A stretch of DNA of 64,000 nucleotides from Halogranum gelatinilyticum (GCF_900103715.1 NZ_FNHL01000001.1:1159295-1223294), one strand, 5' to 3'. Positions 1 to 64,000 are shown, counted from the stretch's first letter. Numbers and translations: made by a program. Notes: generated from the sequence alone by a model not told the origin.

Positions 1-144
1 GACGATGCCGATGGCCGTGCGGCTGTCGTATTCGATCTGAATCCGGTCGAGCGGGTGGACGCCGAGTTCGGCGGCGTCGACGGTGTTGAGGAGGACGGTC
101 GGCGCGCGCGAGCCGATGTCGATATACTGGGCGGCCAGCTTCAT
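1..144 (-). CDS. AMP phosphorylase / archaeal thymidine phosphorylase family, N-terminal fragment
   Basis: Only the first 48 codons are in the window; the gene runs off the left edge. The start (MKLAAQYIDIGSRAP, then a segment with ELGVHPLDRI) matches the N-terminal domain of archaeal AMP phosphorylases. These cleave nucleoside 5'-monophosphates to ribose-1,5-bisphosphate and base in the AMP salvage pathway that feeds archaeal RuBisCO. An in-frame ATG three codons upstream (position 153) is possible. I chose 144 because a TATA element at 166-174 on this strand lies about 26 nt upstream, giving a leaderless mRNA. It is divergent from the DoxX gene. The family call rests on the N-terminus only. 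Confidence 0.8.
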   Translation of the reverse strand, partial: MKLAAQYIDIGSRAPTVLLNTVDAAELGVHPLDRIQIEYDSRTAIGIV

Positions 145-165
145 GCGAGACATAGTCTGTCGATG

Positions 166-174
166 TATAAATAC
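166..174 (-). promoter_or_regulatory. TATA box of the AMP phosphorylase gene
   Basis: On the minus strand this reads TATTTATAC. It lies 22-30 nt upstream of the ATG at 144, the spacing expected for a leaderless haloarchaeal transcript. Confidence 0.6.
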
Positions 175-257
175 TTCCCCGCGAACCGTCGAATTCGCGA
201 AAAGCCCATGCACCAGGCTAGTGTCGTCCGTTTCTCGCCCAACGAGAACCACGCTCT

Positions 258-265
258 CTTTATAT
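258..265 (+). promoter_or_regulatory. TATA box of the DoxX gene
   Basis: CTTTATAT lies about 45 nt upstream of the ATG at 307, implying a leader of about 20 nt. That leader carries a Shine-Dalgarno-like GGTGA at 297-301, close to the start codon. Confidence 0.55.
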
Positions 266-306
266 GCTGTCACCGGGCGTCGTCTCATCTGTACAAGGTG
301 AACAAG

Positions 307-858
307 ATGAGCACTAACACATTCCAAAGCAAGATCGGCGGTCTGACTGTCACCGGGAAAGCCCACAGCCTCAGTGCGTGGTTCGTCCTCGCACTCCGGC
401 TCATGATGGGGTTCGCGTTCACGTACGCTGGCGTCGAGAAGGTCCTCGGCCCGGAAGCGTTCAACGCACGCGGCTACCTCATGTTCGCCGTCCCCGAGAA
501 CGGCGGCCCGGCCGTCGGCTTCCTGCAACTGTTCGCGACGAACGACCTACTCCTGGCCTTCGTCAACGTCGCCGTTCCGTGGGGTGAACTCGCCATCGGA
601 CTGGCACTCGTCTTCGGCGTCCTGACCCGCTTTGCGGCGTTCTGGGGTGCCGTGATGATGCTCATGTTCTACCTCGGGAACTGGGACGTCGCCCACGGCG
701 TCATCAACGGCGACTTCACCTACATGCTGGTGTTCCTCGCCGTCGCCGCCTTCGGTGCAGGCCGCATCCTCGGTCTCGACAGCTACATCGAGCAGTACGA
801 GATCGACGGTGAACCGCTCATCGAGAAATACCCGATGCTCGACTACGTCCTCGGGTAA
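307..858 (+). CDS. DoxX family membrane protein
   Basis: A 183-residue protein with about four transmembrane segments, including FVLALRLMMGFAFTYAGVEK, the usual first helix of DoxX/quinol-oxidase-type proteins. DoxX was first described as the small subunit of an archaeal thiosulfate:quinone oxidoreductase. Most homologues, including haloarchaeal ones, have no proven role, so a link to quinone or redox stress is only family inference. The reading frame is open upstream to 55, but the ATG at 307 is preferred: it follows a GGTGA ribosome-binding motif and sits downstream of a good TATA box. The stop codon lies within a hairpin. Confidence 0.85.
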   Translation: MSTNTFQSKIGGLTVTGKAHSLSAWFVLALRLMMGFAFTYAGVEKVLGPEAFNARGYLMFAVPENGGPAVGFLQLFATNDLLLAFVNVAVPWGELAIGLALVFGVLTRFAAFWGAVMMLMFYLGNWDVAHGVINGDFTYMLVFLAVAAFGAGRILGLDSYIEQYEIDGEPLIEKYPMLDYVLG

Positions 859-869
859 ACCACCCGAGG
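849..869 (+). terminator. Hairpin over the DoxX stop codon, followed by T-runs
   Basis: A perfect 8-bp inverted repeat (CCTCGGGT at 849-856, ACCCGAGG at 862-869) with a 5-nt loop overlaps the TAA stop. T-runs follow at about 936-939 and 961-965. Archaeal termination depends mainly on T-runs, so the hairpin may instead protect the mRNA end. Confidence 0.45.
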
Positions 870-882
870 GGTCGACACGGGT

Positions 883-922
883 CCGCGCCGATCCGTTCGA
901 CGCCGCGCCGATCTGTTCGACG
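883..922. repeat. 20-bp tandem duplication
   Basis: Two adjacent 20-bp copies (883-902 and 903-922) differ at one position (ATCCG against ATCTG). They lie in the untranslated stretch after the DoxX gene. No function is apparent. Confidence 0.8.
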
Positions 923-1060
923 CAGCCGCTGTGACGTTTTCTCCGGCCAAGTGCCGACGTTTTTGATTCCGAAGTCACTCCGATGCTTCCGACCGCTGAG
1001 TCACTGTTTTCGCCTCGCACCGTCTCCCCCGAGGTCAAATCGTCGCTGCCGAGGACACTG

Positions 1061-1345
1061 TCACTCGGCGTACAGCGAGTAGAAGATGACGACGAACCCG
1101 AACAGGGTGAGAAGCGAGTCCATCAGGATGCTCGTCGTGAGCTCGATGTTGAACACCTGGTCGAGCACGCCACCGAGCAGCGAGCCGAGGGTGACGATAC
1201 CGAAGCCGATGGCGAGCAGCTTCAGTGCCTGCGCGCCGGTCCGGCGGTAGGCCTTGTAACTGAAGAACGTGATGAGCCCGCCGAGGACGAGGATGCCCGT
1301 CTTGGCGACGACGATGGCCGTCGCGATGGTCGTACTGGCGACCAT
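1061..1345 (-). CDS. Small haloarchaeal membrane protein (DUF7521-like)
   Basis: A 94-residue protein of three predicted transmembrane helices: a hydrophobic N-terminus, a basic loop (SYKAYRRTG), then LLAIGFGIVTLGSLLGG and a C-terminal helix. Its ATG overlaps the stop of the upstream winged-helix gene (TGATG), so the two are almost certainly co-transcribed and translationally coupled. Such HTH-plus-membrane pairs are common in haloarchaea and their function is unknown. A role as membrane partner of the regulator is inference. The DUF number is from memory. Confidence 0.75.
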   Translation of the reverse strand: MVASTTIATAIVVAKTGILVLGGLITFFSYKAYRRTGAQALKLLAIGFGIVTLGSLLGGVLDQVFNIELTTSILMDSLLTLFGFVVIFYSLYAE

Positions 1346-1728
1346 CAGGTCTGCCTCCTGACTTCGGCCCACATCGAGGCGAGGCGGTCCTCCGGTGCCC
1401 CGGCCTTCAGTTCGAGCGTGACGTCGAAGCTCCGGTCCTCGGCGAGCGCGATGGTGACCGAGTCGAACGCGACCCCGTAGCGGGTGGTGTGGTGGCCGTC
1501 GGTCCGCAGTTCGGTCGACTCGACCAGCAGTCCGGCGTCGGTCAGACTGTCCAGTTTCCGGTACGTCGTCGAGAGCGGCACGTCACAGGCGTCGGAGAGT
1601 TCACTTGCAGTCATCGGTTCGGAGAGTGCTCGAATCATCGCCCGTGAGGGCGGGTCGTCGAGTGCGTCGAGCACGGACTGGAGGTCCGCTTCGTCCTTGG
1701 GGGACTGCTCACGCAACATTGTCGGCAC
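1345..1728 (-). CDS. Winged-helix transcriptional regulator (ArsR-like fold)
   Basis: A 127-residue protein (124 if it starts at the internal ATG at 1719). An HTH covers about residues 35-75: SRAMIRALSEPMTASELSDA followed by CDVPLSTTYRKLDSLTDAGL, the typical recognition helix and wing of haloarchaeal ArsR/MarR-type regulators. The C-terminal part (about 80-127) resembles the small alpha/beta domain often following the HTH in these proteins. The next gene, a three-helix membrane protein, overlaps its stop codon. The target and signal are unknown. It may regulate its own two-gene operon. Confidence 0.85.
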   Translation of the reverse strand: MPTMLREQSPKDEADLQSVLDALDDPPSRAMIRALSEPMTASELSDACDVPLSTTYRKLDSLTDAGLLVESTELRTDGHHTTRYGVAFDSVTIALAEDRSFDVTLELKAGAPEDRLASMWAEVRRQT

Positions 1729-1781
1729 GTTGAAACGCAGGCCTGCTAACTGTTGCGGTCAGCCGGAGGCGTCCCCGTTTG

Positions 1782-3113
1782 TCACTTTCGGCCGCTCTCC
1801 TCGGCGTTCGCCCGGTCGTAGGCGTGTGCGTTCCGCAACTCGCCAGCCCGAGCCAACACCGACGGCGTCCGACAGACACCTGACTCACCCGCCGCCTGCG
1901 GTACGGTGCAGTTGTTACAGTTCTCACAGACCGCACGAGTGTCGGCCGCCACCGACCCCTCCTCGTCCAAGAGCCGCGCTGGCAACTCGGGTTCGGCGTA
2001 GAAGGGCCGGGCCATCCCGACCATGTCGCAGTCACGTCCCAACAGCTCGTCCATCTCGCCGCGCTCGCGGATGCCTCCCTCGGCGAGCACCGGCACGTCG
2101 ACCCGCTCGCGGACCTCGCGACACAGCCCGGCGTTCCACGCAGGCTCGAAATCGTACCACAGCGACTCGACCCAGTTGCCGAGTGCGACGAGCGCGGCAC
2201 GGCCCGTCCCGCCGAAGCTCTCGGCGTAGCCGTCGCGGAACCGCTCGTCGCTCCACGCCCGCGCCGGAAACTCACCCTTGACGATGCTCATGTCCCAGAA
2301 TACGGAGCCGGTGACCGGAACGAGCGCGTCGTAGCCGACGTCGGCCAGTCGCTCGCAGATTGTCACCGCCTCCGCTCGGCCCAGCCGCTGCCGGACGAAC
2401 GGCGGTGCCGACGTCTCGGCGGGCACCTTCGTCATCAAGGGGACGTCGCCAGCGCGTTCCCGGATCTCGTCGTGGACGACTTCGAGGAAGCGGACGCCGT
2501 CGCCGAACTCGTCGTCGCGGCGGTTGTAGAAGGGCGAGAGGAACTGGTGGACGATGCCCATATTCGCGCCCGCGAGATGGACGATGTCGTAGCCTGCGTC
2601 GACGGCGAGCGCGGCCGACCGGCCGAAGTCGGCGGCGAGTTCGTAGACCTCCTCCGTGCTCATGACGTGAGCGTCGTACGCGAGGAACCCGGCCCGGTCG
2701 AGCAGGCGGAGCAGTCGCGGCGGCCGGGAGACGGCGAGCTGCTGGAGGTCGGGATGCTCGCGCCGGTAGGCGGCGTGCCACGTCTCCATGCTTCGCAGGC
2801 CGCCGTGTTCGAGTTGGATGGCGATTGTGCTCCCATGGCGGTGAATCGCGTCGGTGAGTCTCCGGAGGTCGGCGGCGAAGTCTGCGTCGGCGAGGGCGGT
2901 CATGTTCGGTGCGGCACAGCCCCCCTCCGCGCGGACGATGGTCGCGCCCTGACAGACGAGCCCCGCGCCCGCCTTCGCGGCGGGTTCGAGGTCGGCGACG
3001 AGCGTGTCCACTGCGTCGGGACCGTTGCCAGCACATTCGAGCAACGGGGCGCGGTAGAGGCGGTTCGGGACGTGGACGCCACCAACGACGAGCGGGTCTT
3101 CCAGCCGCGGCAT
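1782..3113 (-). CDS. NADH:flavin oxidoreductase, Old Yellow Enzyme / 2,4-dienoyl-CoA reductase type
   Basis: A 443-residue TIM-barrel flavoprotein. The N-terminus (VPNRLYRAPLLECAG) matches the FMN-binding start of the OYE family. HGSTIAIQLEHGG is the family's second strand, and VPVLAEGGIR with DMVGMARPFYAEPEL forms the phosphate-binding end of the barrel. A C-terminal CENCNNC with a fourth Cys about 12 residues later resembles the [4Fe-4S] site of dienoyl-CoA reductase-like members, although the long second half of those enzymes (FAD/NAD domain) is absent. It probably reduces an activated double bond using NAD(P)H; the substrate is unknown. It is divergent from the aspartoacylase-like gene. 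Confidence 0.85.
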   Translation of the reverse strand: MPRLEDPLVVGGVHVPNRLYRAPLLECAGNGPDAVDTLVADLEPAAKAGAGLVCQGATIVRAEGGCAAPNMTALADADFAADLRRLTDAIHRHGSTIAIQLEHGGLRSMETWHAAYRREHPDLQQLAVSRPPRLLRLLDRAGFLAYDAHVMSTEEVYELAADFGRSAALAVDAGYDIVHLAGANMGIVHQFLSPFYNRRDDEFGDGVRFLEVVHDEIRERAGDVPLMTKVPAETSAPPFVRQRLGRAEAVTICERLADVGYDALVPVTGSVFWDMSIVKGEFPARAWSDERFRDGYAESFGGTGRAALVALGNWVESLWYDFEPAWNAGLCREVRERVDVPVLAEGGIRERGEMDELLGRDCDMVGMARPFYAEPELPARLLDEEGSVAADTRAVCENCNNCTVPQAAGESGVCRTPSVLARAGELRNAHAYDRANAEESGRK

Positions 3114-3206
3114 GGTCGGTCGTCGGCCGCAGAGAGCAAAAGCCCACGCCCCGCGGTAGCTCGATTCACACCAAGTTTCAAGCCGTGACTCGCCGAACGG
3201 CTGGCA

Positions 3207-4238
3207 ATGTCACAGGCTGAACCCTTCCGCTACGACGCCGAGGTCAAGCCCGGCGAGGTACGTCACATCCGCTACGAGATAAGCGAGACGTACATGGGCG
3301 ACCCCGTCGAGATTCCGGTCACCGTCGTCAACGGCGAACACGCCGGGCCGACCGTCTGCATGACCGCGGCCCTCCACGGCGACGAACTCAACGGCGTGAA
3401 GGTGCTCCAGGAGGTCGCCGACGCGTACGACCCCGCTGAGATTCACGGCACACTCGTCTGTATCCACGTCTGCAACGTCCCCGGCTACCTCGCCCAGCAG
3501 CGGTACATCCCCATCTACGACCTCGACCTCAACCGCTCGTTCCCCGGCAAGGAGCAGGCGAACACGGCCGAGCGGATGGCGAACGTCATCTACAACCGCT
3601 TCGTCAAGCAGTGCGACGTCGCGCTCGACTTCCATACGTCGACCCGCAACCGGACGACGATGTACCACGTGCGCGCCGACATGGCGAACCCGGAGGTTGC
3701 CCGCGTCGCCCGGGCGTTCGGCGCGAACGTCATCCTGTCGGGGGAGGCCGACGCCGGGTCGCTGCGGACCGTCGCCACCACCAACGGGACGCCGACCATC
3801 ACCATCGAGATGGGCCGCGCCCACCGCTTCCAGCCCGCGCTCATCGAGCGAGCACTGGAGGGTGTCGAGAGCGTGCTGGCGGAGTTCGGTGTCCTCCCCA
3901 ACGAACCGGTCATCTGGCCGGGCTGGACGCGGGTCATCGACGCCGAAGCCGAGAAGACCTGGCTCCGCGCGGACCGCGGCGGCCTCGTCGAGATGCAGTA
4001 CGGCCAGGTCCCACTCGTCTACAAGGGCGACACCATCTGCACAATCTCGGACCACTTCAAAACAGAGGAGAAACGGATCGAGGCGCCCTTCACCGGTCTC
4101 GTCGTCGGCGTGCTCCAGAACCCGGTCGCCGCGCCCGGCCATCCGCTGTGTCACCTGGTCGGCGTCGACGACGCGACGCTGGCGGAGATCGAACGCGAGA
4201 TCGAGAACGGCGAGTTCTCCGAGCGGCCCTGGGCCTGA
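3207..4238 (+). CDS. Succinylglutamate desuccinylase / aspartoacylase family zinc hydrolase
   Basis: A 343-residue M14-type zinc hydrolase. AALHGDELNG holds the HxxE zinc ligands, followed by YLNR-type substrate-binding residues (LDLNRSFPG) and FHTSTRNR with the third zinc histidine. The C-terminal 80 residues form a lipoyl-like barrel (RADRGGLVEM, then GDTICTI), usual in this family. Members deacylate N-acyl amino acids or related amides. The substrate cannot be read from sequence; ectoine-related or N-acetyl-amino-acid hydrolysis is possible. The stop is 8 bp from the converging gene at 4246. Confidence 0.85.
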   Translation: MSQAEPFRYDAEVKPGEVRHIRYEISETYMGDPVEIPVTVVNGEHAGPTVCMTAALHGDELNGVKVLQEVADAYDPAEIHGTLVCIHVCNVPGYLAQQRYIPIYDLDLNRSFPGKEQANTAERMANVIYNRFVKQCDVALDFHTSTRNRTTMYHVRADMANPEVARVARAFGANVILSGEADAGSLRTVATTNGTPTITIEMGRAHRFQPALIERALEGVESVLAEFGVLPNEPVIWPGWTRVIDAEAEKTWLRADRGGLVEMQYGQVPLVYKGDTICTISDHFKTEEKRIEAPFTGLVVGVLQNPVAAPGHPLCHLVGVDDATLAEIEREIENGEFSERPWA

Positions 4239-4245
4239 ACGCCAG

Positions 4246-4497
4246 TCAGCGACGGACTTCCGGACCACCCTCGCTCGCGGTCTCGACGGCGACGTCGTCG
4301 GCCCCGACCTCCTCGTGGGTGTGGTGGTAGAAGCGGAGTCGCGGTGCCTCGGCTCCCGCGACCGGCTCGAAGCAGACCCGGCGGTACATCCTGTTGTCGA
4401 GGAGGTTTACCATGACCCCGGCGTCGTGTTCGGAGACCGAATCGTAGGCGACGTCACACACCGGACAGACCTCGGCTGCGTCCGCAGGGACTTCCAT
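4246..4497 (-). CDS. Small haloarchaeal protein with CxxC motif
   Basis: An 83-residue acidic protein. CPVCDVAYDSVSEHDAG gives a CxxC and a histidine, with a later Cys and an HHTHEE cluster, so zinc binding is plausible. I do not recognise a function. It is conserved-looking (no low complexity, normal codon bias). Its stop is 8 bp from that of the hydrolase on the other strand, and its start faces the Agl23-like gene divergently. Confidence 0.65.
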   Translation of the reverse strand: MEVPADAAEVCPVCDVAYDSVSEHDAGVMVNLLDNRMYRRVCFEPVAGAEAPRLRFYHHTHEEVGADDVAVETASEGGPEVRR

Positions 4498-4663
4498 CAG
4501 CCGTCACTTGGCCGCCGGAGACAAAACGTTGCTGTCGGCGGAAGTCCGCGACCGTCGACGACTCGCCCCGAACATTCGAAAACCGGTGTGTGGCTGCCCG
4601 GCGAACAGCCGTCGGCGACGCCGGAACACAAGAGTTGTAACGTCCGGTAGAGCACAGAGTCAC

Positions 4664-6454
4664 ATGAGCACGGACGACAGGGTCGGCTCGCGCTTCGCCG
4701 ACCGCACGGCCCTCGCGGTCGTCGGCGTCACCCTCCTCGCCCTCGTCGCCCGACTCGTCGGCCTCGGCACCCGCATCATGCACTGGGACGAGGGACGAGT
4801 CGGCTACTGGATCCTCCGCTACCACGAGACGGGCGAGTTCTACTACCGGCCGATCATCCACGGTCCCTTCCTCCCAATCGTCAACGACTACGTCTTCACC
4901 TACCTCCCACCGACCGACTTCAGCGCGCGGCTCGTCGTCGCGCTCGTCGGCGGTCTCCTCCCGCTGACCGCGCTGCTCTTCCGCAGTCGCCTCCGGAACT
5001 CCGAGACCGTCGCGCTCTCGCTGTTTCTCGCGTGTAACCCGCTTTTCGTCTACTACTCGCGGTTCATGCGGAACGACATGATCGTCGCGGCGTTCTCGCT
5101 GGCCGCGCTGGGCTTCTTCGTCTACGGCTACGACCGCGGCGACCTCCGGTATCTGTGGCCCGCCGGAGCCGCGCTCGCACTCGGCTTGACGTCAAAAGAG
5201 AACGGACTGCTCTACATCGTCTGTTATGCGGGTGCGGCGTTCGTCCTCTTCGACCACCGACTGCTCCGGCGCGCGCAGGCCGGGACGTCGGTCAAACAGA
5301 CACTCCGCGACTACTCCGTCTCCGCGAAGACGGGGCTGAGTTCGTGGGCCGGCGACGTCAAGACCGGGCTGTTCTGGGCCGGGACGCACACCGTCGGCGG
5401 CGTCGTCGCCTTCCTCCTCGTCATCGTCTTCTTCTACGCCCCGCGGCCCGACCTCTGGCAGGCGTTCGGCGACCCCGCACTGTTCCTCGACGTCGTCGAC
5501 CGAGCGACCGTCGGCGCGTGGCAGGAGTTCTACGGCCAGTGGGCCTCCGGTACCCACCAGACACACGACTATCTGCCCTATCTCTTCGACATCCTCGAGA
5601 CGATGGTCTACGGCGCGGGCGTCCTCTCGGTCTTCGCGCTCGTCGGCGTCGTCGTCGACGGCTACACTTCCGGGCGGTCGCGCGACCTCGTCGCCTTCGC
5701 GACCTACTGGGGAATCGCGAGTCTCATCGGCTACCCCGTGGCGACGGACATCCAGGCACCGTGGGCGGCCATTCACATCATCGTCCCGCTGGCCATCCCG
5801 GCCGCCGTCGGTGCGGGCTACGTCTACCGGACGGCCCGCCAGTCGGTCGCACTCGAGGACGCCGTCGGCACGGGAATCGCCGCATTGGTCGTCCTCTCGG
5901 CGGTCGTCGGCGTCGCCGGAGCCAACGTCGCCTACGTCGACAGTGCCGACCGGGAGAACACGGAGGTCCTCCAGTGGGCACAGCCCGAGAACGACCTGAA
6001 GGACACGCTGGAGAAGGTCCGGCGCGTCTCACAGGCCAACGAGGGCGAGGACGTGCTGTTCTACGGGACCAAACATCCCCGGACCGGCAGCGTGTTGTTC
6101 TACGTCGAAGACGAGTCGAACCCGCTGGCCGGGCCGAACTGGCACAGCCGACTGCCGCTGCCGTGGTACACCGAACGCTACGGCGCGAACGTGACCAGTA
6201 CGCCCCCGGAAGTTACGGCGACTGAGATGGCACAGGACGCACCGCCGGTGGTCGTCGCCTACGACTGGAACCGCTCGGAACTCGAATCGGCACTCCCCGG
6301 CTACACGGTCTACCAACACGACTTCAAGCTCTGGAACGAGGAGATCGTCGTCTTCGTCGACGAGTCACAGCTCCCCGCTGAGCAGGCGAGCGTCCGGGAG
6401 CCTGCCGGCCAGCAGTTCGACTCGCGCCGCCTCGACGCACGCGCCGTGGTCTGA
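4664..6454 (+). CDS. Agl23-type flippase activity-associated membrane protein (TIGR03663 family)
   Basis: A 596-residue polytopic protein with a GT-C glycosyltransferase-like layout: a first helix, then MHWDEGRVGYWILRY with the acidic DE in the first extracellular loop, a block of 10-12 helices, and a soluble C-terminal domain of about 150 residues. This matches the family named for Agl23, thought to assist dolichol-linked sugar flipping or mannosyl transfer in haloarchaeal N-glycosylation. The start at 4664 (MSTDDRVGS) is chosen over an upstream in-frame codon at 4508 because the first helix begins soon after it. There are no other agl genes in the window. The exact biochemical role is uncertain. 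Confidence 0.8.
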   Translation: MSTDDRVGSRFADRTALAVVGVTLLALVARLVGLGTRIMHWDEGRVGYWILRYHETGEFYYRPIIHGPFLPIVNDYVFTYLPPTDFSARLVVALVGGLLPLTALLFRSRLRNSETVALSLFLACNPLFVYYSRFMRNDMIVAAFSLAALGFFVYGYDRGDLRYLWPAGAALALGLTSKENGLLYIVCYAGAAFVLFDHRLLRRAQAGTSVKQTLRDYSVSAKTGLSSWAGDVKTGLFWAGTHTVGGVVAFLLVIVFFYAPRPDLWQAFGDPALFLDVVDRATVGAWQEFYGQWASGTHQTHDYLPYLFDILETMVYGAGVLSVFALVGVVVDGYTSGRSRDLVAFATYWGIASLIGYPVATDIQAPWAAIHIIVPLAIPAAVGAGYVYRTARQSVALEDAVGTGIAALVVLSAVVGVAGANVAYVDSADRENTEVLQWAQPENDLKDTLEKVRRVSQANEGEDVLFYGTKHPRTGSVLFYVEDESNPLAGPNWHSRLPLPWYTERYGANVTSTPPEVTATEMAQDAPPVVVAYDWNRSELESALPGYTVYQHDFKLWNEEIVVFVDESQLPAEQASVREPAGQQFDSRRLDARAVV

Positions 6455-6547
6455 CACCGGCACATTCGTTCTCTCGTCCGGAGACGTCTTCCGACGGCCA
6501 AGATACGCACGTTCTCGCATAGCTCGGCACAGTGGGTGGTAACTCTT

Positions 6548-7855
6548 ATGCAGGTTCGTCCGAAACGGCCGACCGTGACAGCCACCGTACCCGGCCCGAC
6601 GCTCGGCGTGGTCGGCGGCGGACAGCTCGGACGGATGTTGGCCGAGGCGGCCGCTCCGCTCGGCGTCGAAGTCGTCGTCCTCGACCCGACACCCGACTGC
6701 CCGGCCAGCCTCGTCGCCCGCGACCAAGTCCTCGGGAGCTTCGACGAGGCCGACGCCGTCCACGACCTCGCTGCCCGCGTCGACGCCCTCACCTTCGAGA
6801 TCGAACTTGCGGACCCCGACGTGTTGGAGGAAGTCAGCGAGGAGTACGACATCCCCGTCCACCCCTCGCCCGACACCCTGCGGATGATTCAGGACAAACT
6901 CGTCCAGAAGGACACGCTCGGCGAGGCGGGCATCCCCATCCCCGAGTTCCGGCAGGTCGACGACGCCGACGACCTCCGCGACGCCGTCGAGGAGTTCGGT
7001 GCCGTGATGCTCAAAGCCCGCACCGGCGGCTACGACGGCCGCGGCAACGTGCCCGTCACCTCGGTCGACGAGGCCGAAGACGCGCTCGCCGACATCGGCC
7101 ACGCCCCCGCGATGGCCGAGGCGTTCGTCGACTTCGTCCGCGAGGTGTCGGTCATCGGCGTCGTCGGCGACGACGAGACCCGCGTCTTCCCCCTCGGCGA
7201 GAACGTCCACGAGGCGGAGATTCTCCGCGAGACAGTCGTCCCGGCCCGCACCAGCGACGCCGTGACCGAACGCGCGAAGGAGGTTGCCTACGACGTGCTC
7301 GACCAGTTGGAGGGGCGCGGGGTGTACGGTATCGAACTCTTCGAAACGAGCGGGTCGCCACGCGACTCGGACCCGTCGAGCGGGCAGGGCCCGCGAGACA
7401 GCGGCGGCGAGATTCTCGTCAACGAGATCGCTCCTCGTCCTCATAACTCCGGCCACTGGACCATCGAGGGCGCGATGACCTCCCAGTTCGAACAGCACGC
7501 CCGCGCCGTCCTCGGCTGGCCGCTCGGGTCAACCGCCCTCCGCGCGCCGACGGTGAGCGCGAACATCCTCGGCGATATTGAGGAGAACCAGCCCGCCGAA
7601 CTCCACGGTGTCGACGGCGTCCTCGCTGCCGACGGCGTGAGCCTCCACTGGTATGGCAAACACGAGGTGCGGCCCCTGCGAAAGATGGGCCACATCACCG
7701 CCGTCGGCGACGCGGAGAGCCTCGCCAGCACCGACGGCCACGACGTCGCCGACGGCGGCGGCGACACGGGCGGAAACGACGTCCCCGACGTCGCCGTCGA
7801 CGACCTCCTTGCAGCGGCCCGCGACCACATCGACTCACTGACGTTCGACCCATGA
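6548..7855 (+). CDS. purK: 5-(carboxyamino)imidazole ribonucleotide synthase
   Basis: A 435-residue ATP-grasp enzyme that makes N5-CAIR from AIR, bicarbonate and ATP in purine synthesis. GVVGGGQLGRML is the N-terminal nucleotide-binding start, KARTGGYDGRGN the ATP-grasp loop, and NEIAPRPHNSGHWT the C-terminal active-site motif. It is longer than most PurK proteins (about 350-390), partly through an extra Ser/Gly/Asp-rich stretch at residues 268-287, between two strands just before the NEIAPRPHNS motif, and partly through an acidic C-terminal tail. The ATG at 6548 is used; GTG at 6536 is possible. The stop overlaps purE by 4 nt. Confidence 0.95.
   Translation: MQVRPKRPTVTATVPGPTLGVVGGGQLGRMLAEAAAPLGVEVVVLDPTPDCPASLVARDQVLGSFDEADAVHDLAARVDALTFEIELADPDVLEEVSEEYDIPVHPSPDTLRMIQDKLVQKDTLGEAGIPIPEFRQVDDADDLRDAVEEFGAVMLKARTGGYDGRGNVPVTSVDEAEDALADIGHAPAMAEAFVDFVREVSVIGVVGDDETRVFPLGENVHEAEILRETVVPARTSDAVTERAKEVAYDVLDQLEGRGVYGIELFETSGSPRDSDPSSGQGPRDSGGEILVNEIAPRPHNSGHWTIEGAMTSQFEQHARAVLGWPLGSTALRAPTVSANILGDIEENQPAELHGVDGVLAADGVSLHWYGKHEVRPLRKMGHITAVGDAESLASTDGHDVADGGGDTGGNDVPDVAVDDLLAAARDHIDSLTFDP
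7347..7407. repeat. Palindrome-rich in-frame insertion in purK
   Basis: About 60 bp encoding the extra residues 268-287 of PurK. It contains two inverted repeats: CGGGTC (7351-7356) with GACCCG (7370-7375), and GCGGGC (7380-7385) with GCCCGC (7389-7394). The 8-mer CGAGCGGG occurs at 7347 and again 30 bp later at 7377. It looks like a small palindromic element that kept the frame, but expansion by slippage is also possible. Confidence 0.5.
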
Positions 7856-8463
7856 CAAGCGTTCAAGACCTCATCGACCGACTGGAAGCAGAGGCAGCGG
7901 CAGACAGAGACCCCGAGACGACGCCCGACGTGGGAATCATCATGGGGTCCGACTCGGACCTCGACGTGATGTCGGGGGCTTACGACGCCCTCGAGGAGTT
8001 GGGCTTCGCCGAACAGACCGACTTCGACGACCCGCCAGAGGAACGGTTCACGTACGAGAGCTACGTCGTCTCGGCGCACCGGACGCCCGAGCTGATGTAC
8101 GCCTACGGAGAGACCGCCGAGGCCCGCGGACTCGACGTCGTCATCGCCGGTGCGGGCGGCAAGTCGGCGGACCTGCCGAACATGACCGCCTCCATCGCCT
8201 ATCCCCTTCCCGTGATCGGCGTGCCGGTGCAGGAGAAGTCCGTCGACTCGGTCATCGGGATGCCGACCGGCGCGCCCATCGTCGCCGTCGACGCGGGCAA
8301 GTCGTTCAACGCGGCGTTGTCGGCGGCGCAGGTGTTGGCCCGACAGCACGACGAGGTGCGGGCGGCACTCGTCGAGTACCACGAGGATCTCGTCGGTGGC
8401 GTCGCCGAGGTCTCGCGCGACCTCCACGACCTCGGCCACGAGACGTTCCGTGAACGTCGGTAA
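7852..8463 (+). CDS. purE: N5-carboxyaminoimidazole ribonucleotide mutase
   Basis: A 203-residue class I PurE that converts the PurK product N5-CAIR to CAIR. IIMGSDSDLDVM (GSDSD at 32-36), YVVSAHRTPELM with the catalytic-loop SAHR, and AGAGGKSADLPNM are the hallmark motifs. It begins with ATG overlapping the purK stop (ATGA), so the two genes are translationally coupled. It carries an N-terminal extension of about 25 acidic residues and an extra segment (EQTDFDDPPEERFTYES) between the first two motifs, common in haloarchaeal PurE. Confidence 0.96.
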   Translation: MTSVQDLIDRLEAEAAADRDPETTPDVGIIMGSDSDLDVMSGAYDALEELGFAEQTDFDDPPEERFTYESYVVSAHRTPELMYAYGETAEARGLDVVIAGAGGKSADLPNMTASIAYPLPVIGVPVQEKSVDSVIGMPTGAPIVAVDAGKSFNAALSAAQVLARQHDEVRAALVEYHEDLVGGVAEVSRDLHDLGHETFRERR

Positions 8464-8615
8464 GACGGCTCTGAAGTAGTGTCTATCCCACCCCCGTCGG
8501 TCCCCTTCAGCCCCCTCATCTCTCGACTGGACTGACTGTTTCTCGCAGCGACGTGTGAAGACCGTCGAGATAGCGGCCGAAGCCGCCGTAATCGCCCAAA
8601 CGGGGAAGAATCAAC

Positions 8616-8634
8616 GCTTATAGGGAAGCGCTTC
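8616..8634 (+). promoter_or_regulatory. nuo operon promoter with palindromic candidate operator
   Basis: A TATA-like GCTTATAG (8616-8623) is followed directly by the perfect 10-bp palindrome GAAGCGCTTC (8625-8634). The nuoA ATG is at 8664, preceded by a GGAG ribosome-binding motif at 8652-8655. A protein bound to the palindrome would lie between the TATA box and the transcription start, which would fit repression. Otherwise 8464-8663 shows no gene. Confidence 0.5.
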
Positions 8635-8663
8635 TAACCCCCGCACGTTACGGAGAACCCGGT

Positions 8664-9077
8664 ATGAATCCATGGATAGCTGTCGGCGCATTAGGGGTAG
8701 TCAGTGTCGGAATTCCGCTCGGTATGATGGCGGTTTCGGCGCTGCTCCGTCCGAGTGTGCCAGAACAAGGTAAAAGCGCCATCTACGAGTCCGGTGAGAT
8801 TCCGACGGGAACGGCGCGCATCCAGTTTAACATCCAGTACTACATGGTTGCGCTGCTGTTCGTCGTCTTCGACATCGAGACCGTCCTCATCTTCCCGTGG
8901 ACGGTCATCTATCGCTCCGCGCTGGAGCAAGGAGCGAGCCTCTCGCAGGTTCTGCTTCCGATGCTCGTCTTCGTCGGAATCCTCGTCGTCGGTCTCGTGT
9001 GGGCATGGCGTAACGGCGCGGTCAAGTGGGTCGCAAGTCCCCTGGCCGAGCGTCGAAAGACAGAGAGACAAACATGA
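8664..9077 (+). CDS. nuoA: NADH-quinone oxidoreductase subunit A
   Basis: A 137-residue membrane subunit with three helices. The loop KSAIYESGEIPTGTARIQFN and the second helix containing FVVFDIETVLIFPW are diagnostic for NuoA/ND3. It is part of the quinone-reducing, proton-pumping arm of complex I. First gene of the nuo operon; its TGA overlaps the nuoB ATG (ATGA). Confidence 0.96.
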   Translation: MNPWIAVGALGVVSVGIPLGMMAVSALLRPSVPEQGKSAIYESGEIPTGTARIQFNIQYYMVALLFVVFDIETVLIFPWTVIYRSALEQGASLSQVLLPMLVFVGILVVGLVWAWRNGAVKWVASPLAERRKTERQT

Positions 9078-9775
9078 GTAGTCAAGACAAGCCATTCGTT
9101 ACGGACGACTCGAAAGTACTGACCGACACCCGGGACGCCCGGATGGCCGGTCAGGACAACCGGTTCAACTCGAAACTGCGTGAGGCATTCGGCTCTTCGC
9201 CGTTCATACTCACGAAGTTCGACAAGTTCATGAACTGGGTCCGCGGGTCCTCGATGTTCATGCTGCAGTTCGGGATCGCCTGCTGCAGTATCGAAATGAT
9301 GCACACCTACGCCGTGAAGCACGACCTCGACCGCTTCGCGGCAGGTGTCCCCCGTGCGTCGCCGCGACAGGCGGACGTCATCATCGTGCCCGGGACCATC
9401 GTGTCGAAGTTCGCGCCGCGTATGAAGCGCGTCTACGACCAGATGCCCGAACCCAAGTTCGTCATCGGGATGGGTTCGTGTACCATCTCGGGCGGCCCGT
9501 TCCAGGAGGGCTACAACGTCGTCAAGGGCGCAGAGGAGGTCATCCCGGTGGACATCCACGTCCCCGGCTGCCCGCCGCGCCCGGAGGCGCTGGTCTACGG
9601 CGTCGCAAAGCTGCAGGAACGCATCGCCAACGGCGAGTCGAGCCCGGTCACGGTCAAGCCGTACGAGCTCGAACAGTTCGGCGACCTCTCTCGTGACGAG
9701 ATCGTCGACGAACTCGCGAAAGAGATCGACGAGGACGACCTCGTCATGCGTTACAACTGGGCTGATTCACCATGA
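9074..9775 (+). CDS. nuoB: NADH-quinone oxidoreductase subunit B
   Basis: A 233-residue subunit that holds cluster N2, the [4Fe-4S] centre passing electrons to quinone. Ligands are visible in FGIACCSIEMM (C70, C71), VIGMGSCTISGG and VPGCPPRPEAL. An acidic C-terminal extension of about 40 residues follows. ATG 9074 overlaps the nuoA stop; an upstream in-frame codon at 9026 would overlap nuoA by 50 nt and is rejected. Its own stop overlaps nuoCD by 4 nt. Confidence 0.96.
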   Translation: MSSQDKPFVTDDSKVLTDTRDARMAGQDNRFNSKLREAFGSSPFILTKFDKFMNWVRGSSMFMLQFGIACCSIEMMHTYAVKHDLDRFAAGVPRASPRQADVIIVPGTIVSKFAPRMKRVYDQMPEPKFVIGMGSCTISGGPFQEGYNVVKGAEEVIPVDIHVPGCPPRPEALVYGVAKLQERIANGESSPVTVKPYELEQFGDLSRDEIVDELAKEIDEDDLVMRYNWADSP

Positions 9776-11442
9776 GCCTCGAAGAACCACAGGACCCCGA
9801 GCAGGCCGCCCTCGAAGGGCAGTCACTCGGCGACGAGATCGCAGACCTGCTCGGCGAACACGTCCTCGCCCGCGAAGAGCATCTCAACGCGCCGGGCTTC
9901 GTCATCCGGCCGGACGAGGTGCAGGACGTCCTCTTCACCCTCCGCGACGAGGCGGGGTTCGACCACCTCTCCTGCGTCACGGCCGAAGAGCGCGAGGACC
10001 GCTACGAGTCCATCTACCATCTGAAGAAGTACGACGACCCCACGCAGGAAGTGAGCGTCGTCGTCCCGACGGACAAGGAGAACCCCGTCAGTCAGACGGC
10101 CGAACCGGTCTACCGGACGGCCGACTGGCACGAGCGGGAGGCATACGACCTCGTCGGCATCGAGTACGAGGGCCACCCCGATCTGCGTCGCATCCTCCTT
10201 CCGGAGACGTGGCAAGGGCATCCCCTCTCGATGGACTACGAGCAGGACCGACCCCAGGTCGTCCCGCTCCGTGAGAACGCCAACCCCCTGCACGAGGACC
10301 ACACGGGCGAGGGCGGCGACACGATGTTCCTCAACATCGGGCCGCACCATCCGGCGACCCACGGTGTGCTTCACCTGAAGACGACGCTCGACGGCGAGCA
10401 GGTCGCCGACGTCGAGTCCGACATCGGCTACCTCCATCGCTGTGAGGAGCAGATCTGCCAGCAGGGAACCTACCGCCACCAGATCATGCCGTATCCGGAC
10501 CGCTGGGACTACATCTCGGCGGGCCTGCTCAACGAGTGGGCGTACGCGCGTGCGGCCGAGGACCTCGCGGACATCGAGGTACCGGAGTACGCACAGATCA
10601 TCCGGACGATGGGCGCGGAGCTGTGTCGCATCGCGGCGCATATGCTCGCGGTCTCGACGTTCGCACTCGACGTCTACGGCGACTTCACGGCCATCTTCAT
10701 GTACGGTATCCGCGACCGGGAGAAGGCCCAGAACATCCTCGAGGACCTCACCGGTCAGCGGCTGATGTTCAACTACTTCCGCCTCGGCGGCGTCGTCTGG
10801 GACCTTCCGGAACCCCGCGAGGAGTTCTTCGAGAAGATTCGGGACTTCCTCGACGACCTGCCGGAGGCACTCGAGGAGTACCACGACCTCATCTCGGCGA
10901 ACGAGATCCTCCAGATGCGGACGGTCGGCACCGGCATCCTCCCCGAGGATGTCGCCAAGAGCTACGGCGCGACCGGACCGGTCGCCCGCGGCTCCGGCGT
11001 CGACTACGACCTCCGCCGCGACGACCCCTACGGCTACTACGACGAGCTCGACTGGGACGTCGTCGTCGAGGACGGCTGTGACAACTACAGCCGGCTGCTC
11101 GTCCGCCTGCGTGAGGTCGAGGAGTCCGCAAAGATCATCGACCAGTGTGTCGACCTGCTCGAGGACTGGCCCGAGGAGGACCGGACCATCCAGGCCAACG
11201 TCCCCCGGACGCTCAAGCCCGAGGACGACACCGAAGTCTACCGCGCCGTCGAAGGCGCGAAGGGCGAACTCGGCATCTACATCCGGTCGGACGGGACCGA
11301 CAAGCCTGGCCGGTTCAAGATCCGCAGCCCGTGTTTCTCGAACCTGCAAACGCTTCCCGAGATGGCACAGGGCGAGTACGTCCCCGACCTCATCGCCGCG
11401 CTCGGCAGCCTCGACATCGTGCTCGGTGAGGTGGACCGGTGA
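9772..11442 (+). CDS. nuoCD: NADH-quinone oxidoreductase subunits C and D, fused
   Basis: A 556-residue fusion. Residues 1 to about 165 are NuoC-like (VYRTADWHEREAYDLVGIEY and HPDLRRILLPETW). From about 180 the sequence is NuoD-like: NIGPHHPATHGVLHL, ESDIGYLHRCEEQI, and the C-terminal EVYRAVEGAKGELGIYIRSD and KIRSPCFSNL. NuoD forms the quinone site with NuoB. C-D fusion is known in several lineages. The ATG overlaps the nuoB stop and its TGA overlaps the GTG start of nuoH. Confidence 0.95.
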   Translation: MSLEEPQDPEQAALEGQSLGDEIADLLGEHVLAREEHLNAPGFVIRPDEVQDVLFTLRDEAGFDHLSCVTAEEREDRYESIYHLKKYDDPTQEVSVVVPTDKENPVSQTAEPVYRTADWHEREAYDLVGIEYEGHPDLRRILLPETWQGHPLSMDYEQDRPQVVPLRENANPLHEDHTGEGGDTMFLNIGPHHPATHGVLHLKTTLDGEQVADVESDIGYLHRCEEQICQQGTYRHQIMPYPDRWDYISAGLLNEWAYARAAEDLADIEVPEYAQIIRTMGAELCRIAAHMLAVSTFALDVYGDFTAIFMYGIRDREKAQNILEDLTGQRLMFNYFRLGGVVWDLPEPREEFFEKIRDFLDDLPEALEEYHDLISANEILQMRTVGTGILPEDVAKSYGATGPVARGSGVDYDLRRDDPYGYYDELDWDVVVEDGCDNYSRLLVRLREVEESAKIIDQCVDLLEDWPEEDRTIQANVPRTLKPEDDTEVYRAVEGAKGELGIYIRSDGTDKPGRFKIRSPCFSNLQTLPEMAQGEYVPDLIAALGSLDIVLGEVDR

Positions 11443-12512
11443 CGGGCGCGTTGCTCCAGTCACAGACCCCGCTCGTCGACACCATCGCCAATCTGCTCGG
11501 CATCGACGGGACGCTCGGAGCCATCGTCGCGAGCCTGATCGGCGCGTTCCTCATCGCCAACCTGCTGTTGGTGCAGACGGCAGTCGCCGGTCCGTGGGCG
11601 AAGCGGAAAATCACTGCCGCGTTCACCGACCGTATCGCGGTCAACCGGGTCGGCCCGTTCGGCCTGCTCGTCATCGTCGCCGACGCCGTCCGACTCCTGT
11701 CGAAGGAACTCATCGTTCCCGACGGCGTCGACCGTCCCGCGTGGGACCTCGGCCCGCTCATCATCCCGTTCTCGGCACTGCTCGGCTTTGCAGTGATTCC
11801 GATGGGTTCGGGAATCCATCTCGCCGACCCCGAGACCGGCCTGGTGTTCGCCTTCGCGGCGAGCTCCATCGCGTCGCTCGGACTCGTCATGATGGGCTAC
11901 GCCTCGAACAACAAGTACTCGCTGCTCGGCGGACTCCGTGCGGTCGCATCCAACATCGCGTACGAGATCCCGCTGATCGTCACGGCCGCGTCCGTGGTCA
12001 TCTTCACCGGGTCGTTGCAGATGAGTACAATCGTCGCCGAACAGACCACCAACACGCTGGCGGTCGTCGGCGGCGTCGCGATCCCCCAGTGGTTCGCGTT
12101 CGTCAACCCCTTCGCGTTCGTGCTGTTCGTCGTCGCGAACCTCGCGGAGGTCGGCCGGAACCCGTTCGACGTTCCGGAAGCACCGACCGAGATCGTCGCC
12201 GGATACCAGACGGAATACTCGTCGGTCTACTTCGTGCTCATCTACCTCGGGGAGTTCATCCACATCTTCCTGGGTGGGGCACTCGCGGCGACGCTGTTCC
12301 TCGGCGGCCCGGACGGTCCGGGTCCGGCGAGTCTCGGCATCGTCTGGTTCATCGCAAAGATCTGGGCCTTCTACCTGTTCACGCAGTGGGCCCGCTCGGC
12401 GCTACCGCGGCTCCGTATCGACCAGTTCATCGAGATCGGTTGGAAGGGCATGCTCGTGCTGTCCTTCGCTAACCTGGTGCTCACGGCCATCATCGTGGGA
12501 GTGATTGTATGA
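11439..12512 (+). CDS. nuoH: NADH-quinone oxidoreductase subunit H
   Basis: A 357-residue membrane subunit with about eight helices, linking the quinone cavity to the pumping arm. Diagnostic segments are NRVGPFGLLVIVADAVRLLS, GLRAVASNIAYEIPL and EVGRNPFDVPEAPTEIVAGY. GTG start at 11439 overlaps the nuoCD stop (GTGA); this gives the expected N-terminus before the first helix. The stop overlaps nuoI by 4 nt. Confidence 0.96.
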   Translation: MTGALLQSQTPLVDTIANLLGIDGTLGAIVASLIGAFLIANLLLVQTAVAGPWAKRKITAAFTDRIAVNRVGPFGLLVIVADAVRLLSKELIVPDGVDRPAWDLGPLIIPFSALLGFAVIPMGSGIHLADPETGLVFAFAASSIASLGLVMMGYASNNKYSLLGGLRAVASNIAYEIPLIVTAASVVIFTGSLQMSTIVAEQTTNTLAVVGGVAIPQWFAFVNPFAFVLFVVANLAEVGRNPFDVPEAPTEIVAGYQTEYSSVYFVLIYLGEFIHIFLGGALAATLFLGGPDGPGPASLGIVWFIAKIWAFYLFTQWARSALPRLRIDQFIEIGWKGMLVLSFANLVLTAIIVGVIV

Positions 12513-12970
12513 TCGGACTACTGAAAGGGATGGCAACGACGATGAAGCACGCACTGGACGGCGAGACGTTCACGGTCGAATATCCGGACGTCGCGCCCGA
12601 AGTGAGCCCGCGGTTCCGCGGTGTTCACAAGTTCAGCCAGGAGCGGTGTATCTGGTGTCGACAGTGTGAGAACGTCTGTCCGAACGACACGATTCAGATC
12701 GTTCAGGACGACAAGCGCAACGGCGAGCAGTACAACCTCCACATCGGCCAGTGTATCTACTGCCGACTCTGTGAGGAGGTCTGCCCCGTCGACGCCATCC
12801 TCCTGACGCAGAACTTCGAGTTCACTGCAGACACGAAGAACGAATTCGTGTACAACAAAGAACAGTTGAAGAACGTCCCGTGGTACAAGGACATCGACCC
12901 CCTCAACTCGCGCAACCCCGACCGTGGCGCGTGGATCGGCGAGGGAGAAGGCGAGGTCGACTACCAATAA
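12509..12970 (+). CDS. nuoI: NADH-quinone oxidoreductase subunit I
   Basis: A 153-residue 8Fe ferredoxin-like subunit. Two [4Fe-4S] motifs are complete: CIWCRQCENVCP (C47, C50, C53, C57) and CIYCRLCEEVCP (C82, C85, C88, C92), with the usual NuoI N-terminus FRGVHKFSQERC before them. It passes electrons to NuoB. Unlike every other junction in this operon, its stop is followed by a 94-nt untranslated spacer with potential secondary structure. Confidence 0.96.
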   Translation: MIGLLKGMATTMKHALDGETFTVEYPDVAPEVSPRFRGVHKFSQERCIWCRQCENVCPNDTIQIVQDDKRNGEQYNLHIGQCIYCRLCEEVCPVDAILLTQNFEFTADTKNEFVYNKEQLKNVPWYKDIDPLNSRNPDRGAWIGEGEGEVDYQ

Positions 12971-12976
12971 CATCGA

Positions 12977-13046
12977 GAATCCCAGGATTTCGACCGCCAG
13001 AGGCCTCGAATGCCGCTGACGGCTCTCGAAATGTTCAAAGGGATTC
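12977..13046 (+). promoter_or_regulatory. Structured intra-operon spacer between nuoI and nuoJ1
   Basis: Nested inverted repeats: GAATCCC (12977-12983) with GGGATTC (13040-13046), inside it TTTCGA (12988-12993) with TCGAAA (13026-13031), and inside that GCCG-CTGA-CGGC (13012-13023). The 3' arm is just upstream of an AAGGAG ribosome-binding site and the ATG at 13065. It may control processing of the transcript or translation of nuoJ1. Confidence 0.4.
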
Positions 13047-13064
13047 CTCAAGGAGACACAAACA

Positions 13065-13325
13065 ATGGTTTATGAAACCATCGCGTTCGCGCTGTTCGCC
13101 CTCGTCACCGTGGGCTGCAGCCTCGGCGTCGTCCTCGTGCGGGACGTCTGGCATTCCGCACTCCTGCTCGGGGGCGCGCTGTTGAGCGTCGCGGTGCATT
13201 ACGTGATGTTGCAGGCGGAGTTCCTCGCCGCCATGCAGATCCTCGTCTACGTAGGCGGGGTTCTCATCCTCATTACGTTCGCCGTGATGCTGACGCGTAC
13301 AGAACCGGAGGTGAGTAGTACATGA
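13065..13325 (+). CDS. nuoJ1: NADH-quinone oxidoreductase subunit J, N-terminal half
   Basis: An 86-residue protein with three helices that corresponds to the first half of NuoJ/ND6, including the conserved third helix QILVYVGGVLILITFAVML. The remaining half is encoded by the next gene, which overlaps by 4 nt, so NuoJ is made as two chains. This split is usual in haloarchaea and is not a frameshift: both halves have proper starts and ribosome-binding context. An AAGGAG motif precedes the ATG. Confidence 0.92.
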   Translation: MVYETIAFALFALVTVGCSLGVVLVRDVWHSALLLGGALLSVAVHYVMLQAEFLAAMQILVYVGGVLILITFAVMLTRTEPEVSST

Positions 13326-13702
13326 CAACGAAACCGCGGCTGAACGACGACTTGAACCTGCTGCCGGGCCTCGCTGCCCTCGCACTGTTCGTCGTCCTGG
13401 CTGCCGTGTTCCTGCAGACGAGCTTCGGCGCCCCGCAAGGGTTCCCGGCCGACGCGAGCATCGTCGCCAGTATCGGCTACGCGATGTTCGACCTTGACTT
13501 CGGCGCGGTGGCGGGCGAGAGCTTCCTCGTCACGTTCCTCGTGATGGCCGTCGCGCTCGACGTCGCTATCGACGCCGCCGTCTATCTGGCGAAGCGCGAC
13601 GACGGCTCGTTCCTGAGCGAGACGACGAGCAAGGCTCGTGCTGCGGCGGACAACGTCGTCCGGACCGACGGCGGTGCCGACGACACTGGGGGTGAGCACT
13701 GA
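13322..13702 (+). CDS. nuoJ2: NADH-quinone oxidoreductase subunit J, C-terminal half
   Basis: A 126-residue protein with two helices (about 16-36 and 65-90) and an acidic soluble tail. By position, length and coupling to nuoJ1 it is the C-terminal half of NuoJ; sequence conservation in this part of NuoJ is low. The ATG overlaps the nuoJ1 stop (ATGA), and its TGA overlaps the nuoK start (TGATG). Confidence 0.85.
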   Translation: MTTKPRLNDDLNLLPGLAALALFVVLAAVFLQTSFGAPQGFPADASIVASIGYAMFDLDFGAVAGESFLVTFLVMAVALDVAIDAAVYLAKRDDGSFLSETTSKARAAADNVVRTDGGADDTGGEH

Positions 13703-14004
13703 TGGTGCCCGCAGAGTGGTATCTGCTCCTCTCGGGGCTGATGTTCTGTATCGGTCTCTTCGGCATCCTGACGCGCCGCAACGCGCTGCTGTTCCTGATG
13801 TCCGTCGAGCTGATGCTGAACGCGGCGAACATCAACCTCGTCGCCTTCTCCTACCAGTGGGGGAACGTGACGGGGCAGACGTTCAGCCTGTTCACGATGG
13901 CGCTGGCGGCCGCGGAGGTCGCCGTCGGTATCGGTATCATCCTCGTGCTGTACCGCAACTTCAACGACATCGACGTGACGAAAGCAACGACCATGAGGTG
14001 GTAA
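13702..14004 (+). CDS. nuoK: NADH-quinone oxidoreductase subunit K
   Basis: A 100-residue subunit with three helices. RNALLFLMSVELMLNAANIN carries the conserved membrane glutamate of the proton channel and AAAEVAVGIGIILVLYRN the second one. This is the typical NuoK length and layout. It begins 1 nt into the nuoJ2 stop codon and is followed 3 nt later by nuoL. Confidence 0.96.
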   Translation: MVPAEWYLLLSGLMFCIGLFGILTRRNALLFLMSVELMLNAANINLVAFSYQWGNVTGQTFSLFTMALAAAEVAVGIGIILVLYRNFNDIDVTKATTMRW

Positions 14005-14007
14005 GTT

Positions 14008-16044
14008 ATGGCAGCATTCGACTACGTTCCGGCGATCGTTCTCCTGCCGTTCCTGTCGTTCCTGATCTCGGTGGGCGTCGCGCTCTCCGGTCGGGACCTG
14101 CTGCCGAAGGGCGGTGCGTTGCCCGGAATCGCAGCGACCGCAGGGGCGTTTCTCCTCTCCGTCTGGGCGGCTATCACCGTCGCAGGCGGCGAGTACTACA
14201 ACCAACATCTCTACACGTGGGCGGCCATCGAAGGCAGCTTCGAGCTGAACTTCGGCGTCCTCATCGACCCGCTCAGCTCGATGATGCTCGTCATCGTGAC
14301 GCTCGTCGCGCTGCTCGTCCACGTCTTCTCGCTCGGCTACATGAACGACGACGGCCAGACGGGCCTTCCCCGGTACTACGCCGGTCTCGGCCTGTTCTCG
14401 GCGTCCATGCTTGGGTTCGTCGTCGCCGACAACCTGCTCATGGCGTTCATGTTCTTCGAGCTGGTCGGGCTCTGCTCGTACCTGCTCATCGGCTTCTGGT
14501 TCCGCCAGTCCGGCCCGCCGAGCGCGGCGAAGAAGGCGTTCCTCGTCACCCGCTTCGGTGACTACTTCTTCCTCATCGGCGTCGTCGCCGTGTTCGCCAC
14601 GTTCGGCACCGCGCAGTTCGCCGGTGCCGAGGCGTTCCCGACGATGGCCGAAGAGGCACTCGCCGGTAACCTGACGGTGAACACGTTCGGCTTCGACGCC
14701 CAGACGTGGTTCACCATCGTCGGCCTGCTCGTCCTCGGTGGCGTCGTCGGCAAGTCCGCGCAGTTCCCGCTGCACACGTGGCTGCCGGACGCCATGGAGG
14801 GTCCGACGCCCGTCTCCGCGCTCATCCACGCCGCGACGATGGTCGCAGCCGGTGTGTACCTCGTCGCGCGGATGTACGGTTTCTACGCGCTGACCCCGAC
14901 GACGCTCGCCATCATCGCGTTCATCGGCGGCTTCACCGCCCTGTTCGCGGCGACGATGGGCGTCGTCAAGCGCGAAATCAAACAGGTGCTCGCGTACTCG
15001 ACCATCTCCCAGTACGGCTACATGATGCTCGCGCTGGGTTCGGGCGGCTACATCGCCGCGACCTTCCACCTCATGACGCACGCCTTCTTCAAGGCACTGC
15101 TGTTCCTGGGTGCGGGGTCGGTCATCATCGCGATGCACCACAACGAGAACATGTGGGACATGGGCAACCTCAAGGAGAAGATGCCCGTGACCTACGCGAC
15201 GTTCCTCGCCGGCTCGCTCGCGCTCGCCGGCATCTTCCCGTTCTCGGGCTTCTGGTCCAAGGACGAGGTGCTCTACGAGGCACTCATCCACGGTCTCGGC
15301 GGCAGCCCGCTGCTGCTCGCCGCGTGGGCGATGGGCCTGCTCGCCGTGTTCTTCACCGGGTTCTACACCTTCCGGATGGTCTTCCTGACCTTCCACGGTG
15401 ACGCCCGCAGCGACACGGCGCGTGACCCCGTCAGCGTCGGCTGGAACGTCAAGGGTCCGCTGGCCGTCCTCGGCGTCCTCGCCGTCGCGGCTGGCTTCAT
15501 CAACATGGTGCCGGTCGCGAAGCTGACGGGTGCCGAGATCGAGTTCCTACACAAGTGGCTCGAACACGGTCCCGCCGGTCTGACGAGCGAGCACTACGGC
15601 GAACTCATCCACGACTTCGCCGGCTACAGTTCCGGCTACCTCGTCGGCGGTGAACTCGGGACCGCGCTCGTCTCGGGTGGTGTCTCGCTGGGAGTCGCCC
15701 TTGCGGGCGTGCTCCTCGCCAACTCGCTGTACAACGTCCCCGAGCCGGTCGAACACACCGACAAGCTCGGCGGCATCAAGACGCTGCTCTACAACAACTA
15801 CTACCAGGACGAGTACCAGGTCTGGCTCGCGGAGGGCGTCACGATGCCCATCTCGCGCGCCGCGGACACGTTCGACCAGGGCGTCGTCGACGGCGTCGTC
15901 AACGGCGTCTCCAGCGTCTCCCTGTTCACGGGCAGTCGCCTGAAGCGCGTCCAGACGGGTGTCGTGAGTAACTACGCGACGCTCCTGACGCTCGGGCTGA
16001 CGGCACTGCTCGTCGTCTTCGGTCTGCTCGGAGGGTGGTTCTGA
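14008..16044 (+). CDS. nuoL: NADH-quinone oxidoreductase subunit L
   Basis: A 678-residue antiporter-like pumping subunit with about 16 helices. The proton-antiporter core is clear: FFELVGLCSYLLIGFWF (glutamate), KSAQFPLHTWLPDAMEGPTP (lysine and HTWLPDAMEGPT signature), VKREIKQVLAYSTISQYGYM. The long C-terminal lateral helix and final transmembrane anchor follow, from about residue 550 onward. It overlaps nuoM by 1 nt (TGATG). Confidence 0.96.
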   Translation: MAAFDYVPAIVLLPFLSFLISVGVALSGRDLLPKGGALPGIAATAGAFLLSVWAAITVAGGEYYNQHLYTWAAIEGSFELNFGVLIDPLSSMMLVIVTLVALLVHVFSLGYMNDDGQTGLPRYYAGLGLFSASMLGFVVADNLLMAFMFFELVGLCSYLLIGFWFRQSGPPSAAKKAFLVTRFGDYFFLIGVVAVFATFGTAQFAGAEAFPTMAEEALAGNLTVNTFGFDAQTWFTIVGLLVLGGVVGKSAQFPLHTWLPDAMEGPTPVSALIHAATMVAAGVYLVARMYGFYALTPTTLAIIAFIGGFTALFAATMGVVKREIKQVLAYSTISQYGYMMLALGSGGYIAATFHLMTHAFFKALLFLGAGSVIIAMHHNENMWDMGNLKEKMPVTYATFLAGSLALAGIFPFSGFWSKDEVLYEALIHGLGGSPLLLAAWAMGLLAVFFTGFYTFRMVFLTFHGDARSDTARDPVSVGWNVKGPLAVLGVLAVAAGFINMVPVAKLTGAEIEFLHKWLEHGPAGLTSEHYGELIHDFAGYSSGYLVGGELGTALVSGGVSLGVALAGVLLANSLYNVPEPVEHTDKLGGIKTLLYNNYYQDEYQVWLAEGVTMPISRAADTFDQGVVDGVVNGVSSVSLFTGSRLKRVQTGVVSNYATLLTLGLTALLVVFGLLGGWF

Positions 16045-17573
16045 TGATTATTGAAGCACTAATCGCGTTCACGTTCGTCGCCGCGCTGGTGACCTTCGTC
16101 GCACCGAACAAGGTCGCTGGCAAGCTGGCGTTCGGACTCAGTCTGGTTCCCATCGCCGGGAGCCTCCTGATGTGGAGCCAGTTCGACGCGACCGGCAACG
16201 CCCTGCTCGGCGGGTCGCTCGCGTTCGAAGAGACCTTCGAGTGGCTCACGCTCGCGGGCTACGAACTGTCGTGGCACACCGGTGTCGACGGCATTAGTAT
16301 GCCGCTGGTCGTCCTGACGACGGTGCTCACGTCGCTGGCAATCGTCAGCGCGTGGACGCCCATCGACGACCGACAGTCGCAGTTCTACGGCCTCTTCCTG
16401 TTCATGGAGGCGAACCTCCTCGGCGTCTTCACGGCGCTGGACTTCTTCATGTGGTTCATCTTCTGGGAAGCGGTCCTCATCCCGATGTACTTCCTTGTCG
16501 GCGTCTGGGGCGGCCCGCGCCGCAAGTACGCCGCGATCAAGTTCTTCGTCTACACGAACATCGCATCGCTCGTGATGTTCATCGGCTTCATGGCACTGGT
16601 CTTCGGTCTCGGTGACTCGATCACGTCGCTGGGACTGCCGGAGATCGCACAGGCGCTCCGGGCCGACGAACTCGGGACGTTCTACGGCATCGACGCCGCG
16701 ACGCTGAAGCTCGTCGCCTTCGTGGCGATGTTCCTCGGCTTCGGGGTCAAGGTGCCCATCGTCCCGCTACACACGTGGCTGCCGGACGCTCACGTCGAAG
16801 CACCCACGCCAGCGTCGGTCATGCTGGCCGGGGTGCTCCTGAAGATGGGGACGTACGCGCTGCTTCGGTTCAACTTCACGATGCTGCCCGAGACCGCCTC
16901 GGCACTCGCGATTCCCATCGCCGCCATCGCAGTCCTCAGCGTCATCTACGGCGCGATGCTCGCGTTGGCCCAGCAGGACCTGAAGCGCATCGTCGCGTAC
17001 TCCTCCGTCTCGTCGATGGGCTACGTCATCCTCGGTCTCATCGCCTACACCGAATTCGGTGTCGGCGGTGCGACCTTCCAGATGATCGCCCACGGTCTCA
17101 TCTCGGGGCTGATGTTCATGGCGGTCGGCGTCATCTACAACACGACGCACACGCGGATGGTCGGCGACATGTCCGGCATGGCCGACCGGATGCCCGTCAC
17201 GACGGGCATCTTCATCGCCGGCGCGTTCGGTTACATGGGGCTGCCGCTCATGGCCGGCTTCGCGGGTGAGTTCTTCATCTTCGTCGGCTCCTTCGGGTCG
17301 ACGGTGCTCCCCTACGCGCCGCTGTTCACGGCCGCGGCGATGTTCGGTATCGTCATCGTCGCCGGCTACCTGCTGCTCGCGATGCAGCGGACGCTGTTCG
17401 GGCAGTTCCGGCTGGAGACCGACTACGAGGTCGGTCCGGCCGCCCTGCACGACACGCTCCCGCTGGCAGTCCTGCTACTGCTCGTCATCGCGCTCGGTGT
17501 CGCACCGGAGCTGTTCTTCCAGATGATCACGGACGCAGTTAATCCGATTCTCCAGACGGGAGGTGGGCTGTGA
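16044..17573 (+). CDS. nuoM: NADH-quinone oxidoreductase subunit M
   Basis: A 509-residue antiporter-like subunit with about 14 helices. FIFWEAVLIPMYFLVGVWGG holds the channel glutamate, KVPIVPLHTWLPDAHVEAPT is the NuoM form of the antiporter signature, and QQDLKRIVAYSSVSSMGYV follows. The start at 16044 overlaps the nuoL stop; a GTG three codons upstream is less likely. Its stop overlaps the nuoN ATG. Confidence 0.96.
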   Translation: MIIEALIAFTFVAALVTFVAPNKVAGKLAFGLSLVPIAGSLLMWSQFDATGNALLGGSLAFEETFEWLTLAGYELSWHTGVDGISMPLVVLTTVLTSLAIVSAWTPIDDRQSQFYGLFLFMEANLLGVFTALDFFMWFIFWEAVLIPMYFLVGVWGGPRRKYAAIKFFVYTNIASLVMFIGFMALVFGLGDSITSLGLPEIAQALRADELGTFYGIDAATLKLVAFVAMFLGFGVKVPIVPLHTWLPDAHVEAPTPASVMLAGVLLKMGTYALLRFNFTMLPETASALAIPIAAIAVLSVIYGAMLALAQQDLKRIVAYSSVSSMGYVILGLIAYTEFGVGGATFQMIAHGLISGLMFMAVGVIYNTTHTRMVGDMSGMADRMPVTTGIFIAGAFGYMGLPLMAGFAGEFFIFVGSFGSTVLPYAPLFTAAAMFGIVIVAGYLLLAMQRTLFGQFRLETDYEVGPAALHDTLPLAVLLLLVIALGVAPELFFQMITDAVNPILQTGGGL

Positions 17574-19078
17574 TGTTGCTGCAGTCGCAACTGCCCACGT
17601 GGACGGCGCTCGCCCCGGTCCTCATCCTGGGCCTGACGGCGCTCGTCCTGCTCGTCTTCGACAGTATCGACTCGGACTCGACCAACAGCACGCTGCTGGC
17701 TGGGACCTCCGTCGTCGGGTCGCTCTCGTCGCTGGCCTTCGCGGCCGCGTTCCTCGTCGAAGGTACCGGCCAGGTGTCGACGGGCGGTGAGATCACCCTC
17801 TACGGTGACGCGCTCGTCGTCGACGGGATGGCCCTGTTCTTCATGGCCATCTTCGCCAGCGTCGTCGCGATGGTCTCCATCGCGAGCTACGACTATCTGC
17901 GTGAAGACCAGCACCAGGCCGAGTTCTACACGCTCGTCCTGTTCGCCGCGACGGGGATGGGCCTCATGGCCGCCGCGAACTCGCTTGCGGTGGCGTTCGT
18001 GGCACTCGAACTCGCCTCGCTGCCCTCGTACGCGCTCGTCGCGTTCCTGAAGAAGAACCGCGGTTCCGTCGAGGCAGGCCTGAAGTACTTCCTCATCGGC
18101 GCGGTCTCCTCGGCCGTCTTCGCGTTCGGTATCAGCCTCGTCTACGCGGCGACCGGCGCGCTGACGTTCAGCGGCGTCGCCGCCGGGCTCGAAAACACCG
18201 AGTACGTCGGCGTCGCCGGTCTCGGCGTGCTGATGATCGCTGGTGGCTTCGCGTACAAGACCGCCTCCGTCCCGTTCCACTTCTGGGCACCGGAGGCCTA
18301 CGAGGGTGCACCCGCACCCATCAGCGCGTTCCTCTCGTCGGCGTCGAAGGCGGCCGGCTTCGCCGTCGCCTTCCGCGTCTTCACCGAGGCGTTCGCGCTC
18401 TCGGTCATCCCGGCGGGTATCGACTGGGTGCTGCTCTTCGGCATCCTCGCCGTCGTCACGATGACGCTCGGTAACTTCGCGGCCGCGACCCAGGACAACG
18501 TCAAGCGGATGCTTGGTTACTCCTCGATCGGCCACGCGGGTTACGCGCTCATCGGTCTCGCGGCACTCTCCGCGGGGAGCGCGCAGAACGGCAACGTCCT
18601 CGGAGCCAGCATGGCTCACCTGCTCGTCTACGGCTTCATGAACACGGGTGCGTTCCTGTTCATCGCCCTGACCGAGTACTGGGACGTCGGCCGGACCTTC
18701 GAGGACTTCAACGGCCTGGCGAAACAGGCACCCGTCGCCTGCGCGGCGATGACGGTGTTCATGTTCAGCCTCGCCGGCCTGCCGCCGTTCGGCGGGTTCT
18801 TCTCGAAGTACTTCCTGTTCGCCGGTGCCATCGGTGCCGGCTTCTGGTGGCTCGCCGCCGTCGGCGCGGTCAACAGCGCGCTGTCGCTGTTCTACTACTC
18901 CCGCGTCGTCAAGGCGATGTGGATCGAAGACCCCGACGGGGAGTTCGAACTGCAGGGCCGCCCGGTCGGTCTCTACGCTGCGGTGATGGTCGCGGCACTC
19001 GGAACGCTCGTGCTCCTGCCCGGCATCGCGCCGGTCATCGAGACGGCGCAGTCCGTCGCCGCCGCACTGTTCGCGTAG
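17573..19078 (+). CDS. nuoN: NADH-quinone oxidoreductase subunit N
   Basis: A 501-residue antiporter-like subunit and last gene of the operon. Hallmarks: FVALELASLPSYALVAFLKK (glutamate), FKTASVPFHFWAPEAYEGAP-like block (here YKTASVPFHFWAPEAYEGAP), and DNVKRMLGYSSIGHAGYAL. ATG at 17573 overlaps the nuoM stop (TGATG); a GTG one codon earlier is possible. After the stop come several short T-runs (19095-19117), which probably end the operon. Confidence 0.96.
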   Translation: MLLQSQLPTWTALAPVLILGLTALVLLVFDSIDSDSTNSTLLAGTSVVGSLSSLAFAAAFLVEGTGQVSTGGEITLYGDALVVDGMALFFMAIFASVVAMVSIASYDYLREDQHQAEFYTLVLFAATGMGLMAAANSLAVAFVALELASLPSYALVAFLKKNRGSVEAGLKYFLIGAVSSAVFAFGISLVYAATGALTFSGVAAGLENTEYVGVAGLGVLMIAGGFAYKTASVPFHFWAPEAYEGAPAPISAFLSSASKAAGFAVAFRVFTEAFALSVIPAGIDWVLLFGILAVVTMTLGNFAAATQDNVKRMLGYSSIGHAGYALIGLAALSAGSAQNGNVLGASMAHLLVYGFMNTGAFLFIALTEYWDVGRTFEDFNGLAKQAPVACAAMTVFMFSLAGLPPFGGFFSKYFLFAGAIGAGFWWLAAVGAVNSALSLFYYSRVVKAMWIEDPDGEFELQGRPVGLYAAVMVAALGTLVLLPGIAPVIETAQSVAAALFA

Positions 19079-19094
19079 ACCGACTTCCGGATTT

Positions 19095-19117
19095 CTCACC
19101 GTTTCTCCGTTCTTTCA
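19095..19117 (+). terminator. T-rich terminator after nuoN
   Basis: Within 45 nt of the nuoN stop come TTTC, GTTTC, and TTCTTTC runs without a strong hairpin, as expected for archaeal T-run termination. The rest of 19079-19239 shows no gene. Confidence 0.4.
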
Positions 19118-19239
19118 CCCCCCGAGCACCGCACAGCGACGCCGAACCCCCGCGTGTGGTACCCTCACCGTCGCTGTCGCCCCGTCACCCGTGAAGCGTG
19201 GGACGGTAGGCCTTTCACTCACGAGAACGACCGAGAGAT

Positions 19240-20835
19240 ATGGTCAGCCGGTTGGTGCTTGGCTGTGGCTCCGTCGGGCACGACATCGTCGACGAGATCA
19301 CGGACCGTGGCGGCCGGGTCCACGTCATCACCGACGAGCAGAGTCGCGTCACCGCCCTCAGAGACGAGCGGGTCCGCGCGACCAACGCGGACCCGACGGA
19401 CCCGAGTGCCTACCCGGATCACACGGACGTCGTCATCGTCGCCGACGCCGACCCCGACCGCAACCGACGAGCGGCACTCGCGGCCCGCGAGCGGTATCCC
19501 GACGCGTTCATCATGGCGACGACGGGCACCGGCGCGGACGAGGAGACGAAGGCGGCCATCGCCGCCGTCGCCGACCGCGTCGTCGACCTCGAACGGACGC
19601 TCGTCGACCGTCTGCTCGACGTCACCACCGGCGACGACGCCCAGCGGATGCGGAAACTGCTCGGCGTCCTCCGAAACCTCGACGGCCCGCTGGCGGTCGT
19701 CACACACGACAACCCCGACCCCGACGCCATCGCGAGTGCCCTCGCGTTGACGAAGGTCGCCGAGTCGGTCGGCGTCGACGCCAACGCCTGCTACTTCGGC
19801 GACATCAGCCACCAGGAGAACCGCGCGCTCGTCAACCTACTCGACATCGGGATGACGCGGCTCAACCGCGAGACGGCCGTCCAGAACTACGCTGGTGTCG
19901 CGCTCGTCGACCACTCGCGGCCCGGCGTCAACGACGGGCTTCCGACCGACACCGTCATCGACATCGTCGTCGACCACCATCCGCCGCGAGCACCGGTCGA
20001 GGCGCGCTTCGTCGACCTCCGGAGCGACGTGGGGGCGACGAGCACGCTCTTGGCCAAATATCTGAGCTTCTTCGGCATCACGCCCGACCGGACGGTGGCG
20101 ACGGCACTGCTCTACGGCATCCGCGTCGACACCAAGGAGTTCACGCGCGAGGTCTCCGCGAGCGACTTCGAGGCCGCCGCGTTCCTCCGTGAGTACGCCG
20201 ACGAGGGGGTGCTCGACCGTGTCGAGGCACCGAGCGTCAGCCCCGACACCTTCGAGACCATCGCCCGAGCCATCCGGAACCGGGAGGTCCGCGGCGAGGC
20301 ACTGGCCTCGTCCGTCGGCGAGATCCGCGACCGCGACGCGCTCGCCCAAGCCGCCGACCGCCTCCTGAACATGGAGGGGGTGACGACGACGCTCGTCTAC
20401 GGTTTCATGGACGGCACCGTCTACGCCTCCGGCCGAGCGCGCGGCGCGGACCTCGACCTCGGCGAGACGCTCAGAGACGCCTTCGACCAGATCGGCAGCG
20501 CGGGCGGCCACGCCGACATGGCGGGGGCACAGATTCCGCTCGGCATCCTCGGCGAGGTCGGTGGCGACTCGTCGGACTCGCTCGCGGACGTCGTCCGCGA
20601 GAGTATCTCCGGGCGGTTCTTCGAGACGCTTCCCGACGCACCCGCGGCCCCGGCACTCGGTGACGACCTCGCACGGGAGGTGCCGGGACTCGACCTGTCG
20701 GCAGTGGAGAGCGAACCGGCGAGCGACCCGGAGACAGAGGCGGAGCCGGCGGAAGCAGACGACTTCGAGACGGACGAGGAGGATGGCAGCACCGACGAGA
20801 CGAGCGCGGTCGACCAGGGAGAGCCGGACGCGTGA
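19240..20835 (+). CDS. DHH family phosphoesterase with N-terminal TrkA-N (RCK) domain
   Basis: A 531-residue fusion. Residues 1-125 form a TrkA-N Rossmann domain (LVLGCGSVGHDIVDEI, GCGSVG at 8-13). Residues 145-330 are a DHH phosphoesterase: THDNPDPDAIASA (H156, D160, D162), ALVDHSRPG, and VDHHPPR (D245, H246, H247). A DHHA1 domain follows with GGHADMAGAQIPLG near 485-500, then an acidic tail of about 70 residues. DHH-DHHA1 proteins hydrolyse nanoRNA, pAp or cyclic di-AMP. The nucleotide/K+-sensing RCK domain suggests regulation by a ligand. Its stop overlaps a possible GTG start of the next gene. Confidence 0.88.
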   Translation: MVSRLVLGCGSVGHDIVDEITDRGGRVHVITDEQSRVTALRDERVRATNADPTDPSAYPDHTDVVIVADADPDRNRRAALAARERYPDAFIMATTGTGADEETKAAIAAVADRVVDLERTLVDRLLDVTTGDDAQRMRKLLGVLRNLDGPLAVVTHDNPDPDAIASALALTKVAESVGVDANACYFGDISHQENRALVNLLDIGMTRLNRETAVQNYAGVALVDHSRPGVNDGLPTDTVIDIVVDHHPPRAPVEARFVDLRSDVGATSTLLAKYLSFFGITPDRTVATALLYGIRVDTKEFTREVSASDFEAAAFLREYADEGVLDRVEAPSVSPDTFETIARAIRNREVRGEALASSVGEIRDRDALAQAADRLLNMEGVTTTLVYGFMDGTVYASGRARGADLDLGETLRDAFDQIGSAGGHADMAGAQIPLGILGEVGGDSSDSLADVVRESISGRFFETLPDAPAAPALGDDLAREVPGLDLSAVESEPASDPETEAEPAEADDFETDEEDGSTDETSAVDQGEPDA

Positions 20836-20885
20836 CTCGTGGGACGGACACCAACCTTTTGCTACCGAGCGACGTAGCGGCGACA

Positions 20886-21668
20886 ATGAGCGGGAAAGCC
20901 ACAGTGAAAGAGTATATGACGAGAGACGTCCAGACCGTCTCCCCGGACGATACGGTCTCGGACGTCGCCCGCCGTATCGTCGAAAGCGACGGACACAACG
21001 GCTTTCCCGTCTGTCAGGGACGGCGCGTCGAGGGGTTCGTGACCGCCCGCGACCTCCTCTTGGCGGACGACGAGGCACCGATCTTCACCGTGATGACGAA
21101 CGACCTCGTCGTCGCTCACCCCGAGATGAAGGTCACCGACGCCGCCCGCGTCATCCTCCGGTCGGGCATCCAGAAACTGCCCGTCGTCGACGACGCGTCG
21201 AATCTCGTCGGCATCATCTCGAACACGGATGTAGTTCGTTCACAGATCGAACGAGCCACGCCCGAGAAGGTCGGCAAACTGATGCGGACGCTCGAGCAGA
21301 TTCACGGTATCAACGTCACCCAGGAGAAGCGGAAAGTGAAACTCGCGGACCTCATCCCGACGCAGGCGCGGGTCTACGCCGACGAACTGGAGGGGCGACA
21401 GTACGAACTCGAACGCGGTCTCGCCGAACCGCTCGTCGTCATCGACAACGAACGGACACTCCTGCTCGCCGACGGCCACCACCGCGTGATGGCGGCGCAC
21501 CGCCTCGGTATCGAGGAGATGGAGGCGTCCGTCATCGTCGTCGACGCCGATGTCGAACTCGGGATGGAGCGAACCGCCGAGAAGGAGGGACTGCACTCCA
21601 TCGAAGACATCTCCGTCGTCGACTACGCCCGTCATCCGCTCGTCGAGAAGACGAAGCGGTTCCAGTGA
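20886..21668 (+). CDS. CBS-domain protein with C-terminal ParB/sulfiredoxin-like domain
   Basis: A 260-residue protein. Two CBS motifs occupy about residues 1-120 (VKEYMTRDVQTVSPDDT; later VMTNDLVVAHPEMKVTDAAR), so it probably senses an adenine nucleotide. The C-terminal part (about 145-260) contains LLLADGHHRVMAAHRLGIEE, the GxHRxxA motif of ParB-like/sulfiredoxin-fold nucleoside-triphosphate-binding domains. Similar proteins are serine kinases using ADP or ATP, or partition-like proteins. ATG 20886 is chosen because ACCTTTTGC at 20854-20862 gives a leaderless promoter; a GTG at 20832 overlapping the previous stop is the alternative. Confidence 0.8.
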   Translation: MSGKATVKEYMTRDVQTVSPDDTVSDVARRIVESDGHNGFPVCQGRRVEGFVTARDLLLADDEAPIFTVMTNDLVVAHPEMKVTDAARVILRSGIQKLPVVDDASNLVGIISNTDVVRSQIERATPEKVGKLMRTLEQIHGINVTQEKRKVKLADLIPTQARVYADELEGRQYELERGLAEPLVVIDNERTLLLADGHHRVMAAHRLGIEEMEASVIVVDADVELGMERTAEKEGLHSIEDISVVDYARHPLVEKTKRFQ

Positions 21669-21746
21669 GCGGGCAGTCGGCCCGTTTCGTTCCAGTAGCT
21701 GACTAGTCGAACCGTTTAGGTGACAGCCGAGCGACTGCCTCAGCCA

Positions 21747-22157
21747 ATGGCCCTCGCTATCGACTTCGCTCGGTTCCTCCTCCTCGGTCTCGTCGTCGGC
21801 CTCGTCGGAACCGTCGCCCGCGACGGTCTCTCCGCGCTGTCTCGACGGACACTCGTCGGCTGGTGTGGTCTCGTCATCGTCCTCGTGGGGTTCCTGCTCG
21901 TCACGTCGCCGCGGGAGCTTCGGGACACCGGACTGCAACTCGTCGTCGTCCTGTTTCTGGCGACCGCCTTCTGGGTCTACTACGACGGCCTGGAGCGTCT
22001 CGGGAACCTCGAAGCGTCCCTGTGGGCACTCGTCGTCCTCTGTCTCGGCGGCCTGTCGCTGTTCAGCGTCGGCTACACTGTCGCCGCTGTCGTCGCCACC
22101 GCGGGCTATGTCGTTCGGACGCGAGTCGTCAGTGGGACCAGCGACCCGGCCGCGTGA
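21747..22157 (+). CDS. Four-helix membrane protein, unknown
   Basis: A 136-residue protein made almost entirely of four hydrophobic helices (about 5-25, 35-55, 65-85, 95-120), with short charged loops such as SALSRRT and SPRELRDTG. I recognise no family. ATG 21747 follows a TATA-like GTTTAGG at 21714-21720 by about 30 nt; a GTG at 21720 in frame would overlap that element. It lies upstream of the ABC genes in the same direction, separated by 48 nt. Confidence 0.65.
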   Translation: MALAIDFARFLLLGLVVGLVGTVARDGLSALSRRTLVGWCGLVIVLVGFLLVTSPRELRDTGLQLVVVLFLATAFWVYYDGLERLGNLEASLWALVVLCLGGLSLFSVGYTVAAVVATAGYVVRTRVVSGTSDPAA

Positions 22158-22205
22158 GAGGCGACCGACAGAAGCGTTAACCGCGGTCCACCCGCAGAGA
22201 CGACA

Positions 22206-23294
22206 ATGTCACAGCCCTCCACGACGACCGACCGCGGCGAGGGAGGTGAGTCGCCGCCGACGGCCGACGCGACGCCCGCCGTCTCGGTGCGGAACCTCAC
22301 CAAACGCTACGGCGACCTCGTCGCCGTCGACGACGTCTCGCTCGACGTCGAACCCGGCACCGTCGTCGGCCTGCTCGGCCCGAACGGCGCGGGCAAGACG
22401 ACGCTCATCAAGTCGATGCTCGGGCTGGTCGTTCCCTCCACTGGCACCGTCCACATCGGCGACGTCGACGTCCACGCGGACCCGGCGACGGCCTACCGAC
22501 ACGTCGGCGCGATGCTCGAAGGCGCGCGCAACGTCTACTGGCGACTCACCGTCCGCGAGAACCTCAACTTCTTCGCGGGTCTCTCGGGACAGTCACCGAA
22601 GGACGTCCGCGACCGTCACGACCGTTTGCTCGAACAGTTCGGCCTGACCGACAAGGCCGACGTCGCGGTCAACGACCTCTCACGCGGCATGAAACAGAAG
22701 GTCGCCCTGGCCTGTACCCTCTCGCGGGACGTCGACGTGGCCTTCCTCGACGAGCCGACGCTCGGTCTCGACGTGGAGAGTTCGGTCGACCTCCGCCGGG
22801 AACTCCGGCGACTCGCCGACGACGAGGCGATGACGGTCGTCCTCTCCAGTCACGACATGGACGTCATCGAGGCCGTCTGCGACCGGGTCGTCATCGTCAA
22901 CGAGGGGCGCGTCGTCGCCGACGACACCGTCGACGACCTCGTCGGTCTCTTCCGGACCCAGAGCTACCGGATCGCACTCGCGGGCGAGCCGTCGGCGTCG
23001 CTGCGCGAGCGGCTCGACAGCGCGTACGACGTCACCGGCTGGCAGCCCGCGAACGGTCCCGGCGAGACCGTGACGTTCGAGGTGACGCTCGCCGACGGGA
23101 GCGAACTGCACGCGCTCCTCGGCGACGTGCTCGACGCGGGCTGTGTCGTCCACGACGTGACCTCCCTCGAACCGGACCTCGAAGACGCCTTCCTGGGACT
23201 GACCGAGCGGCGGGGCGAGTCGGGTGCTGCCGCCGGGGCTGCCGCGAACGGCGAGCACGGGGCGACGGAGAGTCGCAGGGAGCGTGAGCCCTGA
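22206..23294 (+). CDS. ABC transporter ATP-binding protein
   Basis: A 362-residue ATPase. Walker A GPNGAGKT at 58-65, signature LSRGMKQK, Walker B VAFLDEPTLGLD and the switch SSHDMDVIE are all intact. A C-terminal domain of about 100 residues with a Gly/Ala-rich tail follows, as in DrrA/CcmA-type exporters. The permease start overlaps its stop (TGATG), so this is a two-gene exporter of the ABC-2 type for an unknown substrate (drug, lipid or polysaccharide). A possible promoter, GCGTTAACC, lies at 22174-22182. Confidence 0.92.
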   Translation: MSQPSTTTDRGEGGESPPTADATPAVSVRNLTKRYGDLVAVDDVSLDVEPGTVVGLLGPNGAGKTTLIKSMLGLVVPSTGTVHIGDVDVHADPATAYRHVGAMLEGARNVYWRLTVRENLNFFAGLSGQSPKDVRDRHDRLLEQFGLTDKADVAVNDLSRGMKQKVALACTLSRDVDVAFLDEPTLGLDVESSVDLRRELRRLADDEAMTVVLSSHDMDVIEAVCDRVVIVNEGRVVADDTVDDLVGLFRTQSYRIALAGEPSASLRERLDSAYDVTGWQPANGPGETVTFEVTLADGSELHALLGDVLDAGCVVHDVTSLEPDLEDAFLGLTERRGESGAAAGAAANGEHGATESRREREP

Positions 23295-24064
23295 TGCGGA
23301 CGACGACGCTCGTCCGTGCGGTCGCCCGCAAGCAGTTCATCCTCTTGACGCGCTATCCGTTGAACACGGCCTCCCAGATCGTCGGTCTCTACATCTTCTT
23401 CGCGCTCATCTTCTTCGGCGGCCAGGCCGTCGCGGGGGCGGCCATCGACGACAGCCTCGCGGGGCTGGTCGTCGGCTTCTTCCTCTATACGATGGCCTTC
23501 ACCGCTTTCGCGGGCCTCTCGTGGGCCATCACCCGCGAGGCCCAGTGGGGGACGCTCGAACAGCTCTATATGTCGCCGTACGGCTTCGGGCAGGTGATGG
23601 CCGTCCGCGTCGGCGTCAACCTCCTCGTCAGCCTGTTCTACGGCGCGACGATCCTCGTACTGATGCTCCTGACGACCGGGCAGTCGCTGACGGTCGACGT
23701 CGTCACCGTCGTCCCGGTCGTCCTCCTGACGCTCGCCTCCGCCGTCGGCGTGGGCTTCGTCTTCGGCGGGCTGGCACTCGTCTACAAACGCATCGAGAAC
23801 GTCTTCCAGCTGACGCAGTTCGGCTTCATCATCCTCATCGCGGCCCCCATCGACCAGTATCCGCTGTTGGCGGCTCTGCCGCTCGCACAGGGAAGTCATC
23901 TGCTGCAGGAGGCGATGCAGGGAGGCGTTCGTCTCTGGGCGTTCGCGCCGAGTGAGCTGGCGACGCTCGTGGCGACGGCGGTCGGCTACAGCGTCGTGGG
24001 CTATCTGGTCTTCCTGCGCGCCAGCGACCGCGCGCGGCGCGACGGAGCACTCGGCCAGTATTAG
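23294..24064 (+). CDS. ABC-2 type transporter permease
   Basis: A 256-residue membrane protein with six helices. AITREAQWGTLEQLYMSPYG in the first third is the conserved cytoplasmic element of ABC-2 permeases, and FVFGGLALVYKRIENVFQLT the second. It partners the ATPase encoded just upstream with a 1-nt overlap. The transported substrate cannot be deduced. Its stop is 12 bp from the converging gene at 24076. Confidence 0.9.
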   Translation: MRTTTLVRAVARKQFILLTRYPLNTASQIVGLYIFFALIFFGGQAVAGAAIDDSLAGLVVGFFLYTMAFTAFAGLSWAITREAQWGTLEQLYMSPYGFGQVMAVRVGVNLLVSLFYGATILVLMLLTTGQSLTVDVVTVVPVVLLTLASAVGVGFVFGGLALVYKRIENVFQLTQFGFIILIAAPIDQYPLLAALPLAQGSHLLQEAMQGGVRLWAFAPSELATLVATAVGYSVVGYLVFLRASDRARRDGALGQY

Positions 24065-24075
24065 CTCAGTTCAGT

Positions 24076-24306
24076 TCAGTTCTCGACGTCGAACTCGGAC
24101 TGCCACGAGTCGACGAGCGCGCGGGCGAGTTCCTCGTTGTCGGCGCGTTCGTGGCGGTAGAGCTGGCCGTCCGGGGCCTGAAACAGGCGGTCGAGCCGGA
24201 CCGTACAGCTCCCGTCGTGACGGCGTCGCAGTCGGATGGTCGCGTTCCCGTCGGAGCGTTCCCACTCCGTCGTCGTCTCGTCGAGTGTCGACTCTGTCCA
24301 CGTCAT
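24076..24306 (-). CDS. Small conserved haloarchaeal protein (DUF7543-like)
   Basis: A 76-residue protein starting MTWTESTLDETTTEWERSDG, followed by a short basic strand (ATIRLRRRHDG), a strand-rich centre and a C-terminal helix (NEELARALVDSWQSEFDVE). It looks like a small alpha/beta domain with no membrane segment or metal motif. Longer in-frame starts upstream translate into Arg/Ser-rich sequence typical of non-coding frames and were rejected. No function known; the DUF number is from memory. Confidence 0.65.
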   Translation of the reverse strand: MTWTESTLDETTTEWERSDGNATIRLRRRHDGSCTVRLDRLFQAPDGQLYRHERADNEELARALVDSWQSEFDVEN

Positions 24307-24382
24307 ACGCGGGGTTGGAACCGGCGGATAAAGGCTTCTGGTGTTTCCTGCGTTTCTGCCGCGTTGACAGCGACGCCCGGGC

Positions 24383-24544
24383 TCAGGCCTGCTCGGCGAG
24401 CGGGCTCTCGGTGCCGCCGCACGCCGGACAGACCGCGTAGCCGAGTCGGTCGTAGTCGACGCTGACCGTCGTCGCCACGGTGCCACAGCTGTGGCATTCG
24501 AAGCCGTCGTCGTCGTGCTCCCATTCGAAGTCCACGAAGTCCAT
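24383..24544 (-). CDS. Zinc-ribbon mini-protein
   Basis: A 53-residue protein, below usual ORF cut-offs. It starts MDFVDFEWEHDDDGF and carries two CxxC knuckles (ECHSCGTVATT and AVCPACGGTES), so it is a rubredoxin-like or ribbon zinc-binding domain. Stand-alone zinc ribbons are plentiful in haloarchaea, and many affect motility, biofilm or transcription by unknown routes. It is transcribed in the same direction as the gene at 24076, 76 nt upstream, and may be co-transcribed. Confidence 0.7.
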   Translation of the reverse strand: MDFVDFEWEHDDDGFECHSCGTVATTVSVDYDRLGYAVCPACGGTESPLAEQA

Positions 24545-24699
24545 GTATGCTACCACGGAACATACGCTATTAACTAAGCTGTGCTTACGAGGCCTCAACG
24601 GCCGATTGAGGGGGCTGACAGCCACACCGACGGCGGCGACAGGACCTCCGAGACGGCCGGGACCGATGGCGTTATTCGCGCGCCACCGAAGGCACGAAC

Positions 24700-26031
24700 G
24701 TGCCAGTCGAGAACTCACGCCGGGCGCTCGCCGTCGTCTTCGGTATCGTCTTCATCGACCTGCTCGGCTTCGGAATCCTCATCCCCGTCATCCCGCTCTA
24801 CGCGCTGAACTTCGGCGCGACGGAGTTCGTCGGCAGTCTGCTCATCGCCTCCTACTCGGCCATGCAGTTCCTCGCGGCTCCCTTCCTGGGGCGGCTCTCG
24901 GACGCCCGCGGCCGCCGTCCCGTCCTCCTCCTCTCGCTTCTGGGCAGCGTCATCGCGTGGACCATGTTCGGTCTCGCAGGGTCGCTCGCGGTGCTCTTCG
25001 CCGCGCGGATGCTCGCCGGGGCGATGGGTGGCAACATCGCCACCGCACAGGCCTACATCGCCGACATCACGCCACCCGAAGACCGCGCGAAAGGGCTCGG
25101 GCTCCTCGGGGCAGCGTTCGGGCTGGGGTTCGTCTTCGGGCCCGCCCTGGGCGGCTTCTTCGCCAGCGCGCCCGTCGTCGAGGCGGCTCGGAGCCTGCTC
25201 CCGGCCGCCGTCCCAGTCTCCGAGTTCACGCTGCCGAGTTTCGCCGCAGCCGTCATCACCGCCAGCAATCTGGTTCTCGCCTTCTTCGTCCTCCCCGAGT
25301 CGCGGCCGCCGAGCGAGCGGACGCCCGCGACGGAGCAAGAGCGGGAGTCACGGCTGGCGATGCTCAAGGACGCGCTGACGACGAAGGGTCTCGGGACGCT
25401 CGTCGTCGCCTTCTTCCTCGTCTCCTTCGCCTTCTCGGCACTGGAAAGCCAGTTCATCTTCCTGACGAACGACCAGTACGGCTACGGTGCGACGCAGAAC
25501 GCGATCCTCCTGACCTACATCGGCGTCGTCCTCGCGGTCGTCCAGGGCGGGTTCATCGGTCCGCTGACCGAACGCTTCGGCGAGTACCACCTCGCCATCG
25601 GCGGTGCGGCGATTCAGGTACTCACGCTCGCGGCCGTCCCGTTCGCCCCGCGGCTCGGCGCGTTCCTGCCCGCAGTCGGTCCCGTCACGGACCTATTACC
25701 GACGTTGCCGCCGGGCGTCGTCGCGTTACTCATCGTCCTCACGCCGCTCTCCGTCGGCAACGCGGTCACGAACGTCTCGTTGAACACGCTCGTCTCGCGG
25801 GCGGCCAGTGCCGACGACCAGGGCGGCGCGTTCGGTCTCACACAGAGTGCCGGTAGTCTCGCGCGGACGTTCGGCCCGGCGCTCGCCGGAGGACTCTACA
25901 CGGCCGTCGGCTTCTGGTCGCCGTTCGTCGCCGGTGGGCTCCTGATGCTCCCCATCGTCGCCCTGCTGCTCTCGGGCGACCGTGCGGCACTGACGCCGCC
26001 GGAGCGCGATGCCGACGGCAACGCCGAGTAG
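24700..26031 (+). CDS. MFS transporter, TetA-type drug:H+ antiporter family
   Basis: A 443-residue transporter with 12 predicted helices. The first helix IVFIDLLGFGILIPVIPLYA is characteristic of DHA1 exporters; GRLSDARGRRPVLL is motif A and LGAAFGLGFVFGPALGG is motif C, which marks antiporters. A probable efflux pump of unknown substrate. The start is GTG at 24700 (MPVENSRR), giving the normal short N-terminus before helix 1. It is divergent from the zinc-ribbon gene. Confidence 0.88.
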   Translation: MPVENSRRALAVVFGIVFIDLLGFGILIPVIPLYALNFGATEFVGSLLIASYSAMQFLAAPFLGRLSDARGRRPVLLLSLLGSVIAWTMFGLAGSLAVLFAARMLAGAMGGNIATAQAYIADITPPEDRAKGLGLLGAAFGLGFVFGPALGGFFASAPVVEAARSLLPAAVPVSEFTLPSFAAAVITASNLVLAFFVLPESRPPSERTPATEQERESRLAMLKDALTTKGLGTLVVAFFLVSFAFSALESQFIFLTNDQYGYGATQNAILLTYIGVVLAVVQGGFIGPLTERFGEYHLAIGGAAIQVLTLAAVPFAPRLGAFLPAVGPVTDLLPTLPPGVVALLIVLTPLSVGNAVTNVSLNTLVSRAASADDQGGAFGLTQSAGSLARTFGPALAGGLYTAVGFWSPFVAGGLLMLPIVALLLSGDRAALTPPERDADGNAE

Positions 26032-26091
26032 CGTCGGCCGCCGTCCGAACCGGCGATACGTATTTGTGTCTCGACTCATTTCTCTTCAACC

Positions 26092-26868
26092 ATGTCACTG
26101 ACTGAACGAACCGGTCTCGCCCGGTTCAGACAGCCGGAGTACACCGGTGAGAACCGCTGTACTCCCTGTACCGCTGTCAACGTCGTCATCGCAGCGGTCC
26201 TCGCTGTCGCCGCCAGCGTCGTCGCTACACCGCTCGTCGGTTTCGTCGTCGCGTCGGTCTCGTTGCTCGCGATCTACCTCCGTGGCTATCTCGTCCCCGG
26301 GACGCCGACGCTGACGAAACAGTACTTCCCCGACTGGCTCCTCCGGAAGTTCGACAAGACGCCGACGGCGACGCTCGACACCGACCTCGACGTGGAGGCA
26401 CAGCTCCTCGCGGTCGGTGCCGTCGAACCGGCTGGTGAGGATCTGCGCATCACCGATGAGTTCGAGACGGCGTGGCGGACCGAGATCGACCGCGTCCGCG
26501 TCGACCTCGACCGGCGCGTCGGCGACCTGCTCGGTCTCGAGGACCCGAGCGTCGACGGCGGCACCTCGGTCTGTCGCGTCCTCGACGGCGAACAGGTGGC
26601 CGCGCGCTGGCCGTCGACGGCCGCGCTCATCGCCGACGTGGCGGCCGTCCCGCTTCTCCGCCGGCGCGCCGACAACTGGGACGCGCTGGACCGAATCGAG
26701 CAGGGGCATCTGCTCGCGGGACTGCGCATCTTCGTCGAGAACTGTCCGGACTGTGAGGCCCCCCTCGCGTTCAGCGAAGAGACCGTCGAGTCCTGCTGCC
26801 GGACGCGACAGGTCGTCACCTACGACTGTACGGCGTGTGACGCCCGCGTCATGGAAGTCGAACAGTAA
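26092..26868 (+). CDS. Membrane-anchored protein with Cys pairs, unknown
   Basis: A 258-residue protein. CTPCTAVNVVIAAV starts a double hydrophobic hairpin at about residues 24-65. A soluble domain of about 190 residues follows, ending in a probable zinc site: NCPDCEAPL, a CC pair and YDCTACDARVME. An internal segment (DEFETAWRTEIDRVRVDLDR) is acidic and helical. I know similar haloarchaeal proteins only as hypothetical. Promoter elements lie upstream (TATTTGTG near 26060). Confidence 0.65.
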   Translation: MSLTERTGLARFRQPEYTGENRCTPCTAVNVVIAAVLAVAASVVATPLVGFVVASVSLLAIYLRGYLVPGTPTLTKQYFPDWLLRKFDKTPTATLDTDLDVEAQLLAVGAVEPAGEDLRITDEFETAWRTEIDRVRVDLDRRVGDLLGLEDPSVDGGTSVCRVLDGEQVAARWPSTAALIADVAAVPLLRRRADNWDALDRIEQGHLLAGLRIFVENCPDCEAPLAFSEETVESCCRTRQVVTYDCTACDARVMEVEQ

Positions 26869-26909
26869 ACGCTCCTGAACGCACCTGGGCGCGCGTTCCC
26901 GTTCTCTTC

Positions 26910-27953
26910 TCACCCTGCCGCCGCTGGCGACGCACCGTCGCCGTTCTCGCTCTCGTCGGTGGCGCGGAACGTCGCAACGAGGTCGAGCCCTTCGTCGAAC
27001 TCTCCGAGCACGAACAGCGCGTAGTACCGGAAGTAGGTCACGACGGGCACCTGCACGAACAGGCTCACGATGACGACGGCCAGCCCGTAGAGGAGACCGA
27101 CGAAGCCGAGCGCGAGCCAGCCCGCCAGTCCCGGCCCGCCGAGCGCGACGAGGAGGGCGTAGAGCAGCCCCCCGACGAGGAGGAACGGGAGCGCGACGAC
27201 GAGTGCGAGAAGCACCACGACGAGACCGACGGCGATGGCCGCGGCGATGCCGAGTGCGTACCGGACGAGCACGTAGAGTGCCGCCTGTTCCCACTCGCGA
27301 CGCAGTATCGGCCACAGCCGCCGCCAGCCGTCGAGGACACCACGGTCCTCGGCGAGCATCGCCGGAACGACGAAGTCGACGGTCAACTGGAGGACGACGC
27401 CGACGACGAGTCCGACGATACCGACGAGGATGGCGATCGGGATCGCCAGAAGAAGCAACGCGGGCGAGAGTGTGACTCCCGCCAGCACGATTCCGGCGAT
27501 CGGCAGCGCGACGAGGAGGAAGATGCCCAGCCCGGCGAGCACTCTGAATCCGAACACCCGGAGACCGGGCCGGAGGTAGGTACGGAACGGGCCGCGGATA
27601 CGGACGTCGCGCGTGCGGACGCCTTCGACGAAGACGAACTCCATCACGGAGCCGATGGCGACGAGAATCAGCGCGACGAGGAGAACGACGAGAACGAGTG
27701 CGGCGACCACGGCGGCGATGGACTGGACCGGTGGCAGTTCACCCGTCGGGATTCCACCCGGGAACTGCCCGGAGAAGTCCCCGTTCGAGACGTTGACTGA
27801 CTGGCCGCCACCGCCGCCCCCACCGCCGCCGACACCGCCGACGAAGAAGGCGATGAGAGCGAGCCGGAGCCACCGGCCGCGGTCGACGGGCACGAGCAGT
27901 GACTTCGTCGCGTCACGGGCGTCGCCGAGTGCGGAGAGGGCGTACCAGGACAT
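26910..27953 (-). CDS. Polytopic haloarchaeal membrane protein (DUF7544-like)
   Basis: A 347-residue protein starting MSWYALSALGDARDATKSLL, then helix 1 and a Gly-rich linker with about ten glycines interrupted once by valine (residues 39-50). After it come six to seven long hydrophobic helices and a short acidic tail. The pattern resembles membrane proteins annotated as DUF7544 in haloarchaea (number from memory), with an N-terminal amphipathic helix and a large glycerophosphodiester-type or stomatin-like partner in some genomes. No catalytic motif is visible. Stops converge with the gene at 26092, 41 bp apart. Confidence 0.7.
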   Translation of the reverse strand: MSWYALSALGDARDATKSLLVPVDRGRWLRLALIAFFVGGVGGGGGGGGGQSVNVSNGDFSGQFPGGIPTGELPPVQSIAAVVAALVLVVLLVALILVAIGSVMEFVFVEGVRTRDVRIRGPFRTYLRPGLRVFGFRVLAGLGIFLLVALPIAGIVLAGVTLSPALLLLAIPIAILVGIVGLVVGVVLQLTVDFVVPAMLAEDRGVLDGWRRLWPILRREWEQAALYVLVRYALGIAAAIAVGLVVVLLALVVALPFLLVGGLLYALLVALGGPGLAGWLALGFVGLLYGLAVVIVSLFVQVPVVTYFRYYALFVLGEFDEGLDLVATFRATDESENGDGASPAAAG

Positions 27954-28063
27954 AGCCCCTGACTAGACGCGGCGGAGAGACAAAAACACGCTGTCGACAC
28001 CGGGGAGACGACTCCGCCGTCGCCGTCGCTAGCTCTTTTGACCCCGGTGTGCAACCACCGGCT

Positions 28064-29167
28064 ATGACACCGTTCGAACGCCGAACCCGCGACTGTCAGG
28101 CGCGCCTCCGCGAGGGGGCAGGGGACGCACTCGTCTTGTTCCCCAGCCAGAACCTGTTCTATCTCTCGGGCTTCAGCGAGGACCCCGCCGAGCGACATCT
28201 GCTGCTCTTCGTCCCCGCCGAGGGCGAGCCAGTCTTTCTCGTTCCCGACCTCTACGCCGAGCAGATCCGTGAGGCGTCGTGGATTCCCGAGCTTCGGACC
28301 TGGGCGGACGAGGACGATCCGCGCGAGCATCTCCGAGCGGTCGCCGCCGAGCTCGACCTCGCCGGGGGCCACCTGCTCGTCGACGATACGATGTGGGCGC
28401 AGTTCACACAGGACCTCCGGACGGTCCTCCCGGATGCGACGTTCGGCCTCGCGAGCGAGGTCGTCGCGCCGTTGCGGCTCCGCAAGGACGACGCCGAACT
28501 CGACGCGCTCCGGCGCGCGGGAGCCGTCGCCGACGATGTCGTCGACGAACTCCGTAGCCTCGGCGAGGACGCCGTCGGGATGACCGAGGCCGAACTCGCA
28601 GCCGACATCGAACGGCGGCTCACCGACGCCGGAGGCTCCGGAGCCTCTTTCGAGATCATCGTCGGCTCCGGTCCCAACGGGGCGAAGCCTCACCACAGCC
28701 ACGGCGAGCGCGTCGTCGAGGCGGGCGACCCTGTCGTCCTCGACTTCGGGACACGTGTCGACGGCTATCCCTCCGACCAGACGCGGACGCTCGTCTTCGC
28801 GGGCGACCCTGACGACGAGTTCGTCGAGGTCCACGACGTCGTCCGGGAGGCCCACGACGCCGCCGTCGCCGCCGTCGAACCCGGCGTGACTGCGGGCGAA
28901 ATCGACGCCGCCGCTCGCGACGTCGTCGACGCGGCTGGCTACGGCGAGCGGTTCATCCACCGGACGGGTCACGGCGTCGGTCTCGACGTTCACGAAGAGC
29001 CGTACATCGTCGCCGGCAGCGAAGTCGAACTCGAACCGGGGATGGTGTTCAGCGTCGAGCCGGGCGTCTACCTCCCGGGCGAGTTTGGGGTGCGGATCGA
29101 AGATCTCGTCGTCGTCACCGACGACGGCTGTGAGCGACTGAACGACACCGACCGCGGCTGGCGGTAG
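28064..29167 (+). CDS. M24 family metallopeptidase (Xaa-Pro peptidase type)
   Basis: A 367-residue protein with the creatinase/aminopeptidase P layout: an N-terminal domain (1-135) and a pita-bread catalytic domain. All five metal ligands are visible: DFGTRVDGYPSDQTR (two Asp), HRTGHGVGLDVHEEP (His), FSVEPGVY (Glu), GVRIEDLVVV (Glu). It probably removes N-terminal residues next to proline, and takes part in peptide turnover in the cytoplasm. ATG 28064 fits family starts; a GTG at 28049 is in frame. Its stop touches that of the next gene. Confidence 0.92.
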   Translation: MTPFERRTRDCQARLREGAGDALVLFPSQNLFYLSGFSEDPAERHLLLFVPAEGEPVFLVPDLYAEQIREASWIPELRTWADEDDPREHLRAVAAELDLAGGHLLVDDTMWAQFTQDLRTVLPDATFGLASEVVAPLRLRKDDAELDALRRAGAVADDVVDELRSLGEDAVGMTEAELAADIERRLTDAGGSGASFEIIVGSGPNGAKPHHSHGERVVEAGDPVVLDFGTRVDGYPSDQTRTLVFAGDPDDEFVEVHDVVREAHDAAVAAVEPGVTAGEIDAAARDVVDAAGYGERFIHRTGHGVGLDVHEEPYIVAGSEVELEPGMVFSVEPGVYLPGEFGVRIEDLVVVTDDGCERLNDTDRGWR

Positions 29168-29539
29168 TCACTCCCAACTGTCGCGTTCGAGCCGCTTTCC
29201 GACCGCGGCGAGACCACCGACGAAGAGCAGGCCGACGAGCGAGGCGGTTCCAGCGTCGTCCGGAACCCGTGACTCTGCCGCGTCGACGCGCCACGGTTCT
29301 TCGGTCCTCGCGGTCTCCTTCGCCGACTTCCAATACTGAACGAGTTTGTATCCCGACGCAGCCAGTCCAGCGAGCGAGACGGCACCGAGACCGAGCCACG
29401 CGTAGGGCGGCCCCTGACGGGCTTCCGTCTCCTCCTCGAACGAGAGCGGAGCCGAATCGTCTGTCGTCGGTGTGTCGGTCTCGGGTTCGGCATCGTCTCC
29501 CAGTCGGAACTTGAACAGCGTCCGCTTCACGGCAGCCAT
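29168..29539 (-). CDS. Two-helix membrane protein, unknown
   Basis: A 123-residue protein. A basic N-terminus (MAAVKRTLFKF) and acidic linker precede one helix (AWLGLGAVSLAGLAASGYKL, about 46-66); a second helix (ASLVGLLFVGGLAAVG) lies near the C-terminus. I recognise no family. Its stop directly abuts the M24 peptidase stop on the opposite strand, with no spacer. Confidence 0.6.
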   Translation of the reverse strand: MAAVKRTLFKFRLGDDAEPETDTPTTDDSAPLSFEEETEARQGPPYAWLGLGAVSLAGLAASGYKLVQYWKSAKETARTEEPWRVDAAESRVPDDAGTASLVGLLFVGGLAAVGKRLERDSWE

Positions 29540-29600
29540 ACCGCTCTTTCGCTGCCGACGGACTTGGAACTACGGGCGACTCGTCATATCCGTCACGTAC

Positions 29601-29608
29601 GTTTATGG
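29601..29608 (+). promoter_or_regulatory. TATA box of the zinc alcohol dehydrogenase gene
   Basis: GTTTATGG lies 24-31 nt upstream of the ATG at 29632, consistent with leaderless transcription. This spacing decides against the in-frame start at 29605, which overlaps the element. Confidence 0.6.
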
Positions 29609-29631
29609 CGTGTGCCGTCGCGCACATAGCT

Positions 29632-30666
29632 ATGCGTGTCGCCGTCCTCTCACCCGACCTCGAACTGACCCTGGAAGAGCGCGACCGCCCAACCCCGGAC
29701 GACGATGAGGTGCTCGTCCGGATCCTTTCGGTCGGTATCTGCGGCTCCGACGTCCACTACTACGAACACGGCCGCATCGGCGACTACGTCGTCGACAGCC
29801 CGCTGGTTCTCGGCCACGAGAGCGCGGGCGAGATCGTCGCCGTCGGCGAACACGTCGACGAGAGCCGTGTCGGCGAGCGCGTGACACTCGAACCGGGGGT
29901 TCCCTGCCGACGCTGCGAGCACTGCGCTCGCGGCGAGTACAACCTCTGTGCGGACGTGACGTTCATGGCGACGCCGCCGGACGACGGCGCGTTCGCCGAG
30001 TACGTCGCGTGGCCCGCGGACTTCGCGTACGCACTCCCCGAGAGCGTTTCCCTGGACGAGGGCGCGCTCGTCGAACCACTCTCAGTCGGCGTCCACGTTG
30101 CCCGACGAGCGAACGTCGGCGTCGGCGACTCGGTCTTGATCACCGGCTGTGGTCCTATCGGCCTGCTCGCGATGGAAGTGCTTCGCGCGGCGGGCGCGAC
30201 CGACATCATCGTCTCCGACGTCGTCCCGGAGAAACTCGCACTCGCCGAGGAACGTGGTGCGGACACGGTCATCGACGTGAGCGAAGAGAACCTGGCCGAA
30301 GCGGTCGACGCTGCGACCGATGGTCGGGGCGTCGACGTGGTGGTGGAAGCCTCCGGCGCGCCACCCGCAGTCCAGGGCGCGTTCGACGCCGTGCGGCGCG
30401 GTGGCTCGGTCGTCCTCGTCGGTCTCGCCCCGGACGGCGAGGTCCCGCTCGACACGAACGAGATCATCGACAACGAACTCGACGTCTTCGGCTCGTTCCG
30501 CTACCGGAACACGTACCCCGCCGCCATCGATCTCCTCGCGGACGGCGCTGTCGACGTCGAGGGAATCATCGACTTCGACGCCACGCTCGAGGCGGTCGAC
30601 GCGGCGTTCCAGCGAGCACAGAATCCAGAGACAGTAAAGGGAATGATTCGCCTCGGCGACGACTAG
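29632..30666 (+). CDS. Zinc-dependent alcohol dehydrogenase, sorbitol/xylitol dehydrogenase type
   Basis: A 344-residue medium-chain dehydrogenase. VGICGSDVHYYEHG and LGHESAGEI give the catalytic zinc site, and CRRCEHCARGEYNLC the four structural-zinc cysteines. VLITGCGPIGLLAMEVLRAA is the nucleotide-binding motif, followed by VSDVVPEKLALA, whose Asp at the end of strand 2 favours NAD+ over NADP+. HYYEHGRIGDYVV matches the polyol dehydrogenase subfamily, so an NAD-dependent sugar-alcohol or 2,3-butanediol oxidation is likely. It is a single transcription unit with its own TATA box. Confidence 0.9.
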   Translation: MRVAVLSPDLELTLEERDRPTPDDDEVLVRILSVGICGSDVHYYEHGRIGDYVVDSPLVLGHESAGEIVAVGEHVDESRVGERVTLEPGVPCRRCEHCARGEYNLCADVTFMATPPDDGAFAEYVAWPADFAYALPESVSLDEGALVEPLSVGVHVARRANVGVGDSVLITGCGPIGLLAMEVLRAAGATDIIVSDVVPEKLALAEERGADTVIDVSEENLAEAVDAATDGRGVDVVVEASGAPPAVQGAFDAVRRGGSVVLVGLAPDGEVPLDTNEIIDNELDVFGSFRYRNTYPAAIDLLADGAVDVEGIIDFDATLEAVDAAFQRAQNPETVKGMIRLGDD

Positions 30667-30979
30667 CAGAGCGAACAGGTGGGACCGTCGACCAGTGAAG
30701 CGGTGTCCCACACAACCGCGAAACGCTCCACCGTCCGTCTCAGCGCACACCGTCGGTGGCCGCTCGTTCGCATATGAACCTTCACCGTCGCGTGAGCTGG
30801 CTCCCCCGAAGGTTGAAACGTGAGAACGGGACCAGCCACTTCATGGTCTGAGTCTCACCGCGTGGCGGTCTGCGGTCGCACGACACACTGCCTCGCGTGC
30901 CGACAAAGCGTCGTCTGTTCGCTTTCTTGCCGCCCAGTGCCGTCGCTCCCGACCCTGAAAAACCGAAGAGGAGTGAAAT
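30667..30979. other. Gene-free stretch with one inverted repeat
   Basis: 313 bp between the dehydrogenase and the end of the Pta-like gene. I see no convincing coding frame. It contains an inverted repeat, AACCTTC (30777-30783) and GAAGGTT (30808-30814), and CATATGAAC nearby at 30771. A small RNA is possible but unsupported. Confidence 0.4.
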
Positions 30980-32059
30980 CTATTCGTCGTCGTCCGCAGC
31001 CGCCGCCGGAACGAGCGCGTCGACGTCCGCGTGCTCGAAGAGCAGATCGCGGAGGAGACCGACCGTCTCCTCGTCGCGGGTGCGTCCGCTGTGAATCAGC
31101 TCTTCCGCGCGGTCGACGACGGACATCGTGTCGGCGTTGACGAGAAGCACGGGGACGCCCTTCTCCTCTGCCTTGCCGAGCACGGCGGCCGGTGGCCGGT
31201 GGCCGCCCGTGAGGATGAGTGCCTTCACACCGGGAGCTTCGAGTGCCGCGGTGTGGATCTCCGAGCGGTCGCCACCCGTGATGACCGCCGCGTCCTTCGT
31301 CCGCCGGAAGTAGCGCAGGGCAGCGTCGCCGCCCATCGCGCCGACAAGGAACCGTTCGACGAAGGCGTCGGTCGGGACGTTGGTCGCGACGTCCGCGCCG
31401 AGGTCCTTCGCGAGGTCGTTGACAGTGATGCCAGCGAGTTCGCGCTTGCGGGGAAGGACGCCGAGGACGTCGACACCGCGGTTCTCGAGGAACGGGACGA
31501 CTTCCGTCTCCAGCTCGTCGTAGACCGAGTCGGAGACGCGGTTGAACAGGACGCCCACGAGCCGGTCGCCGATGTCGTCGGCAGCGGCCAGCACCTCGTC
31601 GATGTCACCCGGCTGGGTGTAGTCGGCGACGAGAACGACGCCCGCATCGAGCAGGTCGGCGATCTCGGGGTCGGTGAGGTCGATGATGCCGCCGGTCGTG
31701 TAACGGCCGGCACCCTCGACGAGCATCAGGTCCTTGTCGGCGGCGAGCTGGTCGTAGTTCTCGCGGACGATTTCGGCGAGTTCGTCGCCGCTCTCCTGGC
31801 CGCGGATGGCACCTTCGACGAACGTCGGCGAGTAGACGATGGGTTCCATCTGGTGCATCTCGGCGTCGAGACCGAGCAGTTCGCGGGCGAGCATCGGGTC
31901 CTGGTCGAGCGTCTTGCCGACGTTCGACTGCAGACGGGTCCCTTTCGGCTTCATGTAGCCGACGTCGAGACCGCGTTCCTGTGCGAGGAGGCCGAGCGCG
32001 AGGGTCACGGCTGTCTTTCCGGTGCTGTCCTGAGTCGAGGTAACGAGTAGCGTGTTCAT
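30980..32059 (-). CDS. Phosphotransacetylase-like regulatory protein (BioD-like P-loop plus DRTGG domain)
   Basis: A 359-residue protein. Residues 1-215 are a DTB-synthetase-like P-loop domain (LLVTSTQDSTGKTAVTLALG; later VEGAGRYTTGG). Residues 215-340 are a DRTGG domain (the equivalent region here reads VITGGDRSEIHTAALEA). This is the regulatory N-terminal part of long bacterial Pta enzymes; the catalytic phosphotransacetylase domain is missing. The upstream gene is ADP-forming acetyl-CoA synthetase, so it probably regulates or assists acetyl-CoA/acetate flow. ATG 32059 matches homologues; an ATG at 32086 overlapping the upstream stop (ATGA) would add nine residues. Confidence 0.85.
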   Translation of the reverse strand: MNTLLVTSTQDSTGKTAVTLALGLLAQERGLDVGYMKPKGTRLQSNVGKTLDQDPMLARELLGLDAEMHQMEPIVYSPTFVEGAIRGQESGDELAEIVRENYDQLAADKDLMLVEGAGRYTTGGIIDLTDPEIADLLDAGVVLVADYTQPGDIDEVLAAADDIGDRLVGVLFNRVSDSVYDELETEVVPFLENRGVDVLGVLPRKRELAGITVNDLAKDLGADVATNVPTDAFVERFLVGAMGGDAALRYFRRTKDAAVITGGDRSEIHTAALEAPGVKALILTGGHRPPAAVLGKAEEKGVPVLLVNADTMSVVDRAEELIHSGRTRDEETVGLLRDLLFEHADVDALVPAAAADDDE

Positions 32060-32082
32060 GGCTGAATCGTGGGTGGGAGTGG

Positions 32083-34176
32083 TCATAGTTCGTCGGGGTC
32101 GACGGTCAGTCGGACGTCGACCGCCTGTGCACCGTCGGGCAGCGCGACGAGCGGGTTGATGTCGAGTTCGAGGATGGCCGGGAAGTCTGTGACCAGCTGC
32201 GAGAGCCGCTGGATGGTCTCGGTGATCTCGTCGATGTCGACGGGGTCGCGGCCACGGGCACCGCGAAGCAACGGCGCGGAGTCGATCTCCTCGGTCATCT
32301 CGAAGGCTTCGTTCTCCGAGACCGGCGCGACACGGAACGTCGTGTCCTCCATCACTTCGACGAAGATGCCGCCGAGACCGAACATCAAGAGCGGCCCGAA
32401 CTGCGGGTCGCGGTTCATGCCGACGATGGTCTCGACGCCGCTGTCGAGGTCGACCATCTCCTGGACCTGCACGCCGATGATGTTCGCGTCGGGCTGGTAG
32501 TTCCGTGCGCGGGTGATGAGGTCCTCGTAAGCGTCGTAGACCTCTCCGTCCTCGACACCGACCTTGACGCCGCCGATGTCGGATTTGTGAAGAATGTCCG
32601 GACTGACGATCTTCATCACGACGCCGCCGTCGATGTTCTCGGCGACGTCGAGCGCGTCCGCGGGCGAGTCCACGATTTCGCCCTGCGGCGTCTCGATGCC
32701 GTAGGCGTCGAGCAGGCCCATCGCCTCGACGCCGAGGCGGGTGTCGTCGCGGCCCTTGACGGATTCGAGAATCTCGCGGGCGCGCTCTCTGTCGACGTCG
32801 AACTCGGTCGGCTCGTCGTACGTCCGCTGGCTGATGTCCTTGAAGTCGGCCAGCGCGTCGAGCGCGAACACCGCACGCGACGGGTCGAAGTAGTTCGGGA
32901 TGCCCGAGTCCTGCAGGATGGTCGCGGCGGGCTTGACGCGCTCGCCACCCATGAAACAGGCCGCGACGGGCTTGTCGTGCTCCTCGCGGAGTTCGACCGT
33001 GTCCTCGGCCAACTGCTCGTAGTCGAGGACAGCCGTCGGACAGGTCAAGACGAGTGCCATGCCGACGTTCTCGTCGGCCAGTGCGATGTCAAGCGCGTCG
33101 CGGAACCGGTCGTTGTCGGCGTCGCCGACGATGTCGACCGGGTTGTAGATGTTCCCTTCCGCCGGCAGTTTCTCGGAGAACTCCTCCAGTGTTTCGTCGG
33201 AGAAACTCGCCATCGAGAGGCTGGAGTCGCCGACGGCGTCCGTCGACATCACGCCGGGACCACCGGCGTTGGTGATGATGGCGATCTCCTCGCCCTCGGG
33301 CAGCGGCTGGTTGGCGAGCATCTGCGCGGAGTCGAACAGCTCCTGGACGGACTCCGCGCGGATGACGCCCGCCTGTTCGAGACCGGCCTCGTAGGCCTGG
33401 TCGCTGCCGGCGATGGTGCCGGTGTGGCTGGAGGCGGCCTGCGCCCCGGCGTCGGTGCGGCCGGACTTCACGAGGACGATCGGCGTGTCCTGCGTGACCT
33501 CCCGAGCCGTGTCGATGAACTTCCGGCCCTCCTCGATGCCTTCGAGGTAGCCGATGACGACGTCGGTCTCACCGTCTGCGCCCCAGGCGTCGACGAAGTC
33601 CGACTCGTCGAGGACGGCCTTGTTGCCCAGCGAGACGACGTCCTTGAACCCGATGCCCTCGTCGTTCGCCCAGTCGAGGACGGCCGTGATGAACGCACCC
33701 GACTGGCTCATGAAGGACATGTTGCCGGGGCTGGCGTTCTCGGGACCGAAAGTGGCGTTCATGCCGTTCGGCGTGCTCATAATTCCCAGACTGTTCGGCC
33801 CGACGAGGTTGAGGTCGTACTCCGCGGCGACCTCGGTGAGCTCCTGCTCACGGGCGGCTCCGTCGCTCCCGGTCTCTCCGAACCCGGCGGTGATGACGAC
33901 GACGTTCTGGATGCCCGCCTCGCCAGCCTGCCGGACCGCGTCCACGGCGATGTGGGGCGGGACGACGACCACCGCGAGGTCGGCATCGCTCTCACTGACG
34001 TCGGCGACGGCCGGGAGGCCGAACACCTCGTCGTACTTGGGGTTGACCGGTACGACCTCGCCGTCGAAATCCTCCATGAGGTTCTCGACGATGGCGCGGC
34101 CGACCGACCCCTCACGCTCTGTCGCACCGACGACGGCAACCCGCCGCGGTGCGAACAACTCGGATAGGTCTCCCAT
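32083..34176 (-). CDS. Acetate--CoA ligase (ADP-forming), fused alpha and beta subunits
   Basis: A 697-residue enzyme that converts acetyl-CoA, ADP and phosphate to acetate, CoA and ATP, the haloarchaeal route of acetate formation. Residues 1-130 are a CoA-binding domain (FAPRRVAVVGATEREGSVG); the next two are succinyl-CoA-synthetase-like, with the phosphorylated histidine in AASSHTGTIAGSD (H251). The C-terminal 230 residues are an ATP-grasp domain (VVMKIVSPDILHKSDIGGVK, GVQVQEMVDLDSGVETIVG). Start 34176 (MGDLSELFAPRR) follows GAATTTATGC at the right distance. Upstream in-frame sequence looks non-coding. Confidence 0.93.
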   Translation of the reverse strand: MGDLSELFAPRRVAVVGATEREGSVGRAIVENLMEDFDGEVVPVNPKYDEVFGLPAVADVSESDADLAVVVVPPHIAVDAVRQAGEAGIQNVVVITAGFGETGSDGAAREQELTEVAAEYDLNLVGPNSLGIMSTPNGMNATFGPENASPGNMSFMSQSGAFITAVLDWANDEGIGFKDVVSLGNKAVLDESDFVDAWGADGETDVVIGYLEGIEEGRKFIDTAREVTQDTPIVLVKSGRTDAGAQAASSHTGTIAGSDQAYEAGLEQAGVIRAESVQELFDSAQMLANQPLPEGEEIAIITNAGGPGVMSTDAVGDSSLSMASFSDETLEEFSEKLPAEGNIYNPVDIVGDADNDRFRDALDIALADENVGMALVLTCPTAVLDYEQLAEDTVELREEHDKPVAACFMGGERVKPAATILQDSGIPNYFDPSRAVFALDALADFKDISQRTYDEPTEFDVDRERAREILESVKGRDDTRLGVEAMGLLDAYGIETPQGEIVDSPADALDVAENIDGGVVMKIVSPDILHKSDIGGVKVGVEDGEVYDAYEDLITRARNYQPDANIIGVQVQEMVDLDSGVETIVGMNRDPQFGPLLMFGLGGIFVEVMEDTTFRVAPVSENEAFEMTEEIDSAPLLRGARGRDPVDIDEITETIQRLSQLVTDFPAILELDINPLVALPDGAQAVDVRLTVDPDEL

Positions 34177-34200
34177 CGTTCGCACCTTCCTCCCGTACGC

Positions 34201-34210
34201 GCATAAATTC
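34201..34210 (-). promoter_or_regulatory. TATA box of the acetyl-CoA synthetase operon
   Basis: GAATTTATGC on the minus strand lies 25-34 nt upstream of the ATG at 34176. A GGAGG motif occurs between it and the start. Confidence 0.6.
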
Positions 34211-34286
34211 CTGTGTGTCCGCCCTCTCACGGAGCTTGTCATCACACCACAGTAGCCCGAACAATCGGGATGTTTGTCCACCGAAC

Positions 34287-34302
34287 GGTCGGTTCCCCGA
34301 CC
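34287..34302. terminator. GC-rich hairpin downstream of the gene at 34372
   Basis: GGTCGG-TTCC-CCGACC forms a perfect 6-bp stem with a 4-nt loop, about 70 nt past the stop of the minus-strand gene. It may mark its transcript end or separate it from the acetyl-CoA synthetase promoter. The rest of 34211-34371 shows no gene. Confidence 0.35.
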
Positions 34303-34371
34303 GGTTTGTGAAGAACGGGCCGAGGTTGTAGTCAGCCGACTGACTCGTCGGTGCCGGGTGCCGTGGCCGCC

Positions 34372-34659
34372 TCACACCACGTCGTCGGCTGCGTACTGCT
34401 CCCGAGTCCGTTTCGCGCTCGCTGCGTACTCGGCGCGCGTCTCCGGGTCGTCGACAGTCCCCAGTGCGCGCGGCTTGGCGTCGATAGCGGCAGTGGTGTC
34501 GCGGGCGTCGTCGAAGCTCGTCAGTGCCCGCTCCTTGCGGAGGTAGTGCTCTCCGTCCGGCGTCGCGTAGACGAGGATGACGATGTTCTGCTCGTCGTCC
34601 GAGTAGGTCCGTTCGACCAGCCAGACTCGGACAGTCTCGGCGGGGGCGTCGGAGTCCAT
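34372..34659 (-). CDS. Small conserved protein, unknown
   Basis: A 95-residue acidic soluble protein (MDSDAPAETVRVWLVERTYS). The first half reads as beta strands (VRVWLVERTY, NIVILVYATPDG), then EHYLRKERAL and an Ala/Arg/Glu-rich C-terminal helical tail (ETRAEYAASAKRTREQY). No motif I can tie to a function. ATG 34659 was chosen over 34683 because a TATA-like CTTTTCTGTG on this strand (34681-34690) sits 22-31 nt upstream and would overlap the longer start. Confidence 0.6.
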   Translation of the reverse strand: MDSDAPAETVRVWLVERTYSDDEQNIVILVYATPDGEHYLRKERALTSFDDARDTTAAIDAKPRALGTVDDPETRAEYAASAKRTREQYAADDVV

Positions 34660-34709
34660 CACTACGGAGTTCGTCGACGACACAGAAAAGTGTCACCGAG
34701 AAACAGACA

Positions 34710-35012
34710 CTACGTGGACCCGGCCGACCCCGTCTCCACGAGTCGGTCTTCGTACTTTGCGAGCGACTCGTCGAGGGCTTCGCCAGCGTCGAGGTCGAGT
34801 TCGTCCGCGAGCGCGAGCAGGGCGAACAGGGCGTCGCCGAGTTCGTCGCGCTCGACGTCCAGGGCGTCCGGCGAGGCACCGTAGTCACTCGACGCCGTCG
34901 CGTCCGCCGCCAGTTCGCCAACCTCTGCCGCGAGGTCGAGCAGTCTGTACGCGGGAGGCGTGTGTAGGTCGTGTTCGTCCAGGAACGCCGCGACCTGTCG
35001 TTGTTCTTTCAT
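34710..35012 (-). CDS. MazG-like nucleotide pyrophosphohydrolase
   Basis: A 100-residue protein. LLDLAAEVGELAADA and VERDELGDALFALLALADEL give the ExxE (one Glu apart here: EVGE) and ExxD metal-binding pairs of the all-alpha MazG/dUTPase-like NTP pyrophosphatase fold, followed by a third helix. It probably removes non-canonical NTPs, house-cleaning in the cytoplasm. It is a single-domain form, shorter than E. coli MazG. In the same orientation as the gene at 34372, 50 nt away. Confidence 0.8.
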   Translation of the reverse strand: MKEQRQVAAFLDEHDLHTPPAYRLLDLAAEVGELAADATASSDYGASPDALDVERDELGDALFALLALADELDLDAGEALDESLAKYEDRLVETGSAGST

Positions 35013-35226
35013 CGTCCGTTGGGACTGGTGACACGTCGCAGGAAAGTACGTTCCGGTGTGATAGAACGACCACAGTCACCGAATCGCCACACTGCTCGGC
35101 AAGAGGTGACTCAGCAGTCGACGACGCGCCGGACTGTCCGCCTCACAGGTCGGTCTCGCTGACGACACCGAACACCGCTCCGACAGGTCCGAATCACAGT
35201 ACATTTATTTGTATGGAGAATGGTGT

Positions 35227-35236
35227 GAATATATTC
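35227..35236 (+). promoter_or_regulatory. Palindromic TATA element of the MscS-like gene
   Basis: GAATATATTC, a perfect 10-bp palindrome, lies 28-37 nt upstream of the ATG at 35264. A second AT-rich element, ACATTTATTT, lies at 35201-35210. Between 35013 and 35200 I see no gene. Confidence 0.5.
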
Positions 35237-35263
35237 GCGTTTCCAACGTTCTAGTGGACGGTT

Positions 35264-36019
35264 ATGCCGTACTACACCACACTGCAAGTGACGATTCCGG
35301 GCGTTTTGGAAGAGACCATCAGCGGGTTGCTCGCGTTCCTCCCGCGGCTCGTCGGCGCGCTCCTCATCCTCCTCGTCGGCTGGCTCGTCGGCCGCGGCGC
35401 GGCGCGACTCGTCGCGCGTCTGGCCGACCGTATCGAACTCGACAAGGCGGTCATGGCGACACCGCTCGGCGGTATCATGGGTGGCAGCCAACGCGCCGTC
35501 TCACAGTCGTTCGGGTCGCTGGCGAAATGGTTCGTCTTCGCCATCTCGTTCCTCGCGGCCGCCGACGTGCTCGCGGTCCCGCTGTTCTCACAGTGGATCT
35601 CGACCGCAGCGTCCTACTTGCCTGCGTTCATCGCCGGTCTCCTAGTGATTGTCGTCGGCTTCGTCGTCGCCGACTTCATCGGTGACACCATCACGCGGAC
35701 CCGCGCGGCGACCCAGACGCGGTACACCAACGCGTTCGCGGCGGGGACCCGGATGTTCCTCTACTTCGTCGCCGTCGTCATCGGCCTGAGCACGATGGGT
35801 ATCGACGTCTCCCTGCTGGAGACCTTCGGGACCGCGCTGGCGTGGGGGCTCGCGGCCGCCATCGCCATCGGCGTCGGTATCGCGCTCGGCTGGGGTGGAA
35901 AGGACTACGTCGCGGGCCACATCGAGGGCTGGGTCGAAGGCGCGCAGTACGCTTCCGGCGGCTCCGGCGGTCCCGGCGGCGCGGCACAGGCCGACGGCGG
36001 TATCGTCGACGAGGACTGA
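35264..36019 (+). CDS. Mechanosensitive channel-related protein (conserved TM-helix repeats)
   Basis: A 251-residue membrane protein with about five helices. The repeated motif of a helix followed by a short amphipathic Gly/Arg segment (LLILLVGWLVGRGAARLV and LLVIVVGFVVADFIGDTI) is the conserved TM-helix unit of small MscS-related proteins. The channel beta-domain and C-terminal cage of true MscS are absent; the protein ends in a Gly-rich acidic tail (about 225-251). A role in osmotic adaptation is inference from the family. Confidence 0.78.
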   Translation: MPYYTTLQVTIPGVLEETISGLLAFLPRLVGALLILLVGWLVGRGAARLVARLADRIELDKAVMATPLGGIMGGSQRAVSQSFGSLAKWFVFAISFLAAADVLAVPLFSQWISTAASYLPAFIAGLLVIVVGFVVADFIGDTITRTRAATQTRYTNAFAAGTRMFLYFVAVVIGLSTMGIDVSLLETFGTALAWGLAAAIAIGVGIALGWGGKDYVAGHIEGWVEGAQYASGGSGGPGGAAQADGGIVDED

Positions 36020-36114
36020 GCCGACTGTCGGTGCGGGCCACGCTTCGTGCGTGGTGTCCGCGCCGCGCCACCGAACTATCTTTGCGATGTGCATCCACAC
36101 CCACTGACAGGATA

Positions 36115-36128
36115 TTAGGCGCGCCAAA
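36115..36128. promoter_or_regulatory. Near-palindrome upstream of the ZIP gene, candidate metal-regulator site
   Basis: TTAGGCGCGCCAAA is a 14-bp inverted repeat with one mismatched pair and a perfect 8-bp core. It lies about 20 bp upstream of the TATA-like CTTATCC (36150-36156), with the ATG at 36179. Its position and TTAGGC half-site resemble DtxR-family operators, suggesting metal-dependent control. Confidence 0.4.
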
Positions 36129-36178
36129 ACTATCACATTACTGATAACACTTATCCCCGGCGACGGTCAAGAGAGACC

Positions 36179-36979
36179 ATGGCAGTCGAGTTCGGAAATC
36201 TCGTATTCGTCTTCGCTGCCGGTCTCATCACCGCGCTGGCGACTGGTCTCGGGGCGATTCCTTTCTTCCTCGTCAGCGACATCAGCGACCGGTGGAACGT
36301 CGTCCTCTGGGGGCTTGCTTCGGGCATCATGGTCTCGGCGTCGCTGTTCGGACTCGTCTCGGAAGGTCTCGCGAACGGGACGCCGGCCCAGTTGGGACTC
36401 GGCATTCTCGCTGGCGTCGTGCTCGTCGTCGTCGCCCACCGCGTCATCGAGGGTGCAGAGGCCTCGCCGCGACAGTACGAGCAGGCCGACTTCCGGAAAC
36501 TGCTCCTCATCCTCGGCATCCTGACGGTCCACAGCTTCCCCGAGGGCGTCGCCGTCGGCGTCGCCTTCGCGGACCTCGGACTGGAGGGTGGCGTCTCGCT
36601 ACTCGGTCTCTCGGTTCCCATCCTCGCGATCTTCATGACCGTCGCCATCTCCATCCACAACGTGCCCGAGGGCGTCGCGGTGTCGATTCCGCTCCGCTCG
36701 ATGGGCGTCTCGAATCCCAAACTCGTCTGGTGGGCCGTCTTCTCGAGTTTGCCCCAACCTATCGGCGCGGTCATCGCCTTCTACTTCGTCCGCATCGCTC
36801 GGGAGTTCCTCCCGTTCGGCTTCGGCTTCGCTGCGGGGGCGATGGTCTATCTCGTCATCTCCGAGTTCATCCCGGAAGCACTGGAACTCGGCGAGAACGT
36901 CCCCGGCGGCGGCAGAACAGAACTCGGAGCCGGTCTCGCGGTCGGCGTCGCGGTGATGGTACCGCTCGCGTTCATCTGA
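36179..36979 (+). CDS. ZIP family metal transporter
   Basis: A 266-residue protein with eight predicted helices. The two ZIP signatures are present: HSFPEGVAVGVAFA in helix IV and HNVPEGVAVSIPL in helix V, both carrying the His and Glu metal ligands. It imports a divalent metal (zinc, iron or manganese; the specificity cannot be read). The start follows a TATA element with leaderless spacing. An inverted repeat upstream may be a metal-dependent operator. Confidence 0.9.
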   Translation: MAVEFGNLVFVFAAGLITALATGLGAIPFFLVSDISDRWNVVLWGLASGIMVSASLFGLVSEGLANGTPAQLGLGILAGVVLVVVAHRVIEGAEASPRQYEQADFRKLLLILGILTVHSFPEGVAVGVAFADLGLEGGVSLLGLSVPILAIFMTVAISIHNVPEGVAVSIPLRSMGVSNPKLVWWAVFSSLPQPIGAVIAFYFVRIAREFLPFGFGFAAGAMVYLVISEFIPEALELGENVPGGGRTELGAGLAVGVAVMVPLAFI

Positions 36980-37017
36980 GCGCGCTGTGGCTGGACTCGT
37001 CCAGCCGAATTATCCGA

Positions 37018-37302
37018 CTAGTGGTCGTGGCCCGTCGCCTCGGCGAAGGAGACGCCGAAGCGCTCCTCGAACAGTTCTTCGGCCTTCTCGTTGATCTCCA
37101 GCAGGTCCTCGGGGACCTCACCCTCGGCGTGGTGGACGATGGTGTGGGCGCGCTGGACGAACGAGAGCAGCGTGATCTCGGCGACGACGGAGGCCGGTTC
37201 CTCGCCCTGCTCGGAGAGCACGTCGACGAGTCCCTCGGGAAGCTCGATGCTGTCGGTGTCGCCGTTCGGTCCTTCGATGGTGTAGGTCTCGGTGTCTACC
37301 AT
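37018..37302 (-). CDS. Small conserved haloarchaeal protein (DUF7545-like)
   Basis: A 94-residue acidic protein, MVDTETYTIEGPNGDTDSIE, then a helical middle (VVAEITLLSFVQRAHTIVHH) and a C-terminal helix. Soluble, without cysteines. I recall this family as a haloarchaeal protein of unknown function (number from memory). Upstream in-frame residues (Ser/Cys-rich) look non-coding, so the ATG at 37302 is used. The stop lies 39 bp from the converging ZIP gene. Confidence 0.7.
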   Translation of the reverse strand: MVDTETYTIEGPNGDTDSIELPEGLVDVLSEQGEEPASVVAEITLLSFVQRAHTIVHHAEGEVPEDLLEINEKAEELFEERFGVSFAEATGHDH

Positions 37303-37470
37303 AGCTTGCACTGGGAGATGGAACCTAAAGGGTCTGTGGGAATCGAGCGGACAGCGTGCGCGGTCGCCGGAGCACGACACCGAACTGAGAAACGAGTGGC
37401 TGCCGCTCAAAGCTCACGGCGAGGCATCGACAAAGAGAGAAGACCGTGTCGCCTGTGACGCCTGTGACGC

Positions 37471-38559
37471 TCAGTCGTCCGACTCGGCTGCCGCGGGCTC
37501 GTTCGCCGCGGCCTTCGCCGCGCGTTCGAGGTTTTCGAGGTAGTCGTCGGCGTCGATGGCGGCCTTCGAACCCATCCCACCGGCCGTGATAGCTTGCTGG
37601 TAGTGGTAGTCGACCACGTCGCCCGCGCCGAAGATACCCTCGACGTCGGTGGCGGTCTGGCCGCCGCCGTCGCCGCCCTTGGTCTTGACGTAGCCCTCGT
37701 CGTCCATTTGAACGCCCGTTCCTTCGAGATACTCGGTGTTCGGCGTGTGGCCGATGGCGTAGAACACGGCCCCGACGTCGAATTCGAACTCCTCCGTCTC
37801 GGGGTCGTCGAGTTTGTCCGACGGGTGGCCCTCGGGATTGCGGACCATCGTTACGTGGTCGACGCCGTCTTCCGGCGTCCCGTGGAGTTCCGTGACCTCG
37901 GTGTTGAGCATGAGTTCGATCTCGCCCTCGTCGACCTTCTCCTGCACGCGGTCGATCCAGTAGTCCTCGGCGCGGAACTCCTCGCGGCGGTGGACGAGGT
38001 AGACCGTCGACGCGAACTTGGTGAGGAAGTTGGCCTCCTCCATCGCGGCGTCGCCGCCGCCGATGACCATGATCTTCTGGTCGCGGAAGAACGCGCCGTC
38101 ACAGGTCGCACACGTCGAGAGACCGTAGCCCATCAGCTCGTCCTCGCCGGGGATGCCGAGCGTCCGGGCGCTGGCACCCGAGGCGGCGATGACCGCGTCG
38201 GCCGTGTAGACGTCGCCGTTCGTGAGTTCGACGCGGAACGGTCGACTGGAGTCGTCGACGGACTTGAGGACGCCGTTTTTGACCTCCGCACCGAAGCGCT
38301 TGGCCTGCGTCTTCATGTTGTTGACGAGTTCGGGACCCGAGATGCCCTCCGGGAAGCCCGGATAGTTGTCGACTTCGGTCGTCAGGGTGAGCTGTCCGCC
38401 CGGTTCCGTGCCCTCGAAGACGAGCGGCTCGTTGTTCGAGCGGGCGGCGTAGATGGCCGCCGTCAGCCCCGAGATCCCTGTCCCGGCGATGATGAGTTTC
38501 CGGTGCTCGACGACGCCGCCGTCGGTGGCGGCCGTCTCGCGAGAAGCGTCGTCAGACAT
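37471..38559 (-). CDS. trxB: Thioredoxin-disulfide reductase
   Basis: A 362-residue flavoprotein. Domains: FAD-binding start LIIAGTGISGLTAAIYAARS, redox-active CATC (C150, C153) in STCATCDGAFFRD, NAD(P)-binding IGGGDAAMEEANFL, and the C-terminal FGAGDVVDYHYQQAITAGGMG. It reduces thioredoxin in the cytoplasm. It has an N-terminal extension of 18 and a C-terminal acidic/Ala tail of about 20, as usual in haloarchaea. In the basic loop after the second Rossmann motif it has HRREEFRA, which favours NADPH. Divergent from the DUF357 gene. Confidence 0.95.
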   Translation of the reverse strand: MSDDASRETAATDGGVVEHRKLIIAGTGISGLTAAIYAARSNNEPLVFEGTEPGGQLTLTTEVDNYPGFPEGISGPELVNNMKTQAKRFGAEVKNGVLKSVDDSSRPFRVELTNGDVYTADAVIAASGASARTLGIPGEDELMGYGLSTCATCDGAFFRDQKIMVIGGGDAAMEEANFLTKFASTVYLVHRREEFRAEDYWIDRVQEKVDEGEIELMLNTEVTELHGTPEDGVDHVTMVRNPEGHPSDKLDDPETEEFEFDVGAVFYAIGHTPNTEYLEGTGVQMDDEGYVKTKGGDGGGQTATDVEGIFGAGDVVDYHYQQAITAGGMGSKAAIDADDYLENLERAAKAAANEPAAAESDD

Positions 38560-38581
38560 GGACGATATTTTGCGAGCGGAC

Positions 38582-38590
38582 GGTATTTAC
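38582..38590 (-). promoter_or_regulatory. TATA box of trxB
   Basis: GTAAATACC on the minus strand lies 23-31 nt upstream of the ATG at 38559, so the mRNA is leaderless. Apart from this, 38591-38725 shows no gene. Confidence 0.6.
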
Positions 38591-38725
38591 CTTGCGCTGT
38601 CGGGCAGCGTCTCCGTCATCGGAACCGTGCGCCACGACGCCGCGTGACGACGTCTCTCCCCCCTGTCGCCACCTGTCCGCGTCCCGGTCGAAGTCCTTAC
38701 CAGGGTCGGACGGGTCCGCCAGAGT

Positions 38726-39010
38726 ATGCCTGCGGACCTCGCAGAGAAGACCGACCGCTACGAACAAATGTTCGCCGACGCCCTCGACGAAGCCGAGGTC
38801 GTCGTCCCGCCGGAGACACCGCTCGGTGCCGCCGCCGCCGACGTGCTGGAGATGGCCGAATCCTACCTCCGCGACGGCCGACATTTCCGCGAGGCTGAAG
38901 ACCTCGTCAACGCGCTCGCGTCCTTCTCCTACGGCTACGGCTGGCTCGACGCTGGCGTCCGGATGGGACTCTTCTCGATTCCCGACGACAGCCATCTCTT
39001 CACGATGTGA
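38726..39010 (+). CDS. DUF357 domain protein
   Basis: A 94-residue all-helical archaeal protein. VLEMAESYLRDGRHFREAED followed by VNALASFSYGYGWLDAGVRM is the conserved DUF357 core, probably a helical bundle. It occurs widely in archaea; the function is unknown, and a ribosome- or tRNA-linked role has only been guessed from neighbours. ATG 38726 gives the family's normal length. Confidence 0.88.
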   Translation: MPADLAEKTDRYEQMFADALDEAEVVVPPETPLGAAAADVLEMAESYLRDGRHFREAEDLVNALASFSYGYGWLDAGVRMGLFSIPDDSHLFTM

Positions 39011-39166
39011 GCGTCGCGTTCCCGCGTCGCCGAGGGGCCGCCCCACACCACGTGCGACCCGTGCGACCTGCCGACCGACCGGACCCGGCGCGACCGCGAC
39101 AACCGTACCGACGGTTCTCGCGACAGTTCGCTGACGAACCTCGGATTTTGGAGAGAGTTGGGAAAG

Positions 39167-39175
39167 TGTATATAC
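39167..39175 (+). promoter_or_regulatory. Strong TATA box of the three-helix membrane protein gene
   Basis: TGTATATAC lies 26-34 nt upstream of the ATG at 39201, with leaderless spacing. An A/G-rich stretch follows it. Confidence 0.65.
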
Positions 39176-39200
39176 CTGCGAAAGAGCAAGACAAGACGAG

Positions 39201-39509
39201 ATGAGCCTCTGGTTCGATATCGCGCGGGTCAGCCACGGCCTGAACCTCCTGCTCCTGGTGGGACTCGGATACGTCTGGGTCCGCAACTACCTGGAGTTCC
39301 GCTCGAAGCACACCCTGGGGCTTCTGCTGTTCTCGGTGTTCCTCCTCCTGGAGAACGGCTTCGCACTCTACATCTACATGGTCGACCCCGACCTCTCGGT
39401 GTGGTTCTCCAGCGCCGCCGTGCCCGACATCGCGTGGCAGGGAATGATGGTCCTCCCCGTCCTCGAAGCCGTCGGTCTCGCGTTCCTGCTGTGGGTCACC
39501 TGGGACTGA
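39201..39509 (+). CDS. Three-helix membrane protein, unknown
   Basis: A 102-residue protein starting MSLWFDIARVSHGLNLLLLV. Helices at about 10-27, 37-58 and 80-99 leave short loops, including a basic EFRSKHT between the first two. The layout resembles other short haloarchaeal membrane proteins, such as the DUF7521-like one at 1061, but without convincing sequence identity. Function unknown. Just downstream starts a 74-bp tandem duplication. Confidence 0.65.
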   Translation: MSLWFDIARVSHGLNLLLLVGLGYVWVRNYLEFRSKHTLGLLLFSVFLLLENGFALYIYMVDPDLSVWFSSAAVPDIAWQGMMVLPVLEAVGLAFLLWVTWD

Positions 39510-39521
39510 GCGTCCGAAACG

Positions 39522-39676
39522 ACGAACCCAGCCTTTTCTTCCGGACGCGTGACGTGACAACTACCTGTGCCCTCCACAGACGACGGCCGAACCGAACGAA
39601 CCCAGCCTTTTCTTCCGGACGCGTGACGTGACAACTACCTGTGCCCTCCACAGACGACGGCCGAACCGAACGAACC
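39522..39676. repeat. Perfect 74-bp tandem duplication covering a promoter and start codon
   Basis: 39522-39602 equals 39596-39676 without mismatch (81 bp, period 74), with the 7-mer ACGAACC at each boundary, as expected from slippage between short repeats. Each copy has the pyrimidine-rich element GCCTTTTCTTCC (39531-39542, 39605-39616), likely the promoter, and the GTG start with the first 12 codons of the lipoprotein gene. In copy 1 the GTG (39567) opens a 19-codon frame that ends at the TGA at 39624-39626. Confidence 0.95.
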
Positions 39677-40294
39677 TCACGCCGACGACTCCTCTCGACG
39701 CTGGCAACGGGACTCACGGCCGCGACCGCTGGCTGTGCCGGGTCGGTTCCGGAGCAACACGACCGGCTCACGACGACACAGTTCGAAGACAGTTCCGAGC
39801 GAATCGCGTGGGACTTCCAGACAGCGTCCGCCGAGTACCGGACGGGGTACGCCGCGCTCCGTCTCCAGCGACGCCTCGACGACGGTGACGCAGACACGCC
39901 GGACCCGACGCTGTTCCAGTTCAACGCCTCGCTCGACCTCGACAACGACTTCGAGTTCGACTGGTACCGCGCTCGAATCTCGACGCCGACCGACTACCAC
40001 CAGCGGTACGGCGACGTGACGTATCGGGTGACTCCACCCGGTCAGTGGGAGGACTTCTGCGTCTACTTCCAACGGCACGCCACGCGCCGAGAACTCGTCG
40101 TCGAGCACCGGGGAGTCGACACCGAGGGCACCATTCTGACCCCGGTCGTCGTCAACCCCGTCACCGACCCGTTCCCGCCGGCGCTCCGGTGTCAGTTCAC
40201 GCTCCAGGCGTCGAAGTCGGGTGCGTTCGGCCGGACGATCCGCATCGCCGACAGCGGACAGTTGGTGTTCGAGTCCGAAGAAAACGAGTCCTGA
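39641..40294 (+). CDS. Tat-exported lipoprotein, unknown
   Basis: A 217-residue protein. The N-terminus carries a twin-arginine signal (SRRRLLSTLATGLTAATAGC) whose lipobox Cys is C32, so it should be a membrane-anchored lipoprotein on the outer cell face. The mature part is acidic, with an amphipathic N-terminal helix and then beta-strand-rich sequence ending at QLVFESEENES. I recognise no family. Start is GTG at 39641 in the second copy of a 74-bp tandem duplication; the first copy carries the same promoter and GTG but a frame that soon stops. Confidence 0.75.
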   Translation: MPSTDDGRTERTSRRRLLSTLATGLTAATAGCAGSVPEQHDRLTTTQFEDSSERIAWDFQTASAEYRTGYAALRLQRRLDDGDADTPDPTLFQFNASLDLDNDFEFDWYRARISTPTDYHQRYGDVTYRVTPPGQWEDFCVYFQRHATRRELVVEHRGVDTEGTILTPVVVNPVTDPFPPALRCQFTLQASKSGAFGRTIRIADSGQLVFESEENES

Positions 40295-40318
40295 CGGGCG
40301 CAGTGACGTCCGACGTCC

Positions 40319-41806
<1,488 letters not shown>

Positions 41807-41870
41807 CGCGAGAAGGTTCCTCCGCCCGTCGCTTGAATGTGTTGAAGGTGTGCGACGGCGTCGACGCGGC

Positions 41871-42398
41871 TCAGCCCGCCACGGCCGACAGCGCGTCCTC
41901 GACCAGCCGGAGCGCGTTCGCGCCGTCGCGGCGGCCGACGACGACGAGGAGCGTATCACCGGCGACGGCGGCCGCCGAGACCGAGACGTCGGCGGCGGCC
42001 AGCCGACCGAGCACCGCCCGCAGCCCGGCCGTGTCGACCTCGCCCGTCGCCAACACGGCCGTCTCCCTATCGCCGTCGGCGACGGCAACCCCGCCGAGCG
42101 TGAGCAGGGGGTCGGTGTCAGTGTCGTCGGCAGCGTCGCTCTCGCCGTGCTCGCCACCGTCGACGACGCTGACGACGCCGACACGGCTCTGCATGGTCAC
42201 ACGGACGTCCCGCTCGCTCGTCTCGTAGTCGTCGAGGTCGGCTGCGAACCGCCGGAGCGCGGCGGCGACGGCCTCGCGGTCGCCGTCGAGGGCCAGAAAG
42301 TCGGCGGCTGCGGTGTGGTTGACGACGCCCGCGCGGAGTGCGTCGAGCAGGAAGGGATTGGCGCGGACGGCGTCGCGAGCGTCGGCAGCGAGTGACAT
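41871..42398 (-). CDS. Haloarchaeal conserved protein (DUF7523-like)
   Basis: A 175-residue protein. The first 60 residues (MSLAADARDAVRANPFLLDA, then GVVNHTAAADFLAL) resemble a winged-helix or small helical domain. After an acidic linker (about 85-100) comes an ACT-like beta-alpha-beta stretch (TAVLATGEVDTAGLRAVLGR and GDTLLVVVGRRDGANALRLV). I recall the family as haloarchaeal with unknown function. An HTH-plus-ACT-type regulator of amino-acid metabolism is possible but unproved. 64 nt upstream of cysS in the same direction. Confidence 0.68.
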   Translation of the reverse strand: MSLAADARDAVRANPFLLDALRAGVVNHTAAADFLALDGDREAVAAALRRFAADLDDYETSERDVRVTMQSRVGVVSVVDGGEHGESDAADDTDTDPLLTLGGVAVADGDRETAVLATGEVDTAGLRAVLGRLAAADVSVSAAAVAGDTLLVVVGRRDGANALRLVEDALSAVAG

Positions 42399-42493
42399 AG
42401 GCGAGCGATTCGCCGCGGCCGAGAAAAATCCGGCGGGCTGGTTGAGTCGGCCGCAACCGTGAGCCCTAACCCTCCACATCCGGTAGGGCCGCC

Positions 42494-43408
42494 GTGAACT
42501 CCCGCTTCGCCACTGTCGGTCTTTTCGCGCTCCTCGCGACCCTCTGGGGCTTCTCGTTTCCCGCCATCGACATCGGGCTGCGGTCGCTCGACCCAGTGCT
42601 CTTCGCGGCGTTCCGGTACGACATCGCCGCCGTCCTGCTGCTCGCGGCCGCCCTCGCCCGCGGCACCGACTGGCGGCCGACCGACCGCTCGAACCTTCTT
42701 GCTGTTCTCGCTGGCGGCCTCTTTCTCGTTGCCGGCAACGGCCTGCTGTTCGTCGGCCAACAGACCGTCCCCAGTGGTGTTGCGGCCATCATGCAGAGTC
42801 TCGGTCCTATCGTGACGAGCCTGTGGGCACTCGCCATCCTGCCCCAAGAACGGCTCTCGCCGGTCGGCGCGGTAGGCATCCTCGTCGGTTTCGTCGGCGT
42901 CGGGCTCATCGTGCGGCCCGACCCGGCGAACCTGCTCGCTGGCGACGGTACCGGCCGGCTGCTCATCCTCGGGCAGGTCGTCAGCGTCGCGCTCGGCGGC
43001 GTGCTCGTCCAGCGCGCGAAGCCGACGCTCGGGCAGGCCGCCCTCTCGGGCTGGTCGATGCTCGTCGGCGGCGTCGTCCTCCACGCGACGAGTCTCGTTC
43101 TCGGCGAGTCGCTCGTCCTCCCGAGCGCGCTGCAAGCACAGGTCGCCGTGCTCTATCTCGGCGTCTTCGCCACCGCCGTCGCCTTCTTCATCTACTTCAC
43201 GCTCTTGGAGATGCGCGGCGCGCTGGAGACGTCGCTCGTGGCCTACCTCGTCCCCATCGTCGCCACCGTCGCCGGCGTCTTCCTCCTCGGCGAGTCCATC
43301 ACGCCGCTCACCGTCGTCGGCTTCCTCGTCGTCTTCGTGGGCTTCGTCCTGCTCAAGCGCGAGGAGATCGCGAACCTCGTCTCCGGCAGTCCACAGCCCG
43401 CCGACTGA
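42494..43408 (+). CDS. EamA/RhaT-type DMT family transporter
   Basis: A 304-residue protein with ten helices, in two EamA repeats. Helix 1 (LFALLATLWGFSFPAIDIGL) and the repeat-end motifs (SGVAAIMQSLGPIVTSLWAL; ETSLVAYLVPIVATVAGVFL) are typical of DMT exporters of metabolites or amino acids. GTG at 42494 starts the first helix properly; no closer ATG exists. The substrate is unknown. Confidence 0.85.
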   Translation: MNSRFATVGLFALLATLWGFSFPAIDIGLRSLDPVLFAAFRYDIAAVLLLAAALARGTDWRPTDRSNLLAVLAGGLFLVAGNGLLFVGQQTVPSGVAAIMQSLGPIVTSLWALAILPQERLSPVGAVGILVGFVGVGLIVRPDPANLLAGDGTGRLLILGQVVSVALGGVLVQRAKPTLGQAALSGWSMLVGGVVLHATSLVLGESLVLPSALQAQVAVLYLGVFATAVAFFIYFTLLEMRGALETSLVAYLVPIVATVAGVFLLGESITPLTVVGFLVVFVGFVLLKREEIANLVSGSPQPAD

Positions 43409-43428
43409 CGGTTTCTCCGACCACCGCC

Positions 43429-43483
43429 GACGTCCCGCCTCTCCGACGTCTCGCCGACAATCCCGTCTCTCTGACGTCCCGCC
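43429..43483. repeat. Three degenerate GACGTCYCGCC units after the EamA gene
   Basis: GACGTCCCGCC (43429), GACGTCTCGCC (43445) and GACGTCCCGCC (43473) follow the stop of the EamA gene with irregular spacing of 16 and 28 bp. Each contains the palindrome GACGTC. They could be a decayed tandem repeat or binding sites. Confidence 0.5.
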
Positions 43484-43568
43484 GACTCAACTGTGTTTCA
43501 GTAAGTTCGCATACAGAAGCAACATTCAGATGACAGTTATGCGGGTGGCCGTCGACGCTCTATCTGTG

Positions 43569-43826
43569 ATGACACCGACGAACCCGACCACGACGGTCCC
43601 GAACTCGGTGTACGGCTTCGGCCAGCTGGTGGCCGCAACTGCGGTGTTGTTCGGTGGGGTCTTGACGGTCCTCGTCGCCGTCGACTATCCGCTCGTCGTC
43701 GCCGCCGTCGCGGTGGGGATGCTCGTGGCCGCGGTGGCGACGACGGTCGCGCTCGACCACCGCCGCCGACTCGGGCGGACCCGTCGCGTCTGCGTCCCCA
43801 AGACGAGCGTCTGTGTCGACGCCTGA
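43569..43826 (+). CDS. Small two-helix membrane protein
   Basis: An 85-residue protein, MTPTNPTTTVPNSVYGFGQL, then two hydrophobic helices (about 17-37 and 39-60) and a basic C-terminal tail with two cysteines (RRVCVPKTSVCVDA). ATG 43569 is preferred: TTATGC at 43536 would act as TATA about 30 nt upstream. In-frame ATGs at 43530 and 43539 are alternatives. Function unknown. Confidence 0.5.
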   Translation: MTPTNPTTTVPNSVYGFGQLVAATAVLFGGVLTVLVAVDYPLVVAAVAVGMLVAAVATTVALDHRRRLGRTRRVCVPKTSVCVDA

Positions 43827-43963
43827 CCCGTGCGCCCGGTGTCGCACTCTCGACACCGACCCGGGGGGAACGCTCGTCGCCCGGACGCCGCTCCGGCGGT
43901 CTCTGCCGCTTCTCTCCCTCGCTTTGCGAAGTCACTAAGACGCGGCCGTCCCTTGGTTCGACC

Positions 43964-44842
43964 ATGAGTCAAGCGCTGGTCATCGTCGCCCACGGGTCGC
44001 ATCTCAACCCGGACTCGTCGACGCCGACACACGCCCACGCGGACACCATCCGCGCCACGGGCGCGTTCGACGAGGTCAAAGTCGGCTTCTGGAAGGAAGA
44101 ACCGCATCTGCGGGAGGTCCTCCGGACGGTGGAGAGCGACACGGTGTACGTCGTCCCGCTGTTCGTCAGCGAGGGCTACTTCACCGAGCAGGTCATCCCG
44201 CGCGAACTCCGCCTCGAGGGCTGGGACGTCTCCGAGTGGGACTCCGACGGCCTCTCGGCCGACTACACGACGCTCACCGCGAGCGACACCGGCCAACAGG
44301 TCGTCTACTGCGGCCCGGTCGGCACCCACGGGTCGATGACGGACGTCATCGTCCGCCGCGCCGAGACGGTGACGGGCGACCCCGACGTCGGGCCGGGCTT
44401 CGGCCTCGCGGTCGTCGGCCACGGGACCGAGCGCAACGAGAACTCCGCGAAGGCAATCGAGTACCACGCCGACCGTATCGCCGGGATGGACCGCTTCGAC
44501 GAGGTCCGCGCGCTCTACATGGACGAGGAGCCGGAAGTCGACGACGTGACCGACTTCTTCGAGTCCGAAGACGTCGTCGTCGTCCCCCTCTTCATCGCCG
44601 ACGGCTTCCACACCCAGGAGGACATCCCCGAGGACATGGGGCTGACCGACGACTACCGCGAGGGCTACGACGTGCCCGCGCTCGTCGAGGGCCACCGCAT
44701 CTGGTACGCCGGCGCGGTCGGCACGGAGCCGCTGATGGCCGACGTGGTCCTCGAACGCGCCGCCGACGCCGGAGCCGACGTGGCCGCGGCAATCGAGACC
44801 GTCCGTGAACGGACCCGGAGCCAGCCCGCAATGGGGGACTAA
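43964..44842 (+). CDS. cbiX: Sirohydrochlorin cobaltochelatase-type protein, two CbiX domains
   Basis: A 292-residue protein with two tandem chelatase domains. The metal-binding histidine motifs are VAHGSHLNP at the N-terminus and VVGHGTERN in the second half; YVVPLFVSEGYFT and VVVPLFIADGFHT are the matching second blocks. It inserts cobalt (or iron) into sirohydrochlorin in cobalamin (or siroheme) synthesis. The gene next to it encodes a DR2241-type protein often found with CbiX. The remaining cobalamin genes are not in this window. Confidence 0.88.
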   Translation: MSQALVIVAHGSHLNPDSSTPTHAHADTIRATGAFDEVKVGFWKEEPHLREVLRTVESDTVYVVPLFVSEGYFTEQVIPRELRLEGWDVSEWDSDGLSADYTTLTASDTGQQVVYCGPVGTHGSMTDVIVRRAETVTGDPDVGPGFGLAVVGHGTERNENSAKAIEYHADRIAGMDRFDEVRALYMDEEPEVDDVTDFFESEDVVVVPLFIADGFHTQEDIPEDMGLTDDYREGYDVPALVEGHRIWYAGAVGTEPLMADVVLERAADAGADVAAAIETVRERTRSQPAMGD

Positions 44843-44844
44843 CC

Positions 44845-46062
44845 ATGCAGGCGACACAGCTCGCGGCACTCCGCGACGCGGCCGAGGACGGCCCAGGCGT
44901 CCAGTTCGACGGGCTCTACGTCCACGCGGGCGACGAGGACTACGACCGCGACGGCGGCTACAGCTTCGGGACGCCCGAGGGCGAACAGTCGGGGCTCTCG
45001 CAGGGCGAGTTCGAGGACGCGGCCGAACAGTACGAGGCGTACGTCACCAACTGGTACTTCTGGACCCACGTCGTCGGCGGCTCGAAACTGAAAGGCGGCG
45101 TCGACGTCGGCGAGGACCACCACCACCGGCGGGGGTTCCTCCGCTGGCTGGAGCTGGCCGACCAGACCGAAACGGACGTGCCGGGGCGCTACGAGTCGCT
45201 CCGGGAGGGCATCACCCACGAATGGGGTGAGATTCGCATCACGGCGACGCTTGGCGATGAGGGCGCGCGAGTGTACGAGATTCGTCACGTCGACGACGCG
45301 GAGGTAGCCGCCGAAGAACTCGACAGCTACACCGACCCGCTCGACCTCCGCGAGTTGGTCAAACACGACGACCGGGGTCGCTACCGCCCGCTGAGGACCG
45401 CCCCGACGCTCCAGACCGGCTGGGTCCTCACCGACCTCGACCAACGGCAGGTCTTCGAGGCCGTCGACGACGTCATCTATCCGGCCACTGTGGTCAACTG
45501 GAACCTCGAACGCCACGGCGACCTCGACGTCACCCACTGGGAGGAGACCATCGGCCGCCAGTCGGGCATCTACGGCGTCGTCAAGACGTGGAACCGCGGC
45601 GAGGGCCACGAACACGTCGACTGGGTCGCCGAGGCCTGCTGTGACGACTCACAGTGTATCAAACGCCGCGAGTGGCAGTACGACGAGGACACCGAACTCG
45701 CTGTCGACGGCGGCGACGGCGTCTTCCCCTGCCGGGAACCCTGCTCGCTCGTCATCTCCGCCTCGCGCAAGTGGACGCGTCTCGAAGGCGAGGAGACGAA
45801 GACCTACGAGTTCGAGTTGACCGAGAGCGAGAAAGAGCAGGTCGAAGACGTCATCGACGCGGTCGCCGACGGCCGCGCCGACGAGATCCGTGAGGCGGAC
45901 ATCTACAAGGGCGCGAACCGCTACCGGACGCGGTTCCTCCGCGCCAAGCGGTTCGATGAGGAGGGCAACCTCTCGGGGACGCCGACGGTCGTCGACGACG
46001 GACACGAGGAGACGAACGGCGACGCCGAGCGCGACGCGGCCGACGACGCGGACGAGGACTGA
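44845..46062 (+). CDS. DR2241 family protein
   Basis: A 405-residue protein in the same operon as cbiX, with a 2-nt gap. CysCys and Cys residues cluster at about 270-305 (EACCDDSQCIKRREW and FPCREPCSLVISASR), which fits a [4Fe-4S] or zinc site; this region resembles ferredoxin-like chelatase components. HHHRRGFLRWL in the first third could bind metal. The family is named after a Deinococcus protein and co-occurs with cobalamin genes; its reaction is unknown. A 60-residue acidic tail ends it. Confidence 0.78.
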   Translation: MQATQLAALRDAAEDGPGVQFDGLYVHAGDEDYDRDGGYSFGTPEGEQSGLSQGEFEDAAEQYEAYVTNWYFWTHVVGGSKLKGGVDVGEDHHHRRGFLRWLELADQTETDVPGRYESLREGITHEWGEIRITATLGDEGARVYEIRHVDDAEVAAEELDSYTDPLDLRELVKHDDRGRYRPLRTAPTLQTGWVLTDLDQRQVFEAVDDVIYPATVVNWNLERHGDLDVTHWEETIGRQSGIYGVVKTWNRGEGHEHVDWVAEACCDDSQCIKRREWQYDEDTELAVDGGDGVFPCREPCSLVISASRKWTRLEGEETKTYEFELTESEKEQVEDVIDAVADGRADEIREADIYKGANRYRTRFLRAKRFDEEGNLSGTPTVVDDGHEETNGDAERDAADDADED

Positions 46063-46111
46063 AGCGGCCGTCTCGCGGCGACCGCGGTTTTGGTTTTCGG
46101 CGACTCACAAC

Positions 46112-46702
46112 TCACAACAGCTGCATGGCGAGTGCCGCGAGCACGCCGCCGATGACGACGCCGACACCGATGAAGACGGCCGTGCTGTTGAGGACGACGG
46201 CCACGGCGATCGCGAGCGTGATCGCGAACAGCGCGAAGACCACGAGCGGCACGCTCCCTGTCCCGGGCGCGTCGCCGAGGCGGTCGGCGAGCGAGACCGA
46301 CTCGGGTTCGGATTTGTGGCGCGTCGCGCGCGGCGTCCCGAGGGACTCGTCGACCTGTACCGAGTGGTTCTCCTCCGTGTAGGGTTCGACCGTCACCTCG
46401 ACGGTCGCCTCCTCCGCGCCGTAGCCCGTGACGATCCGGAGTATCCCGGAGACGGGTTCGGCGACGCGGGCGGTGTCGACGTCGACGCGGACGGCCGCCG
46501 TGCCGCCCGCCTCGACGTAGTGGTTACCCGCCTCGAGGCGGGCGACTCTGGAGAGCGTGTCGTCGAGATGCAGATGGATGTGGACGGCTTCGCCCTCGTT
46601 GTCCAGTTCGACGTAGAACGCGTCGTCCGTGGTGTAACTCCGCGCGACGCTGACGTCGTGCAGTCGGTCGCGGTTGAGAGAGACGGTCAACGCTGGTGAC
46701 AC
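46112..46702 (-). CDS. Membrane protein with N-terminal beta domain (DUF7524-like)
   Basis: A 196-residue protein. Residues 1-105 read as a beta-sandwich (VSLNRDRLHDVSVARSYTT, GGTAAVRVDVDTARV); then comes a charged linker and two hydrophobic helices (GSVPLVVFALFAITLAIAVA and IGVGVVIGGVLAALAMQL). Similar haloarchaeal proteins are uncharacterised. It is upstream of the Trm112 gene on neither strand pair in common: both are on the minus strand but Trm112 is 45 nt further upstream, so they may share a transcript. Confidence 0.65.
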   Translation of the reverse strand: MSPALTVSLNRDRLHDVSVARSYTTDDAFYVELDNEGEAVHIHLHLDDTLSRVARLEAGNHYVEAGGTAAVRVDVDTARVAEPVSGILRIVTGYGAEEATVEVTVEPYTEENHSVQVDESLGTPRATRHKSEPESVSLADRLGDAPGTGSVPLVVFALFAITLAIAVAVVLNSTAVFIGVGVVIGGVLAALAMQLL

Positions 46703-46746
46703 GTCTCTGCAGTCACGGTGCGGGACGAAAAAGGTTCAGGGCGTAT

Positions 46747-46929
46747 CTAGTCGCGCATATCCGGCGGCAGCAGGTTCGGGATGCCGTCCTCGATGGGGTA
46801 GCGCTCGCCGCACTCCGTGCAGACGAGCGTCCCTTCGAGCACTTCGTCGTCGTCCTGCGCGTCGATTTCGAGGTCGAGGTCGTGTTTGTCCATCGGACAG
46901 CAGATGATGTCCATCAGCGACTCTTTCAT
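46747..46929 (-). CDS. Trm112 family protein, methyltransferase activator
   Basis: A 60-residue zinc-binding protein. DIICCPMDKHDLDL at the N-terminus and LVCTECGERYPIEDGIPNLL at the C-terminus give the zinc-knuckle and conserved PIxxGIPxLL motif of Trm112. It activates and stabilises several class I methyltransferases that modify tRNA, rRNA and release factor; in Haloferax its homologue has several partners. Such a methyltransferase gene is present at 51933, although it is not known to be a partner. Confidence 0.88.
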   Translation of the reverse strand: MKESLMDIICCPMDKHDLDLEIDAQDDDEVLEGTLVCTECGERYPIEDGIPNLLPPDMRD

Positions 46930-47027
46930 TGTCCGAAGCGACGGACGGAACGGTCAAAAGCGTAGGGGTTCGGAGCGCGCGGCCGACCGCGCGGGCGACA
47001 CTGTCGTCCGCCTCATCTACGCCTCGA

Positions 47028-47423
47028 CTACGCCTCGGGATTTCGGTATCCGGCGACGAACGAGACGCCGACTGCGAGGAGTGCCGCGGCGACTGCGAAG
47101 ACCCAGAACCCCGCCCACGCACCGGACACAGGCTCGCCCGTCCACACGGCGACGAGGGCGGCGAGCGCGAGCGCGACGGCGAACGGTGCGACGAACACCG
47201 GGTCGGTCCACCGGCCGCCCGCGTTCCGGTATTCGACGGCGTATCCCCAGAGGTTGCCGACGGTGAACTGGAAGACGACGACCGCGAAGAGTCCCGAGAC
47301 GACGGCCTCGAAGAGGGCGGCGACGGCGTAGTCGCCGGCGCGGAACAGCGACAGGCCGGATCCGAGGACGAAGACGGCGACCATCAGCGCGTGCCACGGG
47401 CGGAGTCGGTCGTGGAGGGACAT
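47028..47423 (-). CDS. Four-helix membrane protein, unknown
   Basis: A 131-residue protein with four helices (about 12-28, 33-55, 73-93, 103-124) and a conserved-looking YAVEYRNAGGRWTDPVFVAP loop. It starts MSLHDRLRPWHALMVAVFVL. No recognised family or catalytic motif. It stands between Trm112 and purA, all on the minus strand, with gaps of about 100 and 80 nt. Confidence 0.65.
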   Translation of the reverse strand: MSLHDRLRPWHALMVAVFVLGSGLSLFRAGDYAVAALFEAVVSGLFAVVVFQFTVGNLWGYAVEYRNAGGRWTDPVFVAPFAVALALAALVAVWTGEPVSGAWAGFWVFAVAAALLAVGVSFVAGYRNPEA

Positions 47424-47504
47424 ATCCGGAGCTACTCGTCAGGAGCGCAAGAGGATTGCGGCGGGGAAAGAGAGAACCGTTCGGCCGTCAGCCGACAGCC
47501 GCGC

Positions 47505-48836
47505 TCAGTTGTCGAAAGGGTTCGCGAGTTCGACCGTCTCGGTGCGGTCCGGGCCGACGCCGACGGCGTAGACCGGGGCACCGACCTCCTCGGAGATGTA
47601 GTCGAGATAGTCCTGTGCGGCGTCCGGGATGGCGTCGTAGCCCTCCTCGGCCACCGCGGCCCAGTCGACCTCGGGCCAGGTCTCGAACTCCTTCAGGACG
47701 GGTTCGCACTCCGCCCACCGTTCGGTCGTCGCGGGCATCGTCTTCAGTTCCTCGCCGTCGAGTTCGTAGGCGTGGCCGACTTTGACCTCGTCGAGACCGG
47801 CCAGCACGTCGAGATGGTTGACGGCGATGCCGGTGAAGCCGCTCCGGCGGGCGGCGTGGCGGAGCATCGGGATGTCGAGCCAGCCGATACGGCGCGGACG
47901 GCCGGTGACGGTCCCGAACTCCCCGCCCTTCTCGCGGATGAAGTCCGCCAGCTCTTCCTCGTGGTCGTCGCCGTCGAGTTCGGTCGGCAGCGGCCCTTCG
48001 CCGACGCGCGAGAGATACGCCTTGACGATGCCGACGACCTCGCCCTGGCCGACGACCGTCGGACCGAGACCGGAGCCGGTCGCGGCGGCTCCGGCGGTCG
48101 GGTTCGAGGAGGTGACGTAGGGGTAGTTGCCGTGGTCGATGTCGATGAGCGTGCCCTGCGCGCCCTCGAACATGACGTCGTCGCCCGCCTCGCGTCGCTC
48201 GTAGAGGAAGTCGCCGCAGTCGACGACCATGTCGTTCTCGACGAGCCGCTCGCCAAAGGCGGCGAACTCCTCGTGGAGGGCGTCGACGTCGCACTCCTCG
48301 CCCGCTTCGAGCCCGTAGACGTCCTCGATGAGCGAGCGTTTCTGGTCGACGGCGTACTCCAGTCGCTCACGGAGCACGTCGGGGTCCAGCAGGTCGCCGA
48401 CGCGGATGCCGCGGCGGCCAGCCTTGTCCTCGTAGGTCGGGCCGATACCGCGACCGGTCGTGCCGACCTTGACGCCCGAGTCGGCTTTCACTTCTTCTTC
48501 GATGCCGTCGAGGCGTCGGTGGTACGGGAGGATGACGTGTGCGCGTTTCGCGACGCGCACGTCGGGGTCGAGTCCCTTCTCCTGCAGCGTGTCGAGTTCG
48601 TCGAAGAGCGTGCGGGGGTTGACGACGCAGCCGTTGCCGAGAACTCCGACCTTGTCGCGAACGGCACCGCTCGGGACGAGCGAGAGCTTGTACTCCTCGC
48701 CGCCCTCGACGACGGTGTGGCCAGCGTTGTCGCCGCCCTGATACCGGACGACGATGTCGGCGTCTCCGCCCCAGAGGTCGACGAGTGCACCCTTGCCCTC
48801 GTCGCCGAGCTGAGAGCCGACGATAGTTACGGTCAT
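47505..48836 (-). CDS. purA: Adenylosuccinate synthase
   Basis: A 443-residue GTP-dependent enzyme making adenylosuccinate from IMP and aspartate, the first AMP-specific step. The GDEGKG loop is at residues 11-16, GDNAGHTVV carries the catalytic histidine, and GTTGRGIGPTYEDK and FEGAQGTLIDIDHGNYPYVT are family blocks. VGVGPDRTETVEL closes the guanine site. ATG 48836 (MTVTIVGSQLGDEGKG) gives the normal start; the frame's ATG at 48860 adds eight residues and overlaps the TATA element's spacing. Confidence 0.96.
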   Translation of the reverse strand: MTVTIVGSQLGDEGKGALVDLWGGDADIVVRYQGGDNAGHTVVEGGEEYKLSLVPSGAVRDKVGVLGNGCVVNPRTLFDELDTLQEKGLDPDVRVAKRAHVILPYHRRLDGIEEEVKADSGVKVGTTGRGIGPTYEDKAGRRGIRVGDLLDPDVLRERLEYAVDQKRSLIEDVYGLEAGEECDVDALHEEFAAFGERLVENDMVVDCGDFLYERREAGDDVMFEGAQGTLIDIDHGNYPYVTSSNPTAGAAATGSGLGPTVVGQGEVVGIVKAYLSRVGEGPLPTELDGDDHEEELADFIREKGGEFGTVTGRPRRIGWLDIPMLRHAARRSGFTGIAVNHLDVLAGLDEVKVGHAYELDGEELKTMPATTERWAECEPVLKEFETWPEVDWAAVAEEGYDAIPDAAQDYLDYISEEVGAPVYAVGVGPDRTETVELANPFDN

Positions 48837-48860
48837 ATCCGAGGCTTGCTTCTGGCTCAC

Positions 48861-48870
48861 CCACTAAACA
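48861..48870 (-). promoter_or_regulatory. TATA box of purA
   Basis: TGTTTAGTGG on the minus strand lies 25-34 nt upstream of the ATG at 48836. Confidence 0.5.
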
Positions 48871-48975
48871 GATTACGGTCCTCGGCTCGGAGCTATGCAC
48901 GAACGTGGTTCCAAAGACGCCGAACTGCCGTCGACTACGCAGTATCGTGTATCACTCTCCCATTCCGTCGGACGC

Positions 48976-49022
48976 GTTAACACGCGTGAGAAACCCGAAG
49001 TGTTAACCCCTCTCACGTGAGA
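48976..49022. promoter_or_regulatory. Cluster of inverted repeats between purA and an HTH gene
   Basis: GTTAACAC (48976-48983) and GTGTTAAC (49000-49007) form an 8-bp inverted repeat with a 16-nt spacer. Then follows the perfect 12-bp palindrome TCTCACGTGAGA (49011-49022), and CACGCGTG (48981-48988) is palindromic too. All lie 40-90 bp upstream of the HTH gene's TATA box, in a divergent promoter region. They are likely regulator-binding sites. Confidence 0.5.
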
Positions 49023-49062
49023 CAGTCAGAAACAGCTCCCGGGTAGCGGTCTGCGACAGCAA

Positions 49063-49072
49063 CTTTTAAAAG
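49063..49072 (+). promoter_or_regulatory. TATA box of the small HTH gene
   Basis: CTTTTAAAAG, AT-rich and palindromic, lies 26-35 nt upstream of the ATG at 49098, indicating a leaderless mRNA. Confidence 0.65.
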
Positions 49073-49097
49073 CCTAAAAGACAAGTTAACAAATGGC

Positions 49098-49403
49098 ATG
49101 ATAGACCGACTTGAGAAGGAAGTCGATATGCTCGAACGCCATCTGCAGGTTCTGAAGATGGTCATCGAGAGTGAACCGATCGGTATCGTCAAGATGTCGA
49201 ACGAGACCGGCTACCCGCACCACAAGGTGCGCTACAGCCTGCGCGTGCTCGAAGAGGAGAACCTCATCGAGCCGTCGAGTCAGGGTGCGATCACGACCGA
49301 GCGCACGGCGGAGTTCGTCGACGAGCTCGACGACAAGCTCGACGAGATCACAGACAAACTCGGCACGATGCGGATCGAAGACGCAGCAGAGATCGAGAGC
49401 TAA
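49098..49403 (+). CDS. Small winged-helix transcriptional regulator
   Basis: A 101-residue protein: an N-terminal helix with coiled-coil character (LEKEVDMLERHLQVLKMVIE), an HTH (IGIVKMSNETGYPHHKVRYS, then LRVLEEENLIEPSSQGAITT), and a C-terminal acidic dimerisation helix (VDELDDKLDEITDKLGTM). The layout fits a haloarchaeal transcription factor of the winged-helix type. Codon use is normal for the chromosome. Upstream lies an inverted-repeat cluster that it may bind to control itself or purA; this is inference. Confidence 0.82.
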   Translation: MIDRLEKEVDMLERHLQVLKMVIESEPIGIVKMSNETGYPHHKVRYSLRVLEEENLIEPSSQGAITTERTAEFVDELDDKLDEITDKLGTMRIEDAAEIES

Positions 49404-49424
49404 AACCTCGCAGGTGGGAAGGGC

Positions 49425-51776
49425 TTAGAGTTCTGGTACGTTTACGTGGAAGTCCCCGTTCCGGGTCTCGACGAGACAGAGATGGAAGCCCTGCTTTCTG
49501 GATAGTTTGACGAAACTCTTTCTGCGGCCGCGGCTGAGCAGCCCCCCGCCGGTCGCGTCCGCGGCGGTTTCGAGCGCGTCCGGTGCGAAGTAGCTCGCCG
49601 TGACGAGGAACGCCGCGCCGAGCGAGTCGTTGGACTCCCGCAGCCGACTCGTGTGTTCGACGAGCGACCGCATCATCCCCTCCGAGGCCGGGTCGCGCGA
49701 GCCGTTGAGGTTGGCGACGAGCAGCGGATTGCCCATCCGGTCGCGCAGCACGACGTCGAACGACTGCTGTTCGCGGTGTTCCTCGCCGTTCTCGGTGTAC
49801 TTCAGCGTCACGTCGCCCCGGAGTTCGGCGCGGTCGATCTTCGGAATCGCGTCGAACAGTTCGTCGAGACTGTTTCTGTTCCCCGTCTCGCGAATCTCGT
49901 AGAGCAGGTCCTCGACGACCCAGCGGACGAAGCCGTACTCGATGCTCCCCTGCAGGAACTCCTCGTACGGCTCGCCGTCGACGGCGACGCCTTCGGTCTC
50001 GAAGCCGGTGTGGTGTTCGAGCCGGAGGTTCTCGTTGACCTCGCTGCGGTTGACCTCGCCCGCGTGGGCCTTCTCCAGCGTCCCACCGCTCTTCGAGCCG
50101 TAGCGGACGAAGAGGTTCGTCCCGTCCAGCGCCGCCTCGGCCGACATCGTCTCCGTCGCCGCACCGCCAGTGTCGGCGACGGCTGCACGCGCCTCCTCCA
50201 GTTCCGCTTCGAGGCGGTCGACCTCGGCTTCCAGCGAACTGACGCGCGACTCCAACGCCGACGCCTGCTCACGGTACTCGTCGCGTTCGCTCGCAGCCTG
50301 GTCACGCTCGGTTTCGAGGCGGTCGACCTCGGCGACGAGCCGTTCGCGTGCGGCTTCGAGTTCCGACTTCTCCTCGGCGACAGCCTCCAGTCGGGCCTTC
50401 AGCTGGCCGACTTGGGGAGCCGTCTCCGACTCCGTCGCCGACCGCTCGGTCTCCTGCTGTCGCTGCGGTGGCTGTGTCCGCTCGGACTGCTGTTGTCGCG
50501 GCCGCCGCTGTGAGCGCGCGCTCTCGTCGCGTCGACGGACCGCCGCCTGCTGGACCGTCGGCCCGCCCTCGTCGCGCTCCGTCGCGCTGTCCTGCGGGTC
50601 GAGTGCTGGAATCGAGGTCGCCTCGCGCCACTGTGCTTCCTCGGAGAACACGTCCTCGTCGGTCTCGCCGTTAGTCGCTGCCGACGCCGCCGCCAGCGGG
50701 TCCTCGTCGCCGGCGTCCGGGTCGGGAGCCGGTTCCGGTTCGACCGTCGGCTCGGTCGTCTCCGTCGCCTCACTCCGCGTCGCTTCCGCGGACTCCGTCG
50801 TCTCCACGTCGGTAGCCGACGCCGAGTCCTCGGGGGAGTCGTCGACGGCCTGCTCCGCCGTCGGGTCTTCGGCGACTGGTTCTGTCTCGGTCACATCGGC
50901 CGCGTCGTCGGCCTCGGCGACGCTGGCGTCCGCCTCGGACGCCTCGACCGTTCCCGCCTCGTCGACGTCGGCGGCGACAGCACCTTCGTCCGTCGTCGCG
51001 GTGGTCTCGGGGACGTCGACGTCGGCCTCGTCGACGCCGTCGGTGCCGTCGAACGTCACGCCCGAGCCGATGGGGTCGTCGGCTTCGTCGACGTCGTCCG
51101 CATCCCCCGTCGCCGCTCCGGCCGCCGCGGCGTCGAGGCCTGCGGTCTCTGCATCGGCCGTCGGGTCCGCTGTATCTGTCGAATCGGTCGCATCCGTGCT
51201 CGCGTCGTCGGTGACGACCGGTTCGGGCTCTGGCTCGGGTTCGGGGATGTCGACGACCTCGATCTTCGCTTCGTTGACCTTGTAGATGCCAACCTCGTCG
51301 TCGGCGCGCTCGAAGGCCTCGTCGCCCGTGAGCAGCTTCCGGCTGTTGCCGACGTAGGCGACGCTCATCGACTTGCCGCCGTAGTAGACCACGTAGTAGT
51401 CGCCCGAGAGGACGTTCTCCGAGAGTTCGATGTAGCCCGTGAACTTGCCCGAGGAGAGCGTCGAGTCGGCCGCGGAGATCGGTGTGTCGTTCGTGTAATA
51501 CTGTGCCCGTGTCTTGCCGCCGGACTCCTGCATCGCGTAGAGCAGCGGCAGCGCGGGGTCCGGCGCGTGGTACGCCGTCCCCTCTGCGTCCTCGAACGCG
51601 GTGATGTCGCCGTCGAAGACGCCGACGACCTTGCCGTTGAGGACGAACGCCCAGACCATCCCCTCGCTCACCGCGCCCGTGAAGCCCTGATCCGCGAGGG
51701 TTCGGAGGCCGTCGTACCCACCGGTGACGGGACTCGAATCCCAGCCGGTGACGACCTCGATTATGTCGCTATCCAT
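49425..51776 (-). CDS. Large haloarchaeal protein with long acidic linker (DUF7527-like)
   Basis: A 783-residue protein. Residues 1-175 form one domain (GWDSSPVTGGYDGLRTLADQ; IELSENVLSGDYYVVYYGGK). Residues 176-440 are a Pro-Glu and Ala/Thr/Asp/Val-rich acidic linker, starting with PEPEPEPEP. Residues 450-545 are a coiled coil (LKARLEAVAEEKSELEAARE). Residues 560-783 are a second domain (LFVRYGSKSGGTLEKAHAGE) ending in a beta segment (FHLCLVETRNGDFHVNVPEL). No catalytic motif. I recall the family as haloarchaeal DUF7527; the role is unknown. A scaffold or DNA-associated protein is possible. Confidence 0.8.
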   Translation of the reverse strand: MDSDIIEVVTGWDSSPVTGGYDGLRTLADQGFTGAVSEGMVWAFVLNGKVVGVFDGDITAFEDAEGTAYHAPDPALPLLYAMQESGGKTRAQYYTNDTPISAADSTLSSGKFTGYIELSENVLSGDYYVVYYGGKSMSVAYVGNSRKLLTGDEAFERADDEVGIYKVNEAKIEVVDIPEPEPEPEPVVTDDASTDATDSTDTADPTADAETAGLDAAAAGAATGDADDVDEADDPIGSGVTFDGTDGVDEADVDVPETTATTDEGAVAADVDEAGTVEASEADASVAEADDAADVTETEPVAEDPTAEQAVDDSPEDSASATDVETTESAEATRSEATETTEPTVEPEPAPDPDAGDEDPLAAASAATNGETDEDVFSEEAQWREATSIPALDPQDSATERDEGGPTVQQAAVRRRDESARSQRRPRQQQSERTQPPQRQQETERSATESETAPQVGQLKARLEAVAEEKSELEAARERLVAEVDRLETERDQAASERDEYREQASALESRVSSLEAEVDRLEAELEEARAAVADTGGAATETMSAEAALDGTNLFVRYGSKSGGTLEKAHAGEVNRSEVNENLRLEHHTGFETEGVAVDGEPYEEFLQGSIEYGFVRWVVEDLLYEIRETGNRNSLDELFDAIPKIDRAELRGDVTLKYTENGEEHREQQSFDVVLRDRMGNPLLVANLNGSRDPASEGMMRSLVEHTSRLRESNDSLGAAFLVTASYFAPDALETAADATGGGLLSRGRRKSFVKLSRKQGFHLCLVETRNGDFHVNVPEL

Positions 51777-51932
51777 TTGCCCCTATGTCCCGCCAAGCCG
51801 AGCAAAAACCTTCCGGCACCTCGTACGACGGCCGTCTGACGACCGTGTGCGCGACAATCGCACGACTGCGGCCGACTTACTCCCGCCACCGACTGGCGGT
51901 AGGGTTTTCTCGGTTCCACCCGACGCTCGGCT

Positions 51933-52889
51933 GTGTCCAGCCCCGACGAGTTCTCGTTTCACCGCTATCTCACCGCGAAGCGGACGGTCGACGACCGCGC
52001 GCTCCACCGGCCCACGCTCGACTGCCTGACCGACGGTCTCCACGGCGACGGCCCGGCCGCGCTCGACGTCGCCGACCGCCCGCTCCGGGTACTCGAAGTC
52101 GCCGCCGGTGTCGGCACCGGTCTCCAGCGGCTGCTCGCGTGGGACGTGCTCCCGCCGCGCGTCGACTACACGCTCCTCGACAGCGACGAGTCGAACGTGA
52201 CGGCCGCGCGCGAGCGAGTGGCCGAATGGGCACGCGGCGAGGGCTACGACGTCGAACGGAGCGACGACTCGCTCGCACTCGCCCGCGACGACGAACGCGT
52301 CACGGTCTCGTTCGTCGTCGCCGACGCACTGGCCTACGCCGACTCGCTCGGGACGCCGGTCGACCTCCTCGTCGGGCAGGCCTTCGTCGACCTCGTCGAC
52401 CTCGACAGCGGCCTACCGGCCCTGTTCGACCTCGTCGCCGACGGCGGTCTCGCGTACTTCCCCATCACCTTCGACGGCGTGACGGGGTTCGCTCCGCCGG
52501 CCGGTGCGACTGACGTACCCTCCGACTTCGAGGAGCGACTCCTTGACGTCTACCACGCGACGATGGACGCCTCTGGCCGTCCCGGCTCCAGTACGACCGG
52601 CCGCGCGCTCCTGACTGCCGTCGGCGACGCGGGCGGCGACGTCGTCGCCGCGGGCGGCTCCGACTGGCTCGTCCATCCGCCCTATCCGGCCGACGAAGCG
52701 TACTTCCTGCACCATCTGATCGACACAGTCGCCGGTGCGGTCGCGGACGACGGCGGTCTCGACGCCGACGACGACGGTCTCGATGCCGACGCACTCACCG
52801 CGTGGACCGCCGCCCGCCACGACGCCGTGGCTCGGGGCGAACTCACGTTCTTCGCGCACAATCTCGACGTGTTGGCTCGGGTCGAGTGA
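51933..52889 (+). CDS. Class I SAM-dependent methyltransferase
   Basis: A 318-residue protein. Motif I is LRVLEVAAGVGTGLQRLL, followed by the acidic LLDSDESNVTAARERV (motif II). VSFVVADALAYADSL and VDLLVGQAFVDLVDLDSGLP are motifs III-IV. The remaining C-terminal half has a DVYHATMDASGRPGSSTTGR block, which I cannot assign. GTG 51933 is the start (MSSPDEFSFH); no ATG fits before motif I. The substrate is unknown. Its stop is 4 bp from the converging CDP-alcohol phosphotransferase gene. Confidence 0.8.
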   Translation: MSSPDEFSFHRYLTAKRTVDDRALHRPTLDCLTDGLHGDGPAALDVADRPLRVLEVAAGVGTGLQRLLAWDVLPPRVDYTLLDSDESNVTAARERVAEWARGEGYDVERSDDSLALARDDERVTVSFVVADALAYADSLGTPVDLLVGQAFVDLVDLDSGLPALFDLVADGGLAYFPITFDGVTGFAPPAGATDVPSDFEERLLDVYHATMDASGRPGSSTTGRALLTAVGDAGGDVVAAGGSDWLVHPPYPADEAYFLHHLIDTVAGAVADDGGLDADDDGLDADALTAWTAARHDAVARGELTFFAHNLDVLARVE

Positions 52890-52892
52890 GGT

Positions 52893-53795
52893 TCACGCGG
52901 GCCGCTCGGCGTCGGCCGTCTCGCCCGTCTCGGCGTCTGCCAACCGCCCCGAGACGTAGCCCCAGTCGCGGACGAAGCCCGCGAGCAGCGCGCCGCCGAA
53001 AAGTGCCGCGCCGACGGTCCCCGCGGCTGGCGGGACGAGCGGCGTGAGCGCGACGGCGACGAAGGCCATCTGCAGCCCCGCCAGCAGTCGCCTGCTTGCT
53101 CGCGTCGGAAGTTCGTAGACCGGCAGCCCGCGGTACTCGCGGAGCCGAATCCCGGCGACGAAGCCGTAGCGCGCCAGTCCGACCGAGAGATACCACCACG
53201 GCAGCTGTCCGGCCACGACGCCGACGAGCGGCGCGACGAGGAGACCGAGCGCGTCGAACGACAGATCCAACCGCGCGCCGAGTCGCGTCACCCGCCTGGT
53301 CCGCCGGGCGAGCGCGCCGTCGACGGCGTCCAGCGCGGCGGCCGCACCGTGGCCCAGCGCGGGCAGCCATAGCGTCCACGCCGGAAGCGTCGCCCACGCG
53401 AGCGCGAAACAGCCCGCGACCCAGGCGAGGAGGACGCCGCGGCCGACGGTGACGTGCGTCGCCGGGCCGAGCGTCGGTGCCAACTGGCCGCCGTCGGTGC
53501 CCTCTCTCTCGGCTACCGGACGGTTGTCGTCGAGCCGAGTGGCGAGGAGACCGACGACGAGGAGGAGCGTCGCGCTCGCGACGAGGGTCCACCGGACCGC
53601 ACCGGCGACGCCGACGACCCGGACGGCGAGCCAGCCCACGGCCAGCGTCGCCGCCAGCGAGACGGCTGCGAGGACGGCGGTCCGACGGCGGAGACGCTGC
53701 CGACAGATAGTGGCTCTCCGGGTCGAACGAGCCGCGTGACTCCGACGGGACGCGTCACGGCTTACCTCCGGCTTCACGGTCGGAAGACGAGCCAC
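52893..53795 (-). CDS. CDP-alcohol phosphatidyltransferase family protein
   Basis: A 300-residue membrane enzyme. The full catalytic motif D-x2-D-G-x2-A-R-x8-G-x3-D-x3-D is present: D156, D159, G160, A163, R164, G173, D177, D181. This joins an alcohol head group to a CDP-activated lipid. There are about seven helices; two N-terminal ones (40-62 and 68-85) precede a soluble acidic linker, so the protein is longer than typical (about 200). The head group may be serine, glycerol or inositol phosphate; the sequence does not decide. Confidence 0.85.
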   Translation of the reverse strand: MARLPTVKPEVSRDASRRSHAARSTRRATICRQRLRRRTAVLAAVSLAATLAVGWLAVRVVGVAGAVRWTLVASATLLLVVGLLATRLDDNRPVAEREGTDGGQLAPTLGPATHVTVGRGVLLAWVAGCFALAWATLPAWTLWLPALGHGAAAALDAVDGALARRTRRVTRLGARLDLSFDALGLLVAPLVGVVAGQLPWWYLSVGLARYGFVAGIRLREYRGLPVYELPTRASRRLLAGLQMAFVAVALTPLVPPAAGTVGAALFGGALLAGFVRDWGYVSGRLADAETGETADAERPA

Positions 53796-53865
53796 TGGAA
53801 CTTGAGTATACGGCGTCAGGAGCAGCCAAAAAGAACGGAACGAACGACAGCGCGCAGGTTACCGG

Positions 53866-54051
53866 TTACTCGTCGTCTTCGTCGCGCATCTCGTCGAGGC
53901 GGCCGATGAGGTCCTCGTTCGAGGCACCGGCCTCGAACGTCGACGACCCGTCGTGGTCGTTCTCGTGACTAGCGACGGCCTCGCTCTCGTCGATGTCGGC
54001 GCTACTCTGTTGGTTCTCCTGCTCGGATTCATCGTAGCTCCCAAAGCCCAT
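53866..54051 (-). CDS. DUF5786 family acidic mini-protein
   Basis: A 61-residue protein, MGFGSYDESEQENQQ, then Ser/Asp/Glu-rich low-complexity sequence, ending EDLIGRLDEMRDEDDE. Net charge is very negative and it is probably unfolded alone. The opening GFGSYDESEQ is conserved in haloarchaeal DUF5786 members. Function unknown; a TATA-like GTTTTACGC at 54072-54080 (minus strand) gives a leaderless start. Confidence 0.85.
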   Translation of the reverse strand: MGFGSYDESEQENQQSSADIDESEAVASHENDHDGSSTFEAGASNEDLIGRLDEMRDEDDE

Positions 54052-54120
54052 ACTACTACAAGGCCGCTTGTCGCGTAAAACTCCCGGGGTTCGCTCCAGT
54101 AGTGAGATGCGTTCACATCA

Positions 54121-54130
54121 GGTATAAGAC
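54121..54130 (+). promoter_or_regulatory. TATA box of the DUF998 gene
   Basis: GGTATAAGAC lies 23-32 nt upstream of GTG 54153. This decides the start and rejects the ATG at 54102, which would put the TATA element inside the gene. Confidence 0.6.
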
Positions 54131-54152
54131 CAACGCGCGGGTAGCACGGAAG

Positions 54153-54749
54153 GTGAGTCATCTGACAGCGGACGCCGACGAGCGGGGGCCAGCCGTCGCC
54201 CGGGCCGTCGGCTCGCTCGCTCCCGTCGTCACGCTCGGTGCCATCTTCCTCGCGATTCTCGTCTCCGACAGCTTCACCTGGGCCACCAGCGCGCTCTCGG
54301 ACCTCGGCGTCGTCAGCGAGACGGCACTCGTCTTCAACGGCGGCCTCGTCGCGGGCGGCCTGTTGGGGCTGGCGTACAGCTACGCACTGTGGCGTGCCGC
54401 AGCGGACCTCCTCGCCCGAGCGACGGCCGCCACGGTCGCGCTCGCGGTCGTCCTGATGGGACTCGTCGGCGTCTTCGTCAGCGGCCATCCGCTCCACTTC
54501 CCGGTCGCACTCGGCTTCTACCTGCTCGTCACGGTGTCGCTCGTGCTCGACGGTGCGGGCCGGTGGTCACAGTCGGTCGGAAAACTCTCTGCCGCCCTCG
54601 GCGTCGCACACCTCGCTGGCTGGGTCGTGTGGGTCGTCGGCCCGCGGTTCGGCACGGGTCTCGCCGTCCCCGAGACGGTCGGTGCGTTCGTCTTCGCGGC
54701 GTGGGTCCTGTTTCTCAGCCCCGTCGCGCTCGGCCGCGAGTTGAGCTAA
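54153..54749 (+). CDS. DUF998 family membrane protein
   Basis: A 198-residue protein with six predicted helices. The first (LAPVVTLGAIFLAILVSDSF) is followed by TWATSALSDLGVVSE, the conserved SALSDLG motif of DUF998. The family is widespread in haloarchaea and bacteria; the biochemical role is unknown. GTG 54153 (MSHLTADADER) is preferred over ATG 54102 on promoter grounds. Its stop is 3 bp from the converging K+ channel gene. Confidence 0.85.
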   Translation: MSHLTADADERGPAVARAVGSLAPVVTLGAIFLAILVSDSFTWATSALSDLGVVSETALVFNGGLVAGGLLGLAYSYALWRAAADLLARATAATVALAVVLMGLVGVFVSGHPLHFPVALGFYLLVTVSLVLDGAGRWSQSVGKLSAALGVAHLAGWVVWVVGPRFGTGLAVPETVGAFVFAAWVLFLSPVALGRELS

Positions 54750-54751
54750 TT

Positions 54752-56380
54752 CTAGTTCGCCAGCTCGTTGAACCGGTTGATGTCGGCGTCGACGCCCGCG
54801 ACGATGAGCACGTCGTCCGTCCGGACGACGAAGTCCGGGCCGATGTCGGTCAGCAGTTCGTCGCCGCGTTCGACCGCGATGACCGTGCAGTTGGTCCGGG
54901 CACGGACGTCGGCGTCGACGAGGCTCATACCCACGAGGCCGGGTGCTTCGGTCCGGACGATGTCGACCTGCGTGTCCGGCGAGATGACCTCCTCGTCGAG
55001 GATGTTCGAGGCGAGGATGCGCCCCGAGACCGTCGCCAGCGCGAGGACGTACTCCGAGCCGGCGCGGTAGAGTTTGGGCACGCTCTCGGTCTCGTTCGCG
55101 CGGGCGATGACCTCGACGTGTGGGGCGACCTGCTTGGCGACGAGCGAGGCGAAGATGGTCGTCGTGTCGGTGTCGAGTGCGAGAATGATGCTCCGCGCCT
55201 CGTCGATGCCGGCACGTTCCAGCGTCTCGCGCTCGGTCACGTCGCCGACGACGTCGACGCCTTCCTTGTCCTCCTTGTCGACGACGACGTGGGGTGCATT
55301 CTCCTGGGCGAGGGCCTCGGCGGCGGTCTCGCCCACTTCCCCGTCACCGGCGACGATGACCTTCCCCCGCCCGTGTCGCCGCGTCTCCGAGAGCGTCAAC
55401 GCCTTCAGCTCCTCCAGCTGTTCCTCGCGACCGGCGACGAGCAGGATGGTGTGCTCGTCGATGATGTCGTCCGGTGACGGCGGACTCTTGAACTCGCCGC
55501 GGAACCACGCGCCGATGATGTTCGTCCCGGTCATCTCGCCGACGCCGCTGTCGAGGACGCGCTTGCCTTCGAGCGGACTGCCGCGCTGGACGAGCAGTTC
55601 GGCGATTTCGAGATCTTCGCTGATCTCGATGGCGTCGTCGAGTGCCGACGAGACGGAGGTGGTCGCCTTTCCGGCCAGCCGTTCACCGAGTAGGCGACGC
55701 GGCGAGATGGTAGCGTCCGCGCCGGCGTAGCGGTGGTAGTCGGCGACGTTCGGGTCCTCGACGACGGTGATGACACGCACGTCGGGGGCGGCCTGTTTCG
55801 CGGAGAGGACGATACTCGCGTTGCGCTCGTCGGTGTCGTCGGCGACGAGGGTGTCGGCTTCTTGGACGTTGGCGGCGTCGAGGTCCTCGACGTCCTCGGC
55901 GTCGCCGTGGATGACCGAGTAGCCGTCCTCGTACAGCTCGCGGGCGTACTCGCGGTCGTCCTCGACGACGACGTAGGGTTTGTCGCGCGACCGGAGTTCG
56001 TCCACCAGCGTCTGCCCGCGCGGCGTGAACGTGCAGATGACGACGTGGTCTTCGAGGTCGACGCTACTCGGCGGGTCCCGCGCCAGTGCCGACTCGACGA
56101 GCGGGACGACGAACAGCGGCAGCGTCAGGAAGATGAGGAAGACGCCGGTCACCATCATCAGGATGACCATGATGAGCGACGCCGGATGGGTCCACGCCGA
56201 CGACTCCTCGCCGTAGCCGGTCGTCGTAAAGGACTGGACGGTGAACTCGAACGCCCGGAGGAAGCTGATCTCACGGCCCTCGAAGACGCCCTGTACCCAC
56301 TGGTAGGCGAGGGCGTAGATCACCACGACCGCGAACGAGAGCGCGATGTAGCCGATCGCGCGCCGTGTCGACCTCGACAT
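54752..56380 (-). CDS. Potassium channel with RCK (TrkA-N/TrkA-C) domains
   Basis: A 542-residue protein. One transmembrane helix (residues 9-29), then a pore loop with selectivity filter SFTTTGYGE, then the inner helix (IMVILMMVTGVFLIFLTLPL). Two RCK modules follow: the first TrkA-N begins DHVVICTFTPRGQTLVDELR, with TrkA-C around 265-305, and a second nucleotide-binding motif VIVAGDGEVGETAAEALAQE near 345, with its own TrkA-C to the end. It likely mediates K+ flux gated by NAD(H), ATP or cyclic di-AMP, important for salt-in osmoadaptation. Confidence 0.92.
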   Translation of the reverse strand: MSRSTRRAIGYIALSFAVVVIYALAYQWVQGVFEGREISFLRAFEFTVQSFTTTGYGEESSAWTHPASLIMVILMMVTGVFLIFLTLPLFVVPLVESALARDPPSSVDLEDHVVICTFTPRGQTLVDELRSRDKPYVVVEDDREYARELYEDGYSVIHGDAEDVEDLDAANVQEADTLVADDTDERNASIVLSAKQAAPDVRVITVVEDPNVADYHRYAGADATISPRRLLGERLAGKATTSVSSALDDAIEISEDLEIAELLVQRGSPLEGKRVLDSGVGEMTGTNIIGAWFRGEFKSPPSPDDIIDEHTILLVAGREEQLEELKALTLSETRRHGRGKVIVAGDGEVGETAAEALAQENAPHVVVDKEDKEGVDVVGDVTERETLERAGIDEARSIILALDTDTTTIFASLVAKQVAPHVEVIARANETESVPKLYRAGSEYVLALATVSGRILASNILDEEVISPDTQVDIVRTEAPGLVGMSLVDADVRARTNCTVIAVERGDELLTDIGPDFVVRTDDVLIVAGVDADINRFNELAN

Positions 56381-56436
56381 TCACGTCTCCCTGCGGACGG
56401 ACAGGAATTAAAGCCCGCCGTCACGTCTCCGGCTTC

Positions 56437-56811
56437 GTGAACTCCCGACACCGCGACGGCCTGCTCGCGCTCGTCGTCGGTGGCGGACTCCTCGCGGTCG
56501 CCTCGGCGACTGGGCTTCGCGCCGCCGACCTCCTCCGGCCGACCGCCCTCGCATTCGGCTGTGCGGGCGCGCTCGGGCTCGAACTGCTCATGGCCCGCTT
56601 CCCCGAGCGGAGCATCGCACTGTGGGAGCGTCGCTCGGTCCGTGTCGGCTCCGCACTGCTCGTCGTCGGCGGCGGTGGACTGCTCGCGACGACGGCCGGG
56701 GGCTGGGCCGTCGCCGCGCTCTGCGGCGGACTGGCGACCTACTTCGTCCTGCTCGCGCTCGTCCTGTCGGGCGTCGTCCCCGGCCCGGAGACGTGGTTTC
56801 GAGAAGAGTGA
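56437..56811 (+). CDS. Small membrane protein, unknown
   Basis: A 124-residue protein with about four helices (9-26, 33-51, 71-90, 95-113) and an ER-rich loop (ARFPERSIALWERRSVR). GTG 56437 (MNSRHRDGLLAL) is used because the frame's upstream ATG at 56365 overlaps the K+ channel gene. It lies in the spacer between the channel gene and coxC and is transcribed toward coxC. Not recognised. Confidence 0.6.
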   Translation: MNSRHRDGLLALVVGGGLLAVASATGLRAADLLRPTALAFGCAGALGLELLMARFPERSIALWERRSVRVGSALLVVGGGGLLATTAGGWAVAALCGGLATYFVLLALVLSGVVPGPETWFREE

Positions 56812-56863
56812 GCGACGACGCTGTCGCTCCGGGTGGAGCGTCTCGAAAGAAGGGGGACGGCGA

Positions 56864-57733
56864 TTATGCGACCGAGCCGCCGATCTCCGCGCCGAAGTAG
56901 AGCACGACGACGAGGAAGACCCAGACGACGTCGACGAAGTGCCAGTACATCGAGGCCGTGGTGACCGCCACGTGCCGCTCCGAGGAGAACTGTCCGCGGA
57001 GCGCGCGGACGAAGACGATGCCGAGCAGGACGGCACCGAGCGTGACGTGGAGACCGTGAAGTCCCGTCAGCCCGAAGAAGGCCGACGCGAAGATGCCGTT
57101 CGTGAAGGTGAACCCTTCCTCAACGATGAACTCGTAGTACTCCAGGATCTGCCCGCCGATGAAGACCGCACCGAGCGCGAGCGTCAGGAGCATCCCGAGG
57201 ATGAAGCTGCGGCGGTTCTCACGGCGCAGGGAGAGTTCCGCCCAGTGGAGCGTGAAGCTCGATGCGACCAGCAGGGCGGTGTTGGCGAGGACGAGCGAGG
57301 TCGTCAGCCCGAACTCGGGCATCCCGACCGGCGGCCACTGGCCTGCGCGGATGTAGAAGTAGTAGCCGAACAGCGCGCCGAAGGTCCCCAGCTCGGAGCC
57401 GAGGAAGGCGATCATCCCCCACCGGAGCCCGGAACCGTGGTCCGAACTCGCACCGCGCGACCAGTATTTCGCGACGAACGCGTGGTACAGCCAGCCGTAG
57501 AGGCCGACGAGGAACAGGCCGACGCTCCCGATGCCGACGACGACGCCGGGCGTCGTGCTGAGAAGCGGGTCGTCGCCGATGGCGACGATGTACAGCGCGG
57601 CCGCGATGTAGATGCCTGCGCCACCCACTGCGGTGACGAACGGCCACCAACTGGCTTCGCCGAAGCCCCTGGGCCAGTCCTCCACTGCCGGGAGGTGGTG
57701 TCCGTGGTCGTCGTGTGAATCTTCGGTACTCAT
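56864..57733 (-). CDS. Heme-copper oxidase subunit III
   Basis: A 289-residue subunit with seven helices. After a His-rich N-terminus (SHDDHGHH), PRGFGEASWWPF and FLGSELGTFGALFGYYFYIR (with the conserved Glu in helix III), then LHGLHVTLGAVLLGIVFVR and YWHFVDVVWVFLVVVLYFG, are typical of subunit III. It belongs to a cytochrome c or quinol oxidase; subunits I and II are not in the window. ATG 57733 fits a TATA element on the minus strand (57755-57765). It is divergent from the P19-like lipoprotein gene. Confidence 0.93.
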   Translation of the reverse strand: MSTEDSHDDHGHHLPAVEDWPRGFGEASWWPFVTAVGGAGIYIAAALYIVAIGDDPLLSTTPGVVVGIGSVGLFLVGLYGWLYHAFVAKYWSRGASSDHGSGLRWGMIAFLGSELGTFGALFGYYFYIRAGQWPPVGMPEFGLTTSLVLANTALLVASSFTLHWAELSLRRENRRSFILGMLLTLALGAVFIGGQILEYYEFIVEEGFTFTNGIFASAFFGLTGLHGLHVTLGAVLLGIVFVRALRGQFSSERHVAVTTASMYWHFVDVVWVFLVVVLYFGAEIGGSVA

Positions 57734-57754
57734 ACGCGTGGCTTCCGCTTGGAC

Positions 57755-57765
57755 TACTAAAAATC
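57755..57765 (-). promoter_or_regulatory. TATA box of the oxidase subunit III gene
   Basis: GATTTTTAGTA on the minus strand lies 22-32 nt upstream of the ATG at 57733. Confidence 0.55.
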
Positions 57766-57807
57766 CTCCCAACCGCGTCGCACGTGACGCCCCGTCGTAT
57801 CCGACCC

Positions 57808-57817
57808 CATTTAATAC
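57808..57817 (+). promoter_or_regulatory. TATA-like element far upstream of the P19-like gene
   Basis: CATTTAATAC lies 183-192 nt upstream of the ATG at 58000. It would give a leader of about 160 nt, unusual here, or drive a small RNA. A weaker element GTAACCTTAC at 57961-57970 has leaderless spacing. No gene was seen in 57766-57999. Confidence 0.4.
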
Positions 57818-57999
57818 GGATCCGGCTTGCTCGCTTCTCCGACCCCGTGGTGTGGTTCACTTCGCATATCCGGCCGTCGTTCCGCAAGCTACTCCTAACG
57901 CACACCCCGAGTTCGGATACGAATCGGCGGCCGTGTCAAAAGAGACAATATCGTCCTCCCGTAACCTTACTCGTTGACTCGGCACGCTCTCATCACCCT

Positions 58000-59076
58000 A
58001 TGACACTCCCGAACTCGACCTCACGTCGGTCGGTCCTTGGCGCGCTGGCCGCCGGAACCGTCGGCTCGCTCGCAGGCTGTCTCGGCGGGTTCGAGACGCA
58101 GTCCGCCTGGCGCGACCCGCCGCTCGTCGCGGACCGCCCCGACGCCGTCTATCTCCCGGCGATCACCGAGGGTATGAAGCTGTACGGACGCACGACTGCG
58201 GGCCCGTACGGCGTCGTCCTCAGCTACTCCTATCCGCACCGCTTCTGGACGGTCGCCGGAACCGAACGTACGAAGACGCCCGTCGGAAGCGACGACTCGA
58301 TTCATCTGATGGTCTCGCTGTGGGACGCGGAGACGGGGACCGTCCTCCCGGTCGACGCGGGCGTAGAGATCGAGATTACGCAGGACGGTCGACTCGTCTC
58401 CCAAGAAGTCGCCTACCCGATGCTCTCCCAGCAGATGGGCTTTCACTACGGCGCGAACTACGCGTTCGACGGCGAGGGCGACTACACCGCGACGGTCCGC
58501 GTCGGCGGCGTCAGCTTGCGGCGGACCGGCTCGTTTGCGGGTCGCTTCGAGGACGTCGAGACGGTCGCGTTCGACTTCACGTTCGACACCGACGACCTCT
58601 ACGACGTCGACATCACCCGCCTCGGCGACCGCGGCGGCACCAGAGACGCGGTCGAGCCGATGGACATGGGCTTCCCGGTCGGCCGCGTCCCCGCGGTCGA
58701 CGACCTCCCCGGTCGCCTCCTCGGCTCCGGTACCACCGGCGACGCCGTCTTCCACGCGTTCGTCGTCGACGACGGGAGTCGCTTCGGCGTCGACGGCTCG
58801 TATCTCTCTATCACCGCCCGAACGCCGTACAACGGCGTCGTCGTCCCGATGATGGGGCTGCGCGCGACGGTGACCCGAGACGGTGAGACCGTTTTCGACG
58901 GGACGCTGGACCGAACGCTCGACCCGACGGTCGGCTACCACTACGGAGCCGCCGCGGCCGTTGAGCCCGGCGACACGGTCGAGTTGACCGTCGAGGTGCC
59001 GCCGCAGGTGGCCCGCCACGACGGCTACGAGACCGCCTTCTTCGAGATGCCACCGACGACGCTCACTCGTTCGTAA
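58000..59076 (+). CDS. Tat lipoprotein with P19/Tp34-like iron-transport domains (DUF7350-like)
   Basis: A 358-residue exported protein. The twin-arginine signal is SRRSVLGALAAGTVGSLAGC with lipobox Cys27. Two repeated blocks carry a His-Tyr-Gly motif: PMLSQQMGFHYGANYAFDGE (H149, in residues 140-159) and DPTVGYHYGAAAAVEPGD (H314). In P19 and Tp34, the HYG motif contributes metal ligands, and the strand order before it is similar. The likely role is binding Fe or Cu on the outer cell surface. Neighbours include a thioredoxin-like lipoprotein, a ferredoxin and two polytopic proteins. The next gene begins 3 nt after its stop. Confidence 0.8.
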   Translation: MTLPNSTSRRSVLGALAAGTVGSLAGCLGGFETQSAWRDPPLVADRPDAVYLPAITEGMKLYGRTTAGPYGVVLSYSYPHRFWTVAGTERTKTPVGSDDSIHLMVSLWDAETGTVLPVDAGVEIEITQDGRLVSQEVAYPMLSQQMGFHYGANYAFDGEGDYTATVRVGGVSLRRTGSFAGRFEDVETVAFDFTFDTDDLYDVDITRLGDRGGTRDAVEPMDMGFPVGRVPAVDDLPGRLLGSGTTGDAVFHAFVVDDGSRFGVDGSYLSITARTPYNGVVVPMMGLRATVTRDGETVFDGTLDRTLDPTVGYHYGAAAAVEPGDTVELTVEVPPQVARHDGYETAFFEMPPTTLTRS

Positions 59077-59079
59077 CCC

Positions 59080-59364
59080 ATGACTACGACACACACCACA
59101 CCGACGGCGGAGACGGCGACGGACGGGACCGACGCGCCGCACATCTGCGAGACGTGCGGAGGGGCCTATCCGACGGCGACGCTCCTGATTCACCACCGCG
59201 GGGTCCGCCATCCGAACGACCTCGACGAGGCGGAACTGGAACGGTACCGTGACGCGTACGCCGAGGAGGAGGCGACCCTCCGACGCTTCCGCATCATCGC
59301 ACTCGGAGGACTCGTCCTCCTGTACTTCAGCTTCCTCTTCATGTATGCCAGCTTCGCAGTCTAA
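59080..59364 (+). CDS. C2H2 zinc-finger protein with a C-terminal transmembrane helix (DUF7410-like)
   Basis: A 94-residue protein. ICETCGGAYPTATLLIHHRG contains C23, C26 and H38/H39, with H44 shortly after: C-x2-C-x11/12-H-x4/5-H, a C2H2-type zinc finger. A charged helix follows (LERYRDAYAEEEATLRRFR), then one transmembrane helix (IALGGLVLLYFSFLFMY). It begins 3 nt after the P19-like gene and overlaps the start of the polytopic protein gene (59345), so all three are in one operon. A finger on a membrane anchor suggests metal sensing or handling. Confidence 0.75.
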   Translation: MTTTHTTPTAETATDGTDAPHICETCGGAYPTATLLIHHRGVRHPNDLDEAELERYRDAYAEEEATLRRFRIIALGGLVLLYFSFLFMYASFAV

Positions 59365-60814
59365 GTCCCCGGACGGGACGGACGGGACCCCAACCCAGCC
59401 GCGAGAGACGTCTCTCTCGTGGCCTGCTCGGCTCACCGGCTTGACCGGCCGCCTCGCCGCCCTCGCGCTCGCGACGGTCGCGTTCGTCGGGACGGTCGCC
59501 GCGAGCAACGCCGCCGTCGGCCTCAGTGGGGCGTCCAGCCAGTCGCTTTCGGTCCCGCGGTGGCTCTACGTCGCGACCGGCGGTGCCGTCATCGGTGCCT
59601 CCGCACTGCTCGCGAGCTTCGTGACCGACCGCCGGTTTATCGCTTCGATTCACAGCTGGCGGCGCGCGCTCACCGACGGCCGGAGTCTCAGACGCGGTGC
59701 TCGCGTCGTGTTGGCACTCGCGGGCGTCGTGCTCCTGCCGCTCGCGGTCTACCGCGGTTTCACCGGGCCGCAGGTTCCGACGGTCAACTTCGCGCTCGTG
59801 CTCGTCTTCGCCGGGATGCGTGCGGGCTTCACGATGGTGACCTACCTGTTCGGCAACGCGTGGCCGCTGTTGAACCCCTGGCGGACGGTCGCCGAACGGC
59901 TCCCGAACGGCTTCGTCGCGTATCCCGACCGGCTGGGTCGGTGGCCCGCCGTCGCCGGACTGCTCGCGCTCGTCTGGGTCGAGACGACGACCGGGGTCAC
60001 GTCGGTCCCGGCGACGCTCGCGACCGCGCTCGTCGGTTACTCCGCCGTCACGGTCGTCGGTGCGGTCCTCGTCGGTCCCGACACGTGGTTCGAGCGCGTC
60101 GACCCCGTCTCGGTCTTCTTCGCCTTCTACGGCCGAGTCGCCCCCTTCACGTGGACCGAGGACGGTCTCGACCTCCGGCTGCCGGGGATGGGACTCGTCG
60201 AGGACCGCTTCGTCGATGGGCTGGACGACGTCGCGTTCGTCGTCGCGCTCGTCTGGGAGCTGACGTTCAGCGGCTTCGTGACGACGACGGCTGGTGTCTC
60301 TACCGTCGAAGCCCTCGCCGGCCTCGGTCTCCCGCCGCTTTCGGTCTATCTCGGACTCTATCTCGGCGGCTTCGCCGCCTTCGTCGGGCTGTACGTCCTC
60401 GCCGCCAAGCTGGCGGCCGACTATCTGGAGACGTATCGCACCACCCGAGAACTCGCGGTCCGGTTCGCACCGCCACTGCTCGCCATCGCCGCGGGCTACC
60501 ATCTCGCCCATTACTTCGCGTTCTTCGTCTCGCTGTCGCCGTCGCTCGTGGCCGTCCTCGGCTCGCCGTTCAGCCCGCCGCCGAACCCCCTCGTGCTTTC
60601 GCTTCCGGCATGGTTCGGCAGTCTCACCATCCTCTTCGTCCTGGCCGGACATCTGCTCGCCATCTGGGTGGCGCACTCGACGGCCTACGAGCTGTTCCCC
60701 AGCCGGGTTCAGGCGATCCGCAGCCAGTACTCGTTTGTCGTCGTGATGATGCTCTACACCGCGTTGAGTCTGTGGCTCATCTCGCTGCCGACGACGCCGC
60801 CAGCGTTCCTCTGA
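59345..60814 (+). CDS. Polytopic membrane protein, paralogue of the protein at 62020
   Basis: A 489-residue protein with about 12 helices and an N-terminal hydrophilic segment of about 25. It shares with the 62020 protein a run of blocks: LLNPWRTVAERL, WPAVAGLLALVWVE, GPDTWFERVDPVSVFFAFYG, VAFVVALVWELTFSGFV, and GYHLAHYFAFF, then LAGHLLAIWVAHSTAYELF and MLYTALSLWLISLP. Shared intramembrane histidines occur in LAHY and in GHLLAIWVAH. I know the family only as haloarchaeal hypothetical proteins. ATG 59345 overlaps the preceding gene's end by 20 nt. Confidence 0.75.
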   Translation: MPASQSKSPDGTDGTPTQPRETSLSWPARLTGLTGRLAALALATVAFVGTVAASNAAVGLSGASSQSLSVPRWLYVATGGAVIGASALLASFVTDRRFIASIHSWRRALTDGRSLRRGARVVLALAGVVLLPLAVYRGFTGPQVPTVNFALVLVFAGMRAGFTMVTYLFGNAWPLLNPWRTVAERLPNGFVAYPDRLGRWPAVAGLLALVWVETTTGVTSVPATLATALVGYSAVTVVGAVLVGPDTWFERVDPVSVFFAFYGRVAPFTWTEDGLDLRLPGMGLVEDRFVDGLDDVAFVVALVWELTFSGFVTTTAGVSTVEALAGLGLPPLSVYLGLYLGGFAAFVGLYVLAAKLAADYLETYRTTRELAVRFAPPLLAIAAGYHLAHYFAFFVSLSPSLVAVLGSPFSPPPNPLVLSLPAWFGSLTILFVLAGHLLAIWVAHSTAYELFPSRVQAIRSQYSFVVVMMLYTALSLWLISLPTTPPAFL

Positions 60815-60817
60815 CTC

Positions 60818-60841
60818 GGGGTGACGGTGAACGCCGTCCCC
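60818..60841. terminator. Hairpin between convergent genes
   Basis: GGGG (60818-60821) and CCCC (60838-60841) flank an inner ACGG/CCGT stem with a two-base bulge, in the 40-nt gap between the converging stops of the 59345 and 60854 genes. It may act as a terminator in both directions. Confidence 0.4.
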
Positions 60842-60853
60842 TCTCTGTCGAGG

Positions 60854-61192
60854 TCACTCGTCGACTTTGTGGCCCCAAAAACCCGGATACTTCTCGACGA
60901 TGACGTCGCCGTAGACACGCGTCTGACAGGCGAGTCGGAGACCGTCCTCGGGGGAATGCGGCGGGAACGACAGCCGCGCACACTCTCGAAGGGTCGGCTC
61001 GCTCACGGGCGGGCCGCCGTCGCCGCGTGCCGTGATGGCGACAGCACAGGTGCCACACGACCCCAGCCCGCGACAGTTGAGCGTCTCGGCGCGGCCGTTG
61101 TACGGCGAGTGGCCCGCAGCTCGGAGGACGTCTCGGAGGATCGCCCCTTCCGCACAGTCGATTCTCGCTCCCTCGAACGCGACAGTCGGCAT
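60854..61192 (-). CDS. [2Fe-2S] ferredoxin
   Basis: A 112-residue plant-type ferredoxin. Ligands: CRGLGSCGTC (Cys-x5-Cys-x2-Cys) and a fourth in LRLACQTRVYGDV. The extension EKYPGFWGHKVDE ends it. It is smaller and less acidic than the main halobacterial ferredoxin, and lacks its N-terminal insertion. Likely a specialised electron carrier. ATG 61192 is used; ATG 61198 two codons upstream is possible. It lies among the metal/redox genes at 58-63 kb but on the opposite strand. Confidence 0.88.
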   Translation of the reverse strand: MPTVAFEGARIDCAEGAILRDVLRAAGHSPYNGRAETLNCRGLGSCGTCAVAITARGDGGPPVSEPTLRECARLSFPPHSPEDGLRLACQTRVYGDVIVEKYPGFWGHKVDE

Positions 61193-61260
61193 GGTCACCG
61201 TTGGAACGGCAGACGCAAATCCCTACGGATGACAGTCGTTACCAGCCTCCTTTCACGGGG

Positions 61261-61270
61261 GTTAAATACT
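61261..61270 (+). promoter_or_regulatory. TATA box of the DsbA-like lipoprotein gene
   Basis: GTTAAATACT lies 22-31 nt upstream of the ATG at 61292, with leaderless spacing. Confidence 0.65.
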
Positions 61271-61291
61271 GCCAAAACCCACAGATAACCT

Positions 61292-61936
61292 ATGGACACC
61301 TCTCGCCGCTCCCTCCTCGCAACGATCGGTGGCACCACCGCAGTCGGTCTCGCGGGCTGTCTCGGCGGTGCCAGCGGCAGCGACGCCGGAGACTGCGACA
61401 TCCCCGACAGCACCGACACGGTTCAGGAGCTGCCTATCCCGACGCTCGGGCCGGACGACGCGCCGGTCACGGTCAAAGTCTGGGAGGACTTCTCCTGCCC
61501 GCACTGTGCGACCTTCGCCCAGGATGTCTTCCCGCAGATCCGCTCGAACTTCGTCGACTCCGGCGACGTCCAGTACCACCACCACGACTGGCCGCTGCCG
61601 GTCAACCAACAGTGGTCGTGGGCGATCCCCAACGCGGCCCGCGGGGTGCAGGATTCGATGGACGACGAGACGTTCTTCGAGTTCGCGAAGCTGATGTTCG
61701 AGAACCAGGGCGACTACTCGTTCGACCTCGTCCAAGAGCAGGCCGAAGCGGTCGGTGCCGACGGCTGTGGAATCCGCGGCGACGCCATCAACGAGCCGTA
61801 CCGCCCCGTGCTCGAAGCCGACGCCCAGCGCGCACAGGACCGCGGTGCTGGCGGGACGCCGGCCGTCTACGTCAACGGCACCTCCGTCACCCCGACGTGG
61901 GAGGAGGTCCGCGCCGCCATCGAGTCAGAACTCTGA
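61292..61936 (+). CDS. DsbA family thioredoxin-fold lipoprotein
   Basis: A 214-residue exported protein. Tat signal SRRSLLATIGGTTAVGLAGC with lipobox Cys23; a second Cys35 lies in the linker. The thioredoxin fold starts at about 55: VKVWEDFSCPHCATF with active site C69-P-H-C72, the same CPHC as E. coli DsbA. The cis-Pro region is GAGGTPAVYVNGT. It should oxidise or reduce thiols or metal ligands on the outer face of the membrane. The gene starts its own transcription unit upstream of the polytopic protein at 62020. Confidence 0.9.
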   Translation: MDTSRRSLLATIGGTTAVGLAGCLGGASGSDAGDCDIPDSTDTVQELPIPTLGPDDAPVTVKVWEDFSCPHCATFAQDVFPQIRSNFVDSGDVQYHHHDWPLPVNQQWSWAIPNAARGVQDSMDDETFFEFAKLMFENQGDYSFDLVQEQAEAVGADGCGIRGDAINEPYRPVLEADAQRAQDRGAGGTPAVYVNGTSVTPTWEEVRAAIESEL

Positions 61937-62019
61937 ACGTCACCTCCTGACACGGCCGTTCCGCGTCGAACCGGACGACGAATCGACTACGTTTTCCACC
62001 GCTACCGAGAAGCTTCGGT

Positions 62020-63336
62020 ATGCGACGGCTCTCCCGCCTGCTCGCGGTTCTCGCTGGCGTACTCTTCCTCGCAGCACCCGTCTCAGCACACAGCGTCGGC
62101 TCACGGTTCGACGCGCCGCTTCCTCTCTCACTTCTGTTCGCCGGTGCGGGTGCGACGGTCGCGCTCACCGCGCTGCTCCTCGCGCAGATGGACGGGACGC
62201 CGATGAGACAGCGGCGACTCGTCTCGCTGCCGACGGCGACGCGGGGTGGCCGACTCGCCGGGCGACTGCTCTTTCTCGCAGCCTTCGGACTCGCGCTCGT
62301 CGAGGGTGTTACGGGTCCGAGCGCGCCACTGAGTAACTTCACGACGCTGTTCGTCTGGCCTTTACTGCTGAAGGGTGTCGCGCTCCTCGCGATTCTGGGC
62401 GGTAGCCCGTGGCGGACGCTCTCGCCGTGGCGGACGCTCTACGACGGCCTGGCTCGGCTCGAAGGGAGCGAGATTCAGCTTCGGCCGTATCCGAACCTCG
62501 GTGACTGGCCAGCGTTCGTCGGCTTCCTCCTCGTCGTCGGCGTTGCCGAGAACCTGACGCAGCTGCCACAACGGCCTGCACTGACGGCGGGACTGCTCGC
62601 GGTCTACGCGACGGTGATGCTCGTCGGCGGTCTCGTCTTCGGCCCACAGTGGTTCGAGCGCGCCGACGCGCTGGCCGTGTTCTACCGACTGCTCGGCCGC
62701 GCCGCGCCCTTCCAGTTCGAGGGGGGCGACCTCGTCGCGCGCGTGCCGTGGCAGGGCTGTCTCGACCGACTGTCGGCCAGCAGCGTCGCGTTCGTCGTCG
62801 CCGCGGTCTACACGGTGAGCTTCGACGGCTTCGTCGAGTCGCCGGAGTACCAGACAATCTACTTCGGCGTCCGCGACGCGCTCGGTCTCGGACCGACCGT
62901 GAGCGTCGTGCTCTATCTGCTCGGTCTCGCTGGGTTCCTCCTCGTCTTCCTCAGCGTCACCCGACTCGTTGGTGAGATCGGAGACGTCGCCGAACCGGCA
63001 CGGGCGTTTGCCGCCTCGGTCGTCCCCATCGCGGCAGCCTACGAACTCGCACACAGCCTCGGCTACGTCCTGACCTATCTCGGCCTCCTGCCGCGGATGG
63101 TCCGCGTCGAGGCCGTCGACCTCCTGGCGTGGCTGCCGCTGTCGGCCTACTGGGGGCTGCAGGTCGTCCTGATCGTCGTCGGCCACGTCGTCGCCGTCGT
63201 CGCGGCGCACGCCGTCGCCGAGCGGCTCGTCGACGGCCGTCGTCGGGCACTGCTCGCGCACGCACCACTCGTGGTGCTCATGGTCGGCTACACGGTCCTC
63301 TCGCTGTGGATCATCTCCCGGCCGGTGGCGTCGTGA
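62020..63336 (+). CDS. Polytopic membrane protein, paralogue of the protein at 59345
   Basis: A 438-residue protein with about 12 helices. It begins with a cleavable-looking signal (LLAVLAGVLFLAAPVSAHS), unlike its paralogue. Blocks shared with it: TLSPWRTLYDGL, WPAFVGFLLVVGVAE, GPQWFERADALAVFYRLLGR, VAFVVAAVYTVSFDGFV, AYELAHSLGYVL, VVGHVVAVVAAHAVAERL and MVGYTVLSLWIISRP. The LAH and GH...AH histidines match. It lies 83 nt after the DsbA-like lipoprotein gene, so likely in its operon. Function unknown; a redox or metal-transfer membrane component is inference from neighbours. Confidence 0.75.
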   Translation: MRRLSRLLAVLAGVLFLAAPVSAHSVGSRFDAPLPLSLLFAGAGATVALTALLLAQMDGTPMRQRRLVSLPTATRGGRLAGRLLFLAAFGLALVEGVTGPSAPLSNFTTLFVWPLLLKGVALLAILGGSPWRTLSPWRTLYDGLARLEGSEIQLRPYPNLGDWPAFVGFLLVVGVAENLTQLPQRPALTAGLLAVYATVMLVGGLVFGPQWFERADALAVFYRLLGRAAPFQFEGGDLVARVPWQGCLDRLSASSVAFVVAAVYTVSFDGFVESPEYQTIYFGVRDALGLGPTVSVVLYLLGLAGFLLVFLSVTRLVGEIGDVAEPARAFAASVVPIAAAYELAHSLGYVLTYLGLLPRMVRVEAVDLLAWLPLSAYWGLQVVLIVVGHVVAVVAAHAVAERLVDGRRRALLAHAPLVVLMVGYTVLSLWIISRPVAS

Positions 63337-63382
63337 GCGGCAAAGAGGGAGGCTTATCGGCGGTGGCTGGCAAGGACGACTA

Positions 63383-64000
63383 ATGCGACTCGTGACCGTC
63401 GCGGTCGGCGTCCTCCTCCTCGGCAGCCTCCTCGGCGTCGCCTACCTAGGTGTCGGCGACGGAGGAGCGGAGCTGTCCGAGGAGTGGGTGAGCGACACCG
63501 AGCGGAACGTCCGCGCGAACCACCACTCGGTCGCCGTCGCCGACGGCCGCGTCTACGCGCCGGTGAGTGCCGAGTCCCGGAGTACGGGCTGCGCGCTCGT
63601 CGCGCTCGACGCCAGCGACGGCTCGACCGACTGGAGCTACGGCGTCGCGGCGGCGAACTGCACCATCCACGCCGTCGCCGACCCGACGGTCGCCGATTAC
63701 GATGCCGACGAAACCAACGAGGTCCTCGCGGCGACGACGGAGAACGAACTCGCCGCGTTCGTCCCCGAGACGGGAGAGAAGGAGTTCGCGAAGGAACTCA
63801 CGAAGTACGGCTACACCAAGCCGCTCGTCGCCGACCTCGCGCCAGCCGAGGGACGCGAGCTGATCGTCGCCGACTCCGGCGGCGTCGTTTTCGTCGTCGA
63901 CAGTGCCGGTGAGACCGTCTGGAGCCACGACCTCGACGCCTTCGTCTGGGCACAGCCGGCGGTCGCCGACTTCGACGCCGACGGCGACCCCGAGTTGGTC
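63383..64000 (+). CDS. Exported beta-propeller protein (PQQ/FG-GAP-like), N-terminal part
   Basis: The first 206 residues are in the window and the frame is still open at its right edge. A signal or anchor (VTVAVGVLLLGSLLGVAYLG) is followed by repeats of about 45 residues, such as GCALVALDASDGSTDWSYGV and SGGVVFVVDSAGETVWSHDL, with Asp-rich metal loops between blades (DYDADETNEVL, DFDADGDPELV). These are FG-GAP/PQQ-type blades. It likely lies on the outer face. It starts 46 nt after the 62020 gene and may belong to that operon. Confidence 0.8.
   Translation, partial: MRLVTVAVGVLLLGSLLGVAYLGVGDGGAELSEEWVSDTERNVRANHHSVAVADGRVYAPVSAESRSTGCALVALDASDGSTDWSYGVAAANCTIHAVADPTVADYDADETNEVLAATTENELAAFVPETGEKEFAKELTKYGYTKPLVADLAPAEGRELIVADSGGVVFVVDSAGETVWSHDLDAFVWAQPAVADFDADGDPELV

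Follow-up and report, generated by a model that had tools for sequence, protein, structure and literature searches.

Results

Genes at the locus

The window analysed here is a 64 000-nucleotide stretch of the Halogranum gelatinilyticum genome, and the genes of interest occupy its last part. The first of these, A1 (58000–59076, + strand), encodes a Tat-exported lipoprotein with tandem P19-like β-sandwich domains (DUF7350/Iron_transport), which makes it a candidate extracytoplasmic metal-binding protein. It is followed after 3 bases by B (59080–59364, +), a CxxC/HxxxxH (C2H2) finger protein with a single C-terminal transmembrane (TM) helix and the small partner of C (59345–60814, +), which is an unnamed polytopic membrane protein. 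As B and C overlap by 20 bases and all three genes lie on the + strand, the 3-base gap and the overlap together indicate that A-B-C is one operon. Downstream lies D (60854–61192, –), a plant-type [2Fe-2S] ferredoxin (Pfam Fer2, 22.2 bits against a cut-off of 21), which is divergent from the same-strand run E-F-G. E (61292–61936, +) is a DsbA-like Tat lipoprotein with a CPHC motif (Pfam Thioredoxin_4, 97.5 bits), F (62020–63336, +) is a second polytopic protein that shares 35% identity with C (E = 1.7e-41) and is thus its paralogue, and G (63383–64000, +) is a PQQ/BamB-like β-propeller (Pfam PQQ_2, 40 bits) that continues beyond the end of the window. Upstream of A1, and divergent from it, is H (56864–57733, –), a stand-alone cytochrome c oxidase subunit III (Pfam COX3, 130.5 bits). 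The clustering is far above chance. The six genes A1 to F, as well as the neighbouring oxidase subunit, are therefore present and of the kinds that an initial annotation of this DNA had described.

A1 is a tandem P19-like lipoprotein

A1 scores 190 bits against DUF7350 (two stretches) and 25.7 bits against Iron_transport (P19, PF10634; cut-off 21), and its homologues score 24–40 bits against the P19-family profile. The two P19-like HYG blocks that had been noticed on this lipoprotein fall at residues 149–151 and 314–316, and since the N- and C-terminal halves of A1 are homologous to each other (hhalign P = 94.9) the protein is a tandem of two P19-like domains. When an AlphaFold model of A1 (pTM 0.72, five sequences) was compared with the PDB using Foldseek, the matches ranked 1–24 were all P19, FetP, FtrA or HftA, with E-values from 8.7e-5 and TM-scores, by target, of up to 0.68. 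A profile built from 11 A homologues also retrieves Brucella FtrA from the PDB by sequence (E = 3.1e-5). As judged from the model, the fold of A1 is that of P19/FetP/FtrA/HftA, as the initial annotation had suggested, and A is a tandem variant of this known fold.

Seven residues (M59, H80, H102, M104, M141, M146 and H149) are unchanged in all 35 sequences of the A alignment. Two of them, M141 and H149, align via FtrA with the copper-ligand positions of P19, which we take to be numbered Met88 and His95, inside a PM...GxHYGxN motif that A shares with these proteins. In contrast to these proteins, A carries two tandem domains on a Tat lipoprotein and has a one-residue insertion in the motif. The ligand His (His132) of the P19 RHTDxETG motif is a Phe in domain 1 of A1 and is retained in domain 2 only (R339-H340). 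The iron-site residue Asp92 of P19 (PMC9174327) corresponds to M146 in A1, itself invariant, and the acidic iron-site feature (Glu44, Asp46, Asp92) is not found, with the strand carrying Glu44 and Asp46 aligning ambiguously with A1.

The fold raises the question of whether the locus serves P19/Efe-type iron uptake. If this were the case A would bind ferrous or ferric iron outside the cell, the DyP-like peroxidase described below, the ferredoxin and the DsbA-like protein would handle the redox chemistry, and C or F would act as a permease replacing FTR1. Besides the fold and the Iron_transport match, this idea is backed by the NCBI product name for A, ‘iron transporter’, and by the fact that the P19 systems characterised so far import iron, bringing it in through FTR1 (PMC6083913), which also speaks against a copper reading. 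Also in its favour, FTR1 (PF03239) is missing from 39/39 haloarchaeal genomes, the window's own included, while DUF7350 is present in 254/292. The replacement of Asp92 by Met argues against iron, as does, weakly, the low-iron proteome of Haloferax volcanii, which names no DUF7350/P19 protein among its strong responders (PMC11349517), many of which are unnamed. Considering also the ties of C to copper enzymes (see below), we regard iron uptake as rather unlikely; it is nevertheless the main rival, chiefly for the genes around F.

C and F belong to an unnamed polytopic family

Helix prediction gives C about 10–12 TM segments. The protein has no match in Pfam or NCBIfam, nor in a PDB fold search, where the missing match may reflect the quality of the query model (pTM 0.69, built on seven sequences). 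Where the initial annotation had expected a permease it had placed an unnamed polytopic family, and this description holds. C, F and their bacterial homologues form one family (hhalign P = 100), in which E213, H389, H436 and H444 of C are invariant in 66/66 sequences, the bacterial ones included. Pfam yields no match of C to FTR1, Caa3_CtaG or any MFS family. There is no Pfam CopD hit either, and hhalign detects no similarity to a small set of CopD proteins, most of whose frames were misread. A relationship of C to oxidase subunits was rejected, as the hhalign probability is <1% against COX1, COX2 and COX3. Proteins similar to C presumably go by the name ‘fenitrothion hydrolase’; the literature on this name yielded nothing useful, and the family names found around C and F (DUF7350, DUF7405 and DUF7471) did not appear in the literature searched.

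B lies within 3 kb of C and on the same strand in 56/58 haloarchaeal C loci. Neither the C/F family nor its pairing with B is represented by a model in the libraries searched (Pfam, NCBIfam). In a quick tree of the C/F family, in which the bacterial branches are long, C copies that share neighbours cluster together. The A-linked copies form a clade (16/18 rows, SH-aLRT 98) that includes the C of the window, a further set is oxidase-linked without A, and F is a separate clade closer to the bacterial rows.

The six genes fall into two adjacent modules

We compared C loci in two samples, both of them drawn from search hits and hence non-random: 58 loci from hand-picked, diverse haloarchaea and 26 loci mostly from outside the family of the window. 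Oxidase genes without A accompany C at 34 loci of the first sample, A is present at 18 and neither at 6; the corresponding numbers in the second sample are 16 loci with oxidase genes, 7 with A and 3 with neither. Oxidase genes (COX3 or coxB-coxAC) lie beside C in 36/58 first-sample loci, with a chance expectation of ∼1% per gene. COX3 itself does so in 17/58, as well as in the window and in H. rubrum, the two places where A and COX3 occur together at C. Several relatives have C at the same chromosomal place next to COX3 with A missing. The loci with neither oxidase genes nor A nearby (6/58 and 3/26) speak against a copper reading. The A-B-C neighbourhood is kept across genera and families, which answers in the positive the question of conservation for this part of the locus.

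F keeps different company. Among 18 F loci, 12 have a P19-like gene, 3 more have a DyP-like or propeller gene, and 3 have none of these. In the window's own genome (locus L114) the group around F runs past the end of the window into a DyP-like gene (M; DUF7405), an HTH regulator (X) and a second DUF7350 gene (A2), and the same extension is seen in H. rubrum (L003). DUF7405 scores 20.6 bits against Dyp_perox_C (cut-off 20) and stands beside A or F in many loci, outside the window. As to the remaining genes, D occurs with F, the DyP-like peroxidase and A in loci L180–L182 (F/M/O/X/A) and adjoins E and M in L085, E accompanies D only in Halogranum and at L085, and a G-type propeller lies near F in several loci. 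Since C and F keep different company, the six genes fall into two adjacent modules, of which they form the edges: module 1, A-B-C (58000–60814), adjoining COX3, and module 2, D-E-F-G, from 60854. The single six-gene system put forward in the initial annotation was accordingly rejected, as the genes from D to G are part of the second module, which extends beyond the window. The position of the DyP-like gene next to A and F, as in EfeUOB, adds to the case for iron; likewise, its adjoining many A and F copies recalls an iron-importing system and as such speaks against a copper reading.

On the megaplasmids of Haloferax and Haloarcula, A-B-C lies near P1B ATPase, CDF and HiPIP genes. The genes could form a plasmid heavy-metal resistance module that exports or sequesters copper, zinc or cadmium, and the CopC and metal-sensing regulator genes on mycobacterial plasmids (see below) would fit this too. 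However, haloarchaeal C most commonly lies among oxidase genes where resistance genes are absent, and the A-B-C of the window has no ATPase within 10 kb, making resistance a very improbable function. We initially took the P1B ATPase near the plasmid copies as support for copper and dropped it, as its C-terminal motif is, in our own reading, ZntA-like; such neighbours count, if anything, against copper.

C co-occurs with the stand-alone COX3

Across 89 genomes of the window's family, a stand-alone COX3 (>98 bits) is present in 68/74 C-positive and in 1/15 C-negative genomes (Fisher p = 7e-11, a value that overstates independence because only about five genera contribute the C-negative genomes).

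This co-occurrence, the COX3 or coxAC genes adjoining C in both domains of life and the oxidase-linked clades without A would also be expected if C-B were an oxidase assembly or accessory factor (for heme or subunit insertion, or electron transfer) that moves no metal, with A as a separate metal protein joining the locus. COX3 adjacency could mean an assembly or structural role, which is a point against metal transport. Several observations count against such a model: the A-linked C clade and the linkage of F to A (12/18 loci) recur independently, the bacterial partners are cupredoxin-like, and homologues also occur in copper-monooxygenase clusters where no oxidase gene is visible. We consider an assembly factor improbable.

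Bacterial homologues

The bacterial contexts described here are those on plasmids. Immediately upstream of the C homologue, actinobacteria and Variovorax carry a gene for a small secreted cupredoxin-like protein with a HxH...ELH pattern (Pfam support below the cut-off), and on mycobacterial plasmids the C homologue comes after a cupredoxin-like lipoprotein. That of Mycobacterium gallinarum is surrounded by COX3, CopC, CtaG, TlpA and a metal-sensing regulator, those of M. chubuense and M. dioxanotrophicus lie within copper membrane monooxygenase clusters in which no oxidase gene is visible, and that of Sulfitobacter is divergent from the copper chaperone PCuAC. The neighbours are different again in rhizobial and other Rhodobacterales copies. 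Several alphaproteobacterial homologues stand next to nicotinate or ABC-transporter genes rather than copper genes, which speaks against a copper reading.

Discussion

A proposed metal supply unit with a new membrane component

Our preferred reading is that module 1 is a P19-type metal supply unit whose membrane component is new, and that it most likely supplies copper to the respiratory heme-copper oxidase; we give this reading, as a whole, a probability of roughly 0.45. Copper is favoured over iron by the gene neighbourhoods of the C/F family in two domains of life. The initial annotation had listed iron first and copper delivery second; here the copper option is the favoured one.

In this model A1 would capture extracellular copper at a site built around M141 and H149, to which further invariant Met and His residues contribute, and would pass the metal on to C. 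C would then move or insert the copper via an intramembrane site formed by E213, H389, H436 and H444, presumably aided by B. In most haloarchaea C-B would act beside oxidase genes with A absent, and in bacteria a small cupredoxin-like lipoprotein would replace A. We infer the metal, the direction of its movement, the handover from A1 and the role of B. Module 2 (D-E-F-G, with M-X-A2 outside the window) may be a parallel unit built from the paralogue F, the DyP-like peroxidase and redox proteins, for which the metal is less clear.

More tentatively, C/F may represent a class of proteins, common to archaea and bacteria and so far undescribed, that transports or inserts copper and supplies aa3-type oxidases and copper membrane monooxygenases. 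Its outer donors would be interchangeable (a tandem P19-like lipoprotein or a small cupredoxin), and in haloarchaea the C2H2-finger membrane protein would be its obligate partner. We hold this to be possible, with somewhat less assurance than the reading of module 1.

Comparison with known systems

Like FetMP-FetABCDEF, FtrABCD and P19-cFtr1, the locus combines an extracytoplasmic P19-like protein and a polytopic membrane protein with thiol-redox proteins nearby. In contrast to these systems it has no FTR1, its membrane partner coming from an unrelated, unnamed family. Module 2 resembles EfeUOB in joining Tat-exported DyP-like, metal-binding and polytopic proteins, but there is no FTR1-type EfeU, a P19-like A stands in place of EfeO, and the distal motif of the DyP-like protein is, in our own reading, MGFxSG rather than GxxDG; these genes lie mostly outside the window. 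When compared with the proteins that supply copper to heme-copper oxidases (CcoA, YcnJ/CopD, CtaG/Cox11, Sco and PCuAC), C is alike in its linkage to COX3, coxB-coxAC, CtaG, CopC and PCuAC, but no sequence similarity to CopD was detected with the small CopD set, and Pfam gave no hit to Caa3_CtaG or any MFS family.

The source of copper for CuB of aa3 oxidases has been stated to be unknown (PMC5829832). For haloarchaea, a copper survey of Haloferax mediterranei names, in the portion available to us, a CopD protein as the only likely specific importer, and that portion does not mention the C/F family (PMC9240420). The C/F family is a concrete and testable candidate for copper delivery: in haloarchaea its presence goes along with that of stand-alone COX3, and in bacteria it is found near COX3, CopC, CtaG, PCuAC and copper monooxygenases. 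It may also provide a membrane partner for the widespread haloarchaeal P19-like ‘iron transporters’ that occur without FTR1.

Module 2, whose ferredoxin (D), DsbA-like (E), polytopic (F) and beta-propeller (G) genes lie within the window, with G running off its end, is completed by genes directly past that end (L114 2052-5497, equivalent to G000:C1:1224051-1227496). They encode a DyP-like Tat protein (DUF7405), a regulator of the HTH type and a second P19-like tandem protein. F is repeatedly flanked by a PQQ/FG-GAP beta-propeller gene, the counterpart of G (L102, L103, L135, L173, L174, L175 and L183).

On the mycobacterial plasmids L112 and L113, a thioredoxin-domain protein (about 13960-14619) encoded ~4 kb from the homologue of polytopic C gives a score against the profile of E. 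CbtA is encoded at both loci as well, and CopC at L113.

Within coxB-coxAC clusters (L091-L095, L115-L124), C is regularly preceded by U, a 146-aa membrane protein with no Pfam match. In the window, a TrkA-type potassium channel gene (54752-56380, from reading of the sequence) sits two genes from the stand-alone COX3 (H), and the gene order J-I-H is conserved across several genera.

Finally, a near-identical plasmid island recurs across different families of haloarchaea (L100, L076, L107 and L127; Salarchaeum, Halobaculum and Haloarcula megaplasmids). It comprises a regulator, DUF7471, a DyP-like gene, two P19-like genes, C, the C2H2-finger gene B and a P1B ATPase, and looks to have been laterally transferred.
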